From Halosegnis rubeus (GTDB lineage: Archaea > Halobacteriota > Halobacteria > Halobacteriales > Haloarculaceae): a stretch of DNA of 64,000 nucleotides. Below the pieces are notes generated by a model. The model worked only from the letters and a program-made list of their open reading frames with translations. It made no database searches and had not been told where the DNA came from. Of the stretch, positions 1-64,000 are shown in pieces (the stretch's first letter is position 1; each line of letters opens with the position of its first letter). The position numbers and the translations under genes are program-made. The stretch spans positions 1 to 64,000 of the forward strand of contig NZ_QJOW01000008.1 in assembly GCF_009184545.1 (NCBI RefSeq). Reading direction: 5' to 3'.

Positions 1-215
1 TCGAACGCGCGCCACTCCGGCCCGCGATCTATGCTGTCTTCCTCGATGACGAGACCACAGTCCTCACAGACGGTCTCGCCGTGCTCGGTGTCGGTCGCGA
101 GCGAACCGCCACACTCCGGGCAGGTCACCTCGTCGACGGACTCCGCGTCGGATTCCTCTTCGGTCGTTTCGTCGTCCGTGCGAGCGCGCTGGAGTCTGCG
201 TATATTATCTGACAT
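1..215 (-). CDS. tfb: Transcription initiation factor TFB, N-terminal part
   Basis: This is the first 71 residues of an archaeal TFIIB homologue; the gene runs off the left edge. TFB bridges the TATA-box/TBP complex to RNA polymerase. A charged leader is followed by a zinc ribbon with cysteine pairs at residues 32/35 (CPECGG) and 50/53 (CEDCGLV), then the B-reader start DRGPEWRAF, which is diagnostic for the family. Haloarchaea carry several TFB paralogues, so which one this is cannot be told. It is divergent from gatC. The cyclin-fold core lies outside the window. Confidence 0.93.
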
Positions 216-363
216 GATTGTGGGAAACAGCCGCGCTGGTAGAACGTGTCTACTCAACGTTTATGTTCGTGCGACAGCCACATAAGTGTCTCCCCGAACG
301 GAGTCATTTTCCGGTTCTCTGCCGCTCCGAAACGCTTACTGCCGGTCGTCGGAACCTTCGCAC
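216..363. promoter_or_regulatory. Divergent promoter region between tfb and gatC
   Basis: No gene is seen here. For gatC, a TTA-rich element around 333-338 (AAACGCTTACTG) lies about 27 bases before the ATG, the spacing expected for a leaderless haloarchaeal transcript. For tfb, the minus strand carries ACATAAACG near 258-266, about 45 bases before its ATG, which would leave a leader of roughly 20 bases. Both assignments rest on position and base composition only. Confidence 0.4.
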
Positions 364-630
364 ATGGTCGACCACGATGCGGTCACACACGTCGCGTCGC
401 TCGCGCGTGTGAACCTCGACGACGAGGAAGTCGAGCAGTTCGCCGCCCAGTTCGACGACATTCTCTCCTACTTCGAGACGCTGGATTCGGTCCCGGAGGT
501 CGAGAGCGACGAGGAACTGGAGAACGTCTTCCGTCCCGACGAGGTGTGCGATGGTCTCACGCAGGAGGAGGCGCTCCAGAACGCCCCCGAGACCGAGGAC
601 GGCTACTTCGAGGGGCCGACCGTCTCATGA
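364..630 (+). CDS. gatC: Asp/Glu-tRNA amidotransferase subunit C
   Basis: GatC (88 residues) is the small scaffold subunit of the GatCAB amidotransferase, which converts Asp-tRNA(Asn) (and in some organisms Glu-tRNA(Gln)) to the amide form. The sequence has the typical start VTHVASLARVNLDDEEVEQF, the FDDILSYFETLDSV helix and a proline-containing acidic C-terminus. The ATG at 364 is preferred over an upstream in-frame start because it gives the family length. The end overlaps gatA by four bases (ATGA), so translation is probably coupled. GatB is not in this window; archaea normally use GatDE for Gln-tRNA, and gatE lies at 21.2 kb. Confidence 0.93.
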   Translation: MVDHDAVTHVASLARVNLDDEEVEQFAAQFDDILSYFETLDSVPEVESDEELENVFRPDEVCDGLTQEEALQNAPETEDGYFEGPTVS

Positions 631-1892
631 GCGAGACGAACGCCTTCATCACCCGTACGGACATCGAGAGCGACGACTCCGGCCCGCTCGACGGGCAAAC
701 CGTCGCGGTCAAGGACAACATCTCGACGAAAGGCGTCCGAACCACCTGTGGGTCCGCGATGCTCGAGGAGTACGTTCCGCCGTACGACGCGACCGTCGTC
801 TCCAAGCTCAAGGACGCCGGCGCGACCATCGTCGGCAAGACGAATATGGACGAGTTCGGCATGGGCACCACGACCGAGACCTCGGCCTTCGGCGCGACCG
901 AGAATCCCGCTGCGCCGGGGCGCGTCCCCGGTGGCTCCTCCGGTGGCTCTGCTGCGGCTGTCGCCGCCGGCGAGGCCGACCTCGCGCTCGGCTCCGACAC
1001 CGGTGGCTCCGTGCGCTGTCCCGCCGCCTTCTGTGGCGTTGTCGGAATCAAGCCCACCTACGGGCTGGTCTCTCGCTACGGGCTCGTCGCCTACGCCAAC
1101 TCCCTCGAACAGATCGGTCCCATCGCGCCGACCGTCGAGTCGGCCGCACAACTGCTCGAGGTGATTGCGGGCGATGATTCCCACGACGCGACAACCCGCG
1201 AGACCGACGCGACGTACGCCGACGCCGCCGACGGCGACGTGGACGGACTCACCGTCGGCGTCCCGACCGAACTTGTCGACGGAGCGGACGACGCCGTCGT
1301 CGAGCAGTTCGAGGCGACGCTCGACTCGCTGTGCGAGCAGGGTGCAGAGACCGTCGAGGTGTCGCTGCCCTCGGTCGAGACCGCCGTGCAGGCGTACTAC
1401 GTCATCGCGATGAGCGAGGCGTCCTCGAATCTCGCACGCTTTGACGGCGTGCGCTACGGTCCCGACACCGAAGCCGAGGGGAACTGGAACGATTCCTTTG
1501 CTGCCGTCCGCGAGGAGGGCTTCGGCGAGGAGGTCAAGCGTCGCATCCTACTCGGAACGTACGCCCTCTCGGCGGGCTACCACGACAAGTACTACAAGAA
1601 GGCACAGGACGCTCGCGCGTGGGTCCGACAGGACTTCGCCGAGGCGTTCGAGTCGGCCGATGTCATCGCGTCGCCGACGATGCCCGTCGCGCCGTTCGAG
1701 CGCGGCGAGAGCTTAGACGACCCGCTGCAGATGTACCTCGCCGACGCGAACACCGTCCCGGCGAATCTCGCGAACCTTCCCGCCATCTCCGTGCCGGCCG
1801 GCGAGACCGAGGAGGGACCAGTCGGCCTCCAGCTCGTCGGCGAGGCGTTCGACGAGCGGACGATTATCCGGACCGCCAGCGCCGCCGAGTGA
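627..1892 (+). CDS. gatA: Asp/Glu-tRNA amidotransferase subunit A
   Basis: GatA (421 residues) is the glutaminase/amidase subunit that releases ammonia for transamidation. The Ser-cisSer-Lys triad of the amidase signature family is visible: Lys29 (AVKDNI), Ser104 in GGSSGGSAAA, and nucleophile Ser128 in GSDTGGSVR. The C-terminal part (GLQLVGEAFDERTI) matches amidases. The length is a little short compared with bacterial GatA (about 480), as is usual in haloarchaea. The ATG at 627 overlaps the gatC stop; longer in-frame extensions upstream only read through gatC in the wrong frame. Confidence 0.95.
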   Translation: MSETNAFITRTDIESDDSGPLDGQTVAVKDNISTKGVRTTCGSAMLEEYVPPYDATVVSKLKDAGATIVGKTNMDEFGMGTTTETSAFGATENPAAPGRVPGGSSGGSAAAVAAGEADLALGSDTGGSVRCPAAFCGVVGIKPTYGLVSRYGLVAYANSLEQIGPIAPTVESAAQLLEVIAGDDSHDATTRETDATYADAADGDVDGLTVGVPTELVDGADDAVVEQFEATLDSLCEQGAETVEVSLPSVETAVQAYYVIAMSEASSNLARFDGVRYGPDTEAEGNWNDSFAAVREEGFGEEVKRRILLGTYALSAGYHDKYYKKAQDARAWVRQDFAEAFESADVIASPTMPVAPFERGESLDDPLQMYLADANTVPANLANLPAISVPAGETEEGPVGLQLVGEAFDERTIIRTASAAE

Positions 1893-1905
1893 CCCCCGTC
1901 CTCGA

Positions 1906-2133
1906 TTACTCAGTCCTCACGTCGTCCGTCGATTCGGTGTCGGCCTGCTCGTGGGTGTGGTGATAAAACCGGATAATCGGGGTGGCTCCCCGGGTCGCAG
2001 GCTCGAAACAGACCCGTCGGTAGCGCTCGTTGTCCAGTAGATTCACCATCAGTCCCGACTCGTGGACGGACACGGAGTCGTACATCGTCTCACAGACCGG
2101 ACACCTCGCCGGTGGCTCCTCACGCGCGGCCAT
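1906..2133 (-). CDS. Small zinc-ribbon-like protein of unknown function
   Basis: A 75-residue acidic protein convergent with gatA. It has one clear metal-type knuckle (CPVCETMY, residues 11-14), a further Cys in RYRRVCFEP, and a HHTH cluster near the C-terminus, so it may bind one zinc ion. I do not recognise the family. The open frame, haloarchaeal amino-acid composition and an ATG just after a normal spacer support a real gene. It lies 39 bases downstream of the regulator at 2173-2688 on the same strand and could be co-transcribed with it. Confidence 0.6.
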   Translation of the reverse strand: MAAREEPPARCPVCETMYDSVSVHESGLMVNLLDNERYRRVCFEPATRGATPIIRFYHHTHEQADTESTDDVRTE

Positions 2134-2172
2134 ACAGGAAGGAGGGGCTGCGTCCGTATTGCTTCTCTGCCC

Positions 2173-2688
2173 TCACTCTCCCTCGTGGAGGGTTGCCAGA
2201 ATCTCGGGGTCCGTACGGAACTTCAAGACGTTGTGGATGACGCTGTTTCTGATGTTCGCAATCACGTCGCCGTGGCGCTTGTAACACTCGTGAATCCAGT
2301 AGGACTCGTCCGGCCGCGTCGGAAACATCATCACCGACTTCCACTGGTACTCCCCGTCGGAGAGGAAATAAAAGAGCGTGTTCGGCGAGTCGCGGATATA
2401 CTCCATCGCCTCGCGCCACCCCTCATCGAAGTTCTCCGTGTTGAACTTGAACTCGAACAGCCCGAAGACGAAGTACTCCTCGTTGGGGATGACGGCCTCG
2501 CGGAAGACGCCCTGTTCGCGCATCCCGCGAATCGACTCCGAGACGGTGACGTGGCTCACCTCGATACCGTGTTTCTCATCGAGTATACGCGCCAAGTCGC
2601 GTGAACTCAACTGGGTGTCGCGCGACAGCTCACGCAGGATGAGCACGTCGCGCTCTTTGAACCCCCACTCCGGTGGCTCGTCGCTCAT
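2173..2688 (-). CDS. Winged-helix transcriptional regulator, Lrp/AsnC-like
   Basis: A 171-residue protein with an N-terminal winged helix (about residues 10-60; KERDVLILRELSRDTQLSSR then HVTVSESIRGMREQGV) and a C-terminal alpha/beta region that could sense a ligand. The ATG at 2688 is chosen over a GTG two codons upstream. It lies beside acyl-CoA degradation genes, so it is a candidate regulator of them, but nothing in the sequence proves that. The C-terminal half does not show an obvious RAM motif, so the Lrp/AsnC label is by HTH similarity only. Confidence 0.75.
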   Translation of the reverse strand: MSDEPPEWGFKERDVLILRELSRDTQLSSRDLARILDEKHGIEVSHVTVSESIRGMREQGVFREAVIPNEEYFVFGLFEFKFNTENFDEGWREAMEYIRDSPNTLFYFLSDGEYQWKSVMMFPTRPDESYWIHECYKRHGDVIANIRNSVIHNVLKFRTDPEILATLHEGE

Positions 2689-2725
2689 ACCCACCCCTCG
2701 ACGCGGGAGCGTCTATCCGTTTCGG

Positions 2726-3568
2726 TCACGGCTCGAGGAACCCGTCGAGTTCACTCGCGAACGTCTCCGCGCGGTCTTCCGGCACCCAGTGGAACGCCTC
2801 GTCGAGCCGAATCATCTCGCCGCCGATGTCCTCGACGAGTCGCTCTCCGTACTCCACCTGTTGCATCTGGTCGGCCTCCGCCCACAGACACAGCAGGTCG
2901 GCCGTGATATCCTCGTAGGTGATCTCCGTCGTGTGGTTCGTGTTCGTCGCGACCGCGGCCCGAGCGAGCGCGCGCTTGCCGCCCTCTCGCTCCAGCCACG
3001 GGTACTTCATACCGGCGACGAAGTCGGGGTCGGCCTCGCCGTAGGCTCCGTCGGCGAAGGCGAAATCCAGCTTTGCGTCGAGTTCCTCGTCGCCCATGCC
3101 GGCGGTCTTCGGAAGACCAATCGTCGAGACGAACTCGACGGGCCAGGAGTCATAACAGACGACGTTCGAACAGACCAACTGCTCGACGCGGTGTGGCTGG
3201 TGGGCGGCAAGCCGGAGTGCGGCCCCGCCACCGATGTCGTGGGCGACGAGGTGGAACGTTTCGATGTCGAGTGCCTCAAGCAGCCCGTCGAGCGCCTGCT
3301 CCTGTGCGCGAATCGAGCGGTCGAACCCCTCGCCGTTCTCGCTGTTGCCGTAGCCGACCATGTCAGGGACGATGACGCGGAACTCTCCTGCGAGTTCGGG
3401 GGCGACCTTCGCCCACAGGTAGCCCCACGTCGGAACGCCGTGCACGAACACGACCGGCGTCGCGTCGGCCGGGCCGTCCTCGTAGTAGGCCATCTCCACG
3501 TCGTGTCCGTCCACGTCGACCGTGGCCGACGACTGGGCGTCGGTCCACTCGGTGTGTGTCTGTGTCAT
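2726..3568 (-). CDS. Alpha/beta hydrolase, haloalkane dehalogenase/epoxide hydrolase type
   Basis: A 280-residue alpha/beta hydrolase. The oxyanion motif VFVHGVPTWGY, the nucleophile elbow VAHDIGGGAALRLA and the terminal histidine in DEAFHWVPED are visible. The elbow carries Asp rather than Ser, which in this fold marks haloalkane dehalogenases, epoxide hydrolases and fluoroacetate dehalogenases, enzymes that pass through an alkyl ester on Asp. The acidic residue is probably in WAEADQM. The ATG at 3568 (MTQTHTEW) is preferred because the upstream extension is not family-like. It is in the same orientation as the acyl-CoA dehydrogenase upstream. The substrate is unknown. Confidence 0.85.
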   Translation of the reverse strand: MTQTHTEWTDAQSSATVDVDGHDVEMAYYEDGPADATPVVFVHGVPTWGYLWAKVAPELAGEFRVIVPDMVGYGNSENGEGFDRSIRAQEQALDGLLEALDIETFHLVAHDIGGGAALRLAAHQPHRVEQLVCSNVVCYDSWPVEFVSTIGLPKTAGMGDEELDAKLDFAFADGAYGEADPDFVAGMKYPWLEREGGKRALARAAVATNTNHTTEITYEDITADLLCLWAEADQMQQVEYGERLVEDIGGEMIRLDEAFHWVPEDRAETFASELDGFLEP

Positions 3569-3677
3569 ACCCGGGCGTTCCGGCGGGGAGTACAAATATG
3601 CGACGCTCACCGCGACGGAAATCGAGCGATGGCGGTCGCTCGCGGCGGGTGAAAGAACGGAGAAGTCGGTGGCCGGA

Positions 3678-4847
3678 TTAGAGGAGCCGGTCGGAGATGA
3701 TGTTCTTTTGAATCTCCGAGGTGCCCTCGTAAATCTTCGTGATGCGGGCGTCGCGGTAGTAGCGCTCGACTGGGTGGTCGGTCACGTAGCCCGCGCCACC
3801 GTGGACCTGAATCGCGTCGTCTGCGACCTCGACGGCGTTCTCGGAGGCGAAGTACTTCGCCATGGACGCCAGCTTGACGGCCTCGTCGTCCTTGCCGGCG
3901 GCGACCTGACTCGCCGCGCGGTAGGTGAGCGAGCGTGCGGCCTCGACCTTCGTCGCCATGTCGGCGATCTTGTGGCTGACGGCCTGGAACTCGCTGATCT
4001 TCTGGCCGAACTGCTCGCGCTCGCCGGCGTAGTCGATGGACGCGTCGAGGGCGGCCTGCGCCGCGCCGACGGCCTGTGCCGCGACGCTCGCGCGACCGGA
4101 GGCGAAGAAGTCCATCAGCTGGTAGAAGCCCTCGTCAACTTCACCGATGATGTTCTCTTCGGGGACGCGCACGTCGTTGAGCTGGAGTTCCGCGAGGTCA
4201 GAGGCGCGGATACCGAGCTTGTTGTCGATCTTCGTCGACGAGAAGCCGTCGCGGTCGCTCTCGACGAGAATCGCGGAGATACCTCGGTGACCTTCCTCGG
4301 GGGAGGTCTTCGCCATCAGGACGCCCACGTCGGCGATGGTGCCGTTCGTGATCCACGTCTTGTTCCCGTTGATGACGTACTCGTCGCCGTCCTTCTCGGC
4401 GACCGTCTCGATGCCCGCGACGTTCGAGCCGTGTGCCGGCTCCGAAATCGCAGAGAAGGAAGCGGCCTCACCGGCCGTAATCTGTGGCAGCCACTCGTCT
4501 TTCATCCACTCGTCGCCGTACTCCAGAATCATCGACGTACCGAAGCCGGCCGAGCCAATCGCGCTGCCGATACCGGGGTCGGCTCGCCACAGCTCCTCCG
4601 TCACGATGGTCCGCGAGATGGGGTCCATCCCAGCGCCACCGTACTCCTCGGGGATTGAGGGTGCGACGAAGTCGTAGTCGGCTGCGAGCTTGCGCAGTTC
4701 CAGTGGATACTCGTGGCTTTCGTCGTGCTCCTGTGCGACCGGCTCGATCTCCTCCTCGCCGAATTCACGCACGGCACGGCGCACGGCCTCGTGTGCACCG
4801 TCGAGCAGGAATTGCTCCTGACCGCTTTCCGCCATCTGTGATGCCAT
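3678..4847 (-). CDS. Acyl-CoA dehydrogenase
   Basis: A 389-residue flavoenzyme for the first oxidation of beta-oxidation (acyl-CoA to trans-2-enoyl-CoA). Evidence: N-terminal helical domain with PEEYGGAGMDPI; FAD-binding middle strand segment (FSAISEPAHGSNVAG, KTWITNGTIADV); and the C-terminal motif with the catalytic base, RITKIYEGTSEIQKNII, where Glu in YEGTSE is the expected base of short/medium-chain enzymes. Length is normal. Enoyl-CoA hydratase lies 61 bases upstream on the same strand, but a TATA-like element (CTTTTACAT, about 4868-4878) and the motif at 4894-4906 suggest a promoter of its own. Confidence 0.96.
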   Translation of the reverse strand: MASQMAESGQEQFLLDGAHEAVRRAVREFGEEEIEPVAQEHDESHEYPLELRKLAADYDFVAPSIPEEYGGAGMDPISRTIVTEELWRADPGIGSAIGSAGFGTSMILEYGDEWMKDEWLPQITAGEAASFSAISEPAHGSNVAGIETVAEKDGDEYVINGNKTWITNGTIADVGVLMAKTSPEEGHRGISAILVESDRDGFSSTKIDNKLGIRASDLAELQLNDVRVPEENIIGEVDEGFYQLMDFFASGRASVAAQAVGAAQAALDASIDYAGEREQFGQKISEFQAVSHKIADMATKVEAARSLTYRAASQVAAGKDDEAVKLASMAKYFASENAVEVADDAIQVHGGAGYVTDHPVERYYRDARITKIYEGTSEIQKNIISDRLL

Positions 4848-4893
4848 ACCAATGTTATAGGATTACGATGTAAAAGATGTTCCGGGCGAAGCC

Positions 4894-4906
4894 GAACGTT
4901 GTTAGC
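4894..4906 (-). promoter_or_regulatory. Possible operator upstream of acyl-CoA dehydrogenase
   Basis: Read on the minus strand this is GCTAACAACGTTC, partly palindromic around AACGTT. It lies about 53 bases before the acyl-CoA dehydrogenase ATG and just upstream of that gene's TATA-like box. A related GCTAACAGTGG motif sits at the same distance from the enoyl-CoA hydratase start, and further copies of GCTAACA precede the acyl-CoA ligase and the phosphotransferase. The binding protein is unknown. Confidence 0.35.
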
Positions 4907-4908
4907 TC

Positions 4909-5697
4909 CTATCGCCCCTCGAACTCCGGTTCGCGCGACTCCATGAATGCCGTCGCCCCCTCTGCGTGGTCGTGGGTCTCGAAGACCGCCGCCTGATTCG
5001 TCGCCTCGTTGTCCTGTGCGGCCTTCAGGTCCAGGGAGAACCCCTGTACGATGGACTGCTTCGACGTTTCGAGCGCGACGGTCGGTCCCTCCGCGATGGT
5101 CTGGATGAACTCGCTCGCCTGTTCTTCGAACGACTCGTACACGTGGTTGAACAGCCCGAGGTCGCTCGCGCGCTCGGCGTCGACCAACTCCCCAGTGAAG
5201 ACGAGTTCCTTCGCGACGTTCTCGCCGACGATGCGCGGGAGCAGATACGACGTGCCGGTGTCGACCGCGAGTCCGACCTGCTTGAATCCGAAGCTGATGC
5301 GCGCTCGCTCGCTCGCGACCACACAGTCACATGCGATAGCGAGATTCGCCCCGGCACCGAACGCGACGCCGTCGAGCTTCGCGACCGTCGGCTTCCGGAA
5401 CTCGTACACCCGTCGAATCACGCGCGAGGTCTCGTCCTGGATGTGGCGAACCACGTCGTGAAGCTGCTGGTCGTCGTCGGACGCCGCCATAGAGCTTACG
5501 TCGCCGCCGGCACAGAAAGTCCCCTCCGCGCCGGTCAAGACGAGACACCGCACGTCGTCGCGGCCTTCGAGCTCGTCGATGGCACTGATGATTCCGTTCG
5601 ATACCTCGTCGCTCAAGGCGTTGCGCCGCTCCGGGCGGTTCAGGGTCACTGTTGCGACGCCGTCCGTCACGTCCACGAGGACTGCTTTGTCACTCAT
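4909..5697 (-). CDS. Enoyl-CoA hydratase/isomerase family protein
   Basis: A 262-residue crotonase-fold protein that probably hydrates enoyl-CoA in beta-oxidation. It shows the crotonase start VTLNRPERRNALSDEV, the first oxyanion-hole segment GTFCAGGDVSSM and the second one KLDGVAFGAGANLAIACDCV. The second catalytic acid position of classical hydratases falls in the segment GLAVDTGTSYLLPRIVG, where Asp replaces the usual Glu; some isomerase-type relatives look like this, so hydratase versus isomerase is uncertain. It precedes the acyl-CoA dehydrogenase on the same strand. Confidence 0.92.
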   Translation of the reverse strand: MSDKAVLVDVTDGVATVTLNRPERRNALSDEVSNGIISAIDELEGRDDVRCLVLTGAEGTFCAGGDVSSMAASDDDQQLHDVVRHIQDETSRVIRRVYEFRKPTVAKLDGVAFGAGANLAIACDCVVASERARISFGFKQVGLAVDTGTSYLLPRIVGENVAKELVFTGELVDAERASDLGLFNHVYESFEEQASEFIQTIAEGPTVALETSKQSIVQGFSLDLKAAQDNEATNQAAVFETHDHAEGATAFMESREPEFEGR

Positions 5698-5742
5698 ACT
5701 CGCAGATGCGAGCCTGCCGTTGTAAAGTTATCCCGATGAGGA

Positions 5743-5757
5743 GTTTCCACTGTTAGC
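5743..5757 (-). promoter_or_regulatory. Possible operator upstream of enoyl-CoA hydratase
   Basis: On the minus strand the sequence reads GCTAACAGTGGAAAC. It is centred about 53 bases before the hydratase ATG, roughly 20 bases upstream of a TATA-like CTTTACAA (about 5720-5727). The shared GCTAACA core and the same distance as at the acyl-CoA dehydrogenase gene suggest common regulation; the core is short and could recur by chance. Confidence 0.35.
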
Positions 5758-5806
5758 GCTCACCGAATCCGGCGACGCCAGTCACCTGTCCCCGGTAGGC
5801 CTGAAT

Positions 5807-5882
5807 CCGAGCTACCTCCACTGTGCTAGCCCGGTCTGTTCGAGCCGGGCTACCCCCACTGGTCCAGTCCGGTTTGGACGAG
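5807..5882. repeat. Tandem 38-bp duplication covering the FEN1 tail codons
   Basis: Two head-to-tail copies, 5807-5844 and 5845-5882, match at about 29 of 38 positions. The second copy contains the last codons of fen ([10 protein letters not shown] and the stop). The first copy lies just after the fen stop and, in another frame on the minus strand, encodes LEQTGLAQWR followed by a stop, a second near-copy of the PCNA-interacting tail. A stem of eight base pairs (TAGCCCGG with CCGGGCTA, 5827-5852) also forms across the junction and could act in transcript ending. Confidence 0.75.
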
Positions 5883-6833
5883 GGACTCCTCGATGCGTTC
5901 GAAGCCACGTGCCACCTCGTCGGCCGGCACCTCCCACTCCTCGGTGACGTACGTCCGGGCCGCGTCCATGTCGGGGTGGATGTCCGTATCGAATGCGGCG
6001 TCGTCGGTCACGTCCGGGTGCAAGAACAGCTCACGAATGAGTTCGGCCCCGTCGATGTAGGCGTCACGGGCGTCGAGTGCCCCCCACAGGTCGCCGTGTT
6101 CGCGCACCAGCTTCACGGCCGTCTTCGGGCCGACGCCGTCGATACCGTCGTTGAAGTCCGTCCCCATCAGCAAGCCAACGTCGACCAACTGCTCCCACGT
6201 CAGGTCATGTTCGGCGAGCGTCGCCTCGAAGTCCATCAGCTCGGGGTTTCCCTTGGAGGTGAGCTGTCGGAGCGTGTACGGCGCACCGAGCAGGAGCGCG
6301 TCGTAGTCTTCGCTCCCGACGTAGTCGACCTGTCCCTGCCGGGCCATGTACGCCGCCTGCGCCTCCCCTTCTGCGGGAGCTTCGATAATCGGTACGTCCA
6401 GCCGCTCGAGCAGCCCGCGCGTCGTCTCGTGGATAGTGTCGGTCAGCCGTTGGGTCCGAGATTCGAGCGTGGCGATGCGCGCCGAGTCCTCGCCCGACTC
6501 CTTCGCCTCTGCCAGCTCGGCTTCGTAGCGCTCGCGTTGCTCGCGCCGCTCGTCCACCTCGTCGGTCTTCAGTTCCGTGACGCCGCCGTCGAAGACGAAG
6601 ACGGGCGTGATGTCGTGCTCGAAGAACTTCGGTAACCCCTGCACGACGCCGATGAGGTTCGCCACCTCTCGTCCGTCGCTCGTCGTGTACGCACCGTCGC
6701 GCGTGAACTTCACCGTTGTCGTCAGATACCGGTACAGCCAGTTGTGCGCGTCGACGGCGACGATGCTGCCCGCGAGGTCACCGAACTCCACCTCCGAGAG
6801 CGCCGCCAGCGAGCGAATGTCCGCGTTTCCCAT
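5850..6833 (-). CDS. fen1: Flap endonuclease 1
   Basis: FEN1 (327 residues) removes 5' flaps during Okazaki-fragment maturation and repair. The N domain starts MGNADIRSL, with a metal-binding Asp at 28 ([12 protein letters not shown]) and another in VFVFDGG. The I domain has [13 protein letters not shown] and [10 protein letters not shown], then the helix-hairpin-helix region [15 protein letters not shown]. It ends in QTGLDQWG, a PCNA-interacting (PIP) motif. The ATG at 6833 fits family starts (MGNAD...) better than the GTG two codons upstream. Downstream lies a duplicated copy of the tail. Confidence 0.96.
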
Positions 6834-6884
6834 ACCCACCGTCGGGCCGCCCGCGGCTTGAAGCTGTCAGTCTCGGTTGTCCAC

Positions 6885-7754
6885 TCAGTTCGCGCGAGTG
6901 AGCGCGTCGGTCACCCGCGCGCGCCGGTCGCGGATGACGCCGAGGGCAGCGCTCGCGTCGGCGACCACCGGGTCGGGGACCGGGAACGACTCGTAGAGAT
7001 ACGATGGGACCGACGTGTTCTCGTCGGTCGCGTGTCTCGACCGGTCGGTGACGACCTGTTCGACGTGGCCTTCGACGGTGCCGAACCGCTGCCATCTGGC
7101 TTCGAGCGCCGGGTACTCGTCGTCAAGCGGCTCGACCAGTGTGGCCGACTCGGCGACCGGATCGGTGAGTCTCCGCTCGCTCTCGCGCAACGACTCCGCT
7201 TCGGCGTCCATCTCGGCGAGGAACTGCTCTCGCTGTCTGATGGCGGCGTTCGTCCGGTCGACGAGCACCGACCTGAGTCCCGGCGTGAACGCGTCGGCTT
7301 CCGCGAGTGCGCCTCCCGCGTCTGGTCCCAGTTCGGCGCGTGCGTGCTCGATCAGCGTCTCGTCGTAGTCCTCCTTGTAGTGGTCGACGGCCATCACCGT
7401 CTCGGCGAACGTCTCCCGGACGGCGGCTAGGCTGTCGTTCGACTGCTGGACCAGCGTCCGCTGTGGGTCGGCCGGCGTCGCGGGCGACGCGGCGGGCGTA
7501 CTCGACTGCAGATACGACTGGAACGACTCGAAGGCCTCCAGCTCCGCGGCGACGCGTTGCCGTTCGCGTCGACACAGTACCCGTGCGGCGGCAATGTAGG
7601 AGAAGAGTCCGCCGGCTCCGACGATACACAGCGTTGCGACGAACACGAGCTGTAACAGCGCCGCGACGGTGACCGACCCGTACGGCGTCTGCACGGCACC
7701 GATATCCGCGACCTCCTGCACCCCGAATGAAACACTCGCTCCCGTTCCGACCAT
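6885..7754 (-). CDS. Membrane-anchored coiled-coil protein, unknown
   Basis: A 289-residue protein I do not recognise. After about 28 residues there is one long hydrophobic stretch (LLQLVFVATLCIVGAGGLFSYI), then an Arg-rich boundary (RVLCRRERQR) suggesting a cytoplasmic C-terminal domain. That domain is acidic and mostly helical with heptad-like patches (about residues 60-240), so it may form a coiled coil. It follows fen on the same strand order (51 bases apart) but there is no functional link visible. It has the composition of a real haloarchaeal gene. Confidence 0.7.
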   Translation of the reverse strand: MVGTGASVSFGVQEVADIGAVQTPYGSVTVAALLQLVFVATLCIVGAGGLFSYIAAARVLCRRERQRVAAELEAFESFQSYLQSSTPAASPATPADPQRTLVQQSNDSLAAVRETFAETVMAVDHYKEDYDETLIEHARAELGPDAGGALAEADAFTPGLRSVLVDRTNAAIRQREQFLAEMDAEAESLRESERRLTDPVAESATLVEPLDDEYPALEARWQRFGTVEGHVEQVVTDRSRHATDENTSVPSYLYESFPVPDPVVADASAALGVIRDRRARVTDALTRAN

Positions 7755-7793
7755 GATAGCTCATCACATGACCTCATCCTACAAATAGTCCCC

Positions 7794-8324
7794 CTATCGT
7801 TCATCCGGCGGCTCCGACCGACCGTCCAGAAACGACCGCTCCGCCCCGGAGAGGTCGCGCTCACGGTACCGAGCGAGTCCCGCCCGATATGCCGTCGCGT
7901 CGGTGTCGTGTGGCCGCTCGAGGACAAGCTCGGCGATTCCCGTCCTCTCGCCGGTGAAGCCGAAGCCGGCCTTGTAGAGTGCTTCGTACGCGAAGGGGTT
8001 GTTGACGGCAATCTTGACCCGGTCGTAGCTGTCGAGCAGCTCGTCGCTCACACGCTCACAGAGTCGTGCGCCCAGCCCCTCCCCCCGACGGTCCTGTCTA
8101 ACCGTGACGTACCGGAGCCACACGGTCCGGTCGCCGGTCCGGTCCTCGTTGAATGCGACCGCCGCGACGACGGATTCGTCGAACTCACCGTCGCCCGGCT
8201 CTCCCGCTCGGAAGACGCCCTTCCCCGCGTTCGTCATGACGAACTTACCGGCGTAGCTGAACCGCTGCCAGTCGAGTCGGAGGGGCGGGCCGCCGGTCGC
8301 GTCACCAAGAGTCTCGAACTCCAC
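7794..8324 (-). CDS. GNAT family N-acetyltransferase
   Basis: A 176-residue acetyltransferase. The acetyl-CoA pyrophosphate-binding loop is clear: VRQDRRGEGLGARLCERV, matching R/Q-x-x-G-x-G/A. It is followed by VKIAVNNPFAYEALYKAGF, typical of GNAT motif B. The start is GTG (8322-8324). The substrate is unknown; GNATs acetylate amino groups of small molecules or proteins. A C-terminal extension (about residues 140-176) goes beyond the usual fold and may be a helix. It is divergent from the membrane protein at 8390. Confidence 0.85.
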   Translation of the reverse strand: MEFETLGDATGGPPLRLDWQRFSYAGKFVMTNAGKGVFRAGEPGDGEFDESVVAAVAFNEDRTGDRTVWLRYVTVRQDRRGEGLGARLCERVSDELLDSYDRVKIAVNNPFAYEALYKAGFGFTGERTGIAELVLERPHDTDATAYRAGLARYRERDLSGAERSFLDGRSEPPDER

Positions 8325-8389
8325 GTCGGAGGGAGGATGCGAGCGTGAAAAAGCGCGACGACTAAGCCGCCCCCGCTCCGACTGTGCGT

Positions 8390-8785
8390 ATGTTCCGTGC
8401 TGGCGTCACGACCGACCGCCGCGTCGGTCTCGTGTTGGTCGGCGACCTGCTGTGTATCGCGCTGTTCGCGACACTGGGTGCAATGCAACACCCGGAAGGC
8501 GGGAGCCTGCTCGCTCGTATTCCCGAGGTCGCAGCCCCGTTCGTCGTCGGCTGGCTCCTGGTGGGCGTCGCCGTCGGGACGTTCCGAGCCGACGCCATCG
8601 CGGACGCGCGCACCGCCGTCGTCCGGGCCGCGGCTGGCTGGCTCGGTGCCGACCTGTTCGCGCAGGCGGTCCGGACGCTGTCGGTCGTTCCCGGCGGCGC
8701 TGACCCGGCGTTCTTCGTCGTGGCGCTGCTGTTCGGCGGGACTCTCCTCGGCGGCTGGCGCGCGCTCGCGAGCTACGTCGTCTGA
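8390..8785 (+). CDS. DUF3054-type membrane protein
   Basis: A 131-residue integral membrane protein with four predicted hydrophobic segments (LVLVGDLLCIALFATLGAM, PFVVGWLLVGVAVGTF, AAAGWLGADLFAQAVR and a C-terminal FFVVALLFGGTLLGGW). Family features I recall for DUF3054 are the D-L-L-C-I first helix, a conserved GWL and a final GW-R. The function is unknown. The ATG at 8390 is chosen over a GTG at 8384 because it starts directly before the conserved region. Confidence 0.75.
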   Translation: MFRAGVTTDRRVGLVLVGDLLCIALFATLGAMQHPEGGSLLARIPEVAAPFVVGWLLVGVAVGTFRADAIADARTAVVRAAAGWLGADLFAQAVRTLSVVPGGADPAFFVVALLFGGTLLGGWRALASYVV

Positions 8786-8832
8786 TCGGCCGGTGCCACC
8801 AGAGCCAAGAGCATCCCCCGTGAACGACGGGT

Positions 8833-9822
8833 ATGTCAACGCTGTTTCTCACGAGCGACGAGACAAGAGGGCTCGCGACGATGGACGACTACGTCGCGGT
8901 CGTGCGCGACGGCTACCGCGAGGTCGGCGGCGGCAGTCCGGCCGAACCGCGACAGAAGCTCCCGAACGAGGAGCCGCCCGGATTTCTGACCAGCTATCTC
9001 GCCATCTTAGAGGAGACGGGCGCGATGGGCGGATACACCTACGCGGCCGGCTTCGGCGGCGGCGACGCCCACTTCATGCTCCCGCTGTTCGACGCCGAGA
9101 GCGGTGACCCGCTCGCGCTCATCGACGGTGCGGCGATGAACCCCTACAAGACGGGGGCAGTTGGCGGGGTCGCAGCCGACGCGCTCGCCCGTGAGGATGC
9201 CGACACAGTCGCGATCATCGGCTCCGGCCCGCAGGCGAAGGGGCAGCTCCGCGCGCTCGACGTGGTCCGCGACATCCAGACGGTGAACGTCTACTCGCGC
9301 ACGCCCGAAAACCGCGAGGGCTTCGCCGCGATCATGAACGACGAACTCGACGCCTCTGTCGGTGCGGTCGCCTCCTCCGACGCCGCCGTCGAAGGGTCGG
9401 ACATCGTCGTTACGGCTACCGCTGCGCCGAAGCCGGTGTTCGACGGCGACCTCCTCGAACCGGGGATGCACGTCACCGCCATGGGCCAGTACGACCCCGC
9501 CGTACGCGAGGTGGATACCCAGATCGTCGCGAACGCAAAGTACGTCCCGGACCTGCGGTCCCGTGCGTTCTCCGATTCCGGCGAGTTCCTACAGGCTCGC
9601 GAGGAGGGCGCTATCGACGACGACCACATCCACGCGGACCTCGGCGAGATCCTCGCCAACCACGCCGCCGGCCGCGAGGACGACGAGGAGATTACGCTGT
9701 TCGATTCCGGCGGGACGGGCATCGAGACGGTCGCTGCTGGCTACATGCTCTACGAGCGCGCCAGCGAGCAGGGTCTCGGCCAGGAACTCGAGTTCGCGCC
9801 GGCGAGCGAGGCACTCCGGTAA
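8833..9822 (+). CDS. Ornithine cyclodeaminase/mu-crystallin family protein
   Basis: A 329-residue NAD(P)-dependent enzyme. The Rossmann motif VAIIGSGPQAKGQLRAL (about residue 125), the substrate region AMNPYKTGAVGGVAADALA with the family Lys, and SDIVVTATAAPKPVFDG place it in the ornithine cyclodeaminase/archaeal alanine dehydrogenase family. Members interconvert alanine and pyruvate, make proline from ornithine, or reduce imines; the sequence alone does not choose. The gene follows the DUF3054 gene by 47 bases on the same strand. Confidence 0.9.
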   Translation: MSTLFLTSDETRGLATMDDYVAVVRDGYREVGGGSPAEPRQKLPNEEPPGFLTSYLAILEETGAMGGYTYAAGFGGGDAHFMLPLFDAESGDPLALIDGAAMNPYKTGAVGGVAADALAREDADTVAIIGSGPQAKGQLRALDVVRDIQTVNVYSRTPENREGFAAIMNDELDASVGAVASSDAAVEGSDIVVTATAAPKPVFDGDLLEPGMHVTAMGQYDPAVREVDTQIVANAKYVPDLRSRAFSDSGEFLQAREEGAIDDDHIHADLGEILANHAAGREDDEEITLFDSGGTGIETVAAGYMLYERASEQGLGQELEFAPASEALR

Positions 9823-9933
9823 CGCATCCGGGGGTGTGGCGTTGAACCTGGAGTCCGGCCGATGAGTGGCGGCTCCGGGTCGTCCGGCACACGAGCCAAC
9901 GGTTAACACGGTTCGCCGGTCACACACCTGACG

Positions 9934-10220
9934 GTGTCGCTCGCCGACCTGCTGTACACCCGAACTGTCGAGTTCGCGTTCGCAGACGGGTCGACGGTCC
10001 CGCTCCCGGTGGCGCAGTTCGTCGGCCACCGGACCGACGGCAACCTTGAAATCGAGCGAGAGGGACGGACGCATCCGGGATGCACCCGCGCGACGGGGCT
10101 GTTCGACACCGAGACGCTGCCGGAGTTGCGTCGGGAAGACGAGGCGGTCGTAGACCTGTTGAATGCTCCGCCGGCGTGGTGTCCTGACGAGAGCGACAGC
10201 AGAGTCGGTGCGCTCGACGT
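9934..10220 (+). pseudogene. Small gene without its own stop codon, probable remnant
   Basis: From a GTG at 9934 the frame reads a plausible acidic protein for about 85-95 residues (ADGSTVPLPVAQFVGH, then ELRREDEAVVDLLNAPP). A TTAAC element at 9902-9906 is well placed for a leaderless start. No stop occurs before the end of the convergent presenilin gene at 10221; the frame runs on, implausibly, to 10710. The gene has therefore probably lost its stop by truncation or a frameshift, or the call is wrong. Function unknown. The rest of 9823-9933 shows nothing else. Confidence 0.35.
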
Positions 10221-11204
10221 TTACAAGTACGGAGCCACGCCCAGCGCTTCGACGAGCGGGATGCCCGCAGCGAGCGCGCCGAGGAGGTATCCCCCGATCG
10301 CCCCGCCGTTGAGCAGCGGGAGACCGGCGTGTGCACGGCCGGCTGCGACCATTCGCATCAACACGAGGAGTCCGGCGAGCATCCCGACCGCCGCCGTCAC
10401 CGCCGGAAGCGGTGCGTCCAGCCCCGGCACGAGCGTCGGCAGGTCACTGAAGTGGGCCGCACTCGCGATGAGCACGGTCGGCATCACCGCGTCGCCGAGC
10501 CCGATGAAGAAGGCGTCGCGCTCGTCGTCCCGTTCCCCGTCTGCTGTCTCTGCCCCTCGCTCGGCCTCTTCGCGCTCCTCGTCCTCGTTTCCGGTCGCGT
10601 CCATCGCGTCGATGAAGGAGTACGACAGCGACAGCGGCATGACGAGAATCACGGGGAGTCGGAGATTCATCACGCCGTCAGCGAGGTCGAGCATGTGCTC
10701 GGTGCCGTAGACGGAGATGGCGTCGTACACCGCGAGAATGGTGAGCAGGACGACCGCCGGGAGGACGCCGAAGGAGATACCGAACAGCCCGGCCGCGCCC
10801 CCGCCCATCACCACGCCCGCGGCGTCGATGACGTACCACTCGGGGTAGAGCAACATCGCGGCGACGAGCGCGACCGCCGCGACGAGCGCGAGCACCGGAA
10901 TCCCGGCGACCGTCACCGGCGGGAAGAGAACCGAGAAGACGTAATAACAGATGTACGTTGCGCTGAGGGCGATAACGCCGCGCACGAGGAGGTCGGCGTC
11001 GTAGCGGAAGGCCAGCAACATCAGCCCGGTCGCGACGAGGATGCCGGCGACGTAGATGATGCTGTTGAGCGGATTGTCGGTCTGGCCGTCGGGAACCGCC
11101 TGATACCCCGCTGCGTCGAAGGGAGCCACGAGCGCGAGCGCGAGCACCTGCACGAGCACGAACAGGCTGACGATACCCCCGACCGCGACGGCGGTCCGAT
11201 TCAT
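10221..11204 (-). CDS. Presenilin-family intramembrane aspartyl protease
   Basis: A 327-residue multi-pass protein homologous to archaeal presenilin/signal-peptide-peptidase homologues. About nine hydrophobic segments are seen. The two catalytic aspartates are at Asp161 in the YD motif (LAVYDAISVYGTEHM) and Asp238 in the GxGD motif (FFIGLGDAVMPT). The C-terminal PAL motif position reads LPLL (residues 295-298). Between the two catalytic helices is an acidic loop (about 204-230). The ATG at 11204 is preferred; longer extensions read through the upstream intergenic region. The substrates of haloarchaeal members are unknown. Confidence 0.93.
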   Translation of the reverse strand: MNRTAVAVGGIVSLFVLVQVLALALVAPFDAAGYQAVPDGQTDNPLNSIIYVAGILVATGLMLLAFRYDADLLVRGVIALSATYICYYVFSVLFPPVTVAGIPVLALVAAVALVAAMLLYPEWYVIDAAGVVMGGGAAGLFGISFGVLPAVVLLTILAVYDAISVYGTEHMLDLADGVMNLRLPVILVMPLSLSYSFIDAMDATGNEDEEREEAERGAETADGERDDERDAFFIGLGDAVMPTVLIASAAHFSDLPTLVPGLDAPLPAVTAAVGMLAGLLVLMRMVAAGRAHAGLPLLNGGAIGGYLLGALAAGIPLVEALGVAPYL

Positions 11205-11285
11205 ACCTTCACCTCGGGTACCATCGTGAAGGCGATTTCGACACGCGTATCGCAAGCTACTCCCCCGCCAACGCGAACCGACGGT

Positions 11286-12185
11286 ATGGTCGACCGCCAC
11301 ACCGGCTTATTTCTCCTGCTCGCTGTCGTCTGGGGGTCGGCTTTTCCCGTCACGCGCATCGGGCTCGAGTATCTCTCGCCGACGCTGTTCGCCAGTCTGC
11401 GCTTTTATTTTGCAACCGTGGTGATGGTCCCGCTCGCGCTCGGACTCGGCCGTGACCTCCGACCCCGGACGGGTGCCGACGCGTGCTACGTCGTCGCCGG
11501 CGGACTCCTGACGGTCGGTCTCCACCACGCCCTGCTGTTTGCCGGCCAGCAGTACGTCACCAGTGCGGTCGCGTCGGTCCTGCTCGGGCTGATTCCCGTC
11601 GTCACGCCGGCGCTCCAGCGCGCGGTCGGCACCGACGAGGCGATTCACGCACTCGACGTGGTCGGCGTGCTCGTCGGCTTCGCCGGCGTCACCGTCATCG
11701 CTGACCCCGACCTCACGACGTTCACCGAGAGCGTACGGGGGGCGGCACTCGTCTTCGGGTCGGCGGTCGCCTTCGCCGCCGGCGCGGTGTTCACGGACCG
11801 CGCGTCGCCCACTCTCGACGCCGTCGGCGCACAGCCGTGGATGTATCTCATCGGCGCGGTGTCGCTCCACCTCGCGACCGTCCTCCTTCCGAGGAGTGGG
11901 ATTGCAAGTGCGACGGTCGAACCACGGGCGGTCCTCGCCGTCGGCTACATGGCCGTCGTCGCGGGCGTCGGAGGGTTCACGCTCTACTTCGTGCTCCTTC
12001 GCGAACTCGGGCCGTTCTCGATGGGGCTGCTCGAATACGTCATCCCGCCCTTTGCCGCGCTCACCGGCTACCTGCTGTTGGACGAATCGCTCTCCGAGAC
12101 GACGCTGGTCGGCTTCGCGCTCGTGGTCGTCGGCTTCCTCGTCGTGAAGCGGCGACAGGTCGCCGGCAGGCTCGCCTTTCCGTAG
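11286..12185 (+). CDS. EamA/DMT-family transporter
   Basis: A 299-residue membrane protein with ten predicted helices arranged as two EamA repeats (first about 5-130, second about 150-290). Diagnostic parts are the start LLLAVVWGSAFPVTRIGLEYL, LRFYFATVV, and the second-repeat LEYVIPPFAALTGYLLLDE. Drug/metabolite transporters of this type usually export amino acids or other small metabolites; the substrate is unknown. It is divergent from the presenilin gene with 81 bases between. Confidence 0.9.
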   Translation: MVDRHTGLFLLLAVVWGSAFPVTRIGLEYLSPTLFASLRFYFATVVMVPLALGLGRDLRPRTGADACYVVAGGLLTVGLHHALLFAGQQYVTSAVASVLLGLIPVVTPALQRAVGTDEAIHALDVVGVLVGFAGVTVIADPDLTTFTESVRGAALVFGSAVAFAAGAVFTDRASPTLDAVGAQPWMYLIGAVSLHLATVLLPRSGIASATVEPRAVLAVGYMAVVAGVGGFTLYFVLLRELGPFSMGLLEYVIPPFAALTGYLLLDESLSETTLVGFALVVVGFLVVKRRQVAGRLAFP

Positions 12186-12215
12186 GTTTTCCTGCGGCTG
12201 TCATCTCTGTCCGGT

Positions 12216-12800
12216 ATGCACGACATCACGAATCTCGCCGCGGACGAACAGGTGTTCACGAGCAACGTCTTCCTCGTCGACGGAAAGCGAACAGTCCTCG
12301 TCGACCCCGGCGACGAGTTCGACGTGGTCTCGAAAATCGAGGCGCGAACCGGTGGGATCGACGCCGTCGTCCTCACGCACACCCACCACGACCACGTCGG
12401 TAACACCGAGGCCGTCACGGAGAGGTTCGACGTTGACGTGTGGGGATTCGACCCCGACCACGAGCTCGTCGACCACGAAATCGAAGACGACACCACGGTC
12501 GCGCTCGGCGACCGCGAGTACCGGGCGCTCCACACTCCTGGACACAAGAACGACCACCTCTGTTTCCTGCGCGAAGACGGCGGGGACCTCATCGCCGGCG
12601 ACCTCGTCTTCGCCAACGGCGGCTTCGGCCGAACCGACCTCGATGAGGGTGACCACCCGCGGCTCATCGAGAGTATCGAGCGCGTGCTCGATGCGACGGA
12701 CGACTCGCTGCGGGCGTTCTACGCCGGCCACGGCCCGGTCGTCGACCGCGAGCCGCGCCAACACATCCAGCTTGCCCTCCGCAGCGCGCGGATGAGCTAG
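12216..12800 (+). CDS. MBL-fold metallo-hydrolase
   Basis: A 194-residue single-domain metallo-beta-lactamase-fold hydrolase of glyoxalase-II type. Metal ligands are visible in THTHHDHVGN (HxHxDH), HTPGHKNDHL, AGDLVF and a late GHGP. The true substrate is unknown; candidates are thioesters such as lactoylglutathione-like compounds or other esters. It follows the EamA gene by 30 bases and ends in a CTAG that also provides the stop of the convergent gene at 12797-13063. Confidence 0.88.
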   Translation: MHDITNLAADEQVFTSNVFLVDGKRTVLVDPGDEFDVVSKIEARTGGIDAVVLTHTHHDHVGNTEAVTERFDVDVWGFDPDHELVDHEIEDDTTVALGDREYRALHTPGHKNDHLCFLREDGGDLIAGDLVFANGGFGRTDLDEGDHPRLIESIERVLDATDDSLRAFYAGHGPVVDREPRQHIQLALRSARMS

Positions 12801-13063
12801 TCGCGCAGGCCGTAGAAGCCGGGACTTTCCTCGTCGTTCGGTTCGGCAAAACAGAACCGCGCTTCGTTGTCGAGCATCCACGGAATCGCCCAGTCGAGGA
12901 ACACGCTTTCGGTCGCGGCGTCGAGTTCGCGGTCCACGTCGACCCCCTGCAGCAGGCGTGCGATTTCGTAGACGGTGTACATCGTGTCGGTCTCGAGCAC
13001 CTCCTCGGGTTCGCGGAACTCGAACTCGCGTACGTCATCGAACGTCGACTTCGGTCGTGGCAT
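12797..13063 (-). CDS. Small conserved haloarchaeal protein (DUF5827-like)
   Basis: An 88-residue acidic protein of unknown function. From memory it resembles the haloarchaeal DUF5827 family (PRPKS start, DVREFEFREPEEVLE, MYTVYEIARLLQGVDVD); this could not be verified here. No metal motif or membrane segment is seen. It shares a four-base CTAG stop overlap with the metallo-hydrolase. The 13064-13254 interval upstream shows no further gene. Confidence 0.65.
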   Translation of the reverse strand: MPRPKSTFDDVREFEFREPEEVLETDTMYTVYEIARLLQGVDVDRELDAATESVFLDWAIPWMLDNEARFCFAEPNDEESPGFYGLRD

Positions 13064-13254
13064 ACCCGCGGTTGTGAGCGACGGGGTACAAGCGTGTCGT
13101 TGCCAACTCTTCGGGGTGGAACCGAGAGTCGGCCGCTCGATTACTGTTCCACTAACTAGAACACGCCAATCGTCGGGTCCAACCGAGAGATGTAGGCCTT
13201 GTAGCTAAACGATGTTCCCCAATTTCGTGTACCTACTTCCCGATACGGGCCGAG

Positions 13255-13596
13255 CTACGCAGAGATGTAGGCGACCACTTGTCTCACCACGTCCTCAGTG
13301 CGGTCGGCCACGAGCGATGTCAGGTAGTGATCAACATCCACGGCACTGTTGAGCGTCACAAGCGACCACGGCAGGACGTGACTCTGTTCTCCGAGCGGCT
13401 CGCCCTCGTAGTCGTCGTCGCTGAGCGCGAGTGCGGATTCGTGATAGCTCTTCGTGGAAATCAGGGCCGTGATGAGTTGCACACCGTGGCTCTGGAACTT
13501 AGGAGTTCCAATCACGAGCACTGGGCGACCTTTCTCAGAGAGCGGGTCCGTCGCCCAGATGATATCACCACGCTCCAGTTCATCGAACGGAGTCAC
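13255..13596 (-). CDS. PemK/MazF-type toxin-like protein
   Basis: A 113-residue protein with the PemK/MazF barrel pattern: GDIIWATDPLSEKGRPVLVIG at the start, then HGVQLITALISTK and VLPWSLVTLN. MazF proteins are mRNA interferases; whether this one is active is not shown. The start is GTG inside the stop of the upstream gene (GTGA overlap), so the two proteins are probably made in a fixed ratio. The partner at 13593-13952 is a winged-helix protein, unlike the AbrB or RHH antitoxins usually paired with MazF. Confidence 0.75.
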   Translation of the reverse strand: MTPFDELERGDIIWATDPLSEKGRPVLVIGTPKFQSHGVQLITALISTKSYHESALALSDDDYEGEPLGEQSHVLPWSLVTLNSAVDVDHYLTSLVADRTEDVVRQVVAYISA

Positions 13597-13952
13597 TGTA
13601 CCTCGTCCATCTCCTCCGTTCGGAGGGCTTCAAGCGACTCTTCGCCGTACTCGCTGTCGGCCGCTTCGTGCTGCCGGTGGAGCTGGTAGGCTGACCGAAG
13701 TCGTTCCGTATCGTCCGTAATTGCCCAGTACGGTCGCTTGTGTCGCACAAGCCCCCGTTCCTTCAGCCGTGAGAGAATCGCATTAACGGCGTCCGCCTCT
13801 ATCCCGAGGCGCTCGGCAACCGTCGCGGCCTTCCACGCTCGGTCGTCATTTCGATCGAGAAACAACACGATTCGTTCGGTGGCGTTCCGTTCGGTGAATT
13901 CATCTGCGTCGCCGTCTTCGAACTCGTCGATATCGATGGTCCCGCTCGACAT
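13593..13952 (-). CDS. Winged-helix protein, possible antitoxin
   Basis: A 119-residue MarR/ArsR-like protein. An acidic N-terminal tail (about 1-25) precedes a winged helix (about 26-75; TERIVLFLDRNDDRAWKAAT, then AVNAILSRLKERGLVRHKR) and a helical acidic C-terminus. It overlaps the toxin-like gene by four bases and is translated first, the usual order for an antitoxin that represses its operon. The DNA target is unknown. The promoter probably lies within 13953-14051, where I see no gene. Confidence 0.7.
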   Translation of the reverse strand: MSSGTIDIDEFEDGDADEFTERNATERIVLFLDRNDDRAWKAATVAERLGIEADAVNAILSRLKERGLVRHKRPYWAITDDTERLRSAYQLHRQHEAADSEYGEESLEALRTEEMDEVQ

Positions 13953-14051
13953 ACGTGGTTGTTGGGCCTGTTGGAAATTAGCTGTTTGGTGTGTTTGTCA
14001 CAGTCCGAGCCGTCGGCTACGCGGCGATGAAAAAATGGAGAAGCGGACTGC

Positions 14052-14663
14052 TTACTCGACGCGCGAGACGACGTTCTCGTACTGCTGTGCGACGTTGTCC
14101 CAGTCGACGACGTCGAAGAAGCCCTCGATGAAGTCGCCGCGGGCCGGACCGTAGTCGTAGTAGTACGAGTGTTCCCACACGTCCAGCGCCAGAATCGGGT
14201 GTGAACCCCAGAGCGCGCCCTGGTCGTGCTTGTCGACGACGACGTTGCGAAGCTGCTGTGCAACGGGGTCGTAGACGAGCAGCGCCCAGCCACCGGCTGC
14301 GCCTGCGGCGGCCTCGAACTCGCCCTTCCAGCCCTCGTAGGAGCCGAAGTCCTCCTCGATGCGGGCCAGCAGGTCACCCTCCGGTTCGCCACCGCCGTTG
14401 GGGTCCATGTTCTCCCAGAACAGCGTGTGGAGATAGTGGCCCGAACCGTTGTGGGTGACGTTGCGGATGGCGGAGCTGGACGAGCCGAACTCGCCGGCCT
14501 CGCGGTTCTCCGCGAGGGTCTCCTCGGCGCTTTCGAGACCGTTTACGTATCCCTGATGGTGGGTGTCGTGGTGCCACGTGAGCACCTGCTCAGAGATGGA
14601 CGGTTCCAGCGCGTCGTAGTCGTACGGGAGCGGGTCAAGCTCCGGGTTGGAAAATTCGCTCAT
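14052..14663 (-). CDS. sod: Superoxide dismutase (Mn/Fe type)
   Basis: SOD (203 residues) disproportionates superoxide. Metal ligands can be placed: His31 in LTWHHDTHHQGYV, a His in GSGHYLHTLFW, and Asp and His in LDVWEHSYYYDYG. The GAAGAAGGWALLVYDP segment matches haloarchaeal Mn-SODs. The ATG at 14663 is favoured over an upstream in-frame start because a GGAGGT ribosome-binding site lies 6-7 bases before it. Confidence 0.96.
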   Translation of the reverse strand: MSEFSNPELDPLPYDYDALEPSISEQVLTWHHDTHHQGYVNGLESAEETLAENREAGEFGSSSSAIRNVTHNGSGHYLHTLFWENMDPNGGGEPEGDLLARIEEDFGSYEGWKGEFEAAAGAAGGWALLVYDPVAQQLRNVVVDKHDQGALWGSHPILALDVWEHSYYYDYGPARGDFIEGFFDVVDWDNVAQQYENVVSRVE

Positions 14664-14753
14664 TGTTGTAACCTCCACTCAACGAAATGCCCGCCGTGGC
14701 AAAAAGGATTGAGGAGCTACCCTCGGATTCCCGGTAGTGTGTTTAAGTAACTA
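14664..14753 (-). promoter_or_regulatory. sod promoter and Shine-Dalgarno site
   Basis: On the minus strand a TATA-like TTACTTAAACAC is found at about 14738-14749, and GTGGAGGTTACAAC runs straight into the ATG, giving a good Shine-Dalgarno (GGAGGT). The box-to-ATG distance of about 75 bases implies a leader of roughly 50 bases, unlike the leaderless genes around it. The T-rich stretch CCTTTTTGCC within the leader may be unstructured. Confidence 0.5.
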
Positions 14754-14766
14754 CGATTACACGTTC

Positions 14767-16170
14767 TCACTCGTCGGGGTCCTCGCCGCGGGCGCGTTTG
14801 AACATCGCGAGCGCCTGTTCGCGGCGCTCGCTGTGGTCGACTATCGGCGCGGGATACTCGGGGGCGACCGACTCGCGTTCCCCCTCCGAGAGTTCGTGCC
14901 ACGAGTGGATGGTGTCGGCGTCGACCCCAGCGAGTTCGGGCACGTACTCGCGGATGTACTCGGCGTCCGGGTCGTGACGCTCACCCTGTGACATGGGGTT
15001 GAAGATGCGGAAGTACGGCTGTGCGTCCGTACCCGTCGAGGCAGCCCACTGCCAGCCGCCGTTGTCGTTTGCGGTGTTGTGGTCCACGAGATGTTCGCGG
15101 AAGTGCTCGTAGCCGTGTCGCCAGTCGGCCATCAGGTCCTTCGTGAGGAAGGAGGCGACGATCATCCGGACGCGGTTGTGCATCCACGCCTCCTCGCGGA
15201 GCTGGCGCATCCCGGCGTCGACAATTGGGTAGCCGGTCTCGCCCTCGCGCCACGCCGCGATTTCGCCGTCGTCGTCGCGCCACTCGATGCCCTCCTCGTA
15301 CTCGTTGTAGTTCTCCGTGACGACGTGGGGGTGGAAGTAGAGGACGTGGTGGTAGAACTCCCGCCACGCGAGTTCGCCCTGATACTCCTCGACGGCCTCG
15401 GCGGCCGCCTCGCTCGGCGCACTCGCTGCAGCCTCCTCGGTCGCGGCGTATATTGTGCGTGGGCCGACGGTGCCCCAGCGCGTGTGGGCAGAGAGCTTCG
15501 AGGTGCGGTCGGCGGCCGGGTCGTCCCGCAGGTCCTCGTACTCGTAGATGGGACCGTCGACGAAGCTGTCGAGTCGCTGCTGTGCCGCCGTCATCCCGCC
15601 GGGTTCGATATCGGCTTCCGGCTCGTCGAAGCCCAACTCCGAGAGTGTCGGCAGTTCGTCGCCGGTCACGTCCGCGATGGCGTCGGGTGCGTCGTACGGG
15701 TCGGCCTTCTCCCGGTCGCGCCACTTCTTCCAGAAGTAGGTGTACACGGAGTAGGGGTCGCCGTCGTTGGTGCGAATCGAGCCGGGTTCGTGGTGGAGGG
15801 CGTCCTCGTGGTCTTCGAGGGCAACGCCGTCGGCATCGAGCGCCTCGGCGACGGCCGAATCGCGGTCGCGCGCCAGCCCGGAGTAGCCGGCGTTACAGTG
15901 GACCGTGTCGACGCCGTGTTCGACCGCGAGGTCCGGTAAGATCGCGGTCGGGTCGCCCCGAGCGACGTAGAGATCACCGCCCCGGTCGCGATACCACTCC
16001 CGGAGCTCGGCGAGCGAATCGAGCATGAACGCGACGCGCGGAGGGGAGCCATGTTGGAGGACCCGGTCGTCGAAGACGAACACCGGAAGGGCCTCGCCGT
16101 CCGCTCCCGCCGCGGCGAGACCGTCGTTGTCGGTGGCCCGGAGGTCGTCGCGATGCCAGTGGATGTCCAT
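14767..16170 (-). CDS. phr: Deoxyribodipyrimidine photolyase
   Basis: A 467-residue class I CPD photolyase. It repairs cyclobutane pyrimidine dimers with light through FADH-. The N-terminal antenna-domain start IHWHRDDLRATDNDGL and the C-terminal FAD-binding part (THTRWGT-like HTRWGTVGPRTI, ELAWREFYHHVL, MRQLREEAWMHNRVRMIVASF, WQWAASTGTDAQPYFRIFNP) are well conserved. The Trp of WREF and Asn-Asn-Trp-like tail fit an electron-transfer chain. Light protection fits life in bright brines. Next to sod. Confidence 0.96.
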   Translation of the reverse strand: MDIHWHRDDLRATDNDGLAAAGADGEALPVFVFDDRVLQHGSPPRVAFMLDSLAELREWYRDRGGDLYVARGDPTAILPDLAVEHGVDTVHCNAGYSGLARDRDSAVAEALDADGVALEDHEDALHHEPGSIRTNDGDPYSVYTYFWKKWRDREKADPYDAPDAIADVTGDELPTLSELGFDEPEADIEPGGMTAAQQRLDSFVDGPIYEYEDLRDDPAADRTSKLSAHTRWGTVGPRTIYAATEEAAASAPSEAAAEAVEEYQGELAWREFYHHVLYFHPHVVTENYNEYEEGIEWRDDDGEIAAWREGETGYPIVDAGMRQLREEAWMHNRVRMIVASFLTKDLMADWRHGYEHFREHLVDHNTANDNGGWQWAASTGTDAQPYFRIFNPMSQGERHDPDAEYIREYVPELAGVDADTIHSWHELSEGERESVAPEYPAPIVDHSERREQALAMFKRARGEDPDE

Positions 16171-16248
16171 ACCGACACGACGGGCGGCTCCCGTGTATAG
16201 CTATCCCGTCAGCGTCGGGCTTTTGCCCGGCCGTCGCCACCCTCCGGT

Positions 16249-16479
16249 ATGGACCCTGCCGACGTCGAACGACTCATCGAGGAGAACATCCCCGAGGCAG
16301 AAGCGACCGTCTCTCGTGCGCGCGGCAAGCACGACGACGACCACCTCGAAGCCGAGGTGACGGCCCCGGCGTTCGCCGACCTCTCCCTGCTCGACCAACA
16401 CCAGCGCGTGTACGACGCGCTCGACGAACACATGACGACGGATATCCACGCGCTCGAGCTGACGACGCGTGCACCCTAG
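16249..16479 (+). CDS. BolA family protein
   Basis: A 76-residue BolA homologue. BolA proteins pair with monothiol glutaredoxins or bind nucleic acids in bacteria and eukaryotes; the archaeal role is unclear. The fold signature is visible: DVERLIEENIPEAEATV, HLEAEVTAPAFADLSLLDQHQRVYDAL and the terminal IHALELTT. It is divergent from the photolyase (78 bases) and its stop shares CTAG with glycerol kinase. Confidence 0.9.
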   Translation: MDPADVERLIEENIPEAEATVSRARGKHDDDHLEAEVTAPAFADLSLLDQHQRVYDALDEHMTTDIHALELTTRAP

Positions 16480-17960
16480 TTCTCCTCCCGCGCCCAGTCG
16501 CGCGCCCGGTCGACGGCCTCGTTCCAGCGCGCGTACCGACCGTCCATGTCGACGGTCTCGTCCGGCCGGAAGACGCGCTCGGTCCGGTGTTGTTCCCGCA
16601 GCGCGTCGAGATCTTCCCAGTAGCCGACGGCGAGACCGGCGGCGTAGGCTGCACCGAGGGCTGTCGTCTCATCGACCGCCGGGCGCGCGATGGTGCAGTC
16701 GGCGATCGTCGCTTGGAGTTCACACAGCAGGTCGTTCTGGACCGCGCCGCCGTCGACGCGCAGGCGGTCGATGTTCTCGCCGGTGTCAGCTGCCATCGCC
16801 GCCAACACGTCGTGGGTCTGGAAGCCGATTGATTCGAGCGTCGCGCGGGCGATGTGCTCGCGGCCGGTCCCGCGGGTGAGTCCGAGAATCGTCCCCCGGG
16901 CACGCCCATCCCAGTGGGGTGCCCCCAGCCCCGAGAACGCGGGAACGACGTAGACGCCGTCTGTGGAGTCGACCGACCGGGCGAGCGTCTCCATCTCCGC
17001 CGGATTCTCGACCAACGATACGTCCTCCAGCCACTCGATTGCCGCACCAGTCGTGAAGATGGACCCTTCGAGCGCGTAGCGCGGCTCCTCGCCGGCCCGC
17101 TGGAACGCGACGGTCGTGAGCAGACCGTGGTCGCTTTCCACCGGCTCCGGCCCGGTGTTGACGAGCAGGAACGAGCCGGTTCCGTAGGTGTTCTTCGCCG
17201 ACCCGGCCTCGAAGCAGGTCTGGCCGAACAGCGCGGCCTGCTGGTCCCCGAGCACGCCCGCGACCGGTATCTCTGCCCCGAGGAACCCGTCTTCGCTCGC
17301 CGCCCCGTACGATTCGGGGTCCGAGGAGGGGACGACCGTCGGCAACACCTCGCGGGGCACGTCGAACTCCGCGAGCAGGTCGCCGTCCCACCGGAGGTCG
17401 TGGATGTCGAACAGCATCGTCCGGGAGGCGTTCGTCACGTCGGTGACGTGTTCGCCCGTCAGTTTCGAGACGAGCCAGCTATCGACGGTGCCAAAGCGGA
17501 GTTCGCCTGCCTCGGCGCGCTCGCGTGCCCCTTCGACCTCGTTGAGGAGCCACTCCAGTTTGCTCGCGGAGAAGTAGGCGTCCGGCTCCAGACCGGTGCG
17601 GTCGCGGATCCACTCCGGCTCCAACTGCTCGATGCGCTCGGTCGTCCGACGGTCCTGCCAGACGATGGCGTCGTGAATCGGTTCACCCGTCGCACCGTCC
17701 CACAGCACCGTCGTCTCGCGCTGGTTCGTGACGCCGATGGCCACGAGGTCGGTGGCCGCGAGTCCGGCGTCGGCGAGCGCGTCGGTCACGACTGTCTTCG
17801 TGTTCTCCCAGAGGACGGTCGGGTCGTGTTCGACCCACCCCGGCTTCGGATACTGCTGCTCGTGGGTCTCGTAGGCCTGCCCGACGACCGCACCGCCGTG
17901 ACTGACGAGGAGACACCGCGTCCCCGTCGTCCCTTGGTCGATGGCCGCGACGTATTGCAT
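16476..17960 (-). CDS. glpK: Glycerol kinase
   Basis: A 494-residue FGGY-family kinase that phosphorylates glycerol to sn-glycerol 3-phosphate, central to haloarchaeal growth on glycerol from Dunaliella. Motifs: AAIDQGTTGTRCLLV (ATP/phosphate 1), AIGVTNQRETTVLWD, GDQQAALFGQ and the FGGY-like segment GNIDRLRVDGGAVQN region near the C-terminus. The ATG at 17960 gives family length; the open frame upstream is read-through of an unused frame. It is divergent from the glpA-like gene at 18042 with 81 bases between. Confidence 0.97.
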   Translation of the reverse strand: MQYVAAIDQGTTGTRCLLVSHGGAVVGQAYETHEQQYPKPGWVEHDPTVLWENTKTVVTDALADAGLAATDLVAIGVTNQRETTVLWDGATGEPIHDAIVWQDRRTTERIEQLEPEWIRDRTGLEPDAYFSASKLEWLLNEVEGARERAEAGELRFGTVDSWLVSKLTGEHVTDVTNASRTMLFDIHDLRWDGDLLAEFDVPREVLPTVVPSSDPESYGAASEDGFLGAEIPVAGVLGDQQAALFGQTCFEAGSAKNTYGTGSFLLVNTGPEPVESDHGLLTTVAFQRAGEEPRYALEGSIFTTGAAIEWLEDVSLVENPAEMETLARSVDSTDGVYVVPAFSGLGAPHWDGRARGTILGLTRGTGREHIARATLESIGFQTHDVLAAMAADTGENIDRLRVDGGAVQNDLLCELQATIADCTIARPAVDETTALGAAYAAGLAVGYWEDLDALREQHRTERVFRPDETVDMDGRYARWNEAVDRARDWAREEN

Positions 17961-18041
17961 ACCTCCACGGTCGGCGGGGTGTCTAATGTAGTCTGCTTTC
18001 GACACACACATCCTAAGTGGGACTGCCGCCGACACCCGCGT

Positions 18042-19226
18042 ATGCACGAGACGGGAGTCGTCGTAATCGGTGGCGGCGTGACGGGGGTTGGGGTGGCGCG
18101 CGACCTCGCGCGCAGGGGCGTGGACGTGACGCTGCTCGAACGCGGCGAACTGGCTACCGGGGCCAGCGGCGCGATGCACGGCCTGCTCCACTCCGGCGCG
18201 CGCTACGCGGTCAAAGATGCCCAATCCGCGCGCAGTTGCATCACTGAGAACCGCGTGTTGCGCGACATCGCAGCCGACTGCATCGAGGACACCGGCGGGC
18301 TGTTCGTCTCGCTCCCGTCGGACCCCGACGACTACCTTGACCGACTCGAATCCGCCTGCGACGAGGTGGGAATCGAGACGGAGCGACTCACCGGCACAGA
18401 GGCGCGCGAACGCGAACCCGGACTCGCCCCAGAGACGGAGGCTGCACTCGCCGTTCCCGACGGGGGTATCGACCCGATGGCGCTCGTCGCGGCGACGGCC
18501 GCCGACGCCGAATCCCACGGCGCGGCGATTCACCAACAGACTCCCGTGGCTGACCTGCTCGTCGAGGACGGAACCGTCGTCGGTGTCGAGACGACCGACG
18601 AGACGATTCGCGCCGACCACGTCGTCAACGCAGCGGGCGCGTGGGCCGACCGCGTGGCGGCCCTCGCCGGCGTCGACATCGAGATGCGCGCCTCCCGCGG
18701 GGCGATGAGCGTGACGACCGGCCGCCACGCCGACACGGTCGTGAACCGCTGTCGGCCCAAGTCGTCGGGCGATATCGTCGTTCCCTCCGGCGGTCACTCC
18801 ATCCTCGGGACGACCGACGTGACCGTCGAGGACCCCGACGAGTTCCCCGAGGAGGAGTGGGAGGTCGAACTCCTGTTCGAAGAGTTGACGCCCGTGGTGC
18901 CGGCACTCGCCGAGGCGGAACTATCACACACTTACTGGGGCGTGCGCCCGTTGTACGAGCCGGAGGCGACGGGCGACTCGGTCGGGTTCTCTCGTGACTA
19001 CTCCGTGCTCGACCACGCCGACCGCGACGACGTGGCAGGGTTGACGAGCGCCGTCGGGGGAAAGCTCACCACGTACCGGGCGATGGCCGAGTCAGTGAGC
19101 GACGCGGTGTGTGACAGACTCGGCGTCGAAATCAATAGCGACACGGCAGAGGCACCGCTTCCGGACGCGTCAGCGGCGATGGATAAATACGGTCTCGCGG
19201 GACTGGTTACTCGGACTCGCGCTTGA
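18042..19226 (+). CDS. glpA: Glycerol-3-phosphate dehydrogenase FAD subunit, C-terminally short
   Basis: A 394-residue FAD-dependent dehydrogenase of the GlpA/GlpD type. It oxidises glycerol 3-phosphate to DHAP. The FAD-binding start VVVIGGGVTGVGVARDLARR, the family segment LHSGARYAVKDAQSARSCITEN, and GGKLTTYRAMAE near the end are clear. Known haloarchaeal GlpA proteins run past 550 residues with a C-terminal Cys-rich (BFD-like) domain and are followed by glpB and glpC; here the protein stops just after MDKYGL and runs 20 bases into the convergent uspA. It may be truncated or a separate short form. Confidence 0.88.
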   Translation: MHETGVVVIGGGVTGVGVARDLARRGVDVTLLERGELATGASGAMHGLLHSGARYAVKDAQSARSCITENRVLRDIAADCIEDTGGLFVSLPSDPDDYLDRLESACDEVGIETERLTGTEAREREPGLAPETEAALAVPDGGIDPMALVAATAADAESHGAAIHQQTPVADLLVEDGTVVGVETTDETIRADHVVNAAGAWADRVAALAGVDIEMRASRGAMSVTTGRHADTVVNRCRPKSSGDIVVPSGGHSILGTTDVTVEDPDEFPEEEWEVELLFEELTPVVPALAEAELSHTYWGVRPLYEPEATGDSVGFSRDYSVLDHADRDDVAGLTSAVGGKLTTYRAMAESVSDAVCDRLGVEINSDTAEAPLPDASAAMDKYGLAGLVTRTRA

Positions 19227-19662
19227 TGAACGTCACCGGACACGGCGCGTCGAGCAGAATCTCCTGTGCGGTGGAGCCGAACACGGCCTTTCCGGTCGGG
19301 GAGCGGCGGCGACCGCCGACGGCGAGCATGTCGGCGTCGGTCTCCTCGGCGAACCCGATGACGCCCTCGGCGCGGTCGCCGATGGTTCCCATGTGCTCCA
19401 CGTCGATGTCTTGCTCCTCGAAGCGGTCGCGAAGTTCTCGAACGACGAGGTTGCGCCCGGCGACGGTGTCGGGGGTCACGTCGGTGCCGTCGTCGAACTC
19501 CAGCCGTTCGAGCGCGTCGTCGTAGTCGTCCTCGGTGAAGACGTGCCCGAGGACGACTGTCGCGTCCGCGGGACCAGCGACGTCCTCCGCGAGGGTCGCC
19601 ATTCGCTCCACTTGATCGTCAGATTTCCCGCCGACGGCGAGCAGTACAGTTTCGAGTGCCAT
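19207..19662 (-). CDS. Universal stress protein, UspA family
   Basis: A 151-residue single-domain Usp. The nucleotide-binding motif is visible as GGRRRSPTGKAVFGSTAQ (G-x2-G-x9-G-S/T), and the start LETVLLAVGG and end CPVTFIKRE are typical. Such proteins bind ATP and respond to stress, with poorly defined roles. The gene overlaps the last 20 bases of glpA on the opposite strand. The ATG at 19662 is supported by family length. Confidence 0.92.
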   Translation of the reverse strand: MALETVLLAVGGKSDDQVERMATLAEDVAGPADATVVLGHVFTEDDYDDALERLEFDDGTDVTPDTVAGRNLVVRELRDRFEEQDIDVEHMGTIGDRAEGVIGFAEETDADMLAVGGRRRSPTGKAVFGSTAQEILLDAPCPVTFIKRESE

Positions 19663-19766
19663 ACGCGAAGGCAGGTGTGCATCCGTGTTAAGCGTCATCC
19701 CTCCGACCCCCGACGCGCTTGCCCGGTTCCGATGGCTTTTCTTCCCGACCGCGCGACCCCCGGAGT

Positions 19767-21173
19767 ATGAGCGACGACTACAGGACTGAATCGGACAGCC
19801 TCGGAGAGATGCAGGTGCCGGCGGACGCCTACTGGGGCGCACAGACACAACGCGCCGTCGAGAACTTCCCCATCTCGGGCATCACGTTCTCGCGGCGGTT
19901 CATCCGCGCGCTCGGCATCGTCAAGAAGGCGGCCGCGCTGGCGAACAGCGACCTCGGACTCGTCGAAGACGAGAAGGCCGAGGCCATCGTCGAGGCGGCC
20001 GACGAGGTCATCGCCGGCGACCACGACGAGGAGTTCCCGGTCGACGTGTTCCAGACCGGCTCCGGCACCTCCTCGAATATGAACGCGAACGAGGTCATCG
20101 CGAACCGCGCCGCCGAGATCCTCGGTGAGGGTATCGGCGACCGCGTCGTCCACCCGAACGACCACGTCAACTACGGCCAGTCGAGCAACGACGTGATTCC
20201 GACGGCGATGCACGTCGCCGCCCTCGAGGCCGCCGACAAGGACGTGCTTCCCGCACTGGAGACGCTCGCGGCCGAACTCGGCGTGAAGGAGGCCGACTTC
20301 GACGGCATCGTGAAGACGGGCCGAACCCACCTGCAGGACGCCACGCCGGTCCGCCTCGGACAGGAGTTCGGTGGCTACCGAACCCAGATCGAGAAGGGTA
20401 TCGCACGCGTGGAATCGACTCGCGACCACCTCGCCGAACTCGCGCTCGGCGGAACCGCGGTCGGGACAGGTCTCAACACCCACCCCGAGTTCCCGGAGCG
20501 CGCGGCCGAGTACATCGCCGACGAGACGGACCTCCCGTTCCGCGAGGCCGACAACCACTTCGAGGCGCAGGCGGCACACGACGCGATGGCGGAAGCCCAC
20601 AGCGCCCTCTCGGTCGTCGCCGGCTCGATGAACAAGATCGCGAACGACCTCCGCCTGCTCGCGTCGGGGCCGCGCAACGGCTTCGGCGAGCTCGACCAGC
20701 CGGAAAACCAGCCCGGCTCCTCCATCATGCCGGGCAAAATCAACCCCGTCGTCGCCGAGGCGGTCAATCAGGTGCACAAGCAGGTGGTCGGCAACGACGC
20801 CGCCGTCTCCGCCGGCGCGGCAGAGGGGCAGGTCGACCTGAACCTCTACAAGCCGGTGCTCGCGCACAACTATCTCGAGTCCGCGAGCATGATTGCGAAC
20901 GCCGCCGAGGTGTTCGGCGAGCGGTTCGTCGCGAAGCTCGAAGCCGATGAGGAGCACATGCAAGCGCGCGTCGAGCAGTCGATGGCCCTCGCGACCGCGC
21001 TGAACCCGGCCATCGGCTACGACAAGGCCTCGAAGGTCGCAAAGCAGGCGCTCGCGGAGGACAAGACCATCCGAGAGGTCGTCATCGAGGAGGGGTATCT
21101 CACCGAGGCGGAAGCCGACGAAGTCCTCGACCCAGAGGCGATGACTCACCGCGTCATCCTCGGCCAGGACTGA
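19767..21173 (+). CDS. fumC: Fumarate hydratase class II
   Basis: A 468-residue fumarase of the TCA cycle, interconverting fumarate and malate. The start DSLGEMQVPADAYWGAQTQRA, the GSGTSSNMNANEVIANRA loop, HPNDHVNYGQSSNDVIPTAM and the signature SSIMPGKINPV are all present. The ATG at 19767 is 28 bases after an AT-rich stretch (GGCTTTTCTTCC), again consistent with a leaderless transcript. Confidence 0.97.
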   Translation: MSDDYRTESDSLGEMQVPADAYWGAQTQRAVENFPISGITFSRRFIRALGIVKKAAALANSDLGLVEDEKAEAIVEAADEVIAGDHDEEFPVDVFQTGSGTSSNMNANEVIANRAAEILGEGIGDRVVHPNDHVNYGQSSNDVIPTAMHVAALEAADKDVLPALETLAAELGVKEADFDGIVKTGRTHLQDATPVRLGQEFGGYRTQIEKGIARVESTRDHLAELALGGTAVGTGLNTHPEFPERAAEYIADETDLPFREADNHFEAQAAHDAMAEAHSALSVVAGSMNKIANDLRLLASGPRNGFGELDQPENQPGSSIMPGKINPVVAEAVNQVHKQVVGNDAAVSAGAAEGQVDLNLYKPVLAHNYLESASMIANAAEVFGERFVAKLEADEEHMQARVEQSMALATALNPAIGYDKASKVAKQALAEDKTIREVVIEEGYLTEAEADEVLDPEAMTHRVILGQD

Positions 21174-21218
21174 CGCCGACTGGATGGTTTTTTGCCGGCG
21201 GCTCCCGGACCCCCGGTA

Positions 21219-23081
21219 ATGAGTACACAGGAGTACGACTACGACGACCTCGGACTCGTCGCCGGGCTGGAGATTCACCAGCAGCTCGACACCGAGACAA
21301 AGCTGTTCTGTAACTGTCCGACCCACCGTCGCGAGCCGGAGGAGTCGACTCGGTCGTTCTCGCGGTATCTCCACCCGACTGCCTCCGAACTGGGCGAAAT
21401 CGACGACGCCGCGCTCGAAGAGTCGCGGGTCGACCGGGAGTTCACCTATCTCGGCTACGATTCGACGTGCCTGGTCGAGGAGGACGACGAACCGCCCCGG
21501 CGACTCGACGAGGAGGCACTGGAGACGACGCTCGAAATCGCGAATCTGCTCGACGCGACGGCCGTCGATGGGCTTCACGTCATGCGGAAGATCGTCGTCG
21601 ACGGGTCGAACACGTCGGGGTTCCAGCGGTCCGCGCTCGTCGCAACGGAAGGCGAAATCCAGACCGAGGAAGGACCCGTCGGCATCGAGGACCTGATGCT
21701 GGAAGAAGAGTCCGCGGCCCGTATCGAAGAGACCGAGGAGGGCGTTACGTTCGGACTGGACCGGCTCGGCATCCCGCTCGTCGAAATCGGGACGAAGCCG
21801 GACATTCGCTCGCCAGAGCAGGCCCGCGGCGCGGCCGGGCGCATCGGGATGTTGCTCCGGTCGACGGGGAAGGTGAAACGCGGTCTCGGAACGATTCGAC
21901 AGGACGTGAACGTCTCCATCGCGGAGGGGGCCCGCGTCGAACTGAAGGGCGTCCAGTCACTCGACGACATCGAGACTATCGTGCGCGAAGAGGTCGGCCG
22001 GCAGGTCGCACTCCTCGACATCGCCGAGGAACTCGCCGAACGCGACGCGTCCGTCGCCGACCCGCAGGAGGTGACCGACGTATTCACCGACACCGACTCC
22101 GGGGTCATCGCCGGCGCGGAGTCCGTACAGGCCGTCCGACTGGACGGCTTCGACGGACTCGTCGGGCGGGAAATCCAGCCGGACCGCCGACTCGGGACCG
22201 AACTGTCGGACCACGCCAAGCGCCACGGCGCGGGCGGCATCTTCCACACCGACGAGCTACCGGCCTACGGGGTCACAGCCGAGGAGGTCAAGATCCTCCG
22301 CGAGGCGGTCGACGCCGACGCCGAGGACGCGGTCGCGCTCGTGGCCGCCGACGCCGACGTTGCAGCACATGCCATCGACGCCGCGGCAGACCGCGCTCGC
22401 GACGCGCTCGATGGTGTACCGGAGGAGACGCGCGACGCGCTACAGGACGGGACCTCCCGATACCTGCGACCACTCCCGGGTGCGGCACGGATGTACCCCG
22501 AAACCGACGTGCCGGAGATTCACCCCGAACCGAGCGATGTGGAGCCGCCAGAACTGCTGACCGAGCGCGTCGAGCGCTACCAGTCGGAGGACGGACTCGG
22601 CGAGGCGCTCGCACAACAGGTCGCGTTCGGCCAGTTCATGCCGCTGTACGAGCGAGCGGTCCGCGAGGGCGTCGACCCGACGTTCGCCGCGACGACGCTC
22701 GAATCCACACTCACCGAACTCCGCCGTGATGACGTGTCGGTCGAGGTACTCGACGACGCCCACCTGCTCGCCGTGATGCGGCTTGTCGAGGATGGCGACC
22801 TCGCACAGGAGGGTGTAAACGAGGTCCTGACGACGTTGGCGAACGACCCCGACCTCACGGCCGAGGAAGCAGTCGAGGAGGCTGGCCTGTCGGGCGTCAG
22901 CGAGGAGGAGGTGCGCGAGGCGGTCGCGGAGGTCGTCGAGCGCAACGCAGAACAGGTCGAAGAGGAAGGAATGGCGGCCTTCTCCGGGCTGATGGGCGAG
23001 GCGATGGGCGCACTCCGCGGGAAGGCCGACGGTGAGGTCGTCTCGGCGGCCCTGCGCGAGGAGATTCAGAAGCGAAGCTAA
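21219..23081 (+). CDS. gatE: Glu-tRNA(Gln) amidotransferase subunit E
   Basis: GatE (620 residues) binds Glu-tRNA(Gln) in the archaeal GatDE amidotransferase and activates Glu for amidation. The conserved start LGLVAGLEIHQQLDTETKLFC with CNCPT, the catalytic region GLDRLGIPLVEIGTKPDI, and TIRQDVNVSI match GatB/E. An AspRS-like insert and the C-terminal YqeY helical tail (residues about 560-620) distinguish it as GatE. GatD is not in this window. The stop overlaps the convergent trmJ-like gene in CTAA. Confidence 0.95.
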   Translation: MSTQEYDYDDLGLVAGLEIHQQLDTETKLFCNCPTHRREPEESTRSFSRYLHPTASELGEIDDAALEESRVDREFTYLGYDSTCLVEEDDEPPRRLDEEALETTLEIANLLDATAVDGLHVMRKIVVDGSNTSGFQRSALVATEGEIQTEEGPVGIEDLMLEEESAARIEETEEGVTFGLDRLGIPLVEIGTKPDIRSPEQARGAAGRIGMLLRSTGKVKRGLGTIRQDVNVSIAEGARVELKGVQSLDDIETIVREEVGRQVALLDIAEELAERDASVADPQEVTDVFTDTDSGVIAGAESVQAVRLDGFDGLVGREIQPDRRLGTELSDHAKRHGAGGIFHTDELPAYGVTAEEVKILREAVDADAEDAVALVAADADVAAHAIDAAADRARDALDGVPEETRDALQDGTSRYLRPLPGAARMYPETDVPEIHPEPSDVEPPELLTERVERYQSEDGLGEALAQQVAFGQFMPLYERAVREGVDPTFAATTLESTLTELRRDDVSVEVLDDAHLLAVMRLVEDGDLAQEGVNEVLTTLANDPDLTAEEAVEEAGLSGVSEEEVREAVAEVVERNAEQVEEEGMAAFSGLMGEAMGALRGKADGEVVSAALREEIQKRS

Positions 23082-23815
23082 TCCTCGTCGGCCGATTGCT
23101 TGCCGGGCGGTACCGCGTACTCGCCGGCGCGCCGGAGGATACCGCGGAGGGTGCGCGCCTCGCGCGGGGTCGGATGTGCGCGACCGACGACGCGACGGAA
23201 CAGCCGCCGCGCCTTGTCGCGTTTTCCTTCGGGGTGATTGATAGCGTCCAGGAGCGCCCCGAACTGCTCGTTTAGCCCTTCCACGTCGGACTCGTCCGCG
23301 CGCTCGATGGCGTCCGGATGTTGGTACGACTCGACGATTAGCTCCCGGAGCTCGTAGAGGACCACTGTCGCGGCCTGCCCGAGGTTCAGGACGGGGTACT
23401 CCTCACTCGCCGGAATCGATACCACCTCGTCCATCGCAGCGAGTTCGTCGTTCAACAGGCCGACACGCTCGCGCCCGAACACGACGCAGGTGTCCGTCTC
23501 GACGTCGCGCAGCGACTCGCGGAGTTCGGCCGGCGTCCGGTACGGATACCGGACGTGGCTCCGGGCGTCCTCGTTGGTGACGGCCGTCGTTCCGACGGTG
23601 TGGAACCGCTCGGTGAGGCCATCGAGCGTCGTCTCGGTGGCGTTTGGCAACACGTCCTCGCGGGCGTGGCCGGCGAAGCCGTAGGCGTCGCCCTCGGGGT
23701 CGAGTTCGGGCGGGTCGACCAGATACAGGTCCGAAAGCCCGAAGTTCTTCATCGCGCGGGCGATGGTCCCGACGTTCCCGGGCGTCTCCGCGCCGACGAC
23801 CGCGACCGCAATCAT
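23078..23815 (-). CDS. RNA methyltransferase, TrmJ/TrmH (SPOUT) family
   Basis: A 245-residue SPOUT methyltransferase; closest to TrmJ, which 2'-O-methylates tRNA position 32. The three SPOUT motifs are visible: ETPGNVGTIARAMKNFG (motif 1), CVVFGRERVGLLNDEL (motif 2), and YPVLNLGQAATVVLYEL (motif 3, forming the knot that binds S-adenosylmethionine). A C-terminal helical tail (about 175-245) is TrmJ-like. The upstream gene (23812-24396) overlaps by four bases. Confidence 0.92.
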   Translation of the reverse strand: MIAVAVVGAETPGNVGTIARAMKNFGLSDLYLVDPPELDPEGDAYGFAGHAREDVLPNATETTLDGLTERFHTVGTTAVTNEDARSHVRYPYRTPAELRESLRDVETDTCVVFGRERVGLLNDELAAMDEVVSIPASEEYPVLNLGQAATVVLYELRELIVESYQHPDAIERADESDVEGLNEQFGALLDAINHPEGKRDKARRLFRRVVGRAHPTPREARTLRGILRRAGEYAVPPGKQSADED

Positions 23816-24396
23816 ACGTCCAAATCACCGAGCCCGGGGTCGTCGATGTCGAGATCGTCGTCGTCGTCCTCGTCGAAATCGAGGTCCGAGAGGTCAACGT
23901 CCAGCGCGTCGAGTTCCTCGTCGTCCATGCGCGCGAGTTCCTCCTCCAGCGTCGGCATATCTCCCTGCTGTGGTTTGGGCACCTCCTCTGGCTCGGTGTT
24001 GACGTACTCCATGCCGCCGTAGTCTTCGGGCGCGCGGTTGCCGTCGTCGAACCACTCGTAAAAACCGTCCTCGAAATCGGTCGGGCGGTCGGCGAGGTCG
24101 CGACCACCCTCCTCGCGGAACCAGTAGAGGAAATCGGGTTCGTGGTCGGCACACAACAGCAGCTCGTGGAGCGGTTCGCCGTAGATGACGCGTGCGACGT
24201 TACACTGTTGGACGTTCGCGCGGCCGTATTTGAGCCAGCAGGCGTCACACGGCTGGCCCGCGGCGACGGACAGCCGGATGATTCGCGTCCGCGTCTCGTT
24301 GTCCATGTCACGCAGCGGGCGCATCTCGCCGTCCTCGTCGAACACGGCGTCCTCGTCGAACCGCCAGCCCCGCAGCGCGATAGAGACCTTTCCCAT
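23812..24396 (-). CDS. Conserved haloarchaeal protein with a zinc-type Cys/His set
   Basis: A 194-residue protein I do not recognise by name. Starting at the ATG at 24396 it reads MGKVSIALRGWRFDEDAVF. A Cys-rich section (QPCDACWLKYG, QQCNVAR, LLCADHEPDF) could bind zinc. The C-terminal third is strongly acidic (DEEELDALD... with a run of Asp/Glu), as in many salt-adapted proteins. The four-base overlap with the trmJ-like gene suggests a shared transcript and perhaps a role in RNA modification, an inference only. Confidence 0.75.
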   Translation of the reverse strand: MGKVSIALRGWRFDEDAVFDEDGEMRPLRDMDNETRTRIIRLSVAAGQPCDACWLKYGRANVQQCNVARVIYGEPLHELLLCADHEPDFLYWFREEGGRDLADRPTDFEDGFYEWFDDGNRAPEDYGGMEYVNTEPEEVPKPQQGDMPTLEEELARMDDEELDALDVDLSDLDFDEDDDDDLDIDDPGLGDLDV

Positions 24397-24462
24397 ACTT
24401 CGAGGTCGGGACGCGAAGCCAAAAGCAGCGCGAAGCTTCATAAACCAAGCCGGGACCACCCC

Positions 24463-24498
24463 CGCCGTGACATAGCCGTTGCCCCGGCGGTCACGGTG
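24463..24498. other. Stem-loop in a divergent promoter region
   Basis: CGCCGTGAC (24463-24471) can pair with GTCACGGTG (24490-24498) through nine pairs including one G-T. It lies between divergent genes at 24396 and 24590 and upstream of both TATA-like boxes (minus strand GGTTTATGAAGC, about 24434-24445; plus strand GGCTTTATCG near 24559-24568). It could be an operator or nothing. The rest of 24397-24589 shows no gene. Confidence 0.3.
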
Positions 24499-24589
24499 AC
24501 CGCGTGGAACAGCCGGCGGGGCGCGTCGCGGGTTCCACCTGTTTGCCCGCCTTCCCGGGCTTTATCGCCCGCCGGCCCTACCGTCCGGT

Positions 24590-25717
24590 ATGCGAACAGT
24601 GGACGCCGCAGGGTTGGCCATCGGCGACGACCAGCCGACCCGCATCATGGGGGTGCTCAACGTCTCGAAGGAGTCGCCGTACGACCCGAGCGTGTTCGAC
24701 GAGCCGGACGAGGCCGCCGAGTACGTCGACGAACGGCTCATCGACGAGGGGGCCGACATCGTCGACGTGGGACTCGAATCCGCGAACAAGAAGTTCGAGG
24801 TGCTCGACGTCGAGGGCGAACTCGAACGGCTCGACACCGCTGTCGAGACGATGCACTCCGTCTCCGGTGATGCCGTTTTCTCCATCGAGACGCGCTATCA
24901 CGAGGTCGCGGAGGCCGCCCTCGATGCCGGTTTCGACATGGTCAACGACATCTGTGGCTTCGCCGACCCCGAGATGCCCGCCGTGTGTCGCGACTACGAC
25001 GTGGCCGTCGCGAAGATGGCCTCGCCGCCGGACCTCGAACGCCCCGGCGCAATCGAGGATGTGGACGACATCTACGACGGGCTCGCACAGAACGGCCTGA
25101 CGGACAAGACCATCGTCGACCCGGCCTTCGGCGGCTGGTCCGAGGCGAAGACGGTCGAAGACGACCGCGAGACGTTCGACCGGCTCCGAGAGTTCCGCGG
25201 CTACGGGCTCCCGATTCTCGTCTCCATCAACCGGAAGAACTTCCTCCGCTCTCTCGCCGGCCGCGACACCGACGAAGCGCTACCCGTCTCGCTGGCGGCG
25301 ACGGCGATGGCTATCGAACGTGGCGCACACGTCGTCCGGACTCACGACGTGGCCGAGACGGTCGACGCCGCCCGCATCGGTGACCGGTTCACACCGGACC
25401 GCGTCCGTGACACCGCCGCAGGCGTTGAGGAACTCGACGTGCAAACTGCCGGCGACGCGAGCCGACACCTCGACCGTCTCGGTGCCGACGCCGACCCCGA
25501 GACGACCGTGACGCGCGTCTTGGAGTTCACTGACCTCAGCGGGATGGAGCAAGACGCGCTCGCGTCGCTCGCGACGACCGTTCCCGGCGTCGAAATCGCG
25601 AGCGGCGAGGACGGTACGCTCGTCTTCGGGACTGTCGCCGCACTCCGGGCGGTGAGCCGTGAGAGCGACGGCGAGTTGAGCGCTCGCTTCGGTGCTGCAC
25701 TCGGGGGATTCGAGTGA
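24590..25717 (+). CDS. folP: Dihydropteroate synthase-type protein
   Basis: A 375-residue protein whose first 270 residues form a pterin-binding TIM barrel: RIMGVLNVSKESPYDP, EGADIVDVGLES and MVNDICGFADPEM correspond to the DHPS signatures. A C-terminal extension (about 275-375) of unknown fold is typical of haloarchaeal forms. It should join p-aminobenzoate and dihydropterin in folate-type cofactor synthesis. A TATA-like box about 25 bases upstream suggests a leaderless transcript. MptE follows. Confidence 0.9.
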   Translation: MRTVDAAGLAIGDDQPTRIMGVLNVSKESPYDPSVFDEPDEAAEYVDERLIDEGADIVDVGLESANKKFEVLDVEGELERLDTAVETMHSVSGDAVFSIETRYHEVAEAALDAGFDMVNDICGFADPEMPAVCRDYDVAVAKMASPPDLERPGAIEDVDDIYDGLAQNGLTDKTIVDPAFGGWSEAKTVEDDRETFDRLREFRGYGLPILVSINRKNFLRSLAGRDTDEALPVSLAATAMAIERGAHVVRTHDVAETVDAARIGDRFTPDRVRDTAAGVEELDVQTAGDASRHLDRLGADADPETTVTRVLEFTDLSGMEQDALASLATTVPGVEIASGEDGTLVFGTVAALRAVSRESDGELSARFGAALGGFE

Positions 25718-25745
25718 CTCTCACCAGCAAATCGCCAAGAGAAAG

Positions 25746-25844
25746 CTTATACCGAACCCGAGAGTATCGCCGGATGGAAGCCCATGGGTCACGCTGGGTA
25801 GGGGTACCTTGTGACCACTGGGCCAGCGGTCCGTTCTTTGCGTG
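25746..25844 (+). ncRNA. Structured leader RNA before mptE
   Basis: A TATA-like CTTATAC at 25746-25752 predicts a transcript from about 25775. The region then folds: GCCCA (25780-25784) pairs with TGGGC (25819-25823); GGTCAC (25787-25792) with GTGACC (25811-25816); and GGTA (25797-25800) with TACC (25805-25808) around a GGGG tetraloop. This gives an extended hairpin of about 44 bases, followed by a loose run to the ATG. Since haloarchaeal genes are mostly leaderless, a structured leader is notable. It could be a riboswitch-like control, a small RNA or a chance fold. Confidence 0.45.
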
Positions 25845-26534
25845 ATGCGCTACGACACGTGGCGACCGGTATACGAGTCGATACTCGAGGGCTTCGGCTA
25901 CGACGCCACCGGTGACGAGCGTGCCCGCGACGAGCTCGCGTTGTTGTGCGAGCCGTTCGACCACCGGAAGCTCGCTCACGTCCGAGATGCGACCGTCGCA
26001 ATCTGTGGTGGTGCCGACTCGCTCGCCGACGAACTCGCCGTCGCACGACGCGCCGACGTGGTCGTCGCCGCCAGCGTCGCCGCCGACACGCTCCGTGAGG
26101 CGCGCGTCGATGTCGACCTCATGGTGACCGACTTAGACAAGAACCCCGACACAGCGCGCCACCTCACACGCGAGGGAGTGCCGGTCGCGGCCCACGCCCA
26201 CGGCGACAACGTCGACCTCGTCAAGCGCGAGGTGCCGGGGTACGACGACGAATTCGTGCTCCCGACGGTCCAGTGTGCACCGACCGGTCCGACGGAGAAC
26301 TTCGGCGGCTTCACCGACGGCGACCGCGCGGCGTTCATCGCCGACGCGTTCGGCGCGGCCGAACTCCGGTTTGCGGGCTGGGACTTCGACGACCCGACCG
26401 TAACCGACGCGAAACGCCACAAGCTCGAGTGGGCTGCGCGACTGCTCTACTGGCTCGAACAGCGGCGCGGCGAGCGGTTCGGCGTGCTCGACGGCCGCCG
26501 TGAGTCGCTGACGCTCCCGCCGGGGTCGTCGTGA
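25845..26534 (+). CDS. mptE: 6-hydroxymethylpterin diphosphokinase MptE-like
   Basis: A 229-residue enzyme of the archaeal MptE/COG1634 type, which activates 6-hydroxymethyl-7,8-dihydropterin with ATP. Motifs: AICGGADSLADEL, VDLMVTDLDKNPDTA, AAHAHGDNVD and QCAPTGPTENFGGFTDGDRA are those of the family. It supplies the substrate of the dihydropteroate synthase just upstream. The ATG at 25845 is chosen; a GTG one codon before is also possible. Confidence 0.9.
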   Translation: MRYDTWRPVYESILEGFGYDATGDERARDELALLCEPFDHRKLAHVRDATVAICGGADSLADELAVARRADVVVAASVAADTLREARVDVDLMVTDLDKNPDTARHLTREGVPVAAHAHGDNVDLVKREVPGYDDEFVLPTVQCAPTGPTENFGGFTDGDRAAFIADAFGAAELRFAGWDFDDPTVTDAKRHKLEWAARLLYWLEQRRGERFGVLDGRRESLTLPPGSS

Positions 26535-26573
26535 CTCCGGCAGACTTGTTAAGCCCTTGTTCGACGCCCGAGT

Positions 26574-27824
26574 ATGAACGATAGCCACGACCACTCCGTC
26601 CGGGCTATCGCACTCGCGGTGACGGCCGGCGTCTTCCTCGGTGGCGTCGCTACCGGCGTCGCCTTCCCGACGCTCCCGCTGTTGGATCAGTATCTCGGTA
26701 TCTCAGCCGCGCTGTTGGGATTCATCCTCTCGGCGAACCGCATCGCCCGGCTGGTCGCGAACACCCCGGCCGGCAACGTCATCGACCGCGTCGGCCCGCG
26801 CCGTCCGATGATTGTCGGTCTGTTCGTGCAGGGACTCGCGCCGTTCGGCTACGTGCTCGGTCTCAACGTCCCGCGCGTCGACCTGTTCGTCCTGCCGGCG
26901 GTCGGCGTCGTCTCCTTTCCCGCGCTCGTCTTCATCGGCGCACGGGTTTTCTGGGGGCTCGGCAGTGCGTTCGTCTTCATCGGCGCGTTCGCCATTATCA
27001 CTGGCGTGACCAACCAGTCGAACCGCGGTCGCTGGACGGGGTATATGCGTGCCGGTCAGTCAATGGGATTCCCGACCGGACTCGTGGTCGGAGGCATCGT
27101 CGCCGACGTGTTCGATATCACGACCGCGTTCCTCGCAGCCGGAACCCTCGCGCTCGCTGCCGGCGTGCTCGGATGGTACGTTCTGCCGGACGTACAGCCC
27201 AACCGTACTGACGGGCGCACGCCGCGGCTCCGTGACCTCCCCGAGACGGTGCGTTCGCTGCCGGGCGTCCTCCCGATTGGGCTTGCGAACGCCGGCGTCA
27301 GACTCCTCTTCGGTGGTGTCCTGCTCACGACCGCGGTTCAGTACGCCGACTACCTCGGTCTCACCATCGGCACGCTGACCGCGGCCGGGGTCTCGGGACT
27401 CGTCACCGGACTCGGGGTCGTCGCGAGCGCGGGGGCGACGGTCGTTTCGGGACGCGTCTCCGATACCGTCGACTCGCGCGCGGTCGTGACGCTCCCCGGG
27501 TTTGCCCTGCTCGCTGCCGGCTACGCCCTGCTCGCGCTCTCTGGAAACCTTCCTGGCGTCACGGTCGGTATCGTCCTCGTCGGTGCCGGCACGGGCGCGG
27601 TCGGGCCGGCGCTGCTTGCGACGCTCGGTGATATTGCACCCGGTGACGAACTTGGCCGACTGGCCGGCGTCTACAACGTCTTCGGCGACATTGGACTCTC
27701 TGTCGGGCCGCTGGCTGCACTCCCGATTGCCGAGGCCGTCGGCTTCACGCCGACGTATCTTGCCTGTGCCGGCGTCGCCGTCGCGTGTCTCCTGCTCATG
27801 AACGCGACGCTGCTGAAGTCGTGA
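26574..27824 (+). CDS. MFS transporter
   Basis: A 416-residue 12-helix major facilitator. The loop 2-3 motif RIARLVANTPAGNVIDRVGPRRPM and the helix repeat (N half about 10-190, C half about 215-410) are plain. A short polar linker (about 195-215) separates the halves. Substrate unknown. A TTGTTAAGC element about 25 bases upstream fits a leaderless start. Confidence 0.9.
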   Translation: MNDSHDHSVRAIALAVTAGVFLGGVATGVAFPTLPLLDQYLGISAALLGFILSANRIARLVANTPAGNVIDRVGPRRPMIVGLFVQGLAPFGYVLGLNVPRVDLFVLPAVGVVSFPALVFIGARVFWGLGSAFVFIGAFAIITGVTNQSNRGRWTGYMRAGQSMGFPTGLVVGGIVADVFDITTAFLAAGTLALAAGVLGWYVLPDVQPNRTDGRTPRLRDLPETVRSLPGVLPIGLANAGVRLLFGGVLLTTAVQYADYLGLTIGTLTAAGVSGLVTGLGVVASAGATVVSGRVSDTVDSRAVVTLPGFALLAAGYALLALSGNLPGVTVGIVLVGAGTGAVGPALLATLGDIAPGDELGRLAGVYNVFGDIGLSVGPLAALPIAEAVGFTPTYLACAGVAVACLLLMNATLLKS

Positions 27825-27838
27825 AAAGAGGTAGCGTC

Positions 27839-29386
27839 CTACTCGCCGCGGAGCTCGAACTTCTGGACCTTCCCGGTGGAGGTACGGGGTAGTTCGTCGA
27901 CGAACTCGACCTCACGCGGGTGTTTGTACGGAGCGAGGTTGTCGAGACAGTACTGCTGAATCTCGTCTTCGGTCACCTCGGCGTCCGGCTTCAGGACGAT
28001 GAACGCCTTCACCGTCTCGTTGCGGCGCTCGTCCGGGATGCCGACGATGGCGGCGTCGGCCACGTCTGGGTGCTCGAAGAGCAGTTCCTCGACCTCGCGC
28101 GGATAGACGTTGTACCCGCCCGTGACGATCATATGCTTCTCGCGGTCGACGACGTAGAAGAAGCCGTCCTCGTCCTGGTAGCCAAGGTCGCCGGTGTGGA
28201 ACCAGCGTCTGCCGTCGATTTCAGTGAACGCCTCCTCGTTGGCCTCCGGAAGCTCGTAGTACCCCTGCATCACGTTCGGACCGTTGATGACGAGTTCCCC
28301 GACCACGTCGTCGAGTTCCGTCTCGTCGTCGACGGGACCCTCCTCGACGGGCGGGAGTTCGTTGAAGTCGTGGTCGACGATCATCGACTCGATGCCGGGA
28401 AGCGTCTTCCCGATGGAGCCTGGTCGTCGGTCGTCCGGGCGGTTGGCGTGCGTGACGGGCGAGGTCTCCGTCAGTCCGTACCCCTCGAACAGTTCCACGT
28501 CGTACATCGACTCGAACTGTTCCATCACCTCGATCGGCAGGGAGTCGCCGCCGGAGTTGGCGAACTCGACCGACGAGAGGTCGTAGTCTTCTGCGCCGGG
28601 CGTGTTGACCACGTCGTTGAACATCGCCGGCACGCCGTGGACGTGGGTGATTCCCTGGCCCTCAATGAGTTCGAGCGCTGCCTCGGCGTCCCACTCCGGC
28701 ATCGGCCAGTAGGACCCGCCCTCGAACAGCGTCGAAATCATCGTGATCGTCATCCCGTAGATGTGGAACAACGGGAGCACGCCGAGGAACTTATCAGAAA
28801 CGTCGATTCCGTCGTGAATCTTCGCGGAGGCGCGCGCGTCAAAGGCGAGGTTGTGGTGGGTGAGGAGAACGCCCTTCGGCTGGCCGGTCGTTCCGGACGT
28901 GTAGGGTTGAACCGCCACGTCGTCGTCCGCGCGGTCCTGGACGGGGAGCATCTCGTCGGCGAGGAACTCGTCGAACTCCGTCGCGCCCTCCGCGGGACCG
29001 CCGACGGAGACGACCGTTTCCACCTCGGTGTCGTCCTGCACTTTCTTCACTTCGGGAACGAGGTCGGCCAGCGTGATGACCGCCTTCGCGCCCGAATCGG
29101 AGAGCAGGTGGCTGATCTCTCGCGAGCGATACTGCGGATTCATCGGCACGACGATGCCGCCGGCACGGAGCGTCCCGACGAACGACGTGACGTACTGCGG
29201 CACGTTCGGCAGGTACAGCCCGACGCGGTCGCCCGGCTCGACGCCGGCGTCTGCAAGCGCCTGTGCGAACTGGCCCGTCTGCCCCCAGAACTGCTCGTAC
29301 GTGAACTCGTGGCCGTCGTAGCCGAGCGCGGTCGCGTCCGGGTGCTCTCCCACGGTCTCCTCGATGTCCGTGACTAAGTTACTCAT
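27839..29386 (-). CDS. Long-chain acyl-CoA ligase (AMP-forming)
   Basis: A 515-residue ANL-superfamily ligase that activates fatty acids. The AMP-binding motif YTSGTTGQPKGVLLTH, GYGLTETSPV and the hinge/C-domain HTGDLGYQDEDGFFYVVDRE and PREVEELLFEHPDV then TSTGKVQKFELR (catalytic Lys in GKV) are present. The ATG at 29386 (MSNLVTD) is chosen over upstream extensions. It probably feeds the acyl-CoA dehydrogenase and hydratase at 3.7-5.7 kb, with which it shares an upstream GCTAACA motif. Confidence 0.95.
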   Translation of the reverse strand: MSNLVTDIEETVGEHPDATALGYDGHEFTYEQFWGQTGQFAQALADAGVEPGDRVGLYLPNVPQYVTSFVGTLRAGGIVVPMNPQYRSREISHLLSDSGAKAVITLADLVPEVKKVQDDTEVETVVSVGGPAEGATEFDEFLADEMLPVQDRADDDVAVQPYTSGTTGQPKGVLLTHHNLAFDARASAKIHDGIDVSDKFLGVLPLFHIYGMTITMISTLFEGGSYWPMPEWDAEAALELIEGQGITHVHGVPAMFNDVVNTPGAEDYDLSSVEFANSGGDSLPIEVMEQFESMYDVELFEGYGLTETSPVTHANRPDDRRPGSIGKTLPGIESMIVDHDFNELPPVEEGPVDDETELDDVVGELVINGPNVMQGYYELPEANEEAFTEIDGRRWFHTGDLGYQDEDGFFYVVDREKHMIVTGGYNVYPREVEELLFEHPDVADAAIVGIPDERRNETVKAFIVLKPDAEVTEDEIQQYCLDNLAPYKHPREVEFVDELPRTSTGKVQKFELRGE

Positions 29387-29463
29387 ACGTCTGCTACTCC
29401 GAACGGGACACCGAAAAGCTTGCCATACGGGTGAACGATGGTAACGAAATCTCACCCAACGAT

Positions 29464-29477
29464 ACGACTGTTAGCCG
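29464..29477 (-). promoter_or_regulatory. Possible operator upstream of acyl-CoA ligase
   Basis: The minus strand reads CGGCTAACAGTCGT, about 84 bases before the ligase ATG. The core GCTAACAG matches the motif upstream of the enoyl-CoA hydratase gene. The position relative to the likely TATA (AAGCTTTTC, about 29414-29422) is farther than at the other genes. In the same interval (29387-29569) the divergent lactate dehydrogenase has TTTATCAC at about 29541-29548. Confidence 0.3.
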
Positions 29478-29569
29478 ATTACCGCTCGACAGTTACCGAC
29501 AGACACGCGCAATCCACCGCCTCGTTCGACCGTGCGTAGATTTATCACGGTCGACCCGTCCCATCGGGT

Positions 29570-31000
29570 ATGCGCCACGACTGTACGTTTCTCACCGACG
29601 CGCTCTCCGACGAGCAGGTCGCTTTCACCGACGCGACGCGTGAGTCACACGCTTCCGACTGGGGGTCTCGCGAGAGCAGCCACGCCACCGTCCCCGACGC
29701 GGTTGCCTTCCCCGAGTCGACGACCGACGTGGCGGCCGTGCTCGCGGGTGCTCACGAGCGCGAGATTCCCGTCACGCCCTACGCGGCCGGCACCTCGATG
29801 GAAGGAAACGCCGTCCCCTCCTTCGCTGGCATCAGTCTCGATCTCACACGGATGGACGAGATTCACGAGGTGCGTCCGGCCGACTTCCAGGTCGACGTCG
29901 GTCCGGGCGTACTCGGCTCTGCGGTCGAGGAGCGGGTCGCCGAGTCGGGTCTCTTCTTTCCGCCGCTCCCGTCTTCGGGCGACCTCTCGACCATCGGCGG
30001 GATGATAGCCAACGACGCCTCCGGGATGCAGACCGTCAAGTACGGCGAGGTGGGCGACTGGGTGCTCGAACTGGAGGCGGTCACGGCTGAGGGAGAGATA
30101 TTCACCGCCGGCTCACGGGCCAAGAAGACGAGCGCCGGCTACAACCTCGCCGACCTGCTCGTCGGCTCGGAGGGGACGCTCGCGGTGGTGACCCGCGCCA
30201 CGCTCGAACTCGCCGGCCGGCCGGAACAGATTCGCGGCGGCCGCGCGGTCTTCCCCTCGCTCGACGCGGCGACCGACGCCGTCGCCGACGCCGTCCAGTC
30301 GGGCGTCGACGTGGCGAAGATCGAACTCGTCGACGAGACGGCCGGTGCGATGGCGAACGCGTATCAGGGGCTCGACTTGCCCGACTCCGCGATGTTGTTC
30401 GTCGAGTTCCACGCCAATCACGGTATCGAAGAGGAGATCGCCTTCTGCCGGTCGCTGTTCGAGAGCCACAGCGTCGAGCGGTTCGACATCGCCAGCGACG
30501 AGGAGATGGACACGCTGTGGGAGGCCCGCGAGGAGTTGGCCTTCGCGGTCAGCAGCTACGACCCCGATCTCTCGCCCGTTCACCCGGGTGATATCACGGT
30601 CCCCATCTCGAAGTTGGGTGAGATCATCCGCTATGCGAAACAGCGTGGTGGCGAGGAGGACCTGCTCGTCCCGTGTTTTGGACACGCCGGCGACGGCAAC
30701 GTCCACTACTCCGTGCTCGCAGACACGAGCGACCCGGAAATGCGCGCCGCTGCCGAGGAAGTGTACTCAGATATCGTGAACCGCGCCATCGAGATGGGTG
30801 GGACGGCCACCGGCGAACACGGGGTCGGGCTCGGCAAACGGGAGTATCTCGAACGCGAACACGGTGCGGTCGCCGTAGAGCTGATGCGGCAAGTGAAACG
30901 GGCCTTCGACCCGGCGGACATCCTCAATCCGGGCAAGATCTTCCCCGAAACGAGCGAGGAGGGCGGCCGCGTCGCGTTCGACCTCGCGACGGACGACTGA
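29570..31000 (+). CDS. FAD-linked D-lactate/glycolate dehydrogenase
   Basis: A 476-residue FAD oxidase of the GlcD/Dld family. The PCMH-type FAD domain shows VTPYAAGTSMEGNAV and GGMIANDASGMQTVKYG; the C-terminal domain has CFGHAGDGNVHYS and the GEHGVGLGKREYL region. It oxidises a 2-hydroxy acid, most likely D-lactate, and passes electrons to quinone or a partner protein. A TTTATCAC box about 26 bases upstream of the ATG implies a leaderless transcript. An aldolase gene follows, 39 bases downstream. Confidence 0.92.
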   Translation: MRHDCTFLTDALSDEQVAFTDATRESHASDWGSRESSHATVPDAVAFPESTTDVAAVLAGAHEREIPVTPYAAGTSMEGNAVPSFAGISLDLTRMDEIHEVRPADFQVDVGPGVLGSAVEERVAESGLFFPPLPSSGDLSTIGGMIANDASGMQTVKYGEVGDWVLELEAVTAEGEIFTAGSRAKKTSAGYNLADLLVGSEGTLAVVTRATLELAGRPEQIRGGRAVFPSLDAATDAVADAVQSGVDVAKIELVDETAGAMANAYQGLDLPDSAMLFVEFHANHGIEEEIAFCRSLFESHSVERFDIASDEEMDTLWEAREELAFAVSSYDPDLSPVHPGDITVPISKLGEIIRYAKQRGGEEDLLVPCFGHAGDGNVHYSVLADTSDPEMRAAAEEVYSDIVNRAIEMGGTATGEHGVGLGKREYLEREHGAVAVELMRQVKRAFDPADILNPGKIFPETSEEGGRVAFDLATDD

Positions 31001-31039
31001 GAGCCAGCACTTTTATTCGTCCCCTGTGGCGCACCTGCT

Positions 31040-31786
31040 ATGTTCTCCACCGAGACGTTCACCGTCGGCGCGTGGGTCTCACTGGCCGACCCAGTCGTCG
31101 CCGAGATGGTCGCACCCGACGCCGAGTTCGTCATGCTCGATACCGAACACGCGCCCAACAGCACGGCCACCATCGCGAACCAGATTCGGGCGATCGAGGC
31201 CGCAGACGGGGACGCAGTCCCACTCGCGCGCGCACTCGACAACGACACCGGCGCGATTAAACGACTGCTCGACGTGGGGGCACGAGGGGTGATGGTGCCG
31301 ATGGTCGAGTCCGCAACTGAGACGCGGGAGGCGGTCGAAGCGGCTCGTTACCCGCCCGAAGGGAGCCGCGGTGTCGCCGGCATGCGCGCTTCCGCCTACG
31401 GTCGCGACCTCGGCGAGTACGTCGCGACCGCCAACGACGAGATAACCCTCGTCGTCCAGATCGAGACGCAGACCGGACTCGACAACGTAGACGAGATCGC
31501 GGCGGTCGACGGCGTCGATGCGCTGTTCGTCGGCCCGGCGGACCTCTCGGCGAATCTCGGCGTCTTCGGGCAGTTCGAGAGCGACGTGTTCCGGGGTGCA
31601 GTCGAGACTATCCTTGCCGCCGGCGGGGAAACAGCGACCCCGGTCGGCACGCTCGCGACGAGTCCGGAGGGCGTCGACCGCTACTGTGCGTGGGGGTTCG
31701 ACTACCTCATCGCGGGGACGGACGCAGGTCACATCCAGCGTGGCGTGAGCAATCTGGGCGAGCGTGCGCGAGAACAGGTCGAGTAA
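31040..31786 (+). CDS. HpcH/HpaI-family aldolase
   Basis: A 248-residue metal-dependent class II aldolase that forms or splits 2-keto-3-deoxy acids, giving pyruvate and an aldehyde. The start VGAWVSLADPVVAEMVAPDA, FVMLDTEHAP, MVPMVESATETREAV and DALFVGPADLSANLG (metal-binding Glu and Asp) are the family marks. The substrate is not known; pairing with a lactate/glycolate dehydrogenase suggests 2-keto or hydroxy acid metabolism. A CTTTTATTC box lies 25 bases upstream. Confidence 0.92.
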   Translation: MFSTETFTVGAWVSLADPVVAEMVAPDAEFVMLDTEHAPNSTATIANQIRAIEAADGDAVPLARALDNDTGAIKRLLDVGARGVMVPMVESATETREAVEAARYPPEGSRGVAGMRASAYGRDLGEYVATANDEITLVVQIETQTGLDNVDEIAAVDGVDALFVGPADLSANLGVFGQFESDVFRGAVETILAAGGETATPVGTLATSPEGVDRYCAWGFDYLIAGTDAGHIQRGVSNLGERAREQVE

Positions 31787-31804
31787 CGAACGGAAGACCG
31801 ACCG

Positions 31805-33499
31805 TCAGTCGTGGACGAGGGTGTCGATCACGTCGACCCCCGGCGTCGAGAACGCCTCGTTCAGCGTCGGACCGAGTTCGTCGATGGTCTCGACGAGGTG
31901 TCCGCGTGCGCCGTGGCTCTCGGCGTTCATCGGGATGTCGACGTGCGGGTCGAAGTCCATGCCAACGTAGTCGTGGTCGTCGTCGTCCCCGCCGAACATG
32001 CTGTTGGTGTTGTCCTTGAGGATGCGGTAGTTCCGATTGTCGACGACGAGGACGGTCAAGTCGAGTCCGTGGCGAACGGCGGTGTAGATGCTCTGTGGAT
32101 AGTAGAGATACGACCCGTCGCCGATGTGGCCGAGCACGTCACGCGGTTCGTCCTGTAGGGACTCTGCCGCTGCGGCTCCGATAGCTGCCGGCAGTCCGTA
32201 GCCGAGTCCGCCGCCCTTGTTCGAGAAGTAGCTCTCCGGTTCGAGCGGGTAGTGGGTGAGCAGCGCGTACTTGGCGGTGATTCCTTCGTCCACGATTCGC
32301 GGGTCGACGTCGGCCTCGATGATGGCTTCCACGACCTCGCGTTTGGAGGCGCGCGGATCAGACTCGGGAGCGTCCCCCTCACCCATCGCGTCCATCGAGG
32401 CGGCCATCGACTTCTTCATCGCGGCGACGTGTGAGAGCCGCGCTTCGAGCGTCTCGGCGTCCAACTTGTCGTCGACGCGGGTCGCAATCGCGCCCATGAT
32501 ACGGCCCGGATCGCCGATGACGGCCACGTCTGCCGGCTCGTTCTTGCCGAGCTGCCACGCGTCGTCCGAGAGGTGAATCGTGGTCGCGTCCTCGGGGACG
32601 AGCGGCTCCTCGTGGCGCAACAGGGTCGTGTTCGTCGAACAGCCCGCGAAGACGATGGTGTCCGTGTTCTGTAACATCACGGCAAGATTCTCGCGGGGTG
32701 GCATGTACGAGAGCCACTGCTCGTGGCTGGTCGGGAACGCCACCTCGGAGCCGAGCATCTCGCCGTGGACGCGCGCCCCGGTCGCCTCCGCGAGTTCGAC
32801 CGCCGCGTCGATGGCGTCGGTCCCGGCTCGCGCCACGTGGTCGCCGACGACGAGCAGAGGGTTGTCGGCCTCGACGAGCGCGGTCGCCGCCTCGCGAATC
32901 TGTCGCGGGTCGCCGCCGCCGGCGTCGGGAATCGGTCCCAACGGCTCCGGCCGGTCGTCCGTCTCGGCCATCATCACGTCGACCGGCAAACCGAGGAAGA
33001 CCGGTCCCGTCGGTGGCGTGAGGGCCGTCCGGAAGGCGCGGCGAACCATCATCGCCAGCGAGTCGACGGACGTGACCTCGGCGGCGTACTTGCAGAACTG
33101 GTCGGTGAGCGCTTCGAGGTCGCCGGTCAGAATTGGCTCCTCGTGGCGGAAGTCGAGTTCGTGGTTGCCCGCCGTGAGGACGAGGGGTGCGCCCGTCATC
33201 GACGCGCCGTAGAGATTTCCGAGACCGTGGGCGAGACCGGGCGTGATGTGGAGGTTCGCGACGCCCGCCGGACGGATGTCGGGGTCGTAGTCGGCGTGAT
33301 AGCGACGGGTCTGTGCGAAGCCGGCGGCCGCGCCGACGGCCACGTCCTCGTGGAGTCCGAGCATGTACTCAATGTCAGAGTCGGGCAGCGCCTCCATCAG
33401 CGGCAGTTCGGTCGTGCCCGGGTTGCCAAACAGGTAAGGCACGTCGTACGCTTCCAGCGCGTCGACGAACAGGTCCGCACCGGTGTAGCTGTCGGTCAT
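31805..33499 (-). CDS. TPP-dependent enzyme, benzoylformate decarboxylase/acetolactate synthase type
   Basis: A 564-residue ThDP enzyme with the usual three domains: Pyr domain (TELPLMEAL, cofactor-activating Glu in GLHEDVAVGAAAGFA), middle domain, and PP domain with the GDG...N motif (GHIGDGSYLYYPQSIYTA, then VDNRNYRILK). The catalytic residues suggest benzoylformate or related 2-keto acid decarboxylation rather than true acetolactate synthase; no regulatory subunit is adjacent. The ATG at 33499 gives the family start. It converges on the HpcH aldolase. Confidence 0.85.
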   Translation of the reverse strand: MTDSYTGADLFVDALEAYDVPYLFGNPGTTELPLMEALPDSDIEYMLGLHEDVAVGAAAGFAQTRRYHADYDPDIRPAGVANLHITPGLAHGLGNLYGASMTGAPLVLTAGNHELDFRHEEPILTGDLEALTDQFCKYAAEVTSVDSLAMMVRRAFRTALTPPTGPVFLGLPVDVMMAETDDRPEPLGPIPDAGGGDPRQIREAATALVEADNPLLVVGDHVARAGTDAIDAAVELAEATGARVHGEMLGSEVAFPTSHEQWLSYMPPRENLAVMLQNTDTIVFAGCSTNTTLLRHEEPLVPEDATTIHLSDDAWQLGKNEPADVAVIGDPGRIMGAIATRVDDKLDAETLEARLSHVAAMKKSMAASMDAMGEGDAPESDPRASKREVVEAIIEADVDPRIVDEGITAKYALLTHYPLEPESYFSNKGGGLGYGLPAAIGAAAAESLQDEPRDVLGHIGDGSYLYYPQSIYTAVRHGLDLTVLVVDNRNYRILKDNTNSMFGGDDDDHDYVGMDFDPHVDIPMNAESHGARGHLVETIDELGPTLNEAFSTPGVDVIDTLVHD

Positions 33500-33544
33500 G
33501 CGATGACGTGTCAGGCCCACCGGCAAATAGCTGCCGGCAGGTGG

Positions 33545-34957
33545 TCACTCGTCGGCGGATGGTCGGTAGGCGCGGCTGACCTCCAGCCACCGACCGGACC
33601 GTACGCGCCGGAGATTGATGAGCGCCGGTACCGTGGTCTCGGCGACGAGCGCGAGCAACAGCAGACTGGCACCGACGGCGAGTCGCGTCCCCAGGAACGC
33701 GACCGGGAGGGCGACGAGATACAGCCCGATGAGCGTCGCGGCGAAGGGGACGCGTGTGTCGCCTGCACCCCGGAGCGTGCCGGTGATGGAGCCGTCAACG
33801 CCGAGCGGGACGGAACTCACGGCCGCGGCGGCGACGAACGGCACCGTCCGCGCGACGGCCGTCGGTTCGACGAAGACGGCAGCAATCGGCCGCGCTGCGA
33901 GGAGGACTACGCCTCCCGCGAGTAGATAGACGAGCAGCGAGAGCGTCGTCACCTCGCGGCTGTAGGCCGTCGCGAGCGTCTCTTTGCCCGCGCCGAGGGC
34001 CTGTCCGACGAGCGTCGAGACGGCGATCGAAAAGCCCCACGTGAAGCTGTTGAGCAGCTGTCGAATCTGGCGGGCGACGCCGAGGGCAGCCAACACGACC
34101 GGGCCGAACGTCGCCGCGATAGCGAGCAGCGGGAAGACGACGAGTCCCTGTGCGGTGCGGCGCGCGACGAGCGGGACGGAAACGGACAGGAGCTGTTGCG
34201 GGAGGGTTCGGCCGATGGCGACACGGCTCAAGATGGGGAGGGGACTCGCACCCCGGCCGGCGTACGACCGACCGGTGAGTCCCCACACGAAGATACAGGT
34301 CACGAGCAGCGTCGCGACCGTCGTCCCGAGACCCGCGCCGTACACCCCGAGGTCGGCGGCGAAGACGAAGGTCGCGCTCAACGCGATGTTGAGGACCGCA
34401 CCGGTCGCGCGAATCGCCATCGGCGTCGTCGTGTTACCGACGGCCGCGTAGGTCCGTGAAGCGACGAGATTGACGGCCTCGAAGAGCAGGCCCGGCGCGA
34501 GGATGGCGAGATACGTCGCACCGTAGGTGGTCGCGTCCGCGCCCCCGTCGATGAGCCCGACCAGAGAGACGCTGGCACGATTGTACAGGAGCGCGATGGG
34601 GACGGCGAGGACGACCGCGGCGAGTAAGCTCAACTGGACGACGGCAGTCGCGCGGTTGCGCTCGTCGCCTCCGTAGTTCTGTGAGACGAGCGTGAGGGTC
34701 CCTCCTGCGAGCCCGATGAAGACGAACTTCCCGACCGTCCAGAAGCCGTTGGCGACGGTGATGCCGGCGACGGCGTCGGTGCCGACGGCGATACCGACGA
34801 CGGCCAGATCGACCGTCCGCTTCGACATGATGGCAAAGCCGGTGACGATACGCGGCCACGAGAGGTCGAACACGTCGCGCAGCCGCCCTTCGTCGATGAC
34901 GCCGGCGCGATCGAGGAGTCCGGCGACGGAAGCCCAGATCGCCGCGAGGAGTGTCAC
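33545..34957 (-). CDS. MATE-family efflux transporter
   Basis: A 470-residue 12-helix multidrug and toxin extrusion protein, a Na+ or H+ antiporter. The start DVFDLSWPRIVTGFAIMSKRTVDLAVVGI and two inverted halves (about 30-235 and 255-450), and QALGAGKETLATAYSREV in the second half, match the family. The start is GTG at 34957; an in-frame stop lies just upstream. The substrate is unknown. Divergent from msrA. Confidence 0.92.
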   Translation of the reverse strand: MTLLAAIWASVAGLLDRAGVIDEGRLRDVFDLSWPRIVTGFAIMSKRTVDLAVVGIAVGTDAVAGITVANGFWTVGKFVFIGLAGGTLTLVSQNYGGDERNRATAVVQLSLLAAVVLAVPIALLYNRASVSLVGLIDGGADATTYGATYLAILAPGLLFEAVNLVASRTYAAVGNTTTPMAIRATGAVLNIALSATFVFAADLGVYGAGLGTTVATLLVTCIFVWGLTGRSYAGRGASPLPILSRVAIGRTLPQQLLSVSVPLVARRTAQGLVVFPLLAIAATFGPVVLAALGVARQIRQLLNSFTWGFSIAVSTLVGQALGAGKETLATAYSREVTTLSLLVYLLAGGVVLLAARPIAAVFVEPTAVARTVPFVAAAAVSSVPLGVDGSITGTLRGAGDTRVPFAATLIGLYLVALPVAFLGTRLAVGASLLLLALVAETTVPALINLRRVRSGRWLEVSRAYRPSADE

Positions 34958-35035
34958 GCCGGCGATTCGTCCGGGGGCCAGTTAGCCGTTTGCAGTCGGC
35001 GTGAGGTTCAAACGGTCACAGACCCTCCGTCCTGT

Positions 35036-35590
35036 ATGAGCCAACTCCAGACGGCGACGTTCGGCGGCGGCTGTTTCTGGTGTACCGACGCCGCGTTCGA
35101 CGAACTCGCGGGGGTCGAGCAGACGACCGCGGGGTATGCCGGTGGCCACGTCGAGAATCCGAGCTACGAGGCGGTGTGTGAGGGAACGACGGGCCACGCC
35201 GAGGTGACCCGCATCACCTATGACCCCGAGGAGATCACCTACGACGAGCTGCTGCGCGTCTTCTTCACCATCCACAATCCGACGACGCTGAACCGGCAGG
35301 GACCGGATATCGGCGAGCAGTACCGCTCTGGAATCTTCTACGAGCGCGACGAACAGCGCGAGGTCGCGGCCGCGTTCATCGAGGGGCTCGAATCCGAGAA
35401 CGTCTACGAGGACGACATCGTTACCGAACTGGAACCCCTCGAGACCTTCTACGAGGCCGAGGCGTACCACCAGAACTACTACGAGAAGAATCCGGGTGAC
35501 GCCTACTGTCAGTTCAACGCCGACCCGAAAATCGAGAAGGTCCGCGAGCAGTTTGCGGAGAAGGTCGCCGCGAAGCCGGCCGACGACTAG
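35036..35590 (+). CDS. msrA: Peptide methionine sulfoxide reductase A
   Basis: MsrA (184 residues) repairs oxidised methionine (S-sulfoxide). The catalytic motif GGGCFWCTDAAF has the nucleophilic Cys13; the YRSGIFY segment and HQNYY near the C-terminus hold substrate. A resolving Cys can be placed in DAYCQFN. Length is normal. A TTCAAACGG element lies about 28 bases upstream. Its stop shares CTAG with the convergent F420-dependent gene. Confidence 0.96.
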   Translation: MSQLQTATFGGGCFWCTDAAFDELAGVEQTTAGYAGGHVENPSYEAVCEGTTGHAEVTRITYDPEEITYDELLRVFFTIHNPTTLNRQGPDIGEQYRSGIFYERDEQREVAAAFIEGLESENVYEDDIVTELEPLETFYEAEAYHQNYYEKNPGDAYCQFNADPKIEKVREQFAEKVAAKPADD

Positions 35591-36582
35591 GGGGCGAGCG
35601 CTTCCGTCGTCGCTTCGATTTCCTCGAGCGTCGCCTCCCGCGGGAAAGAGACCGAGACGGCATCGACCGCGTCGATACGCTCCCACGCGTTCAGCTGTTC
35701 GCGGGCCTCCTCCGGGGTTCCGGCCACGGCCAGCGAGTCGAGCAGGTCGTCGCTGATTTCGGCGACCGCCTCGCCGTGGTTTCCGTCCTGCCACGCGTCG
35801 TAGACGGCGTGGGCCGTCTCCTCGTGGCCCTGCCGCGCCAGCGAGTCGCGGTAGAAGGTCCCCATCGACCCCAGATAGAAGGCCGTGTGTTGCCTGACGA
35901 TATCGCGAGCGCGTTCGCGGTCCTCCAGTGCCGCGCAGGTGAGCGACATCGTCGTCCGGGGGACCTCGTCTTTCTCGGCCATCTCAGCGCCGCGCTCGAG
36001 GTCGGAGTGGCGCTGTTGGACGCCGTCGCGCGTGAACATGAGCGCGTGCCAGCCGTCAGCGAAGCGTCCGGCCAGTTCGACCGCCTTCGGTCCCATCCCG
36101 GCCACGTCGACCGCGGGTGCTGGGTCGGGAGCCGCACACCGAAGCCGGAACCCCGAGAGGTCGAAGTTCTCGCCGTCGTACTCGACCGTCTCGCCGGAGA
36201 GCACCTGCGTGACGATGTCGACCGTCTCCCGCGTCCGCTTCAGGGGATTGCCGTAGTCGACGCCGTGCCAGTTCTCGACGACGATTGGCCCGGACGGGCC
36301 GAGACCGAGCCGGAACCTGCCGTCGGAGACCTCCTGTAGCGTGGCCGCGGTCTGGCCGAGCAGCGCGGGCGACCGCGAGTACACCGGCGCAATCGAGGTG
36401 CCGATACCGATGTCGTCGGTCTCGCGGGCGATGCTCGTGAGGACGGTGACGGCGTCACGGCCCCACGTCTCGGGGAGCCACGCGCGCTCGTAGCCGAGTT
36501 CTTCGCCCGTCTTCGCCATGTCGACGAGCGACTCGACGCTCGGCTGGGCGGCGACGGGCAAGAACAGCTCGCGGCTGGTCAT
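35587..36582 (-). CDS. F420-dependent (LLM-class) oxidoreductase
   Basis: A 331-residue luciferase-fold TIM barrel. Typical parts are ESLVDMAKTGEELGYERAWLPE, the loop DIGIGTSIAPVYSRSPALLGQTA and GRFRLGLGPSGPIVVENWHGV. It most likely uses coenzyme F420; from memory it resembles the haloarchaeal NP1902A-type family (TIGR04024), unverified. The substrate is unknown. It overlaps the SDR gene upstream by four bases, so the two probably act together. Confidence 0.85.
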   Translation of the reverse strand: MTSRELFLPVAAQPSVESLVDMAKTGEELGYERAWLPETWGRDAVTVLTSIARETDDIGIGTSIAPVYSRSPALLGQTAATLQEVSDGRFRLGLGPSGPIVVENWHGVDYGNPLKRTRETVDIVTQVLSGETVEYDGENFDLSGFRLRCAAPDPAPAVDVAGMGPKAVELAGRFADGWHALMFTRDGVQQRHSDLERGAEMAEKDEVPRTTMSLTCAALEDRERARDIVRQHTAFYLGSMGTFYRDSLARQGHEETAHAVYDAWQDGNHGEAVAEISDDLLDSLAVAGTPEEAREQLNAWERIDAVDAVSVSFPREATLEEIEATTEALAP

Positions 36583-37364
36583 ACGTCGCGGCCTTCGCCG
36601 ATGTCCGGGACGCCCTTCGTGACGATGGTCTCGCCGACGATGTACGAAGAGGCGTCGCTGCCGAGGAACTGGACGATGTCGGCCATCTCCTCGGGCACAC
36701 CGATCTGGCGGTCGACGCTGTCGCGGTCGACACTGTCGGCGGCGATACCCATCTGGGATTCGACCCCGGGCGTGGCGACGAGGCCGGGCGCGATGCAGTT
36801 GACCCGGATGTCGTGGGGCGCGTACTCGACGGAGAGCGTCGTGGTGAAGTTGACGACGGCGGCCTTCGCCGCGCCGTAGTGGCTCATGTACGGGGAGCCG
36901 CGCGTCCCGGCGATGGACGCGAAGTTGATTATTTTCCCGCCGTCGCCCTGCTCTTGCATCCGTTCGCCGGCGGCCTGCGCACAGTGGAAGGTTCCGTGGA
37001 GATTGATGTCGACGATGGTCTTCCAGCCGTTCTCGGAGATGTCGTCGAAGCTCTCCATGAACGACGCGCCGGCGTTGTTGACGAGCGTGTCGATGCGGCC
37101 GAACTCCTCGACGGTCGCATCCATGAGCGCCTCGACGGCGTCGCGGTCGCGCACGTCACACTCGACGGCGATTGCTTCGCCGGGCACGCCCGAGTCGTTG
37201 ATCTCCTGAGCCACCGCGTTCACCTTTTGCTGTGAGCGCGAAGAGACGACGACTTTCGCGCCGTCTGCCGCCAGCGTCTCTGCCGTCGTCTTCCCGATAC
37301 CTTGACTCGACCCCGTAATCACTATCACGTCGCCGTCGACGCTGAATCGTTCGTTTCGTGTCAT
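36579..37364 (-). CDS. Short-chain dehydrogenase/reductase
   Basis: A 261-residue classical SDR. The cofactor motif VIVITGSSQGIGKTTAETLA (TGxxxGIG), NNAGASF, catalytic Ser in NFASIAG and Tyr-Lys in SHYGAAKAAV (YxxxK) are present; the C-terminal GETIVTKG fits. An Arg in the SSRSQQK loop suggests NADP(H). It begins an operon with the F420-type oxidoreductase. On the minus strand a GTTTATTTAC box lies about 45 bases before the ATG. Confidence 0.95.
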   Translation of the reverse strand: MTRNERFSVDGDVIVITGSSQGIGKTTAETLAADGAKVVVSSRSQQKVNAVAQEINDSGVPGEAIAVECDVRDRDAVEALMDATVEEFGRIDTLVNNAGASFMESFDDISENGWKTIVDINLHGTFHCAQAAGERMQEQGDGGKIINFASIAGTRGSPYMSHYGAAKAAVVNFTTTLSVEYAPHDIRVNCIAPGLVATPGVESQMGIAADSVDRDSVDRQIGVPEEMADIVQFLGSDASSYIVGETIVTKGVPDIGEGRDV

Positions 37365-37496
37365 GTTTACAGTCGTAAGCTCGTTTGGCGACAGCGGCCC
37401 CAGCGTAAATAAACACACCGACGAGCGTAGCCGTTGTTCGAGATTTTCGCTCGCGAGGAGCCGAACGTTTATTCGCCCGGACGGTACGGTTCGAGT

Positions 37497-38471
37497 ATGC
37501 ACGACCAACGAACGCAGTCGGTCCACCGGGTGGAGTTCCCGGTCGACTGGCCGCCGGGCCACGTCGCCTGTCACCTGCTCGGGGGAGAAGAGCCAGTTCT
37601 CGTCGACGCCGGGATTCCGGCAGCCCCAGAACAAGAGACGCCTGCAGACGAACGGTTCGAGTCCACGCTGGAGCGCGCGGAATACGGTCTTGGCGACATC
37701 GAACACCTCGTGTTGACCCATCCACACGTCGACCACATCGGCCAGGTGGGAGCTGTGCTCGACGCCGGCGACCCGACCGTCTACGCGCCAGCCTCCGTCC
37801 GGGAACGGTTCACACGAGCCGCGACCGCGCTCGGCGAGCGCGTCCGCGAGAACGCGGCCACCGCAGGTATCACGGGCGACGCCCTCGACAACGAGGTCGA
37901 GTCGGCTGTCGAGTCGCTCGAACGGAATCGGCGACTCCTTCCGCCCGACGCGGTCGACGAGTGGCTCACCCCGGGAGAGATCTCTTTCGGACCGATCTCC
38001 GGGACGGCAGTCCACACGCCTGGTCACCAGGCCGACCACCTCGCATACCTGCTCGGATACGACGGCGAGACGCTCCTGTTTTCGGGCGATACCGTGATGG
38101 AACCGTTCCGTGCGGTCGTCATCCACGACGGGATGGACGACGGCTACACCGAAGCGTTCGAGGCCGCGTTCACCGCCCTAGACCGGCTCGAACCCCACGA
38201 CCCCGACCGCGTTTTCTCCGGACACGGGAAACCCCACGAGCAGTTCGGTGAGATTCTCGACCGTGACCGCAGCCGGCTCCACAAGCGACTGGACGCCATC
38301 GAAGGGCTCGTGGATGACGGCTTCGAGACCATGCCCGCGGTCGCGGCGGAACTCGCCCGCGGGCGGAAACCTCGGTACATGTACGCCGAGACGATGAGCG
38401 GGCTTGCCCATCTCGACCAGACCGGGCGCGTCGAGAGCGAACTCGTGGACGGCGTCCGGAGGTACGCATGA
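37497..38471 (+). CDS. MBL-fold metallo-hydrolase
   Basis: A 324-residue hydrolase of the metallo-beta-lactamase superfamily with metal motif LTHPHVDHIGQV (HxHxDH), HTPGHQADHL and FSGDTVM, plus a helical insertion (about 110-165) and a C-terminal helical domain (about 255-320) as in glyoxalase-II/LACTB2-like proteins. The substrate is unknown. A CGTTTATTCG box lies about 27 bases before the ATG. It overlaps the HAD gene by four bases. Confidence 0.88.
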   Translation: MHDQRTQSVHRVEFPVDWPPGHVACHLLGGEEPVLVDAGIPAAPEQETPADERFESTLERAEYGLGDIEHLVLTHPHVDHIGQVGAVLDAGDPTVYAPASVRERFTRAATALGERVRENAATAGITGDALDNEVESAVESLERNRRLLPPDAVDEWLTPGEISFGPISGTAVHTPGHQADHLAYLLGYDGETLLFSGDTVMEPFRAVVIHDGMDDGYTEAFEAAFTALDRLEPHDPDRVFSGHGKPHEQFGEILDRDRSRLHKRLDAIEGLVDDGFETMPAVAAELARGRKPRYMYAETMSGLAHLDQTGRVESELVDGVRRYA

Positions 38472-39151
38472 CTCGCTACGAGGCCGTCTTCTTCGACCTC
38501 GGCGGCGTGGTCGCACACCTCCCGAGCATCCGCGAGGGGTACGCGCTGTTCATCGATCGTCTCGGGGGCGAATACGACCTACCCGAGAACGCGCTCGACC
38601 GCTGGAAGTCCGCCCTCGGGAGCTACTTCAAACAGCGGGACGGAAACGAGTACAAGACCGCCCACGAGGGGTACCGCGTCGCCACCGAGCACCTGTTCGA
38701 CGGGTCACCGCCCCCCGAGCAGGAGTGGCGCGAGATCTTCGAGGCGGCGACGAACGAGACGGCCCGGACCGAGGACGGTGTTATCGAGGCCATCGAGACG
38801 CTCGACGAGATGGGCGTGTATCTCGGCATCATCAGCGACATCGACACCGACGCGGCCCACGACCTGCTCGAACGCAACGGCATTGACGACTGCTTCGACG
38901 CTGTCACGACGAGCGAGGCGGTCGGGTACACCAAGCCCGACTCTCGGATGTACGAGACCGCCCTCGATTCGTGGGGTGGTGATCCCGGCGACGGCGTGAT
39001 GGTCGGCGACCGCTACAACCACGACGTCGCGGGTGCGGTTGACGCCGGTCTCGACGCCATCGCGTACGGTCCCGAGGCGACCGGCCCGAAGGCGACCTAC
39101 GAAATCGACCACTTCGACGAACTACCGCCCATCATCCGTGGAGACGCGTAG
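38468..39151 (+). CDS. HAD-superfamily hydrolase
   Basis: A 227-residue haloacid dehalogenase-like phosphatase. Motif I is VFFDLGGVVAH (Asp nucleophile; the second Asp of the usual DxD is Gly, as also seen in some dehalogenase-type HADs), motif II ISDIDTDA (Ser/Asp), Lys in GYTKPDSRM, and motif IV GDRYNHDVAGA. A helical cap lies between about 15 and 95. The missing second Asp raises doubt about phosphatase activity. The ATG overlaps the previous stop. Confidence 0.88.
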   Translation: MTRYEAVFFDLGGVVAHLPSIREGYALFIDRLGGEYDLPENALDRWKSALGSYFKQRDGNEYKTAHEGYRVATEHLFDGSPPPEQEWREIFEAATNETARTEDGVIEAIETLDEMGVYLGIISDIDTDAAHDLLERNGIDDCFDAVTTSEAVGYTKPDSRMYETALDSWGGDPGDGVMVGDRYNHDVAGAVDAGLDAIAYGPEATGPKATYEIDHFDELPPIIRGDA

Positions 39152-39260
39152 CTTCTTATTTCAATACGAGCCACCGGCTCTGTGCGCCAGTGAATCGCCC
39201 GGAGCGCGACAGGAGAATGCGTGACACACCGCTCCGGGGCGCGTCGGTGTCACCTGTTCG

Positions 39261-39734
39261 CTACGCCAGTCCAGCGACCGCGTCCTCGATTTCCTCACGC
39301 GGGACCGGCGAGATCCAGTCGTCGGCCAGCCACCGGAACTGGATATCGCCCGTCTCATCCACGACGAACACCGAGCGGCGCGCCGTCCGAGTTCCCGCCA
39401 TCCCCTCGCGCTCGACGAGCAGGTCGTACGCGTCGGCGACTGTCCCCTCGACGTCGGCGACGGCGTCGAACGGCACGTCGATGTCGCGCAGGAACGCGTT
39501 CACCGCGTAGGGACCGTCACGCACGACCGGGACGACGGGAACGTCGAACTCGTCCCAGCCGGTGCGGGCGTACTGTTTCCACCAGTTCTCGTTGATCGCG
39601 TTGAACGCGAAGCCAGCGAACACGAGGACTCCCCCGTCGTCCAGCAGGTCGTGCGCTTTGCGTTCACGGAACGTCTCGCCGTCGCAGTACAGAGCGGTGA
39701 ACTCCGGCCTCGTGTCGCCGACAGCAGGTGGCAT
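39261..39734 (-). CDS. Redoxin-fold protein without the peroxidatic cysteine
   Basis: A 157-residue protein with the thioredoxin-like fold of AhpC/TSA or redoxin proteins: VGDTRPEFTALYCDGETF start, VLVFAGFAFNAINENWW strand-helix, VVPVVRDGPYAVNAFLRDI, and RRSVFVVDETGDIQFRWLADD end. Where peroxiredoxins carry the active Cys (after the FxxF-type segment), this protein has Ala/Asn, so it cannot use that chemistry. The only Cys is at the start (LYCDG). It is divergent from a glutaredoxin-like gene, which suggests a thiol-related role. Confidence 0.8.
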   Translation of the reverse strand: MPPAVGDTRPEFTALYCDGETFRERKAHDLLDDGGVLVFAGFAFNAINENWWKQYARTGWDEFDVPVVPVVRDGPYAVNAFLRDIDVPFDAVADVEGTVADAYDLLVEREGMAGTRTARRSVFVVDETGDIQFRWLADDWISPVPREEIEDAVAGLA

Positions 39735-39812
39735 AGCGACGGGTCGCTCGCTCGCAACAAAAGGGTTCGCCGCGCCCGTGGGATTATGTGCCGCGGCGTC
39801 CAACGACCAGAT

Positions 39813-40091
39813 ATGAGCGACTGCGTTCTCTACCGGCTCGAAGGCTGCCCGTTCTGTGAACTCGTCGTCGACGAACTGGACGAACTCGGTCTCGACTACG
39901 ACTCCGTCTGGACTGAGGGACTCCACTCCAAGCGCAACGAGGTACAAACCGTCTCGGGTCAACGCGCCGTGCCCGTCCTCATTGACCCCGAGCACGGCGT
40001 CACGATGGCCGAGTCGGCGAACATCGTTGAGTATCTTCATACGACCTACGGCGACGCAGACTCCCCGGAGGAAGTCGACGTGTCGCTCTAA
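39813..40091 (+). CDS. Glutaredoxin-like protein (GST N-terminal fold)
   Basis: A 92-residue thioredoxin-fold protein. It has the dithiol motif CPFC (residues 12-15), the cis-proline loop RAVPVLID, and MAESANIVEYLHTTYG, as in GST N-terminal domains and glutaredoxins. It likely reduces disulfides or binds small thiols such as gamma-glutamylcysteine, the haloarchaeal thiol. Its stop shares CTAA with the convergent cupin gene. Confidence 0.88.
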   Translation: MSDCVLYRLEGCPFCELVVDELDELGLDYDSVWTEGLHSKRNEVQTVSGQRAVPVLIDPEHGVTMAESANIVEYLHTTYGDADSPEEVDVSL

Positions 40092-40489
40092 TCGAGCGAG
40101 TGCGGGTCTAATCCGGGGTCGTCGACGTACGGCGCACCGATAGCGAGTACGACACCCTGCTCGTCGCCGACGCATCGGTGACCGTGGCCCATCTCGGGAC
40201 CCGCGACCCAGAACGTTCCGGGACCGGCCTCAACGTACTCTTCTTCGCCTGACTCGCCCAGCTTCAGCGAGAACTCACCTTCGAGCACGTAGAACAACTC
40301 CTCCTGCTCGCTGTGGGCGTGATAGCCGATTTCCTCGCCCGGCTCGAAGTACCAGAGCTTCACCCCGATCTGCTCGGTCCCGAGCGCGGCGTCGATAGCC
40401 CGGATATTCAGGTCCGGGGGCATCTCTGTCGACTCCGAGAGGTCCTGCAGCGGTACGTCGTCGGTATCGACCACTTCGTAGTGTGGCAT
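40088..40489 (-). CDS. Cupin-domain protein
   Basis: A 133-residue single cupin barrel. The metal-binding motif 1 reads GYHAHSEQEELFYVLEGEF (H-x-H and Glu) and the second motif includes GPEMGHGHRC. The role cannot be told; small cupins bind sugars, metals or act as dioxygenase-like enzymes. The ATG at 40489 is chosen because it directly precedes the conserved region. Confidence 0.87.
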   Translation of the reverse strand: MPHYEVVDTDDVPLQDLSESTEMPPDLNIRAIDAALGTEQIGVKLWYFEPGEEIGYHAHSEQEELFYVLEGEFSLKLGESGEEEYVEAGPGTFWVAGPEMGHGHRCVGDEQGVVLAIGAPYVDDPGLDPHSLD

Positions 40490-40522
40490 ACAGTGGTGCG
40501 CGCTTGCCGTCGGCAAAAATCC

Positions 40523-41428
40523 TCACCCGAAATCGAGACATCGCCCGCCCGCGGGAACGGTTCCGAGCGTGGTCCACTCTCCGTCGTACCGGCCCACCTC
40601 GGCGGGGCCCGACTGTCCGAATCCGTCAGCACAGTCCAACGCCACGGCGTAGAGTCCATCGCTCGCGACCGCACAACCGACGATGAATCCGGCATCGAGA
40701 GGTGTATCGACGCGGTCAGCGCCGGCGTCGTCGTATATGAACACAGCACCGGCTCCCGCCTCTGGTCCCCAGCCGGCTGCCGAGGTGAACAGTCCGCCCT
40801 CGTGGCTCACGACCGTCCGATGGTAGTTGTACCAGTCGTCACGGAAGTCAGTGTCGGGTCGGAGCCACGACCGCCTGGCGTCGGTCGTCCGATACAGCCC
40901 GTTTCCGGTCGCGGCGACGAACGCTCCTGCCCCGACGGCGAGCAGCTCGTGAACGTCGTCGTGGAGTCCCTCGGAGCGATCTACCCACTCGTTCCGCCGT
41001 CGGCAGAGACGAGTACACCACCGACCTCGACACCGGCGGCAACTCGTCTCGTCGGGTCAACGGCCAACGACCGGACCAGCGAGCCGTCGGACCGCGGTGA
41101 CCGGTCGGCCCACCGGTCCGTGTCTCCACACCCACGAAACTGCTCGGCCGCGTGCCACTCACCGGTCGCCTCTCTGACGAAGACCTGTGCCGGAGACGTT
41201 CCGGCGAACACCCTGTCCCCGTCACCGGTGACCGCGCCGACGCTCTTGCCGATCGACTGCCGACGCTACAGTTCACCGTCGGCGGACCGAAACAGCCGCA
41301 TCGGTAGCTGCATACCACCCGTCGCCACGCCAGAGGTCGTTGATTCGTCCATCGAGCAGACGCGCGGGCGACTCGAACGGCTCGCGCGGGACCCGATACA
41401 GCCCGTCGTGCGTGCCGAAGAGCATCAT
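40523..41428 (-). pseudogene. Broken beta-propeller (BNR/WD40-like) gene with two frameshifts
   Basis: Three frames on the minus strand together encode one beta-propeller protein. Frame 1 from 41428 reads MMLFGTHDGLYRVPREPF and ends at a stop near 41275; frame 2 continues with DRVFAGTSPAQVFVREATGE and ends at 40981 after VLVSADGGTSG; frame 3 resumes WVDRSEGLHDDVHELLAVGA to a stop at 40523. The recurring GLYR and S-x-DGG-S-W patterns are typical of BNR/photosystem-stability-like repeats. Two small indels, or two sequencing errors, explain the breaks. Its start overlaps the sir2 stop (ATGA). Confidence 0.75.
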
Positions 41429-42189
41429 CTACCCGCCTCCGTGGTCGCAGCACGAAGCGCCGGTAGCACGTCGGTCACGTCCGCGTGGAAGACGAACTCC
41501 GCCCGCTCGTCGGCCTGTGTCTCCTCCAGATTTACGACCACGAGGGTGCTTCCGGTGTCTGCCGCGAGGTCGGGGAGCGACGCCGCCGGTTCCACACTCA
41601 GCGACGACCCCGCGACGAGGAAGTAGTCGCTCTCGCGGGCGAGCGTTCGAGCGCGGTTCAGCGGGCCGAATGGCATCTGCTCGCCGAACAACACCACGTC
41701 CGGTTTGAGAGTGCCGTCGCAGGTCGGACACGCCGGGGCACCGTTGACGTCGCCCTCACGAACCGCTTCGTAGTACGGCTCGGCGTCGAACCGCGTCTCG
41801 CAGTCACGACACGCGACCCGGCTCCCGGTGCCGTGAATCGTGACGGGGTCGTCGCTGCCGGCGGCGTGATGGAGGCCGTCGACGTTCTGGGTGATGGTGC
41901 AGTCGAGATAGCCGTCGGCTTCGAGCGAAGCCAGTGCGTCGTGTGCGGTGTTCGGGTCGTGGCCGTCGTACACCTCTGTGACCATCGCGGCGCGGTCCTT
42001 CCAGAAGCCGTCGGGGTCGCGCTCGAACCGGCGGATGTGGAAGTCCATCGGGTCGTACCGGTCCCAGATACCGCCGTCGCTGCGGAAGTCGGGGATACCC
42101 GAGGCAGTCGAGAGGCCAGCGCCGGTGAACGCGACGGCCTTGTCGGCCGCCCGGAGCCGGGCCGCGGCCTCGCTGACGCGATTGTGCAT
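41425..42189 (-). CDS. NAD-dependent protein deacylase, Sir2 family
   Basis: A 254-residue sirtuin that removes acyl groups from lysine with NAD+. The motifs are GAGLSTASGIPDFRS (NAD binding), TQNVDGLHHAAG, catalytic His in IHGTGSRVAC, and a zinc-binding set CRDC and CPTC. Its target could be Alba or metabolic enzymes, but that is not shown here. The downstream propeller pseudogene starts inside its stop codon. Confidence 0.95.
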   Translation of the reverse strand: MHNRVSEAAARLRAADKAVAFTGAGLSTASGIPDFRSDGGIWDRYDPMDFHIRRFERDPDGFWKDRAAMVTEVYDGHDPNTAHDALASLEADGYLDCTITQNVDGLHHAAGSDDPVTIHGTGSRVACRDCETRFDAEPYYEAVREGDVNGAPACPTCDGTLKPDVVLFGEQMPFGPLNRARTLARESDYFLVAGSSLSVEPAASLPDLAADTGSTLVVVNLEETQADERAEFVFHADVTDVLPALRAATTEAGR

Positions 42190-42218
42190 ATCCGGGGTTG
42201 TGACCGCGGTGGCATAAC

Positions 42219-43412
42219 CTATGTGTCGGCAGTGACCCGCCGCGTGGCAAGCCAGAGGAGCGCGATTGTGAGTAAACAGACCGCAGCCACGGCTCCGAAG
42301 ACGGGCTGCGGTCCACGACGGTCCGCGAACGCGCCCGCAGCCACCAACAGCGGGAGTCTGGCGAGCGCGTAGGTCATAGACGCGGCCGAGAGCGTCGTCG
42401 CTCGGCCGGCATCGGTCACGCGGTCGTTGAGGAATCCAGCGGTCACGCTCCGGAGCAGCGTCTCTGCACCCTTGTACGCGAGGAAGGCCGGAATCGCGAG
42501 CAGCGGGAACAGCGTCACGAGACCGACGCCGAGAATCACCAGCGGCGCGGTGATAAAGACCGTTCGCCGCGAGCCGACCCGTGCGTCGACGGCGCCCGTG
42601 TAGTAGCCCGCGACGGCCGACACGAAGGTAAACCCGGCGTACAGTGGCCCGAGAAACGAGACCGGCAACCCGACGATGTCCCGCACGGTCGGCTGGACGT
42701 AGCTGTTGACCGTGTTCGTGTACGCGAAAAACACCGCGGCGACGCCGACGACGGTTTGCGTTCCGGGAGCGGTGAGTTGTTCTCGAACGACGCGCGCGGT
42801 GGCGCGTATCGAGACAGTGGCGTCACGGCCGTCGTTGAACGCGGCCGTCTTCGGAAACGAGAGCAGTATCGGAACTCCGAGGGCGTGGAGTCCGGCCGAG
42901 ACGGCAAACGGAAGCGCCGGCTGGACGGTGTACAGTGCCCCGCCGGCTAGGGTTGCGAGCACCGTCACCCCGAGATTCACCGCCCGTCCGCGGCCCCGGA
43001 CCGCGGTGAATCGCCCCTCGTCGTCGAGTCGGTCGCGAAGCGTCTCGTAGAGCCACGCGTCACCCGTCCCCGAGCGGAACACCCGCGCGAGTGCCCACAG
43101 ACCATAGAGGAGAACGAAGGCCGGAAACGACTCCGCGACAACGAACCCGGCGATGGAGAGTGTCATCGCGGTCGTGGAGACGAACAGGCTGGCCCGACGA
43201 CCGAGTCGGTCACCGAGATAGCCGCTCGGCACCTCCCCGACGACGGTGAGTATCGCACTCTCCGTCGAGAGGAGCGCAATCTCGGTGTACGAGAGGTCCC
43301 GCGCGAGCAGAAAGATGGTGAACACGGGGGCGAAGAACCCGAAGGAGAGCGTCGCCTGATACGCGTAGTACGTCGCGACCACGCGCGAGGGGAGCCGAGA
43401 CCGGAGCGACAT
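42219..43412 (-). CDS. MFS transporter
   Basis: A 397-residue 12-helix transporter. The loop 2-3 motif VPSGYLGDRLGRRASLFVS (G-x-L-x-D-R-x-G-R-R) is intact. A cytoplasmic linker between halves lies about residues 190-215. Substrate unknown. The ATG at 43412 (MSLRSRLPS) is taken as start; the open frame before it is read-through of intergenic DNA and of the opposite gene. Confidence 0.9.
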   Translation of the reverse strand: MSLRSRLPSRVVATYYAYQATLSFGFFAPVFTIFLLARDLSYTEIALLSTESAILTVVGEVPSGYLGDRLGRRASLFVSTTAMTLSIAGFVVAESFPAFVLLYGLWALARVFRSGTGDAWLYETLRDRLDDEGRFTAVRGRGRAVNLGVTVLATLAGGALYTVQPALPFAVSAGLHALGVPILLSFPKTAAFNDGRDATVSIRATARVVREQLTAPGTQTVVGVAAVFFAYTNTVNSYVQPTVRDIVGLPVSFLGPLYAGFTFVSAVAGYYTGAVDARVGSRRTVFITAPLVILGVGLVTLFPLLAIPAFLAYKGAETLLRSVTAGFLNDRVTDAGRATTLSAASMTYALARLPLLVAAGAFADRRGPQPVFGAVAAVCLLTIALLWLATRRVTADT

Positions 43413-43540
43413 TGTCGACCCATCAGTCGGCTCCTTGTAATCGGTTTCCTGACGCGAGGTTTTGTACGTCGAATGGTATGTTCTCTCAGCGTGCGTTCGG
43501 GTAACCCGTACATTTTCCTCCTTGCGGTCGGAAGCCACGG

Positions 43541-43553
43541 CTAACAATGTTAG
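43541..43553. promoter_or_regulatory. Palindromic site before a phosphotransferase gene
   Basis: CTAACAATGTTAG is a perfect 13-base palindrome (six-base arms around one base). It ends ten bases before the GTG of the next gene and lies about 25-30 bases downstream of a possible TATA (GTACATTTTC, about 43508-43517), so it covers the likely transcription start, a repressor position. The GCTAACA half matches sites near other acyl-CoA genes. Confidence 0.4.
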
Positions 43554-43563
43554 GTGTTCACCC

Positions 43564-44637
43564 GTGAGCGAAGAAACGTACTTCGAGCGAATCGTCGACG
43601 TGGAGAAGCTCGCCGCGTTCCTTGAAGCCGAGCTCAGTCCCGTCGACGAGTACGAGGTCCACCACCACCAGGAGGGCCACTCCAACGAGACCCTGTTCGT
43701 GACGTGGGGCGACGACCGGCTCGTCATCCGACGACCGCCGCCGGGCGAGACGGCCGACACGGCCCACGACGTGCTCCGCGAGTATCGCGTAATCGACGCG
43801 TTACAGGACACCGACGTTCGGGTGCCGAAGACCTACGTCGCCTCCGAGAACCACGACGTGCTGGGGTCGGACTTCTACGTGATGGGCCGCGTCGAGGGTG
43901 ACGTGCTCCGTGATGGTGAACCGGAGCGGTTCCAGAACCCCGAGGCGCGCCAACAGATCGGCTACGAGTTGGTGACGAACCTCGCGCGCATCCACCAGGT
44001 CGACTACGACGCCGTCGGTCTCGAACACGGGGACTTCGGCTACCCGCCGGGGTTCACCGAGCGACAGGTGGACCGCTGGTCCGAACAGCTGATGTGGGCC
44101 TTCGACGTGACCGCCGACGAGCGCGAGGTGCCCGAACTGTACGACGTGATGTCGTGGCTGAAGGACAACGTTCCAGAGGACCCGCCGGCAACCCTCGTCC
44201 ACGGCGACTACAAGCTGGACAACGTGATGTACGGTCCCGGAGCCGACCCCGAAGTCGTCGCCGTCATGGACTGGGAGATGTCCACGCTCGGTGACCCGCT
44301 CACCGACCTCGGCTGGATGCTCTCGTACTGGTGGGACCCCAAAGACCCAGACCCGCCGCGCGGTGACGACACCGCGAACGACTTCATGGCGACCGACGAC
44401 TACCCGACGCGTCGCGACCTCGTCGACCGATACGAGGAGCTGACGGGCTTTTCGTACGACAACGACCGCTTCTACCGGGCACTCGCAGTCTACAAGCTCG
44501 CCGGGCTCGGCGAGATGTTCTTCCGTCGGTATCTTGAGGGCAACAGCGACGACGACATGTACCCGCAGATGCGCGAGGGAGTACCGAATCTCGCCGACCG
44601 CGCGCTCCGTATCATCGAGGGCGACGAGCCGCTGTAG
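43564..44637 (+). CDS. Phosphotransferase family protein (APH/ACAD10-like)
   Basis: A 357-residue protein kinase-like phosphotransferase. The nucleotide and catalytic motifs are seen: DRLVIRRPPPG (Lys/Arg loop), LVHGDYKLDNVMYG (catalytic Asp in HGDxxxxN) and VMDWEMSTLGDPLTDLGWML (metal Asp). Proteins with this pattern (ACAD10/11 N-domain type) phosphorylate hydroxy-acyl-CoA intermediates, which would fit the acyl-CoA theme. GTG at 43564 is preferred; the open frame upstream crosses the palindrome. Confidence 0.9.
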   Translation: MSEETYFERIVDVEKLAAFLEAELSPVDEYEVHHHQEGHSNETLFVTWGDDRLVIRRPPPGETADTAHDVLREYRVIDALQDTDVRVPKTYVASENHDVLGSDFYVMGRVEGDVLRDGEPERFQNPEARQQIGYELVTNLARIHQVDYDAVGLEHGDFGYPPGFTERQVDRWSEQLMWAFDVTADEREVPELYDVMSWLKDNVPEDPPATLVHGDYKLDNVMYGPGADPEVVAVMDWEMSTLGDPLTDLGWMLSYWWDPKDPDPPRGDDTANDFMATDDYPTRRDLVDRYEELTGFSYDNDRFYRALAVYKLAGLGEMFFRRYLEGNSDDDMYPQMREGVPNLADRALRIIEGDEPL

Positions 44638-44679
44638 CTACAGCCCGACGCTTTTTTCTCCCCGGCGTGGCGTACACGC

Positions 44680-44880
44680 ATGGGCTCTGATGGACTCATC
44701 GACATCGACCAGTCCTGCTGGCGGCTGCTCGCGAAGTACAACCTCACGCTCGCGACGCTGTTTGGCGTCACCACCCTCGCCGCGCGAGTGACCGACGCGG
44801 GGACACTGCTGGTCGCGGAAAACGGCATCCTCGCGCTCGTCTTCGGCGCGCTCCAGACGTACGCGTGGCTCTCTGCCTGA
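44680..44880 (+). CDS. Small membrane protein, unknown
   Basis: A 66-residue protein with a short polar N-terminus (MGSDGLIDIDQSCW) and two hydrophobic stretches (LLAKYNLTLATLFGVTTLAA and NGILALVFGALQTYAWL). I do not recognise it. It follows a T6 run at 44652-44657 that may end the previous transcript. Start and composition look genuine. Confidence 0.6.
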   Translation: MGSDGLIDIDQSCWRLLAKYNLTLATLFGVTTLAARVTDAGTLLVAENGILALVFGALQTYAWLSA

Positions 44881-44921
44881 GCCGCGTCGCTTTTGCTCCT
44901 CGTCGCGTTCTCGGGGAGTAG

Positions 44922-46118
44922 ATGGCCGACGACCACGCGACCAGTTCACCGGGCGTCGAGCCGCTGGTCTTCGTCGGCGGGCTCTGGCTGACGGCCAAGC
45001 TGGCACGTTACAGCTTCCCTGCGCTGTTCCCGACGCTGGAGGTGTCGCTGTCGGTGTCGAACGGCGAGTTGGGCGTCGCCTACACCGCGATGTTGCTCGT
45101 GTACGCGCTGGTCCAGTTTCCGAGCGGGGCCCTCGCCGACGCGCTCGACGACGTACGCGTCATCGCTACCGGAGCCGCGACAGCTGCGGCCGGCGCTGTC
45201 GTCCTCCTCTTGCCGACCTCGTACGCGCTGCTCGTCGCCGGGATGTTGCTCGTCGGACTCGGCACGGGCGTCCACAAGACCGTCGCAGTCGGGCTACTCG
45301 CGCGGCTGTATCCGAGCCGAACCGGACGCGCGCTCGGCGTCTTCGACACCCTCGGCACGATCGGTGGTGTCGTCGCACCTCCGGCCGTCGTCTTCGCGCT
45401 CTCGTCGGCCGGCTGGCAGGCCCACTTCGCCGTCGTCGGTGGCGTCATCGCGCTGTTGACGGTCGGACTGCTCGCCCGGGTCCCGCGTGCGAACGCCGGT
45501 GTCCAAGCGAGCGTGTCGGACCTGCGTGACCGACTCGCCGTCCGGCCGTATCTCGGCCCGTTTCGCGACCGCGGCTTCCTGCTGTTCGTCGCCGTGACGC
45601 TCTGTTTCTCCTTCGCGTACAACGGCGTCGTGGCATTCCTCCCGACGTACCTCGTGGAGCGGGGGCTGTCGGAGCCGACGGCCGCACTCCTCTACAGCGG
45701 ACTGTTCGCGGTCAGCGTCGTGCAGGTGGTGACTGGCGGTCTCTCCGACCGACTCGGCCGACTCCCGCTCGTTGTCGGTGTGCTCACGCTCGCGACGGGG
45801 GCGCTCGTCGGACTGGTCACTGCCGGAGGGACGCTGCTTCCGTTGGGGGTCGCGACGCTACTCCTCGGAGTCGGGAGCCACGGATTCCGACCGGTGCGCG
45901 CGGCGTATCTCTCGGCGGCGATTCCAGACGAGATCGCCGGCGGCGGTCTCGGACTCGTCCGGACCCTGCTGATGGGTGTCGGTGCGGTCGCTCCAGCGAC
46001 GGTCGGCATCGTGGCCGACGCGACCAGCTTCCGGGTCGCGTTCTCGGTGCTCGCCGGAACGATGGCGTTGGCAGCGGGCTTCGCACTTCTAACGGCCCTA
46101 TACCGTCGGGGGGAGTAG
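44922..46118 (+). CDS. MFS transporter
   Basis: A 398-residue 12-helix major facilitator related to CynX/NimT-type exporters by its general layout. It shows the helix 2-3 motif VQFPSGALADALDDVRVI and the second-half GGLSDRLGRLPLVVG. Substrate unknown. A short cytoplasmic linker at about 190-210. It begins 41 bases after the small membrane gene and could share its transcript. Confidence 0.9.
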   Translation: MADDHATSSPGVEPLVFVGGLWLTAKLARYSFPALFPTLEVSLSVSNGELGVAYTAMLLVYALVQFPSGALADALDDVRVIATGAATAAAGAVVLLLPTSYALLVAGMLLVGLGTGVHKTVAVGLLARLYPSRTGRALGVFDTLGTIGGVVAPPAVVFALSSAGWQAHFAVVGGVIALLTVGLLARVPRANAGVQASVSDLRDRLAVRPYLGPFRDRGFLLFVAVTLCFSFAYNGVVAFLPTYLVERGLSEPTAALLYSGLFAVSVVQVVTGGLSDRLGRLPLVVGVLTLATGALVGLVTAGGTLLPLGVATLLLGVGSHGFRPVRAAYLSAAIPDEIAGGGLGLVRTLLMGVGAVAPATVGIVADATSFRVAFSVLAGTMALAAGFALLTALYRRGE

Positions 46119-46146
46119 TTTTGTGGCCCGGCCGTGAGACGCGAGT

Positions 46147-47151
46147 ATGCACGCCGCTGCGTTCACCGACCTCGTCGGTCCCGACGGTGTCGACCTCATC
46201 GAACAGCCCGACCCGACGCCCGGCGACGGGGAGGCGCTCGTCGACGTGAAGGCCTGCTCGCTCAATCGCCACGACCTCTGGATCCTCGATGGCGACTCCG
46301 CGATGATTCGCGGCGAGAGCCTCCCGTTCGTCTCCGGACTGGACCCGGCCGGTGTCGTCCGTGCGGCTCCCGCCGATTCCGATATTGAGACCGGCGACCG
46401 CGTCCTCCTGTGTCCCAACCAGACCTGCGGCACCTGCGACCGCTGTCGCGAAGGGCCGGAGAACACCTGCGAGGCGTTCTCGCTGTATCACGGCGGTTTC
46501 GCGGAGCAAGCCGTCGCCCCCGCTCACCGCCTGATCCCGTTGCGGGAATCGCTGTCGTTTGCGGCCGCGAGCGCGCTCCCGACGGCGTATCTCACGGCGT
46601 GGCACATGCTCGGGAAGGCCGACGTGACGGCCGGCGACCGCGTCTTCGTCCCCGGTGCGACCGGCGGGGTCGGGCTCGCGGGCATTCAACTGGGGAACGT
46701 GCTCGGTGCGACTACCGTCGGTACGACCACCTCCGAGTCGAAGGCCGACCGCCTCGCGCAGTTCGCGGACGAAGTCGTCGTCGGGAGCGACGAGGAGATT
46801 CTCGTCGACGGTGCCGGCGAATCGAGCGCCGACGCCGCCCTCAATCACCTCTCCGGCCCGTTCACTGACATCTGCGGCCGCGTCCTCCGAACCGGCGGGA
46901 CGCAGGTCGTCTGTGGCCGCACCGCCGGGGCGACGCTCGACCAGCATGCCGCGCCCTTTTTCCTCGCTCAGCAGGCGATTCTCGGCAGTACGATGGGCAC
47001 TCAGCCGGAACTCGAACGGCTCGTCTCGCTGGCCGCCGAGGGCCGGTTCGAGCCGCTGGTGGATGCGACGTACCCGCTTGCCGAGACAGGTGCCGCCTTC
47101 GCTGACATGAAGACGCGGGACGCGTTCGGCAAGCTCGTGGTCACGCCATAG
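46147..47151 (+). CDS. Zinc-containing alcohol dehydrogenase family protein
   Basis: A 334-residue medium-chain dehydrogenase. The catalytic-zinc region starts CSLNRHDLWILDG, and the structural-zinc loop holds four cysteines (CPNQTCGTCDRCREGPENTC). The NAD(P) motif is FVPGATGGVGLAGIQLG. The first catalytic Cys is replaced by Asn in SLNRHD, so it is closer to quinone oxidoreductase-type MDRs that keep the structural zinc; the substrate is unknown. Confidence 0.9.
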   Translation: MHAAAFTDLVGPDGVDLIEQPDPTPGDGEALVDVKACSLNRHDLWILDGDSAMIRGESLPFVSGLDPAGVVRAAPADSDIETGDRVLLCPNQTCGTCDRCREGPENTCEAFSLYHGGFAEQAVAPAHRLIPLRESLSFAAASALPTAYLTAWHMLGKADVTAGDRVFVPGATGGVGLAGIQLGNVLGATTVGTTTSESKADRLAQFADEVVVGSDEEILVDGAGESSADAALNHLSGPFTDICGRVLRTGGTQVVCGRTAGATLDQHAAPFFLAQQAILGSTMGTQPELERLVSLAAEGRFEPLVDATYPLAETGAAFADMKTRDAFGKLVVTP

Positions 47152-47179
47152 CTATACGCCTCCGCCCGCATCCCTCGAT

Positions 47180-48808
47180 ATGGACCCGCTCGCCAGCGTC
47201 TCGCGCATTCTCCTCGTCGGGACGGTGCTCTTGTCTGTGGGTATCCTCCTCAGACTCGCCCGCCCCGAAGGGGAGTGGGGACGAACGCTCCGCTCGCGGC
47301 TCGTCCTCGGCGTCCCCTGGGGGACGCTCCTGACGATACTCCTCGTCCTCGCCGTCTATCTGTTCGTACAGGGCGGACTCGGTAACTGGTATCGACCCGT
47401 CGTCATCCCGTTCCGCTCGTGGTCGTACTTTTATCCGCTCGGCGTTCTCACGTCCGGGCTGGCCCACTCTGGGCCGGGTCACCTGCTCGGGAATCTGTTC
47501 GGTACCGTCATCTTCGGCGCGCTCGCGGAGTACGCGTGGAGCCACTTCCCCACCGAACGCGGGTCGTCGTCGTTCGGCTCGTGGCGCTCCAATCCGTTCG
47601 TCCGCATTCTCGCTGTCCCTCTTGTGGCCGTCCTGCTGGCCGTCGCGACGGGCATGTTCGCGCTCGGTCCGGTCATCGGCTTCTCGGGCGTCGTCTTCGC
47701 CTTTGCCGGGTTCGCGCTCGTTCGCTACCCCGTCGTCACGCTCGTGCTCGTCGTCGCGGGCGACTTGGTGAACTTAGGCTATAGCGCGCTCCGTTCTCCC
47801 GTCTTCACCGCCAGCGGCTCGACCCGGTACGTCACGCCCAGCTGGTCGGATATCGCCGTCCAGGGTCACGCGCTCGGCATCTTCATCGGTATCGTGCTCG
47901 CCATCCTTCTGTTCCGTCGACGCGGCGAACTTCCGTCGCCGGGGCGCATCTGGCTCGGCACGCTCGGCTACGCGGCCGCACAGGGGCTGTGGGCGCTGTA
48001 TCTCTTTCAGGGCGGGGACACGTACGTCCTCTTTCGAGCGGTCGGTGTCGCCGCGGTGTTCGCCCTCGCCGCGCTCGTCACGCTCGCAGCGAAGAGTTCG
48101 ACCCGACCACTGCTCCCACAAACGGACCTGACCAGACGACAGGTCGCCGTGGTGACACTCGTCGGCGTGCTCGCGCTCGTTGCAGCTATCGCTGTCCCGT
48201 ACAATCTGCTCGTCGTCAACGAGACAGCGACGCCAGCGGAGAGTGTCGAGATACGCGATTACACCGTCTTCTACGGCGAAGACGTGCCCAACCAGTACGT
48301 CGGCGCGTACGACCTCCCAATCTACAACGCCTCCGGGGTGACGACGAGCGGCGTCATCGTCGCCAGCCCGGATAGACAGGTGTGGCAGACGGTGATACCG
48401 GCCGGACGGCTCGCGGACGGGGATGCACGGACGGTCCGGGTCGGCGGCGTCGGCTGGCGCGACACCGTCGTCGCACAGCGCGTCCAGTGGAACGTCGTCG
48501 GCAACCGGTCGGTCTACACAGTCCGGCTGGACCACGGCGTCGAGTCGACGCTCGCGTACACCTCGGACCCGTCGCGGGCAACACCCACTATCGACGGGCG
48601 GAACGTCACCGTCGTCTCGACGCGCAGCGGCTTCCGACTCTCCGTGACCAGACGTGGGACGGAGCTCGGCCGCACGTCGATACCGGTCTCGAACGAGACG
48701 ACGGCCGTCGGCGGACTCTCCGTCGAGAACGACGAGGGAACGCTCGTCGCGGTCAGTGGCGAGACGCGTGTCCCGATTGCCCGGCGCGCGAGCACCCGCG
48801 GGAACTAG
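47180..48808 (+). CDS. Rhomboid-family intramembrane serine protease
   Basis: A 542-residue protein. The N-terminal half has about seven membrane helices with the rhomboid active site: nucleophile Ser169 in GPVIGFSGVVFAF, catalytic His230 in VQGHALGIFIGI, and oxyanion residues His101/Asn105 in GHLLGNLFG. After an eighth hydrophobic segment (about 328-347, VAVVTLVGVLALVAAIAVPY) a C-terminal domain of about 190 residues, beta-rich and likely outside the cell, is an extension beyond the core. Haloarchaeal rhomboids are linked to S-layer glycoprotein maturation; the exact substrate is unknown. Confidence 0.92.
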   Translation: MDPLASVSRILLVGTVLLSVGILLRLARPEGEWGRTLRSRLVLGVPWGTLLTILLVLAVYLFVQGGLGNWYRPVVIPFRSWSYFYPLGVLTSGLAHSGPGHLLGNLFGTVIFGALAEYAWSHFPTERGSSSFGSWRSNPFVRILAVPLVAVLLAVATGMFALGPVIGFSGVVFAFAGFALVRYPVVTLVLVVAGDLVNLGYSALRSPVFTASGSTRYVTPSWSDIAVQGHALGIFIGIVLAILLFRRRGELPSPGRIWLGTLGYAAAQGLWALYLFQGGDTYVLFRAVGVAAVFALAALVTLAAKSSTRPLLPQTDLTRRQVAVVTLVGVLALVAAIAVPYNLLVVNETATPAESVEIRDYTVFYGEDVPNQYVGAYDLPIYNASGVTTSGVIVASPDRQVWQTVIPAGRLADGDARTVRVGGVGWRDTVVAQRVQWNVVGNRSVYTVRLDHGVESTLAYTSDPSRATPTIDGRNVTVVSTRSGFRLSVTRRGTELGRTSIPVSNETTAVGGLSVENDEGTLVAVSGETRVPIARRASTRGN

Positions 48809-49425
48809 TCCCAGCGAATCCGAAACAGTTCGGTGTCGAGCGTTCGCGTCTCCTCGTCGTGGTGGTCGTACTGGCTCGGTGCGTCGAACTCGGCGGCGAA
48901 GGCGTGTGTCACCTCGCCACCCTCGTCGGCGGCGAACGACTCGACGAAGTCACGGCTCCCGGCGTTGTGAATCGAGTAGGAGACGACCGCGAGCTCACGC
49001 GCCGCGGCGAGGAACGCGCGGTCGGCGTGTTCGTTCCCGTCGCGCGCGCCGAAGGGCGGATTCATTACGACCGTCGCGTCCGAACACGACAGCGGTGGTC
49101 GCGTCGCGTCTGCCCGGAGCCACGCGATATCGCCCTGCGCGCCGACCTGTGTCTCGTTTTCGCTCGCGGTCGAGAGGGCCGCAGCGTCGAGTTCAACGCC
49201 GACCGATAGCCGCGCGCCGGCGAGCGCACTCGCGAGCGTCAACATCCCGGTGCCACAGCCCAAATCGACGACGGTCGCTCCCGCGATGTCGTCTCGAAGC
49301 GCGGCGACGTGGACGAGATGTGCAGCGAGGTCCGGCGGCGTGCGGTACTGTTCGAGGTCGATGCGGGGGTCGTCGAACCCCGCGACGACGCCGAGCTGCT
49401 GTGCGAGTTGACGGCGTTCGGTCAC
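48805..49425 (-). CDS. METTL5-like RNA N6-adenine methyltransferase
   Basis: A 206-residue Rossmann-fold methyltransferase. It shows ATVVDLGCGTGMLTLASALAG (S-adenosylmethionine binding) and the NPPFGARDG catalytic motif of adenine-N6 methylases; the start YRTPPDLAAHLVHVA matches the METTL5 (COG2263) group that methylates rRNA. The start codon is GTG at 49425. It lies six bases downstream of dph2 on the same strand, so the two translation-related genes probably share a transcript. Confidence 0.92.
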   Translation of the reverse strand: MTERRQLAQQLGVVAGFDDPRIDLEQYRTPPDLAAHLVHVAALRDDIAGATVVDLGCGTGMLTLASALAGARLSVGVELDAAALSTASENETQVGAQGDIAWLRADATRPPLSCSDATVVMNPPFGARDGNEHADRAFLAAARELAVVSYSIHNAGSRDFVESFAADEGGEVTHAFAAEFDAPSQYDHHDEETRTLDTELFRIRWD

Positions 49426-49431
49426 GTTACC

Positions 49432-50478
49432 TCACCACGTCCCGTGGAAGGTGTCGAAGGAAAGCTCGTCGAGCGGTTTCTCGCCGATGGCGATCTCGTA
49501 CTCTCCGGGAGTCAACATGGGCTGTTTGAACTGCGGGCCGTCGTCGGTCGTAATGCGTGGACAGCCGGTGTTGACGTAGGCGTCGAAGCCGAACTGGGTG
49601 AGCCGGTCGGGCGTGACCTCGTCCATCGTCAGCATGTATGCGTTCTCGTTGTTCTCGACGATTTCGTTGGCCACGTCCCAGCGGCCCTGCCCGATCTTCG
49701 TACAGAAGACGACGCCCCACGTCTCAGAGTCCATCGCGCGATGGACCGCACCGTAGCGCTGCTTGAGGAACTTCTCGGTGTCGGCGATGGTGACGACGTT
49801 GTTGACGGGGTCGGCGATGACGACGTTCTTCTCCGGGTGTTCCATCGCCAGTCCGAGCGGGTGGAACTTCCCGCCCCCGACGTACAACACCTGGTCGGCG
49901 TCGATGTCGGCAGAGGCGTAGTTACAGCCGAGCACCTGCCCCTCGTTGGTGAGGCGGTCGTCTCCGCGTCGGGTGTGGACGGTGTAGCCGCGCGCCTCCA
50001 ACCACTCGCGCATCTCCTCGAACTTGTTCATGTGCTGGGCGGTCGTGACCAGCCCCACGTCTGGATTCTTCTCGGGGTCTGCGAGCTCATCGAGGGAGTC
50101 TTCCATGATGGGCGCGACCTCGACGTTCGAGAACAGGGGCACGTAGATGATCTTGTCCGACTCCTTCATCGGGGAGTGACCGAAGTGGACGAACACATCC
50201 GTCCGGCGCATCATGTAGGTGTCCAGGTCACAGGCACCGTAACAGGGCTTGCCCGAAATCATGACGGTCACCTCCTCTGGAAGGAGGGCGCGGAGGTCGT
50301 CGGCGACGTGCGGGGCGCGTCGCTTCAGCCCCTCGGGAAACTGGAGACCGATCTTCTGTGCGTTGCGTTCCTCGGCGGCTTCGACGATGCGGTCGAGTTC
50401 GTAGTCCCACGTCCGCTCGTGTTTGAGGGCCATCCCCGTGTTGCGGAGGTCACCCTCAGTGCGCGGCTCTTGGCTCAT
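49432..50478 (-). CDS. dph2: Diphthamide synthase subunit Dph2
   Basis: A 348-residue radical SAM-like enzyme that starts diphthamide formation on elongation factor aEF2 by adding a 3-amino-3-carboxypropyl group to histidine. Conserved cysteines that hold the 4Fe-4S cluster fall at Cys83 (or 79) in KPCYGACDLDTY, Cys185 in LGCNYASAD and Cys305 in NTGCPRIT, at the usual spacing. Archaea use a Dph2 homodimer. The ATG at 50478 opens a two-gene unit with the METTL5-like gene. Confidence 0.95.
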   Translation of the reverse strand: MSQEPRTEGDLRNTGMALKHERTWDYELDRIVEAAEERNAQKIGLQFPEGLKRRAPHVADDLRALLPEEVTVMISGKPCYGACDLDTYMMRRTDVFVHFGHSPMKESDKIIYVPLFSNVEVAPIMEDSLDELADPEKNPDVGLVTTAQHMNKFEEMREWLEARGYTVHTRRGDDRLTNEGQVLGCNYASADIDADQVLYVGGGKFHPLGLAMEHPEKNVVIADPVNNVVTIADTEKFLKQRYGAVHRAMDSETWGVVFCTKIGQGRWDVANEIVENNENAYMLTMDEVTPDRLTQFGFDAYVNTGCPRITTDDGPQFKQPMLTPGEYEIAIGEKPLDELSFDTFHGTW

Positions 50479-50563
50479 TACACGGTGTATCGACCCGAGG
50501 CGTAAAACGAGCGCGCTTTCCCCTATTCGGCAAACCTAAACCGCCGCGGTCCGAGGTTAATGT

Positions 50564-50986
50564 ATGAGCACCGAACCCACGGATGCGGACGCAGAGGCGA
50601 ACGCGGATTCGGGGATGGCGACGGCGGCTCGGGTCACCGAGCTCGCGAGCGACCTCGGTTCGACCATCGAAGAACTCGACTCCTACCAGCGGTTCACAGA
50701 GGCGAAACGCGCCGTCGAGAACGACGAGGAGGCCCAACAACGCATTCAGGAGTTCGAGCAGCTTCGCGAGGAGTTCATGATGGCCCGGCAGTCCGGCGAC
50801 GCCTCCAACGAGGACCTCCGTGAGCTACAGGCCGCACAGGAGGAACTCAACGAGATGCCGGTGATGGCCGAGTATCTCGAGGCACAAGAGCAGATGGAGA
50901 CAGAACTGCAGGAACTCAACAAGATGATCTCCGCTCCCCTGTCGGTCGACTTCGGCGAGAAGGCCGGCGGCTGCTGTCAGGACTAA
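50564..50986 (+). CDS. YlbF/YmcA-family protein with a C-terminal Cys pair
   Basis: A 140-residue helical protein of the YlbF/YmcA (RicA/F) group: helical core ELASDLGSTIEELDSYQRF, RIQEFEQLREEFMMARQ, EQMETELQELNKMI. The acidic N-terminal 18 residues are salt adaptation. It ends GGCCQD. In Bacillus the RicAFT complex binds 4Fe-4S clusters and influences RNA processing through RNase Y; whether archaea use it so is unknown. Divergent from dph2. Confidence 0.82.
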   Translation: MSTEPTDADAEANADSGMATAARVTELASDLGSTIEELDSYQRFTEAKRAVENDEEAQQRIQEFEQLREEFMMARQSGDASNEDLRELQAAQEELNEMPVMAEYLEAQEQMETELQELNKMISAPLSVDFGEKAGGCCQD

Positions 50987-51093
50987 CTGTACTCCTCCCA
51001 CTCTTACGTTCTACAACGGTGTTACGTCCCGGTAGCGGCCGGTTCGTCCATGGGCCAGTCCTGGCAAGCGACCACGTACTAGCGGATCTGACG

Positions 51094-51449
51094 ATGACGC
51101 AGGGCCGGACACAGTCGATCGCAGTCGGCACGTCGGTAATCGTCGGTCTCGGCTGGGGGTCCCGCTGGTAGCCAACGCGGCCGGCGCGGTCGTAGACGGG
51201 CGGATGGCGCTGACGCTGACGAACTCTCCCCCCTCACGTCCTCACAGAATTGCGAGACCCACGCTCCTCTCGGCACTGGGCGTAGACTCGTTCACCCTCG
51301 GTCGCCCGGGGACACTCATCTAAGTGTTCCTGTCCGTCTACTCGCCGACCGAAATCTCACTCGGCGTCGGTTCGGGCGTGGTGGGTCTCGGTGTACTCGT
51401 CGGTATCGCGTACTCGTTCGCCGGGAGCTACCGCGGACAGTCGCGGTGA
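51094..51449 (+). pseudogene. Decayed membrane-protein gene
   Basis: From ATG 51094 the frame reads MTQGRTQSIAVGTSVIVGLG and stops at 51169. Shifting by one base continues the same protein (GVPLVANAAGAVVDGRMALT, later LLSALGVDSFTLGRPGTLI) to an in-frame TAA, directly followed by GVGSGVVGLGVLVGIAYSF to a stop at 51449. The hydrophobic, Gly-rich pattern looks like a small membrane protein with a frameshift and a nonsense change. It accounts for most of the 50987-51488 gap. Confidence 0.45.
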
Positions 51450-51488
51450 AGCGCGGCGATTTTTCCCTCGTGACTGCGAACGACGGCC

Positions 51489-52328
51489 ATGGCACACGAG
51501 TTCCCCGGCTCCGATTGGGGCGATTGGCTTCCGCGGGCAGTCGCCGACGCGACCCCCGACGGCGTCGACCTGTGGTATCTGGGCTGTAACGGCTTCATAC
51601 TGAAAGCGAGCGACGGGACCACCCTCTTCATTGACCCGTACTGCGGGGACGGCGACCCGCCACGGACGCGACGGATGGTTCCGGTCCCGTTCGACCCGAA
51701 CGACGTAACCGAGTGTGACGGCGTGCTCGCGACGCACGAACACTCCGACCACGTCCACGGCCCGACACAGCGCCCGATACTCGGAAACACGGACGCCAGC
51801 TACTACGGTCCGGACGACTCCGTTGCCGTGACGGAGTCGGAAGGATGGGCCGACGACGAAGGAATCGACGTCGACCAGTTCGAGACCGTGACCGAAGGGG
51901 ACATCTTCGATATCGGCGCGTTCACCGTCCACGTCGAACCCGCTCGGGACCCGGATGCAACCCATCCGGTCTCGTACGTCATCGACCACGAGTCGGGGGC
52001 GTTCTTCCACGGCGGCGACGCTCGCTCCAGCGAGGCGTTCGAAGCTATCGGCGACGAGTACGAAATCGACCTCGCGGCGCTCGCCTTCGGCTCCTCGGGT
52101 TACCTGCCCGACCCCGAGGGTGGGGTGATGTACAAGCAGTGGTACGCCGACGAGAACGAGATCACCGAGGCGGCTGCACAGCTTTCGCCCGACCGGCTGC
52201 TCCCGACCCACTGGGACATCTGGAAGAACCTGACCGCCGACCCGACCGCGCTCCGCCCGCACATCCGGTCGTTCGAACGTCCCCGAGCGCTCGAACTGGC
52301 CGAGATCGGCGACCGCGTCGAGCTATAA
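51489..52328 (+). CDS. MBL-fold metallo-hydrolase, UlaG-like
   Basis: A 279-residue metallo-hydrolase resembling UlaG (L-ascorbate-6-phosphate lactonase) and related lactonases by layout: DLWYLGCNGFILKASDG start, FIDPYCG, LATHEHSDHVHG (HxHxDH), FFHGGDARSS and LPTHWDIWKN. The substrate is unknown; archaeal homologues are often uncharacterised. It follows the decayed membrane gene. Confidence 0.87.
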   Translation: MAHEFPGSDWGDWLPRAVADATPDGVDLWYLGCNGFILKASDGTTLFIDPYCGDGDPPRTRRMVPVPFDPNDVTECDGVLATHEHSDHVHGPTQRPILGNTDASYYGPDDSVAVTESEGWADDEGIDVDQFETVTEGDIFDIGAFTVHVEPARDPDATHPVSYVIDHESGAFFHGGDARSSEAFEAIGDEYEIDLAALAFGSSGYLPDPEGGVMYKQWYADENEITEAAAQLSPDRLLPTHWDIWKNLTADPTALRPHIRSFERPRALELAEIGDRVEL

Positions 52329-52506
52329 CGGCCGTAGCCGCCTGTATACTCCTGATTTTTCCCCAGTTGTTGCTTCTCAGACACCGGCTCGGTTAATCCC
52401 ACCACTCGAAATTGATATCGTAGCATATGATTTATGAGTCTGTCGAGCGACAGCCCCTCCGCGATAAGAGTGACAACTAGTTTGCAAAACCAACGAGACT
52501 CGGAGG

Positions 52507-53532
52507 TCACAACAGCGAGTAGATGTGCTCGTCGTACGTCTCACGGACCCGGTCGCCCCAGTTGTGGGTGTAGGTGTCGATGATGTCGTCGGCCACGTCG
52601 CCGCGGAGATATTTCACGATCCCCCGGTCGCCGGTGCGGTCTCGCAGGTGCGTCGTGAAGAAGTGGCGGAAGTAGTGGGGGGTGACGTTCTCTTCTGCAC
52701 CGCCGCCGGTCCGGTACCAACCCCGCTGTGTGGCGTGAGACTGGACGGATTGACCCACCATCCCGATGGTGAGCCGGCGGCCCCACTCGCTCGTCGAGCA
52801 GAACAGCGGTTCTCCGGCGGCCTGCGTCTCCGGGCGAACCGCGAGCCAGCGTTTGAGCACGCGCTTCAGCTCTGGGTCGACGGGGATGACGGTCGCACGC
52901 CGGCGCTTGTTCGACTCTGTTCGTTCCTCGCCGTTGACGACGACGCCGCGAGACGGCTCCGGAGAGACGTACAGCGAGTCCGGCCGGCCGTCGAGTGCGC
53001 CTCGATGGCCGGTGTCGAACGCGTTCTGTACCTCGCCGTCGTCGAGATAGATGTCCTGTACGTCCAGATTGCAGAGTTCGCCGACACGCATTCCGGTTTT
53101 CAGTAGCGTCACGACGACCCCCCGGTCGAGTGGATGTTCGATATCGGCCACGAACTCCCGCATCTCCGGGAGCATGATTTCACGGCGTGCGGGGTCCGTG
53201 TCGATGGATTCGTCCATCTCCTCCAAGACGAGCGTCATCGGGTTCTGTTCGAAGACGCCGACCTGAGTCATGTAGGCGTAGAATCGGTGGAGATACGACG
53301 CGTACGAGGCGACGGTCGAGGGAGCACGTCCTCCCCGAAGGGTATGGACCCACGCCATACAGCTCCGCTGTGTCGCCTCTGCCAGTGTTGCCCCCCGCTC
53401 CGTCTCGATGAAGCTCTCGAACTCCCTGAGAACCCGTTCATACGCCTCTCGCGTCCGTTCGGTCTTGCCGTGGTAGGTGAGGTCTTGGAGGAAATACCCG
53501 ACTGGGTCGTCCGGGTTGGCGGTCTCACTCAT
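52507..53532 (-). CDS. Tyrosine recombinase, XerC/D-like
   Basis: A 341-residue site-specific recombinase. The N-terminal SAM-like domain (about 10-105, RTREAYERVLREFESFIE) is followed by the catalytic domain with Arg in LLKTGMRVGELCNLD, the HxxR box PHYFRHFFTTHL, a His/Trp position in THNWGD, and the nucleophile Tyr in VRETYDEHIYSLL. An insertion after the first Arg box carries KRRRATVIP. It may resolve chromosome dimers rather than mobilise DNA, because the small partner gene upstream (eight-base overlap) accompanies it in haloarchaeal chromosomes as I recall. No att site was found. Confidence 0.9.
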   Translation of the reverse strand: MSETANPDDPVGYFLQDLTYHGKTERTREAYERVLREFESFIETERGATLAEATQRSCMAWVHTLRGGRAPSTVASYASYLHRFYAYMTQVGVFEQNPMTLVLEEMDESIDTDPARREIMLPEMREFVADIEHPLDRGVVVTLLKTGMRVGELCNLDVQDIYLDDGEVQNAFDTGHRGALDGRPDSLYVSPEPSRGVVVNGEERTESNKRRRATVIPVDPELKRVLKRWLAVRPETQAAGEPLFCSTSEWGRRLTIGMVGQSVQSHATQRGWYRTGGGAEENVTPHYFRHFFTTHLRDRTGDRGIVKYLRGDVADDIIDTYTHNWGDRVRETYDEHIYSLL

Positions 53533-53938
53533 CGGCCGAGAGGGTGTAGCCACCGTGGCGACCGCTGTAGTGAACACGGTTCTCCTGCTGGAGCGTTTCC
53601 AGCGTCTGCTCCAGCCGCTTCTCCACGTCGTCGGTCACGCCGGCGAGTAGCTCATCCCACGACTGGTGTGAATCTGCGTCGAGCAACTCGACGAGTTGCG
53701 TCTCGAGCCCGTCCACCCCTGGGTTTGTGCCCTCTGAACTGCTATTGTCGGGGTTACTCGCGTTGGACTCGCTCTCGGTGCCGAATTCGAAGCTTCTGCG
53801 CCCCGCCTGCACCATCGTTCGGACGAACTCCGCCTGACTCATCCCCAACCGGTCTGCGTCCTCGACCCACGCCTCTTTCTGGTAGTGCGGGACGTAGGTT
53901 CGCACGCTCGCGCGCTCGCGGTCGTCGTCGGTGGCCAT
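53525..53938 (-). CDS. Small partner protein of the recombinase (DUF5805-like)
   Basis: A 137-residue protein. The N-terminal part (about 8-45, RASVRTYVPHYQKEAW, LGMSQAEFVRTMVQAG) resembles a ribbon-helix-helix DNA-binding fold. A low-complexity Ser/Asn stretch (about 50-75) leads to a C-terminal winged-helix-like part (KRLEQTLETLQQENRVHYSG). It overlaps the recombinase gene by eight bases. From memory it matches DUF5805; not verified. It may help the recombinase recognise its site. Confidence 0.78.
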   Translation of the reverse strand: MATDDDRERASVRTYVPHYQKEAWVEDADRLGMSQAEFVRTMVQAGRRSFEFGTESESNASNPDNSSSEGTNPGVDGLETQLVELLDADSHQSWDELLAGVTDDVEKRLEQTLETLQQENRVHYSGRHGGYTLSADE

Positions 53939-54190
53939 ACCGAGACGAACACAGCCAGCATCTTCAAACTATCCCATATAGCAGAATAACTCCACTTATC
54001 ACAGTATCTGGACTGCCAAGATCCGCCTACCAATTATTGTATCCCATATTCTATCTTGTCTACACGCATAGCAGGCTAATTAATCGGATATAAAATAGCG
54101 CCGGCTATTGCCACGAACTGGGCCACAATCGAATCTGGGCTGTTGGAGAGATTTCGGCGCACCTAAATATTGGCGCGTGTCACACTCGGT
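53939..54190. promoter_or_regulatory. AT-rich spacer with a direct repeat
   Basis: No gene is seen in this 252-base, clearly AT-rich stretch between divergent genes. TATCCCATAT occurs at 53970-53979 and again at 54040-54049, 70 bases apart. On the plus strand ACCTAAATATTGG (about 54161-54173) sits 25 bases before the glycosyltransferase ATG and is a good TATA box for a leaderless transcript. The repeat may be a site for the recombinase partner or a regulator. Confidence 0.4.
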
Positions 54191-54874
54191 ATGGCGGAGT
54201 ACACCTTCGACGATCTGAGTGTCGTGATGGGGACGTACAACGAGGCCGAGGCCATCGAGACCGTACTCGACGACATCGACCGCGTGACCGACGGACGGGC
54301 CGAAGTGGTCTGTGTCGACGGGAGCGACGACGCGACGCCGGAGATCGCTCGCGAACACGGTGCACGAGTCATCGAACAAGAGCCTCGCGGCTACGGCTAC
54401 GCAGTCAAGGAGGCGCTGGAGTCGGCCTCTCGCCCGCTCATCATTACGACCGACTGTGACGACACGTACCCGATGGACGCGATTCCGCGCTTCATCGAAC
54501 TCGTCAACGACGGGTACGACGTGGTTTCGGGCGATAGACTGTATCGCGGCGGCGAGGCGATGCCGACGACGAATCTCATCGGCAACGAACTGTTCGCGCT
54601 CGCCGGCTCACTTCTGATGGGCGACCGCGTCCACGACACCACGACTGGGATGCGCGCTTATCGCGAGGAGGTCATCCGGAACATCGAGTGGACGGAAAAC
54701 ACCGGTCTCTCTGCGGAACTGCTGTTGCGGCCGCTCGGCCGAGGGTACGACGTGTACGAGGAGCCGATAGCGTACGCCGAACGCGCCGGCGAGACGAAGC
54801 TCGACCCGCTGGCCGGCGGCTACGCCATCGCGAAGTCCATCGTGAAGGTCTCGCTGCAAGAACAGGTCCGATAG
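54191..54874 (+). CDS. Family 2 glycosyltransferase, dolichol-phosphate mannose synthase-like
   Basis: A 227-residue GT-A glycosyltransferase. It has SVVMGTYNEAEAIETVLDDI at the start, the metal DxD-type ITTDCDDTYPMDAIP and GDRLYRGGEAMPTTN, with the C-terminal Gln-Glu-Gln tail lacking membrane helices. It probably moves a sugar from a nucleotide donor to a dolichol carrier for S-layer or archaellin N-glycosylation. ATG at 54191 follows the box at 54161. Confidence 0.9.
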   Translation: MAEYTFDDLSVVMGTYNEAEAIETVLDDIDRVTDGRAEVVCVDGSDDATPEIAREHGARVIEQEPRGYGYAVKEALESASRPLIITTDCDDTYPMDAIPRFIELVNDGYDVVSGDRLYRGGEAMPTTNLIGNELFALAGSLLMGDRVHDTTTGMRAYREEVIRNIEWTENTGLSAELLLRPLGRGYDVYEEPIAYAERAGETKLDPLAGGYAIAKSIVKVSLQEQVR

Positions 54875-54963
54875 TCGGTTCCACGACACAGCAGTCTCTC
54901 GACTGTTATTCTCTGCTGACTGCTGTCGTCTCGGGGTATCGGTGGGTGTAATCTCGCAGCTTC

Positions 54964-55038
54964 TCACATTTTCTCGTAGTATCGTTGCATTTCCTGCGAC
55001 CCGTCGTGTTCTACGCCCGACTTGTAAATCGTATAGTG
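54964..55038 (-). other. Gene-end remnant
   Basis: The minus strand reads an open stretch ending KSGVEHDGSQEMQRYYEKM before a stop, with an in-frame stop only 24 codons upstream and no start. It looks like the last residues of a lost gene. It lies against the truncated COG0523 gene, marking a likely deletion or rearrangement point. The rest of 54875-55052 is AT-rich with nothing recognisable. Confidence 0.3.
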
Positions 55039-55052
55039 CTATATCGAATTAG

Positions 55053-55388
55053 CTACAGCTGGAAGTTGCACCCGCGGGCAGATGGATTGCGGCCCTTCCG
55101 ACTGAAGAGCGCGAGGCCTACTTCGAGGCCAATCCCGAGCTAGAGGAGGTATGGGACGAGGAGTGGGGTGACAGAGGAACCCGACTCGTTCTTATCGGCA
55201 CGGACATGGACCACGATGCGCTCAGAGTGAAACTCGATGCAGCTACACTGACCGACGAGGAGATGGACGCCGACTGGGACGCCTTCGAGGACCGTTTCCC
55301 GACGTTCGAATCCGAGGATGGAGCGGCGGAGAGTGACGACACCGAAGCGGGCGAAAACAGTGCCGAAGAGGTCGGTCTCGCCGACTGA
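55053..55388 (+). pseudogene. C-terminal part of a COG0523 (CobW-type) zinc chaperone
   Basis: The frame is open from 55053 but has no ATG, GTG or TTG before 55206, so the 5' part is missing. The deduced residues GRWIAALPTEEREAYFEANP, then GTRLVLIGTDMDHDALRVKL and TLTDEEMDADWDAFEDRFP, match the C-terminal domain of COG0523 GTPases (ZNG1/YeiR/ZigA type), which load zinc onto client proteins. The GTPase domain with its Walker A and CxCC motif is absent. A shorter protein from ATG 55206 (60 residues) is still possible. Confidence 0.65.
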
Positions 55389-55390
55389 CG

Positions 55391-55657
55391 ATGTCTTCAC
55401 CACGTTCACTCTTCCAGACGGTCGTCGACAAGAACACGCCGCGGCACGCTCGGGAAGACGCCATCAACGGACTCGCGAAGGCTGGGGCAACCACACAACT
55501 TCGCCTCATCGTAGTCACGAACGGTCTCTACGGGCGGTATCGCCGCCAAGCACTGAACGCTCTCGGTCAGTGCCGAGCGATGAACGAACTCGAGAAACTG
55601 GTCGACGACAGAAGCCTCGCACGGCCCCTCCGTGAACGGGCAAAAGAGCTGACCTAG
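55391..55657 (+). CDS. Small HEAT-repeat-like protein
   Basis: An 88-residue helical protein (TPRHAREDAINGLAKAG, then YRRQALNALGQCRAMNELEKL, RPLRERAKELT) with two to three HEAT-like helix pairs. Such repeats mediate protein contacts. The ATG lies two bases after the stop of the COG0523 remnant, so they were probably one operon; it may be a partner of the lost chaperone. No enzyme motif is seen. Confidence 0.7.
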   Translation: MSSPRSLFQTVVDKNTPRHAREDAINGLAKAGATTQLRLIVVTNGLYGRYRRQALNALGQCRAMNELEKLVDDRSLARPLRERAKELT

Positions 55658-55797
55658 CTCTAATTGGGCGGGCTTTTTGAACTTCCCAGCCGGTCATTCT
55701 TAGTTAGCTGGAGAGTCGATTTACTAGTCCGTATCAATCTCTCTGACCTTATTTTTAATAATCCTTTTACTCACTCAGAGCTTCAGTTGTTAATGTA

Positions 55798-55950
55798 ATG
55801 TCGTACACCTGCTCCAGCTGCGATGCACAGTTCCAGAGCGCTGCTGGCGTGACCCAGCACGTCGCGCTTCATCACAACACGTGTGCCGAGTGCGACGAGA
55901 AGTTCGACGACTCCGATTCGCTGCGCAACCACATCCACGAGAATCACTGA
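55798..55950 (+). CDS. Double C2H2 zinc-finger microprotein
   Basis: A 50-residue protein, too short for many gene finders. It consists of two finger-like units: Cys5-Cys8-His21-His25 (or 26) and Cys29-Cys32-His45-His50, spacing C-x2-C-x12-H-x3/4-H, with Phe12 and Phe36 at the usual core positions. Haloarchaea have small C2H2 proteins with mostly unknown roles, one of which affects biofilm formation. It sits in a zinc-related neighbourhood. The spacer 55658-55797 before it is AT-rich, with a possible TATA (ATTTTTAATAATCC, about 55750-55763). Confidence 0.75.
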   Translation: MSYTCSSCDAQFQSAAGVTQHVALHHNTCAECDEKFDDSDSLRNHIHENH

Positions 55951-56024
55951 GCAATCACTACGCCACGGGACAGATCTGTCTCGGTCACGATACTGATTTT
56001 TCGGTAGAAGACGAAGCCACGAAC

Positions 56025-56516
56025 GTGCCCAAAGACACGTTCAGCTACGAATCGATTGGGGTGATTCGGACGCCGTTCGAATCACCAGAAGGAATGCCGA
56101 TTCAACCGATCGGAGCGGATTCAGTCACAGGAACTGTCGAGATCGATGCGTCGTATGCGGATGGATTAGCGGATCTTGCCGAGTTCTCGCACTGTATTCT
56201 GTTGTACCATTTTCACGCATCTAGCGATGACGCTCCCCTACGGGTCGAACCGTTTCTCGATGACGAACGACGAGGAGTCTTCTCGACACGGGCGCCACAA
56301 CGTCCGAATTCGATCGGCCTCTCCATTGTGGCAATCGAGTCCGTCACAGAACAGGAACTGACCGTGAGCGGTATCGACGTCGTCGACGGGACGCCATTGC
56401 TGGATCTCAAACCGTTCGTTCCCGAGTTCGATATCCCGTCCAAGGTGCAGACGGGCTGGCTCGATGCGTCGGAATCGACGATCCGATCAGAACAGGCCGA
56501 CAAGCGGTTTCTCTGA
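56025..56516 (+). CDS. trmO: TrmO-type tRNA methyltransferase
   Basis: A 163-residue protein of the TsaA/TrmO beta-barrel family, which N6-methylates t6A at tRNA position 37 using S-adenosylmethionine. The segments SIGVIRTPFESPEGMPIQP, FSHCILLYHFH, STRAPQRPNSIGLSIV and DLKPFVPEFD are the family marks. The GTG at 56025 is chosen because the upstream frame crosses the zinc-finger gene. Some archaeal homologues may have other targets. Lower GC than the main chromosome genes here. Confidence 0.85.
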   Translation: MPKDTFSYESIGVIRTPFESPEGMPIQPIGADSVTGTVEIDASYADGLADLAEFSHCILLYHFHASSDDAPLRVEPFLDDERRGVFSTRAPQRPNSIGLSIVAIESVTEQELTVSGIDVVDGTPLLDLKPFVPEFDIPSKVQTGWLDASESTIRSEQADKRFL

Positions 56517-56576
56517 GGCGGCCGGCCGCTACTCGTGGAGGACTTGGACCGGAAATTCGGTCCCAGACGTGACTCG

Positions 56577-56960
56577 CTAAGGCCAGTCGTCGCCAGTTGC
56601 GGACGTAGTCCCAAGCCGCCAGTCCGCAGCCGTTGCAGCGTCGGTCACTGATTGGAAGGTCCAGTCAGGCACCGTCTCTACAACCCCGTCAGTCTCGTCC
56701 GTCCCGACGAACACGTACCGTTCCGTCTCGAAGTGATTTCGAAGACTCGAGAGTGTCTCTTCGATCGAACGCGGACCCGATAAGAAGTCCTGCTGGTATC
56801 CCGCCTCTCGGACTCGCCGTCGTTCGATGAAGGACGACTCCGAGGAGACGATCCCGATGTGACTCGTCCACGTAGCGGCGTCTTCGAATGCTCGCTTCGG
56901 TCGTGCGAGCTTCTCGAGGGCCTGCAACGAGAAGGCGAGCGTGAGGTCGTCCGACGGCAT
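56577..56960 (-). CDS. Small conserved haloarchaeal protein (DUF7124-like)
   Basis: A 127-residue protein, last gene of the zinc operon, starting one base after the FAD gene ends. DLTLAFSLQALEKLARPKRA, RYVFVGTDETDGVV and the terminal GDDWP resemble the haloarchaeal DUF7124 family as I remember it; not verified. No Cys or metal motif is seen. The function is unknown; its place suggests a role linked to the FAD enzyme or zinc limitation. Confidence 0.65.
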   Translation of the reverse strand: MPSDDLTLAFSLQALEKLARPKRAFEDAATWTSHIGIVSSESSFIERRRVREAGYQQDFLSGPRSIEETLSSLRNHFETERYVFVGTDETDGVVETVPDWTFQSVTDAATAADWRLGTTSATGDDWP

Positions 56961-56961
56961 T

Positions 56962-58254
56962 TCAGGACCTCCCTCTTGGAGCCGACGGCGCTCTCTTTGA
57001 ACCGGCCCTGTGTCGTGACGCGAGGAGCCGTTCCGCGACTCGACGAGCGCCGACGATGTTCCGGGCAAAGGGGCCGACACTGGGTTCTGCGAGCGCTCCC
57101 GAAACGTACACCGCAGAACGGGTTCCGTCGGCTTCTCGCCACGCGAGCGTCCGGTCGTCGAGGACCGGAAAGCTGTTCGCCCCGCGCTCGAGTGACAGCG
57201 ACTCGGCGACGGATCCGACCAATGGGTGCTCCGGGACCGGATCGAGTCCGGTCGCGAGGACGACCTGCGCATTCGTTGCGGTCTTGCCGTCGTCGAACCG
57301 CACCAGTAATCCCTCGTCTGTCGCGTATGCAGACGCGATCTCGCCGCGTCGGATTTCGAGGTCGTCACAGTCATAGGCTTCGTCCAGTCGACGCTCGACG
57401 TACGGCGGAATCGTCGCATCGTTGCGGGCGACCCGAATCCGGTCAAGACGGGCCTTCGACCCCGGCGGGAGCGTGTGAATCTCCTGTTCGATGTGTCGCC
57501 AGTTGATCCAGTACGGGTCGGCTTCGGTCAGTTCGATATCGAGGTCGTGACGCGACAGGAGCGTCACGTCTGTGTGTTCCGAGAGGCGGCAGGCAAGTTG
57601 CCCAGCGGTGATGCCGCCCCCAACGACGAACGTCGGTCCCGAAAATTCCGCTGCTGTCGTCGGGTCGAACTCGTCGTCCCAGACGTGAACGAGCGGGGCG
57701 TCGTCCGGGAGTGACGTCCCCCACGTGGGGAGCGTTCGCGAGCCACCGAGTCCGATGGCTAACACGACGTGGCGAGCTTCGAGCGACCCAGCATCCGTCT
57801 GTACTTCGAGTCGGTCGCCTGCCCCAGTCCTGGTAACTCCCGTCGCCCTCGACTGGAGGTGACACTCGTGGATACCACGCCGGTCAATGACGTTTCGAGC
57901 GTGGTCGAGAAAGAGTTCCAGCGTCGGTCGATTCGGATAGTTTTCCGTCGAGACGAGTTCCGCCTCCCGACCGGCCCCCTCCGCGAACGATTCAAGTGAG
58001 AACGGCTCTGTGCCGATGTGGTGGACGAACGTCGACCGGAGCGTTCGCATTCCGCACTGACGAGCCTTGGTCTCGAACGACGCGAGTAACTGCTCGCGAG
58101 GTTCGACGAGACAGAGGTCCTGGTGTCTGTACGCTCCCTCGGTGAGGAGATAGTTCGCCAGGCACGTTCCGTGAATACCGCCACCGATGATCACGTACTC
58201 GTAGGACTCTGGCCCGTTCATCGTGTGATCGGTGTTCAGTCCGTCGATGGTCAC
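56962..58254 (-). CDS. FAD/NAD(P)-dependent monooxygenase-like protein
   Basis: A 430-residue flavoprotein related to ornithine/lysine N-hydroxylases and flavin monooxygenases. FAD site: YVIIGGGIHGTCLANYL. NADP site: TFVVGGGITAGQLACRL. A third motif VVLATGLDPVPEH follows the ATG-type pattern. GTG at 58254 overlaps the znuB stop (GTGA), so its synthesis is tied to the zinc transporter. Hydroxylases of this family can start metal-chelator synthesis, but no chelator synthetase is nearby; a redox role is equally possible. Confidence 0.82.
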   Translation of the reverse strand: MTIDGLNTDHTMNGPESYEYVIIGGGIHGTCLANYLLTEGAYRHQDLCLVEPREQLLASFETKARQCGMRTLRSTFVHHIGTEPFSLESFAEGAGREAELVSTENYPNRPTLELFLDHARNVIDRRGIHECHLQSRATGVTRTGAGDRLEVQTDAGSLEARHVVLAIGLGGSRTLPTWGTSLPDDAPLVHVWDDEFDPTTAAEFSGPTFVVGGGITAGQLACRLSEHTDVTLLSRHDLDIELTEADPYWINWRHIEQEIHTLPPGSKARLDRIRVARNDATIPPYVERRLDEAYDCDDLEIRRGEIASAYATDEGLLVRFDDGKTATNAQVVLATGLDPVPEHPLVGSVAESLSLERGANSFPVLDDRTLAWREADGTRSAVYVSGALAEPSVGPFARNIVGARRVAERLLASRHRAGSKRAPSAPRGRS

Positions 58255-59309
58255 TCTCGCTCGCCTCCGTCGGCTTCGAGTCCTTCTCGGGTCTGTCCTG
58301 GCCGTTGGCTGTGGAGCCGTCGAACGGTTGGGAGACGATGCGCCAGCCCCTGGAAGCCGAGGGCGACAGCGTACACAGCAATCGCCGCGAGGACAATCGA
58401 GCCACCGGCCGCAATTCCATAGACGTACGATAGTGTCACACCGGCTATCGCCGCGAACTCGGCAGCAAGGACCGCCAACAAGATAGACTGCTTGAAACTC
58501 CCGGCGACCTGCGCCGCGGCGGCGACCGGAACGACAAGCATCGCAGCGACCAGAATGACGCCCATGATCTGCATCGCGCTAACGACGACCAGCGCCGTGA
58601 GCACGACCATGAGGCGTTTGTACAGGCGGACATTCAGTCGCGCCGCGCGGGCAGCCGTCGCGTCGAACGTGACGTACAGGAGTGGCCGATACGCCAGCGT
58701 GACGAGGCTGCCGACGATGACGCTCATCAACACGAGGATCCCGACGTTCTCCGTCGAGACGGTCGCCAGACTGCCGAAGAGGTAGGCGTCGATGCCGACC
58801 GCAATGCCACCGTCGGTTGCAGTGATGAGAATACTGCCGACGGCGAATCCGCCCGTCAGGACGATGGCCAGCGAGGTGTCGCTGTACGCCCCGGCGTGTT
58901 CGACGAGCAACTCCACGAGTAGTGCCGTGACGACTGCGACCACGAACGCGGTGAGCAGCGGGGACAGCGAAAGCGAGAGGGCCGAATTGAGGAACAACCC
59001 GACGGCGACGCCGGCGAAGGCAGTGTGTGCGAGCGTATCGCTGATCATCGCCATCTCTCGATGGACGAGAAACGTTCCGACGACAGGTCCGATAAGGGCG
59101 ATACACACAGCAGCGAGATAGGCCCGTTGCATGTAGGGATACCCGAGCATCGGCGTGCCGAGCAGGTCGGCCAGCACGTCCATTCCGGGACCGAAAACGT
59201 GGTCGAGGAACCACTCGATGGAGGTGAAGACGTTGACTGTGAGGAGGAGGGATGCGATCGCATCCTCGAATGGGATACTCTCTCCGAGGCGGTGTAGTGT
59301 GTGCATCAT
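58251..59309 (-). CDS. znuB: Zinc ABC transporter permease (ZnuB type)
   Basis: A 352-residue permease of the ABC-3 metal family with eight to nine hydrophobic segments. The family marks are YMQRAYLAAVCIALIGPVVG, MISDTLAHTAFAGVAVGLF (coupling helix and metal path), and MQIMGVILVAAMLVVPVAAA. The zinc assignment rests on the His-rich binding protein; manganese is possible. Two start codons (59309 or 59306) are both plausible. It overlaps znuC upstream and the FAD gene downstream by four bases each. Confidence 0.92.
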   Translation of the reverse strand: MMHTLHRLGESIPFEDAIASLLLTVNVFTSIEWFLDHVFGPGMDVLADLLGTPMLGYPYMQRAYLAAVCIALIGPVVGTFLVHREMAMISDTLAHTAFAGVAVGLFLNSALSLSLSPLLTAFVVAVVTALLVELLVEHAGAYSDTSLAIVLTGGFAVGSILITATDGGIAVGIDAYLFGSLATVSTENVGILVLMSVIVGSLVTLAYRPLLYVTFDATAARAARLNVRLYKRLMVVLTALVVVSAMQIMGVILVAAMLVVPVAAAAQVAGSFKQSILLAVLAAEFAAIAGVTLSYVYGIAAGGSIVLAAIAVYAVALGFQGLAHRLPTVRRLHSQRPGQTREGLEADGGERE

Positions 59310-60082
59310 CTGTGGTCGTGCTGGAGGACGTGCTGGTCCTTTCCGTATGCCTGCGAGAGTGCATCAGTCTCGACGAACTCCTCCGGGTTACCGTCGAAGT
59401 ACAACTGGCGGTTGATACAGGCGATGTCCGTCGCGTGCGTGGTGACGACGCCGATGTCGTGCTCGATCAGGATGACGGTCAGTCCAGTCGCGTTCAATTC
59501 GTGGATAAGGCTGTAGAACTCCTCTCTGGACTCGGCATCGACGCCGACCGTCGGTTCGTCGAGCGCGAGTAGGTCGGCCTCCGAGGCGAGCGCACGGGCG
59601 ATGAAGACCCGTTGTCGTTGGCCACCGGACAGTCGGCCGACCCGGCGAGACGCGAGGTCTGTGATTCCGACCTGTTCCAGCGCCTCCTCGACCGCTCGCC
59701 GGTCCGCTGTCGAGAATCGGCCGAAGAGCCGCCGCGGGTACCGCCCCATCTCGACAACTTCTCGAACCGTGACCGGCATATCGCGCGCCGCCTTCGTCGC
59801 GTCCTGTGCGACGTATCCGATTCGCTCACCGGCGTCGAACTCGTGGGCGGGTTCGCCGAACAGCGAAACCGTTCCACTGTCGGGCCGTCGGAGACCGAGC
59901 ATCAGGTCGAGCAGCGTGCTCTTGCCGCTGCCGTTCGGCCCGACCAGTCCGAGGAAGGATCCGGGTTCGACGTCGATCGACACCGACTCAAGAACCGGGA
60001 TCTCTCCGTAGCCGAATGTGACGTCGTCGACGCTGATGAGAGGGTCTCCCGCCCGTTCCCTCTCCGTCGTTGCTGTCGTCAT
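59306..60082 (-). CDS. znuC: Zinc ABC transporter ATP-binding protein (ZnuC type)
   Basis: A 258-residue ABC ATPase. Walker A GPNGSGKSTLLDL, signature LSGGQRQRVFIARAL, Walker B LLALDEPTVG and the switch His in ILIEHDIGVV are intact. It follows the metal-ABC pattern of ZnuC/MntB (VAQDATKAARDMPVTVREVV Q-loop). The ATG at 60082 overlaps the stop of the 73-residue gene upstream by four bases. Confidence 0.94.
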   Translation of the reverse strand: MTTATTERERAGDPLISVDDVTFGYGEIPVLESVSIDVEPGSFLGLVGPNGSGKSTLLDLMLGLRRPDSGTVSLFGEPAHEFDAGERIGYVAQDATKAARDMPVTVREVVEMGRYPRRLFGRFSTADRRAVEEALEQVGITDLASRRVGRLSGGQRQRVFIARALASEADLLALDEPTVGVDAESREEFYSLIHELNATGLTVILIEHDIGVVTTHATDIACINRQLYFDGNPEEFVETDALSQAYGKDQHVLQHDHR

Positions 60083-60300
60083 CGGTAGTCGTCGAGGTCG
60101 ACGAACGAGTTCCCGTACGCCGTAATCCAGGTCGTCGTCCGATACGGAACAGCCACGTCCGGCGGATAGATCGTACAGACGGGTCTCTCCGCTGGGCCGA
60201 CGACCAGTGCCATCAATCCCGAACGAGGGCTCTCGGACGGACCGTGCTCGGCGTTCCCGTCCCACTCCGGTTCCGTGTCGCCAGACGTGGTGTCGCTCAT
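60079..60300 (-). CDS. Small conserved protein in the zinc operon (DUF7511-like)
   Basis: A 73-residue protein between znuA and znuC. An acidic N-terminus (about 1-25) leads to a conserved section GLMALVVGPAERPVCTIYPP and TTTWITAYGNSFVDLDDYR. I recall this pattern as the haloarchaeal DUF7511 family, unverified. It has a single Cys and no membrane segment. Four-base overlaps on both sides imply that it is made with the transporter, perhaps as a regulator of it. Confidence 0.72.
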   Translation of the reverse strand: MSDTTSGDTEPEWDGNAEHGPSESPRSGLMALVVGPAERPVCTIYPPDVAVPYRTTTWITAYGNSFVDLDDYR

Positions 60301-61874
60301 TCTGCGTCGAGGGCCTGCTTCAGCGTCTCGAGATTGATGTTTTCCATGATCTCGACATAGCCCCAGTCCTCGTCGGCCCACTCTTGGGTCTGTCCGGGAA
60401 TCGGCGTCAGCGGCAGGACTTCGGTGGCGTCGGTTTCTTCGACGAGCTGGTTCGCCGCGGTCTGGGATTCGAGCGGATCCGCACAGACGTACTGGAGGTC
60501 GTGCTCGGCAATGATCTCCTGGGCCCGCTCGATGTCCTTCGGCGTCGGCTGGTCGTCCGGTGACAGTCCCGTCAGCGTCTGTACTTCGAATCCGTAGCGC
60601 TGGCCGAGATACTGGAAGGCGTTGTGACCAGCGACGAACACGACGTCTTTCGAGGCGCCCTCAAGCGCGGACTGGAACGACTCGTCGAGTTCGTCCAGAC
60701 GATTACGGTACGACTCGGCGTTCTCGGCGTAGGCACTGGCATTGTCGCTGTCGACGTCGACGAACCCGCTCCGGATGTTGTCGACCGCCTGCTTCGCTCG
60801 CTCCGGGTCTAGCCAGAAGTGTGGGTCCGTTCCGCCGGAATGGTTGTGGTTGTGTCCCTCCTCGCCTTCCTGTTCGTTTTCTCCCTCGTGCTCGTCTTCG
60901 TGTTCCTCTCCACTCTCGTGGTCGTGTTCACCTTCGTGCTCGCCATCGCCCTCGTGTCCGTGTTCGCCGGCAGTCTCGGTCACTTCGGGTTCGATGGCCG
61001 ACCCACTGCCGTTGGTGAGCGTCGCGTCGAACTCCGCGGGAGCGTGCTGGGCGAAGAGGACGTAGTGGCCCTCCGTTTCGATATCGAGGGAGAACGTCGT
61101 CTCGCCGGAATCCGCGAACTGGAGGTGATAGAGTGACTCACTGGACGGCGTGAGTGTCTCTCCGCCTTCTACCGGTGTGTGCGTGTCGTGGTCGCCGTAG
61201 AGGGTGGTTGCGGTCTCCTCGACGTGGTGAATACCGTGGTCGCCGCCCTCTTCGGTTGCGATAACGGCTAGCTGCATCTTCGGATCGGGGCCCTCGTGGA
61301 ACGTGTACGTGTAGGTGCCAGCTTCGAGGTGGTAGAGACCAACCCACTCCCACGGGGCCGATTCGCCGTGGTGCTCCTCGTGGTCTCCCTCTTCGTGTTC
61401 ATCGTGGCCGTGTTCTCCTTCGCCGTCGTGGCCTTCCTCGTGTTCCCCCTCGTGGTCTTCTTCGTGACCGTGGTCGTGTCCGCCTTCGATGAGGTCGATA
61501 CCAGCACCGGCAGCGACGATGTCGACATCGGCGTCGTCGTCACGGAGACTCGTCGCGAGGTCGTCAGCCCACGGCTGGAATCCCTCCATCCCGTAGAGGA
61601 AGAGATCCGATTCGAGGATCGTTCCCTGTATTTTGGAGCCAGGCTCCCACCCGTGGCCGTGTTGGCCGATCGGGACGAGCGTCTCTGCGGTCGCAGTGTC
61701 GCCTGCAACCTGACTGGCCAAGTCCCCGAATACGAAGAACGAAGACTGGGCTTCCGGCCCGGCTCCACCTGAATCATTGGAGCTGGCGTCGTTCGAGAGA
61801 CAGCCAGCGAGGGAGCCGATGGTAGTGAATCCGATTCCAGTTGCGACGAGTCGTCGTCGGGTGTATCGAGGCAT
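60297..61874 (-). CDS. znuA: Zinc-binding lipoprotein ZnuA with an inserted domain
   Basis: A 525-residue metal-binding protein of the ZnuA family. A twin-arginine-type start (RRRLVATGIG) and lipobox LAGC (Cys25) show export and lipid anchoring. The ZnuA core is residues 45-130 (His72/74 in IGQHGHGWEPG) and 345-525 (DPHFWLDPERA, AGHNAFQYLGQRYG, CADPLES ligands). Between them lie two His/Asp/Glu-rich stretches (about 131-172 and 300-345) flanking an extra beta-type domain of about 125 residues. This is far longer than a typical ZnuA (about 310). Confidence 0.92.
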   Translation of the reverse strand: MPRYTRRRLVATGIGFTTIGSLAGCLSNDASSNDSGGAGPEAQSSFFVFGDLASQVAGDTATAETLVPIGQHGHGWEPGSKIQGTILESDLFLYGMEGFQPWADDLATSLRDDDADVDIVAAGAGIDLIEGGHDHGHEEDHEGEHEEGHDGEGEHGHDEHEEGDHEEHHGESAPWEWVGLYHLEAGTYTYTFHEGPDPKMQLAVIATEEGGDHGIHHVEETATTLYGDHDTHTPVEGGETLTPSSESLYHLQFADSGETTFSLDIETEGHYVLFAQHAPAEFDATLTNGSGSAIEPEVTETAGEHGHEGDGEHEGEHDHESGEEHEDEHEGENEQEGEEGHNHNHSGGTDPHFWLDPERAKQAVDNIRSGFVDVDSDNASAYAENAESYRNRLDELDESFQSALEGASKDVVFVAGHNAFQYLGQRYGFEVQTLTGLSPDDQPTPKDIERAQEIIAEHDLQYVCADPLESQTAANQLVEETDATEVLPLTPIPGQTQEWADEDWGYVEIMENINLETLKQALDAE

Positions 61875-62094
61875 CTATTGTTAACACTGGTAAACTAGAT
61901 AATAAGAGCTATGATTTTGTACGGTGAGGTTAATAATATCTCCCTAAGTGAGATGGAGACTTGCTAACCGTTGCCGGGATAACTAACGTGGGCTCTGGAA
62001 TTGCTAATCGTTGCTACCTCAGATTCCGTATTACATAAGCCCGAGAAGCGTGCTAACAGGCATTTAGTAGCTGTGGCACCCAGATACGGTTGCA
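61875..62094. promoter_or_regulatory. Shared zinc-operon promoter with repeated motifs
   Basis: The 220-base AT-rich interval between znuA and the divergent microprotein gene. TTGCTAACCGTTGCCG (61961-61976) and TTGCTAATCGTTGCTA (62001-62016) are near-identical, 40 bases apart. TGCTAACAGG at 62051-62060 is a partial third copy, and TTGTTAACACTGG follows the znuA start at 61878-61890. For znuA the minus strand has TCTTATTATC (about 61896-61905), 25-30 bases before its ATG. These are good candidates for a metal-responsive operator; the regulator is not in the window. Confidence 0.55.
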
Positions 62095-62229
62095 ATGTGC
62101 CACTGCTTCAGCGAGTTGACCGAGATGAGTGACGAACAGCGAGCGGAGGTTCTCGAAGAACACTCGATGGAAGAACTCCGCACGGAATACTCCACCGAAA
62201 AACTAGAAACCCTCGGCGTCATCGCCTGA
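62095..62229 (+). CDS. Cys-His-Cys microprotein
   Basis: A 44-residue protein: MCHCFSELTEMSDEQRAEVL then an acidic helical tail. The N-terminal Cys2-His3-Cys4 makes a compact metal-binding site. The rest is a likely amphipathic helix (residues about 12-40). It is divergent from znuA with a shared promoter region, so it is probably expressed under zinc control. I do not recognise a family; a zinc sensor or zinc-releasing role is conjecture. Too short for standard ORF cut-offs. Confidence 0.6.
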   Translation: MCHCFSELTEMSDEQRAEVLEEHSMEELRTEYSTEKLETLGVIA

Positions 62230-62277
62230 GGACACTTCACGTTGGTCCTACCCCGGACGACCGACAGCATCCGCCCA

Positions 62278-62943
62278 TCACGCAGACCCGGTCGCCTCCC
62301 GTTTCTCTGCGTACGCGAGCGTGTAGTAGTCTCGATCAGTTACCTCACCGGGATCGTTCGTAACGAGGGGCTCTTCCGAATCCATGAAGAGTCGCCGTCC
62401 GAACGTCACCTCGTACCCTGCTTCAGTCATCTTTTCGTAGGTCGTCGGTGCGTCAGTCACTTTGAACAGGATCAACCGATTCGGACCGATCGGTGCTTCG
62501 CCGTCGGTCGCCTCGCGTAGCGTCAGTTCAGCGCCAGCGTCGATGTCGACCCCGAGGACCGAAGCGAATGCCGTCACACTGCTGACACCGGGAACGACTT
62601 CGATGTCGATGCTGGGATGCTGCTCGCGAAGCGTCCGACGCAGGTGCCCGAACGTCGAGTAGATACAGGGATCGCCAAGCGTGACGAACGCCGCGTCGGC
62701 CTCTCGCGCTTTCGGCGCGACTTCCGCGGCCGCCGTCTCCCACGCTGCCTAGAGTTCTTCGGGATCGGTCGTCATCGGGAACTCGAGGTCACTCAGTTTC
62801 GATTCGGAAACGTACTCGGCTGCGACGCGCCGTGACAGTCGTCCCGGTGAGTAGACGACGTCGACCGATTCGAGTCGTCGCTTGCCGCGAACCGTGAGCA
62901 GGTCCGCCGAACCCGGTCCCAGCCCGATTCCGTAGAGCATCAT
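62278..62943 (-). pseudogene. cbiL: Precorrin-2 C20-methyltransferase with an in-frame TAG
   Basis: The frame from 62943 (MMLYGIGLGPGSADLLTVRG) to 62278 reads a full cobalamin-pathway methyltransferase broken only by TAG at 62749-62751. Before it: VVYSPGRLSRRVAAEY and FPMTTDPEEL. After it, in the same frame: AAWETAAAEVAPKAREADAA, FVTLGDPCIYSTFGHLRRTL and PGVSSVTAFASVLGVD, the SAM-binding GDP and catalytic parts. A CAG (Gln) to TAG change would explain it, as would a sequence error. Read-through is possible but there is no evidence for it. Confidence 0.8.
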
Positions 62944-62946
62944 CGG

Positions 62947-63336
62947 TTACGTGCCCTCCTCGTGGCTCTTGATACCGTCCTGAACCACTTTCTCCGCGAG
63001 CACAGCACACGGGACGCGCATCGGCGTCAGCTCGATTCCCAAGAGATCGAGGGCGTCCTCACGGTCGAGGTCACGAACCTCCGAGAGCGTCATTCCTGGG
63101 AGTTCTTCGGCGAGCAGGCTCGCACTCGCAATGCTAATCGCACAGCCTTCTCCAGTAAACGTGACCTCTTCAATCGTCTCACCGTCCTCGGCGAGTCTGA
63201 GATCAAACGTGAGTTCGTCGCCACAGGAGGTATTCTCGCCAGTGTGCGAGAAGGTAACCGGCGAGAGGCGGCCCCACCTTCGAGGGTTACGGTAGTGATC
63301 CAGGATTACCTCCTGATACATTTTAGAACCCTGCAT
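62947..63336 (-). CDS. IscU/SufU-type Fe-S cluster scaffold protein
   Basis: A 129-residue NifU N-domain protein for building iron-sulfur clusters. The three ligand cysteines are in NTSCGDELTF, TGEGCAISIASAS and RVPCAVLAEKV; the Asp next to the first Cys is also present. The start MYQEVILDHYRNPRRWG may begin at an internal ATG (63321). It sits in a cofactor cluster between cbiL and moaB; a specialised role for their Fe-S enzymes is an inference. Confidence 0.88.
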   Translation of the reverse strand: MQGSKMYQEVILDHYRNPRRWGRLSPVTFSHTGENTSCGDELTFDLRLAEDGETIEEVTFTGEGCAISIASASLLAEELPGMTLSEVRDLDREDALDLLGIELTPMRVPCAVLAEKVVQDGIKSHEEGT

Positions 63337-63909
63337 CTATTCGACCTTGTGTCGGGTTGCGAGTCCGGCAAGATGCGGGGCTTCCTCGCTGATAATCTCC
63401 GCCGTGGCGAGCTCGACGGCGTTCACACTTCCCGGGAGCACGAACACTGGCACGTCGCGGGCGATGCCCGCTGTCGCACGGGTTGAGACGATACGCGTTC
63501 GTACCTCCTCCCACGAGAGCCATCGGAACGCTTCGCCGAAGCCCGGCAGTTCGCGGTCGAAGAGTTCGCTCACCGCGTCCGGAGTGACGTCGTCGACGGT
63601 GACTCCCGTTCCGCCTGTGGTCACGACGAGGTCGACATCCGGTCGATCCAAACAGTCGCTCACTGTGGTCTTGATCTGGACGTAGTCATCTGGAATCATC
63701 CGGCGTGCCGTAACGACGTGACCCGCTTCGACGAGGATGCTCGCGATGGCGTCGCCACTCGGGTCTGGCGGCGTCTTTTCGACGCTATCTCCGCGTGACG
63801 AGGACACGGTTACGATGGCCACGCCGAGCGGGTCGATGCAGTCGTGACCGTCGGCGTCAGTCGTCCGCCGATCCGCCGCCGGTGGCAGTTCGCGACGATT
63901 CTGTATCAC
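63337..63909 (-). CDS. moaB: Molybdopterin adenylyltransferase, MoaB/MogA family
   Basis: A 190-residue protein that adenylylates molybdopterin before metal insertion. VAIVTVSSSRGDSVEKTPPD, DLVVTTGGTGVTVDDVTPDA and VFVLPGSVNAVELATAEI are MoaB/MogA motifs. An N-terminal tail of about 25 residues is extra. GTG at 63909 overlaps the stop of the next upstream gene by four bases. It ends directly before the scaffold gene (TAG then ATG), so the genes are one transcript. Confidence 0.9.
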   Translation of the reverse strand: MIQNRRELPPAADRRTTDADGHDCIDPLGVAIVTVSSSRGDSVEKTPPDPSGDAIASILVEAGHVVTARRMIPDDYVQIKTTVSDCLDRPDVDLVVTTGGTGVTVDDVTPDAVSELFDRELPGFGEAFRWLSWEEVRTRIVSTRATAGIARDVPVFVLPGSVNAVELATAEIISEEAPHLAGLATRHKVE

Positions 63910-64000
63910 TGTCGGTCACCTACCACGAGACGTTGTTCGATCGGGGGCTGCGACCACTCCATCGTCCCTGGGAATGGATTCTTGAACGCCTCCCAGTCGT
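63906..64000 (-). CDS. C-terminal end of an unidentified protein
   Basis: The last 30 codons of a gene that continues past the right edge, ending with PPIEQRLVVGDRQ and a TGA that overlaps the moaB start. The stretch WEAFKNPFPGTMEW is hydrophobic-aromatic and not enough to name a family. By position it belongs to the cobalamin/molybdopterin cofactor operon. Confidence 0.6.
   Translation of the reverse strand, partial: DWEAFKNPFPGTMEWSQPPIEQRLVVGDRQ

Follow-up and report, generated by a model that had tools for sequence, protein, structure and literature searches.

The 127-nt gap between the folP and mptE genes of Halosegnis rubeus contains an RNA hairpin that is real and a member of a conserved RNA family. 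The element gave no match to a catalogued RNA family, and it looks like a control switch. On balance, it probably represents a new family of 5'-terminal cis-acting RNA leader, controlling mptE through a ligand bound at a near-invariant tip ('mptE leader'). The basis of this reading is the conserved structure, the near-invariant tip and promoter, the linkage to mptE and the joint absence of promoter and RNA. A covarying element kept across an order, in front of one folate gene and with its own promoter, provides a handle on RNA-level control in archaea and is of relevance to the regulation of folate synthesis in haloarchaea. According to PMC8241225 and PMC7247131, the number of known cis-acting RNAs in archaea is small. 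For H. volcanii, PMC4983044 gives 72% of the protein-coding transcripts as leaderless and calls structured leaders not typical.

The window, i.e., the whole analysed stretch of 64,000 nucleotides, carries folP at 24590-25717 and mptE at 25845-26534, both on the plus strand. The folP product, a dihydropteroate synthase, matches TIGR01496 at 171 bits over the cut-off, as well as PF00809. The downstream gene had been called mptE in the first-pass annotation, and this name holds: its product, 6-hydroxymethylpterin diphosphokinase, matches PF01973 (MptE-like) at 45.1 bits over the cut-off, and the dihydropteroate synthase gene lies upstream. The start ATG of mptE is kept in relatives. A gene for an MFS transporter (26574-27824, plus strand) begins 40 nt past mptE. 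At the Haloferax locus L058, an open frame on the opposite strand comes after mptE, so that mptE seems to be the sole target there.

The hairpin is made of three stems on the plus strand, namely P1 (5 bp, 25780-25784/25819-25823), P2 (6 bp, 25787-25792/25811-25816) and P3 (4 bp, 25797-25800/25805-25808), capped by a GGGG loop (25801-25804), exactly as they had been placed in the first-pass annotation. The pairs of P1 and P2 covary; P3 and the GGGG loop go with the near-invariant tip, GGGUAGGGGUAC (25796-25807). The covariance model R3 matches the element at 25775-25832 on the plus strand (64.4 bits, E 1.9e-11). The same annotation had taken the interval 25746-25844 as the leader; the hairpin stands, but the interval begins at the TATA box, and its first ~29 nt are promoter.

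Folded alone, the hairpin reaches -25.9 kcal/mol in RNAfold (z -2.85), and only 1 of 200 shuffles is equally good. The folding energy of the full 99-nt interval is ordinary (z -0.77; 41 of 200 shuffles equally good); hence, folding energy alone would not settle the hairpin, and covariation does. That this interval folds no better than shuffles is what a chance fold in GC-rich DNA would predict, but such a fold is refuted by the covariation and the order-wide conservation, and we regard it as practically dismissed. RNAfold also gives an extra outer stem (25771-25775/25830-25834), which is absent by eye in two of the four other element-carrying species of the genus (L007 and L008). This stem would fall mostly outside the RNA, 5' of the predicted start.

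The upstream regions of mptE in relatives hold the same hairpin with differing stem letters and an unchanged tip, GGGUAGGGGUAC. Related sequences were gathered from 100 selected loci. In alignment A3, whose 25 sequences were used to build R3, 96.3% of the cells are standard pairs, against at most 43.3% when the partners are slid, and both sides have changed in 7 of the 11 P1/P2 pairs. A wider alignment fitted to R3, A4, comprises 97 matches in 86 distinct rows: 96.8% of its cells are paired (at most 49.2% in slid versions), both sides have changed in 8 of 15 pairs, and its covariation score was reached by none of 500 shuffles. Identical sequences, L053 (a truncated contig) and two opposite-strand palindromic A4 matches were left out, the last two still being included in the 86-row count; without them, 84 distinct rows remain, with 1210 of 1251 cells paired. 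The covariation check across relatives proposed in the first-pass annotation, thus, finds compensatory changes to be abundant in both alignments rather than lacking.

P3 is short and nearly unvarying, and is therefore uninformative as to covariation. A few genomes have GGGCAGGGGCA or GGGCAGGGGAA as the tip, and P3 is broken there. Diverged tips, mostly of these two types, occur on apparently intact stems in L160, L161, L162, L083, L102 and L106, the tip of L106 being more different than the GGGCAGGGGCA and GGGCAGGGGAA variants. These six loci are useful natural tip mutants.

A promoter composed of BRE and TATA box, AAGAGAAAGCTTATACC, is located at 25737-25753 on the plus strand and is near-invariant across loci; its TATA box, CTTATA, occupies 25746-25751. 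A near-identical box, RGARAAARCTTATRCC, is found 51-56 nt 5' of the tip in 116 of 117 distinct loci and has AA after it at the -10 position; the box of the last locus differs by one base. In nearly all loci, the sequence 21-22 nt past the first A of the box is A/T-rich. In the window, this A/T-rich position is the TA at 25765-25766 (plus strand), corresponding to the -10 (WW) element among the haloarchaeal promoter motifs given in PMC4983044. From the fixed promoter and these motifs (PMC4983044), the UGG that forms the hairpin's 5' foot (25775-25777, plus strand) is expected to be the transcript start, as judged by promoter geometry. The predicted leader is ~70 nt long, with a start at about 25775-25777.

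A transcript predicted to begin at the hairpin would also be expected of a plain 5' stabilising hairpin, or of an element acting at the DNA level, neither of which involves sensing. 5' hairpins can protect mRNAs. A stabilising stem, however, would need no near-invariant 12-nt tip, and covariation in the manner of RNA pairs would not be expected of a DNA site; we therefore hold this explanation to be quite improbable.

Past the hairpin, the window has a U-rich stretch at 25833-25839 on the plus strand, with a putative role in control. In most groups, an AU/U-rich stretch is present ~12-17 nt past the hairpin foot, regardless of the distance to mptE; for this reason, it seems to be part of the element. 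A tail motif, AGYGAC, comes after it in many loci and is absent in the window's genus. The promoter, tail and spacing counts refer to loci with the standard tip, and the count of second hairpins also took the variant tip; the promoter, tail and second-hairpin counts include class-level loci.

Of the 108 matches in the window's family, 107 lie directly 5' of mptE on the same strand, as seen from the coordinates of R3 and MptE matches, and the nearest MptE match is 11-268 nt away. The order folP-element-mptE was present in all 30 top class-level loci. A conserved, covarying structure 5' of a fixed gene on the same strand, as expected of structured cis-regulatory leaders, is thus what is found here. 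This supports the first-pass reading of a structured element before mptE, whereas the control by pterin or folate level suggested there is a possibility.

Matches to R3 were obtained in 107 of the 146 genomes of the window's family (39 without a match), in 342 of the 391 genomes of the class (49 without a match) and in 65 of the 392 genomes of the phylum. All of these 65 belong to the window's order, and no match outside it was found among the 392. Nearly all genomes with the element have a single copy. This also applies to the window's genome, where the next-best R3 match scores 15.5 bits (E 7.45). The Haloferax-type genus, named from the near-identical element in the Haloferax loci L058 and L063, has one copy in each of the 15 genomes searched, making the element testable in tractable Haloferax.

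Twenty of the genomes without a match, which as such count against the leader, were inspected. In 14 of them, the distance between the folP stop and mptE is -1 to 5 nt; with mptE overlapping or adjoining folP, promoter and RNA are missing together. This joint absence agrees with a role in cis that is linked to mptE. In three genomes (L160-L162), a diverged hairpin is still present at the site, so that the number of genomes without a match includes some diverged copies. Two had no folP in the stretch read, and one had a 90-nt gap and no hairpin.

Three genomes hold a second copy away from both mptE and folP. Each of these copies has a promoter box and an unchanged tip, while the stems are its own. 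The first (L186, G260:C2:629669-629726) is near a DUF7827 gene, the second (L187, G214:C29:835870-835925) is near genes for TBP and a NotI-like endonuclease, and the third (L188, G088:C1:1199861-1199919) adjoins a phage-type integrase. These copies show a unit able to stand alone, and they speak against a plain leader. They are the main evidence for another explanation, a stand-alone sRNA gene of ~70-95 nt between folP and mptE, acting in trans and merged with the mptE leader in short-spaced lineages.

The spacing between element and mptE bears on both explanations. In the closely spaced loci (n = 23), the region 19-45 nt 5' of the mptE start showed no TATA-like box; with no other promoter, the hairpin should belong to the mptE mRNA there. 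In middle-spaced loci (n = 34), TATA-like letters at -31/-32 fall together with the AU-rich stretch. Widely spaced loci (n = 35) have an AT-rich pattern 24-33 nt 5' of the mptE start, which hints at a second, leaderless mptE promoter and, to that extent, at something other than a plain leader. A conserved CGAACAC..GATA motif ~24-33 nt 5' of the mptE start in widely spaced loci, for example, L040, L044, L048 and L081, may be a weak promoter of the leaderless type. The conserved block of 33 Natrialbaceae-type loci stops after the tail, well 5' of mptE, like a discrete RNA gene, which again counts against the leader.

The sharp end of this block, the possible separate mptE promoter and the element's own promoter, with its predicted start at the hairpin foot, are all in agreement with an sRNA gene. 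Conversely, it would be unusual for an independent RNA gene to keep the position and strand seen in 107 of 108 matches; its absence coincides with the folP-mptE junction, and the 23 closely spaced loci have no other promoter. In addition, no antisense target for the tip exceeds the control: its complement occurs at 18 sites in the window's genome versus 14 for the reversed control, and no target stands out, so a guide or antisense role was rejected. Altogether, an sRNA gene is possible, though we doubt it.

Natrialbaceae-type loci (L089, L096, L098, L107, L038 and L044) also have a second small hairpin past the AU-rich stretch; its stem varies and is capped by a GNNR-type tetraloop (CCCAGU-GCGA-ACUGGG, CGAGU-GACA-ACUCG). 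This second hairpin (AGY-NNNR-RCU) is not claimed as a part of the element: at least three pairs form in 35 of 134 loci versus a shuffle mean of 3.8, but it is lineage-bound and absent from the window.

For the mptE leader, which we favor, the following mechanism is proposed. Transcription from the dedicated promoter, near-invariant and located in the folP-mptE gap, would start at the hairpin foot. The transcript would then carry, in this order, the rod-like hairpin P1-P2-P3 with its near-invariant G-rich tip, the AU/U-rich stretch and mptE. The tip and the adjacent internal loops may form a recognition site. Its ligand would, most plausibly, be either a pterin or folate intermediate or a protein reporting on the pathway, possibly MptE itself. 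Binding would set the amount of mptE, either by ending at the U-rich stretch versus reading on or by altered translation of the leadered mRNA. An intrinsic terminator is a hairpin with a T run immediately after it. No T run directly follows the hairpin here; the AU-rich stretch comes only ~12-17 nt past the foot and is not a T5C-type terminator, which counts against the proposed leader.

The nature of the ligand separates two further versions. One is an autoregulatory leader in which MptE, another folate enzyme or an RNA-binding protein binds the tip and represses its own mRNA. The single target gene agrees with this, and so does the near-invariant tip on a plain rod, an arrangement typical of protein-binding sites. 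On the other hand, the tip bears no likeness to 16S rRNA beyond chance (9 of 12 letters, the commonest value among shuffles), and mimicry of 16S rRNA was rejected; to our knowledge, MptE is not an RNA binder. Such a protein-bound leader is rather doubtful. The other version is a metabolite riboswitch of ~57 nt, a single hairpin whose G-rich tip would be the pocket, sensing a pterin or folate intermediate and controlling mptE; the rare free-standing copies on genomic islands would then act as decoys or sensors. One small hairpin is simple for metabolite binding, and no conserved pseudoknot was seen by eye (a loop-tail pseudoknot was sought in the tails, and none is common to all groups). We consider this riboswitch unlikely and entertain it tentatively.

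No similarity with known RNA families was identified. Rfam 15, at gathering cut-offs, gave no match in the window or in 20 related loci, and permissive covariance-model searches gave none in L058 or L038 and, for the window, none that covers the element. This includes the THF riboswitch aptamer fold, without a match at the gathering thresholds (window and 20 related loci) or the permissive ones (window, L058 and L038). H/ACA guide RNAs have a pseudouridylation pocket and an ACA box shortly after the stem. In the mptE element, the internal loops are short and offer no pocket, and past the stem there is no conserved ACA. A small protein was rejected since the match lengths, compared in 100 chosen loci, differ by single bases. 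Searches gave no match in plasmids or phages; in viral contigs, one exact pattern match (13.6 bits), located inside a phage gene, is due to chance, and a virus or plasmid origin was rejected. In the literature (titles and abstracts on haloarchaeal sRNAs, riboswitches, structured RNAs, mptE and folate regulation), no RNA 5' of mptE was found, nor was a study on the regulation of haloarchaeal folate synthesis.

Among known systems, the THF-I and THF-II riboswitches share with the mptE element the leader position before folate-pathway genes. They are, however, bacterial and have other and larger folds, and the mptE element has no Rfam match. Archaeal ribosomal-protein leaders, like the S15 leader of Halobacteria (PMC7247131), are likewise covarying structured leaders obtained from comparative genomics, in the same archaeal class. 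Those leaders precede ribosomal protein genes, whereas this element precedes mptE and lacks 16S likeness beyond chance. The fluoride riboswitch of Thermococcus kodakarensis, called the only experimentally determined archaeal riboswitch in PMC8241225, is another natural archaeal cis-acting RNA; it is associated with other genes, and the mptE element is without an Rfam match. Finally, 145 intergenic sRNAs have been reported for Haloferax volcanii, among them H225.2R, which is 96 nt long and present in 19 other haloarchaeal genomes (PMC3956466). They resemble the mptE element as short intergenic RNAs, and are listed in PMC3956466 by coordinates only. The mptE element may be identical with one of these 145 sRNAs, for example, H225.2R (PMC3956466).
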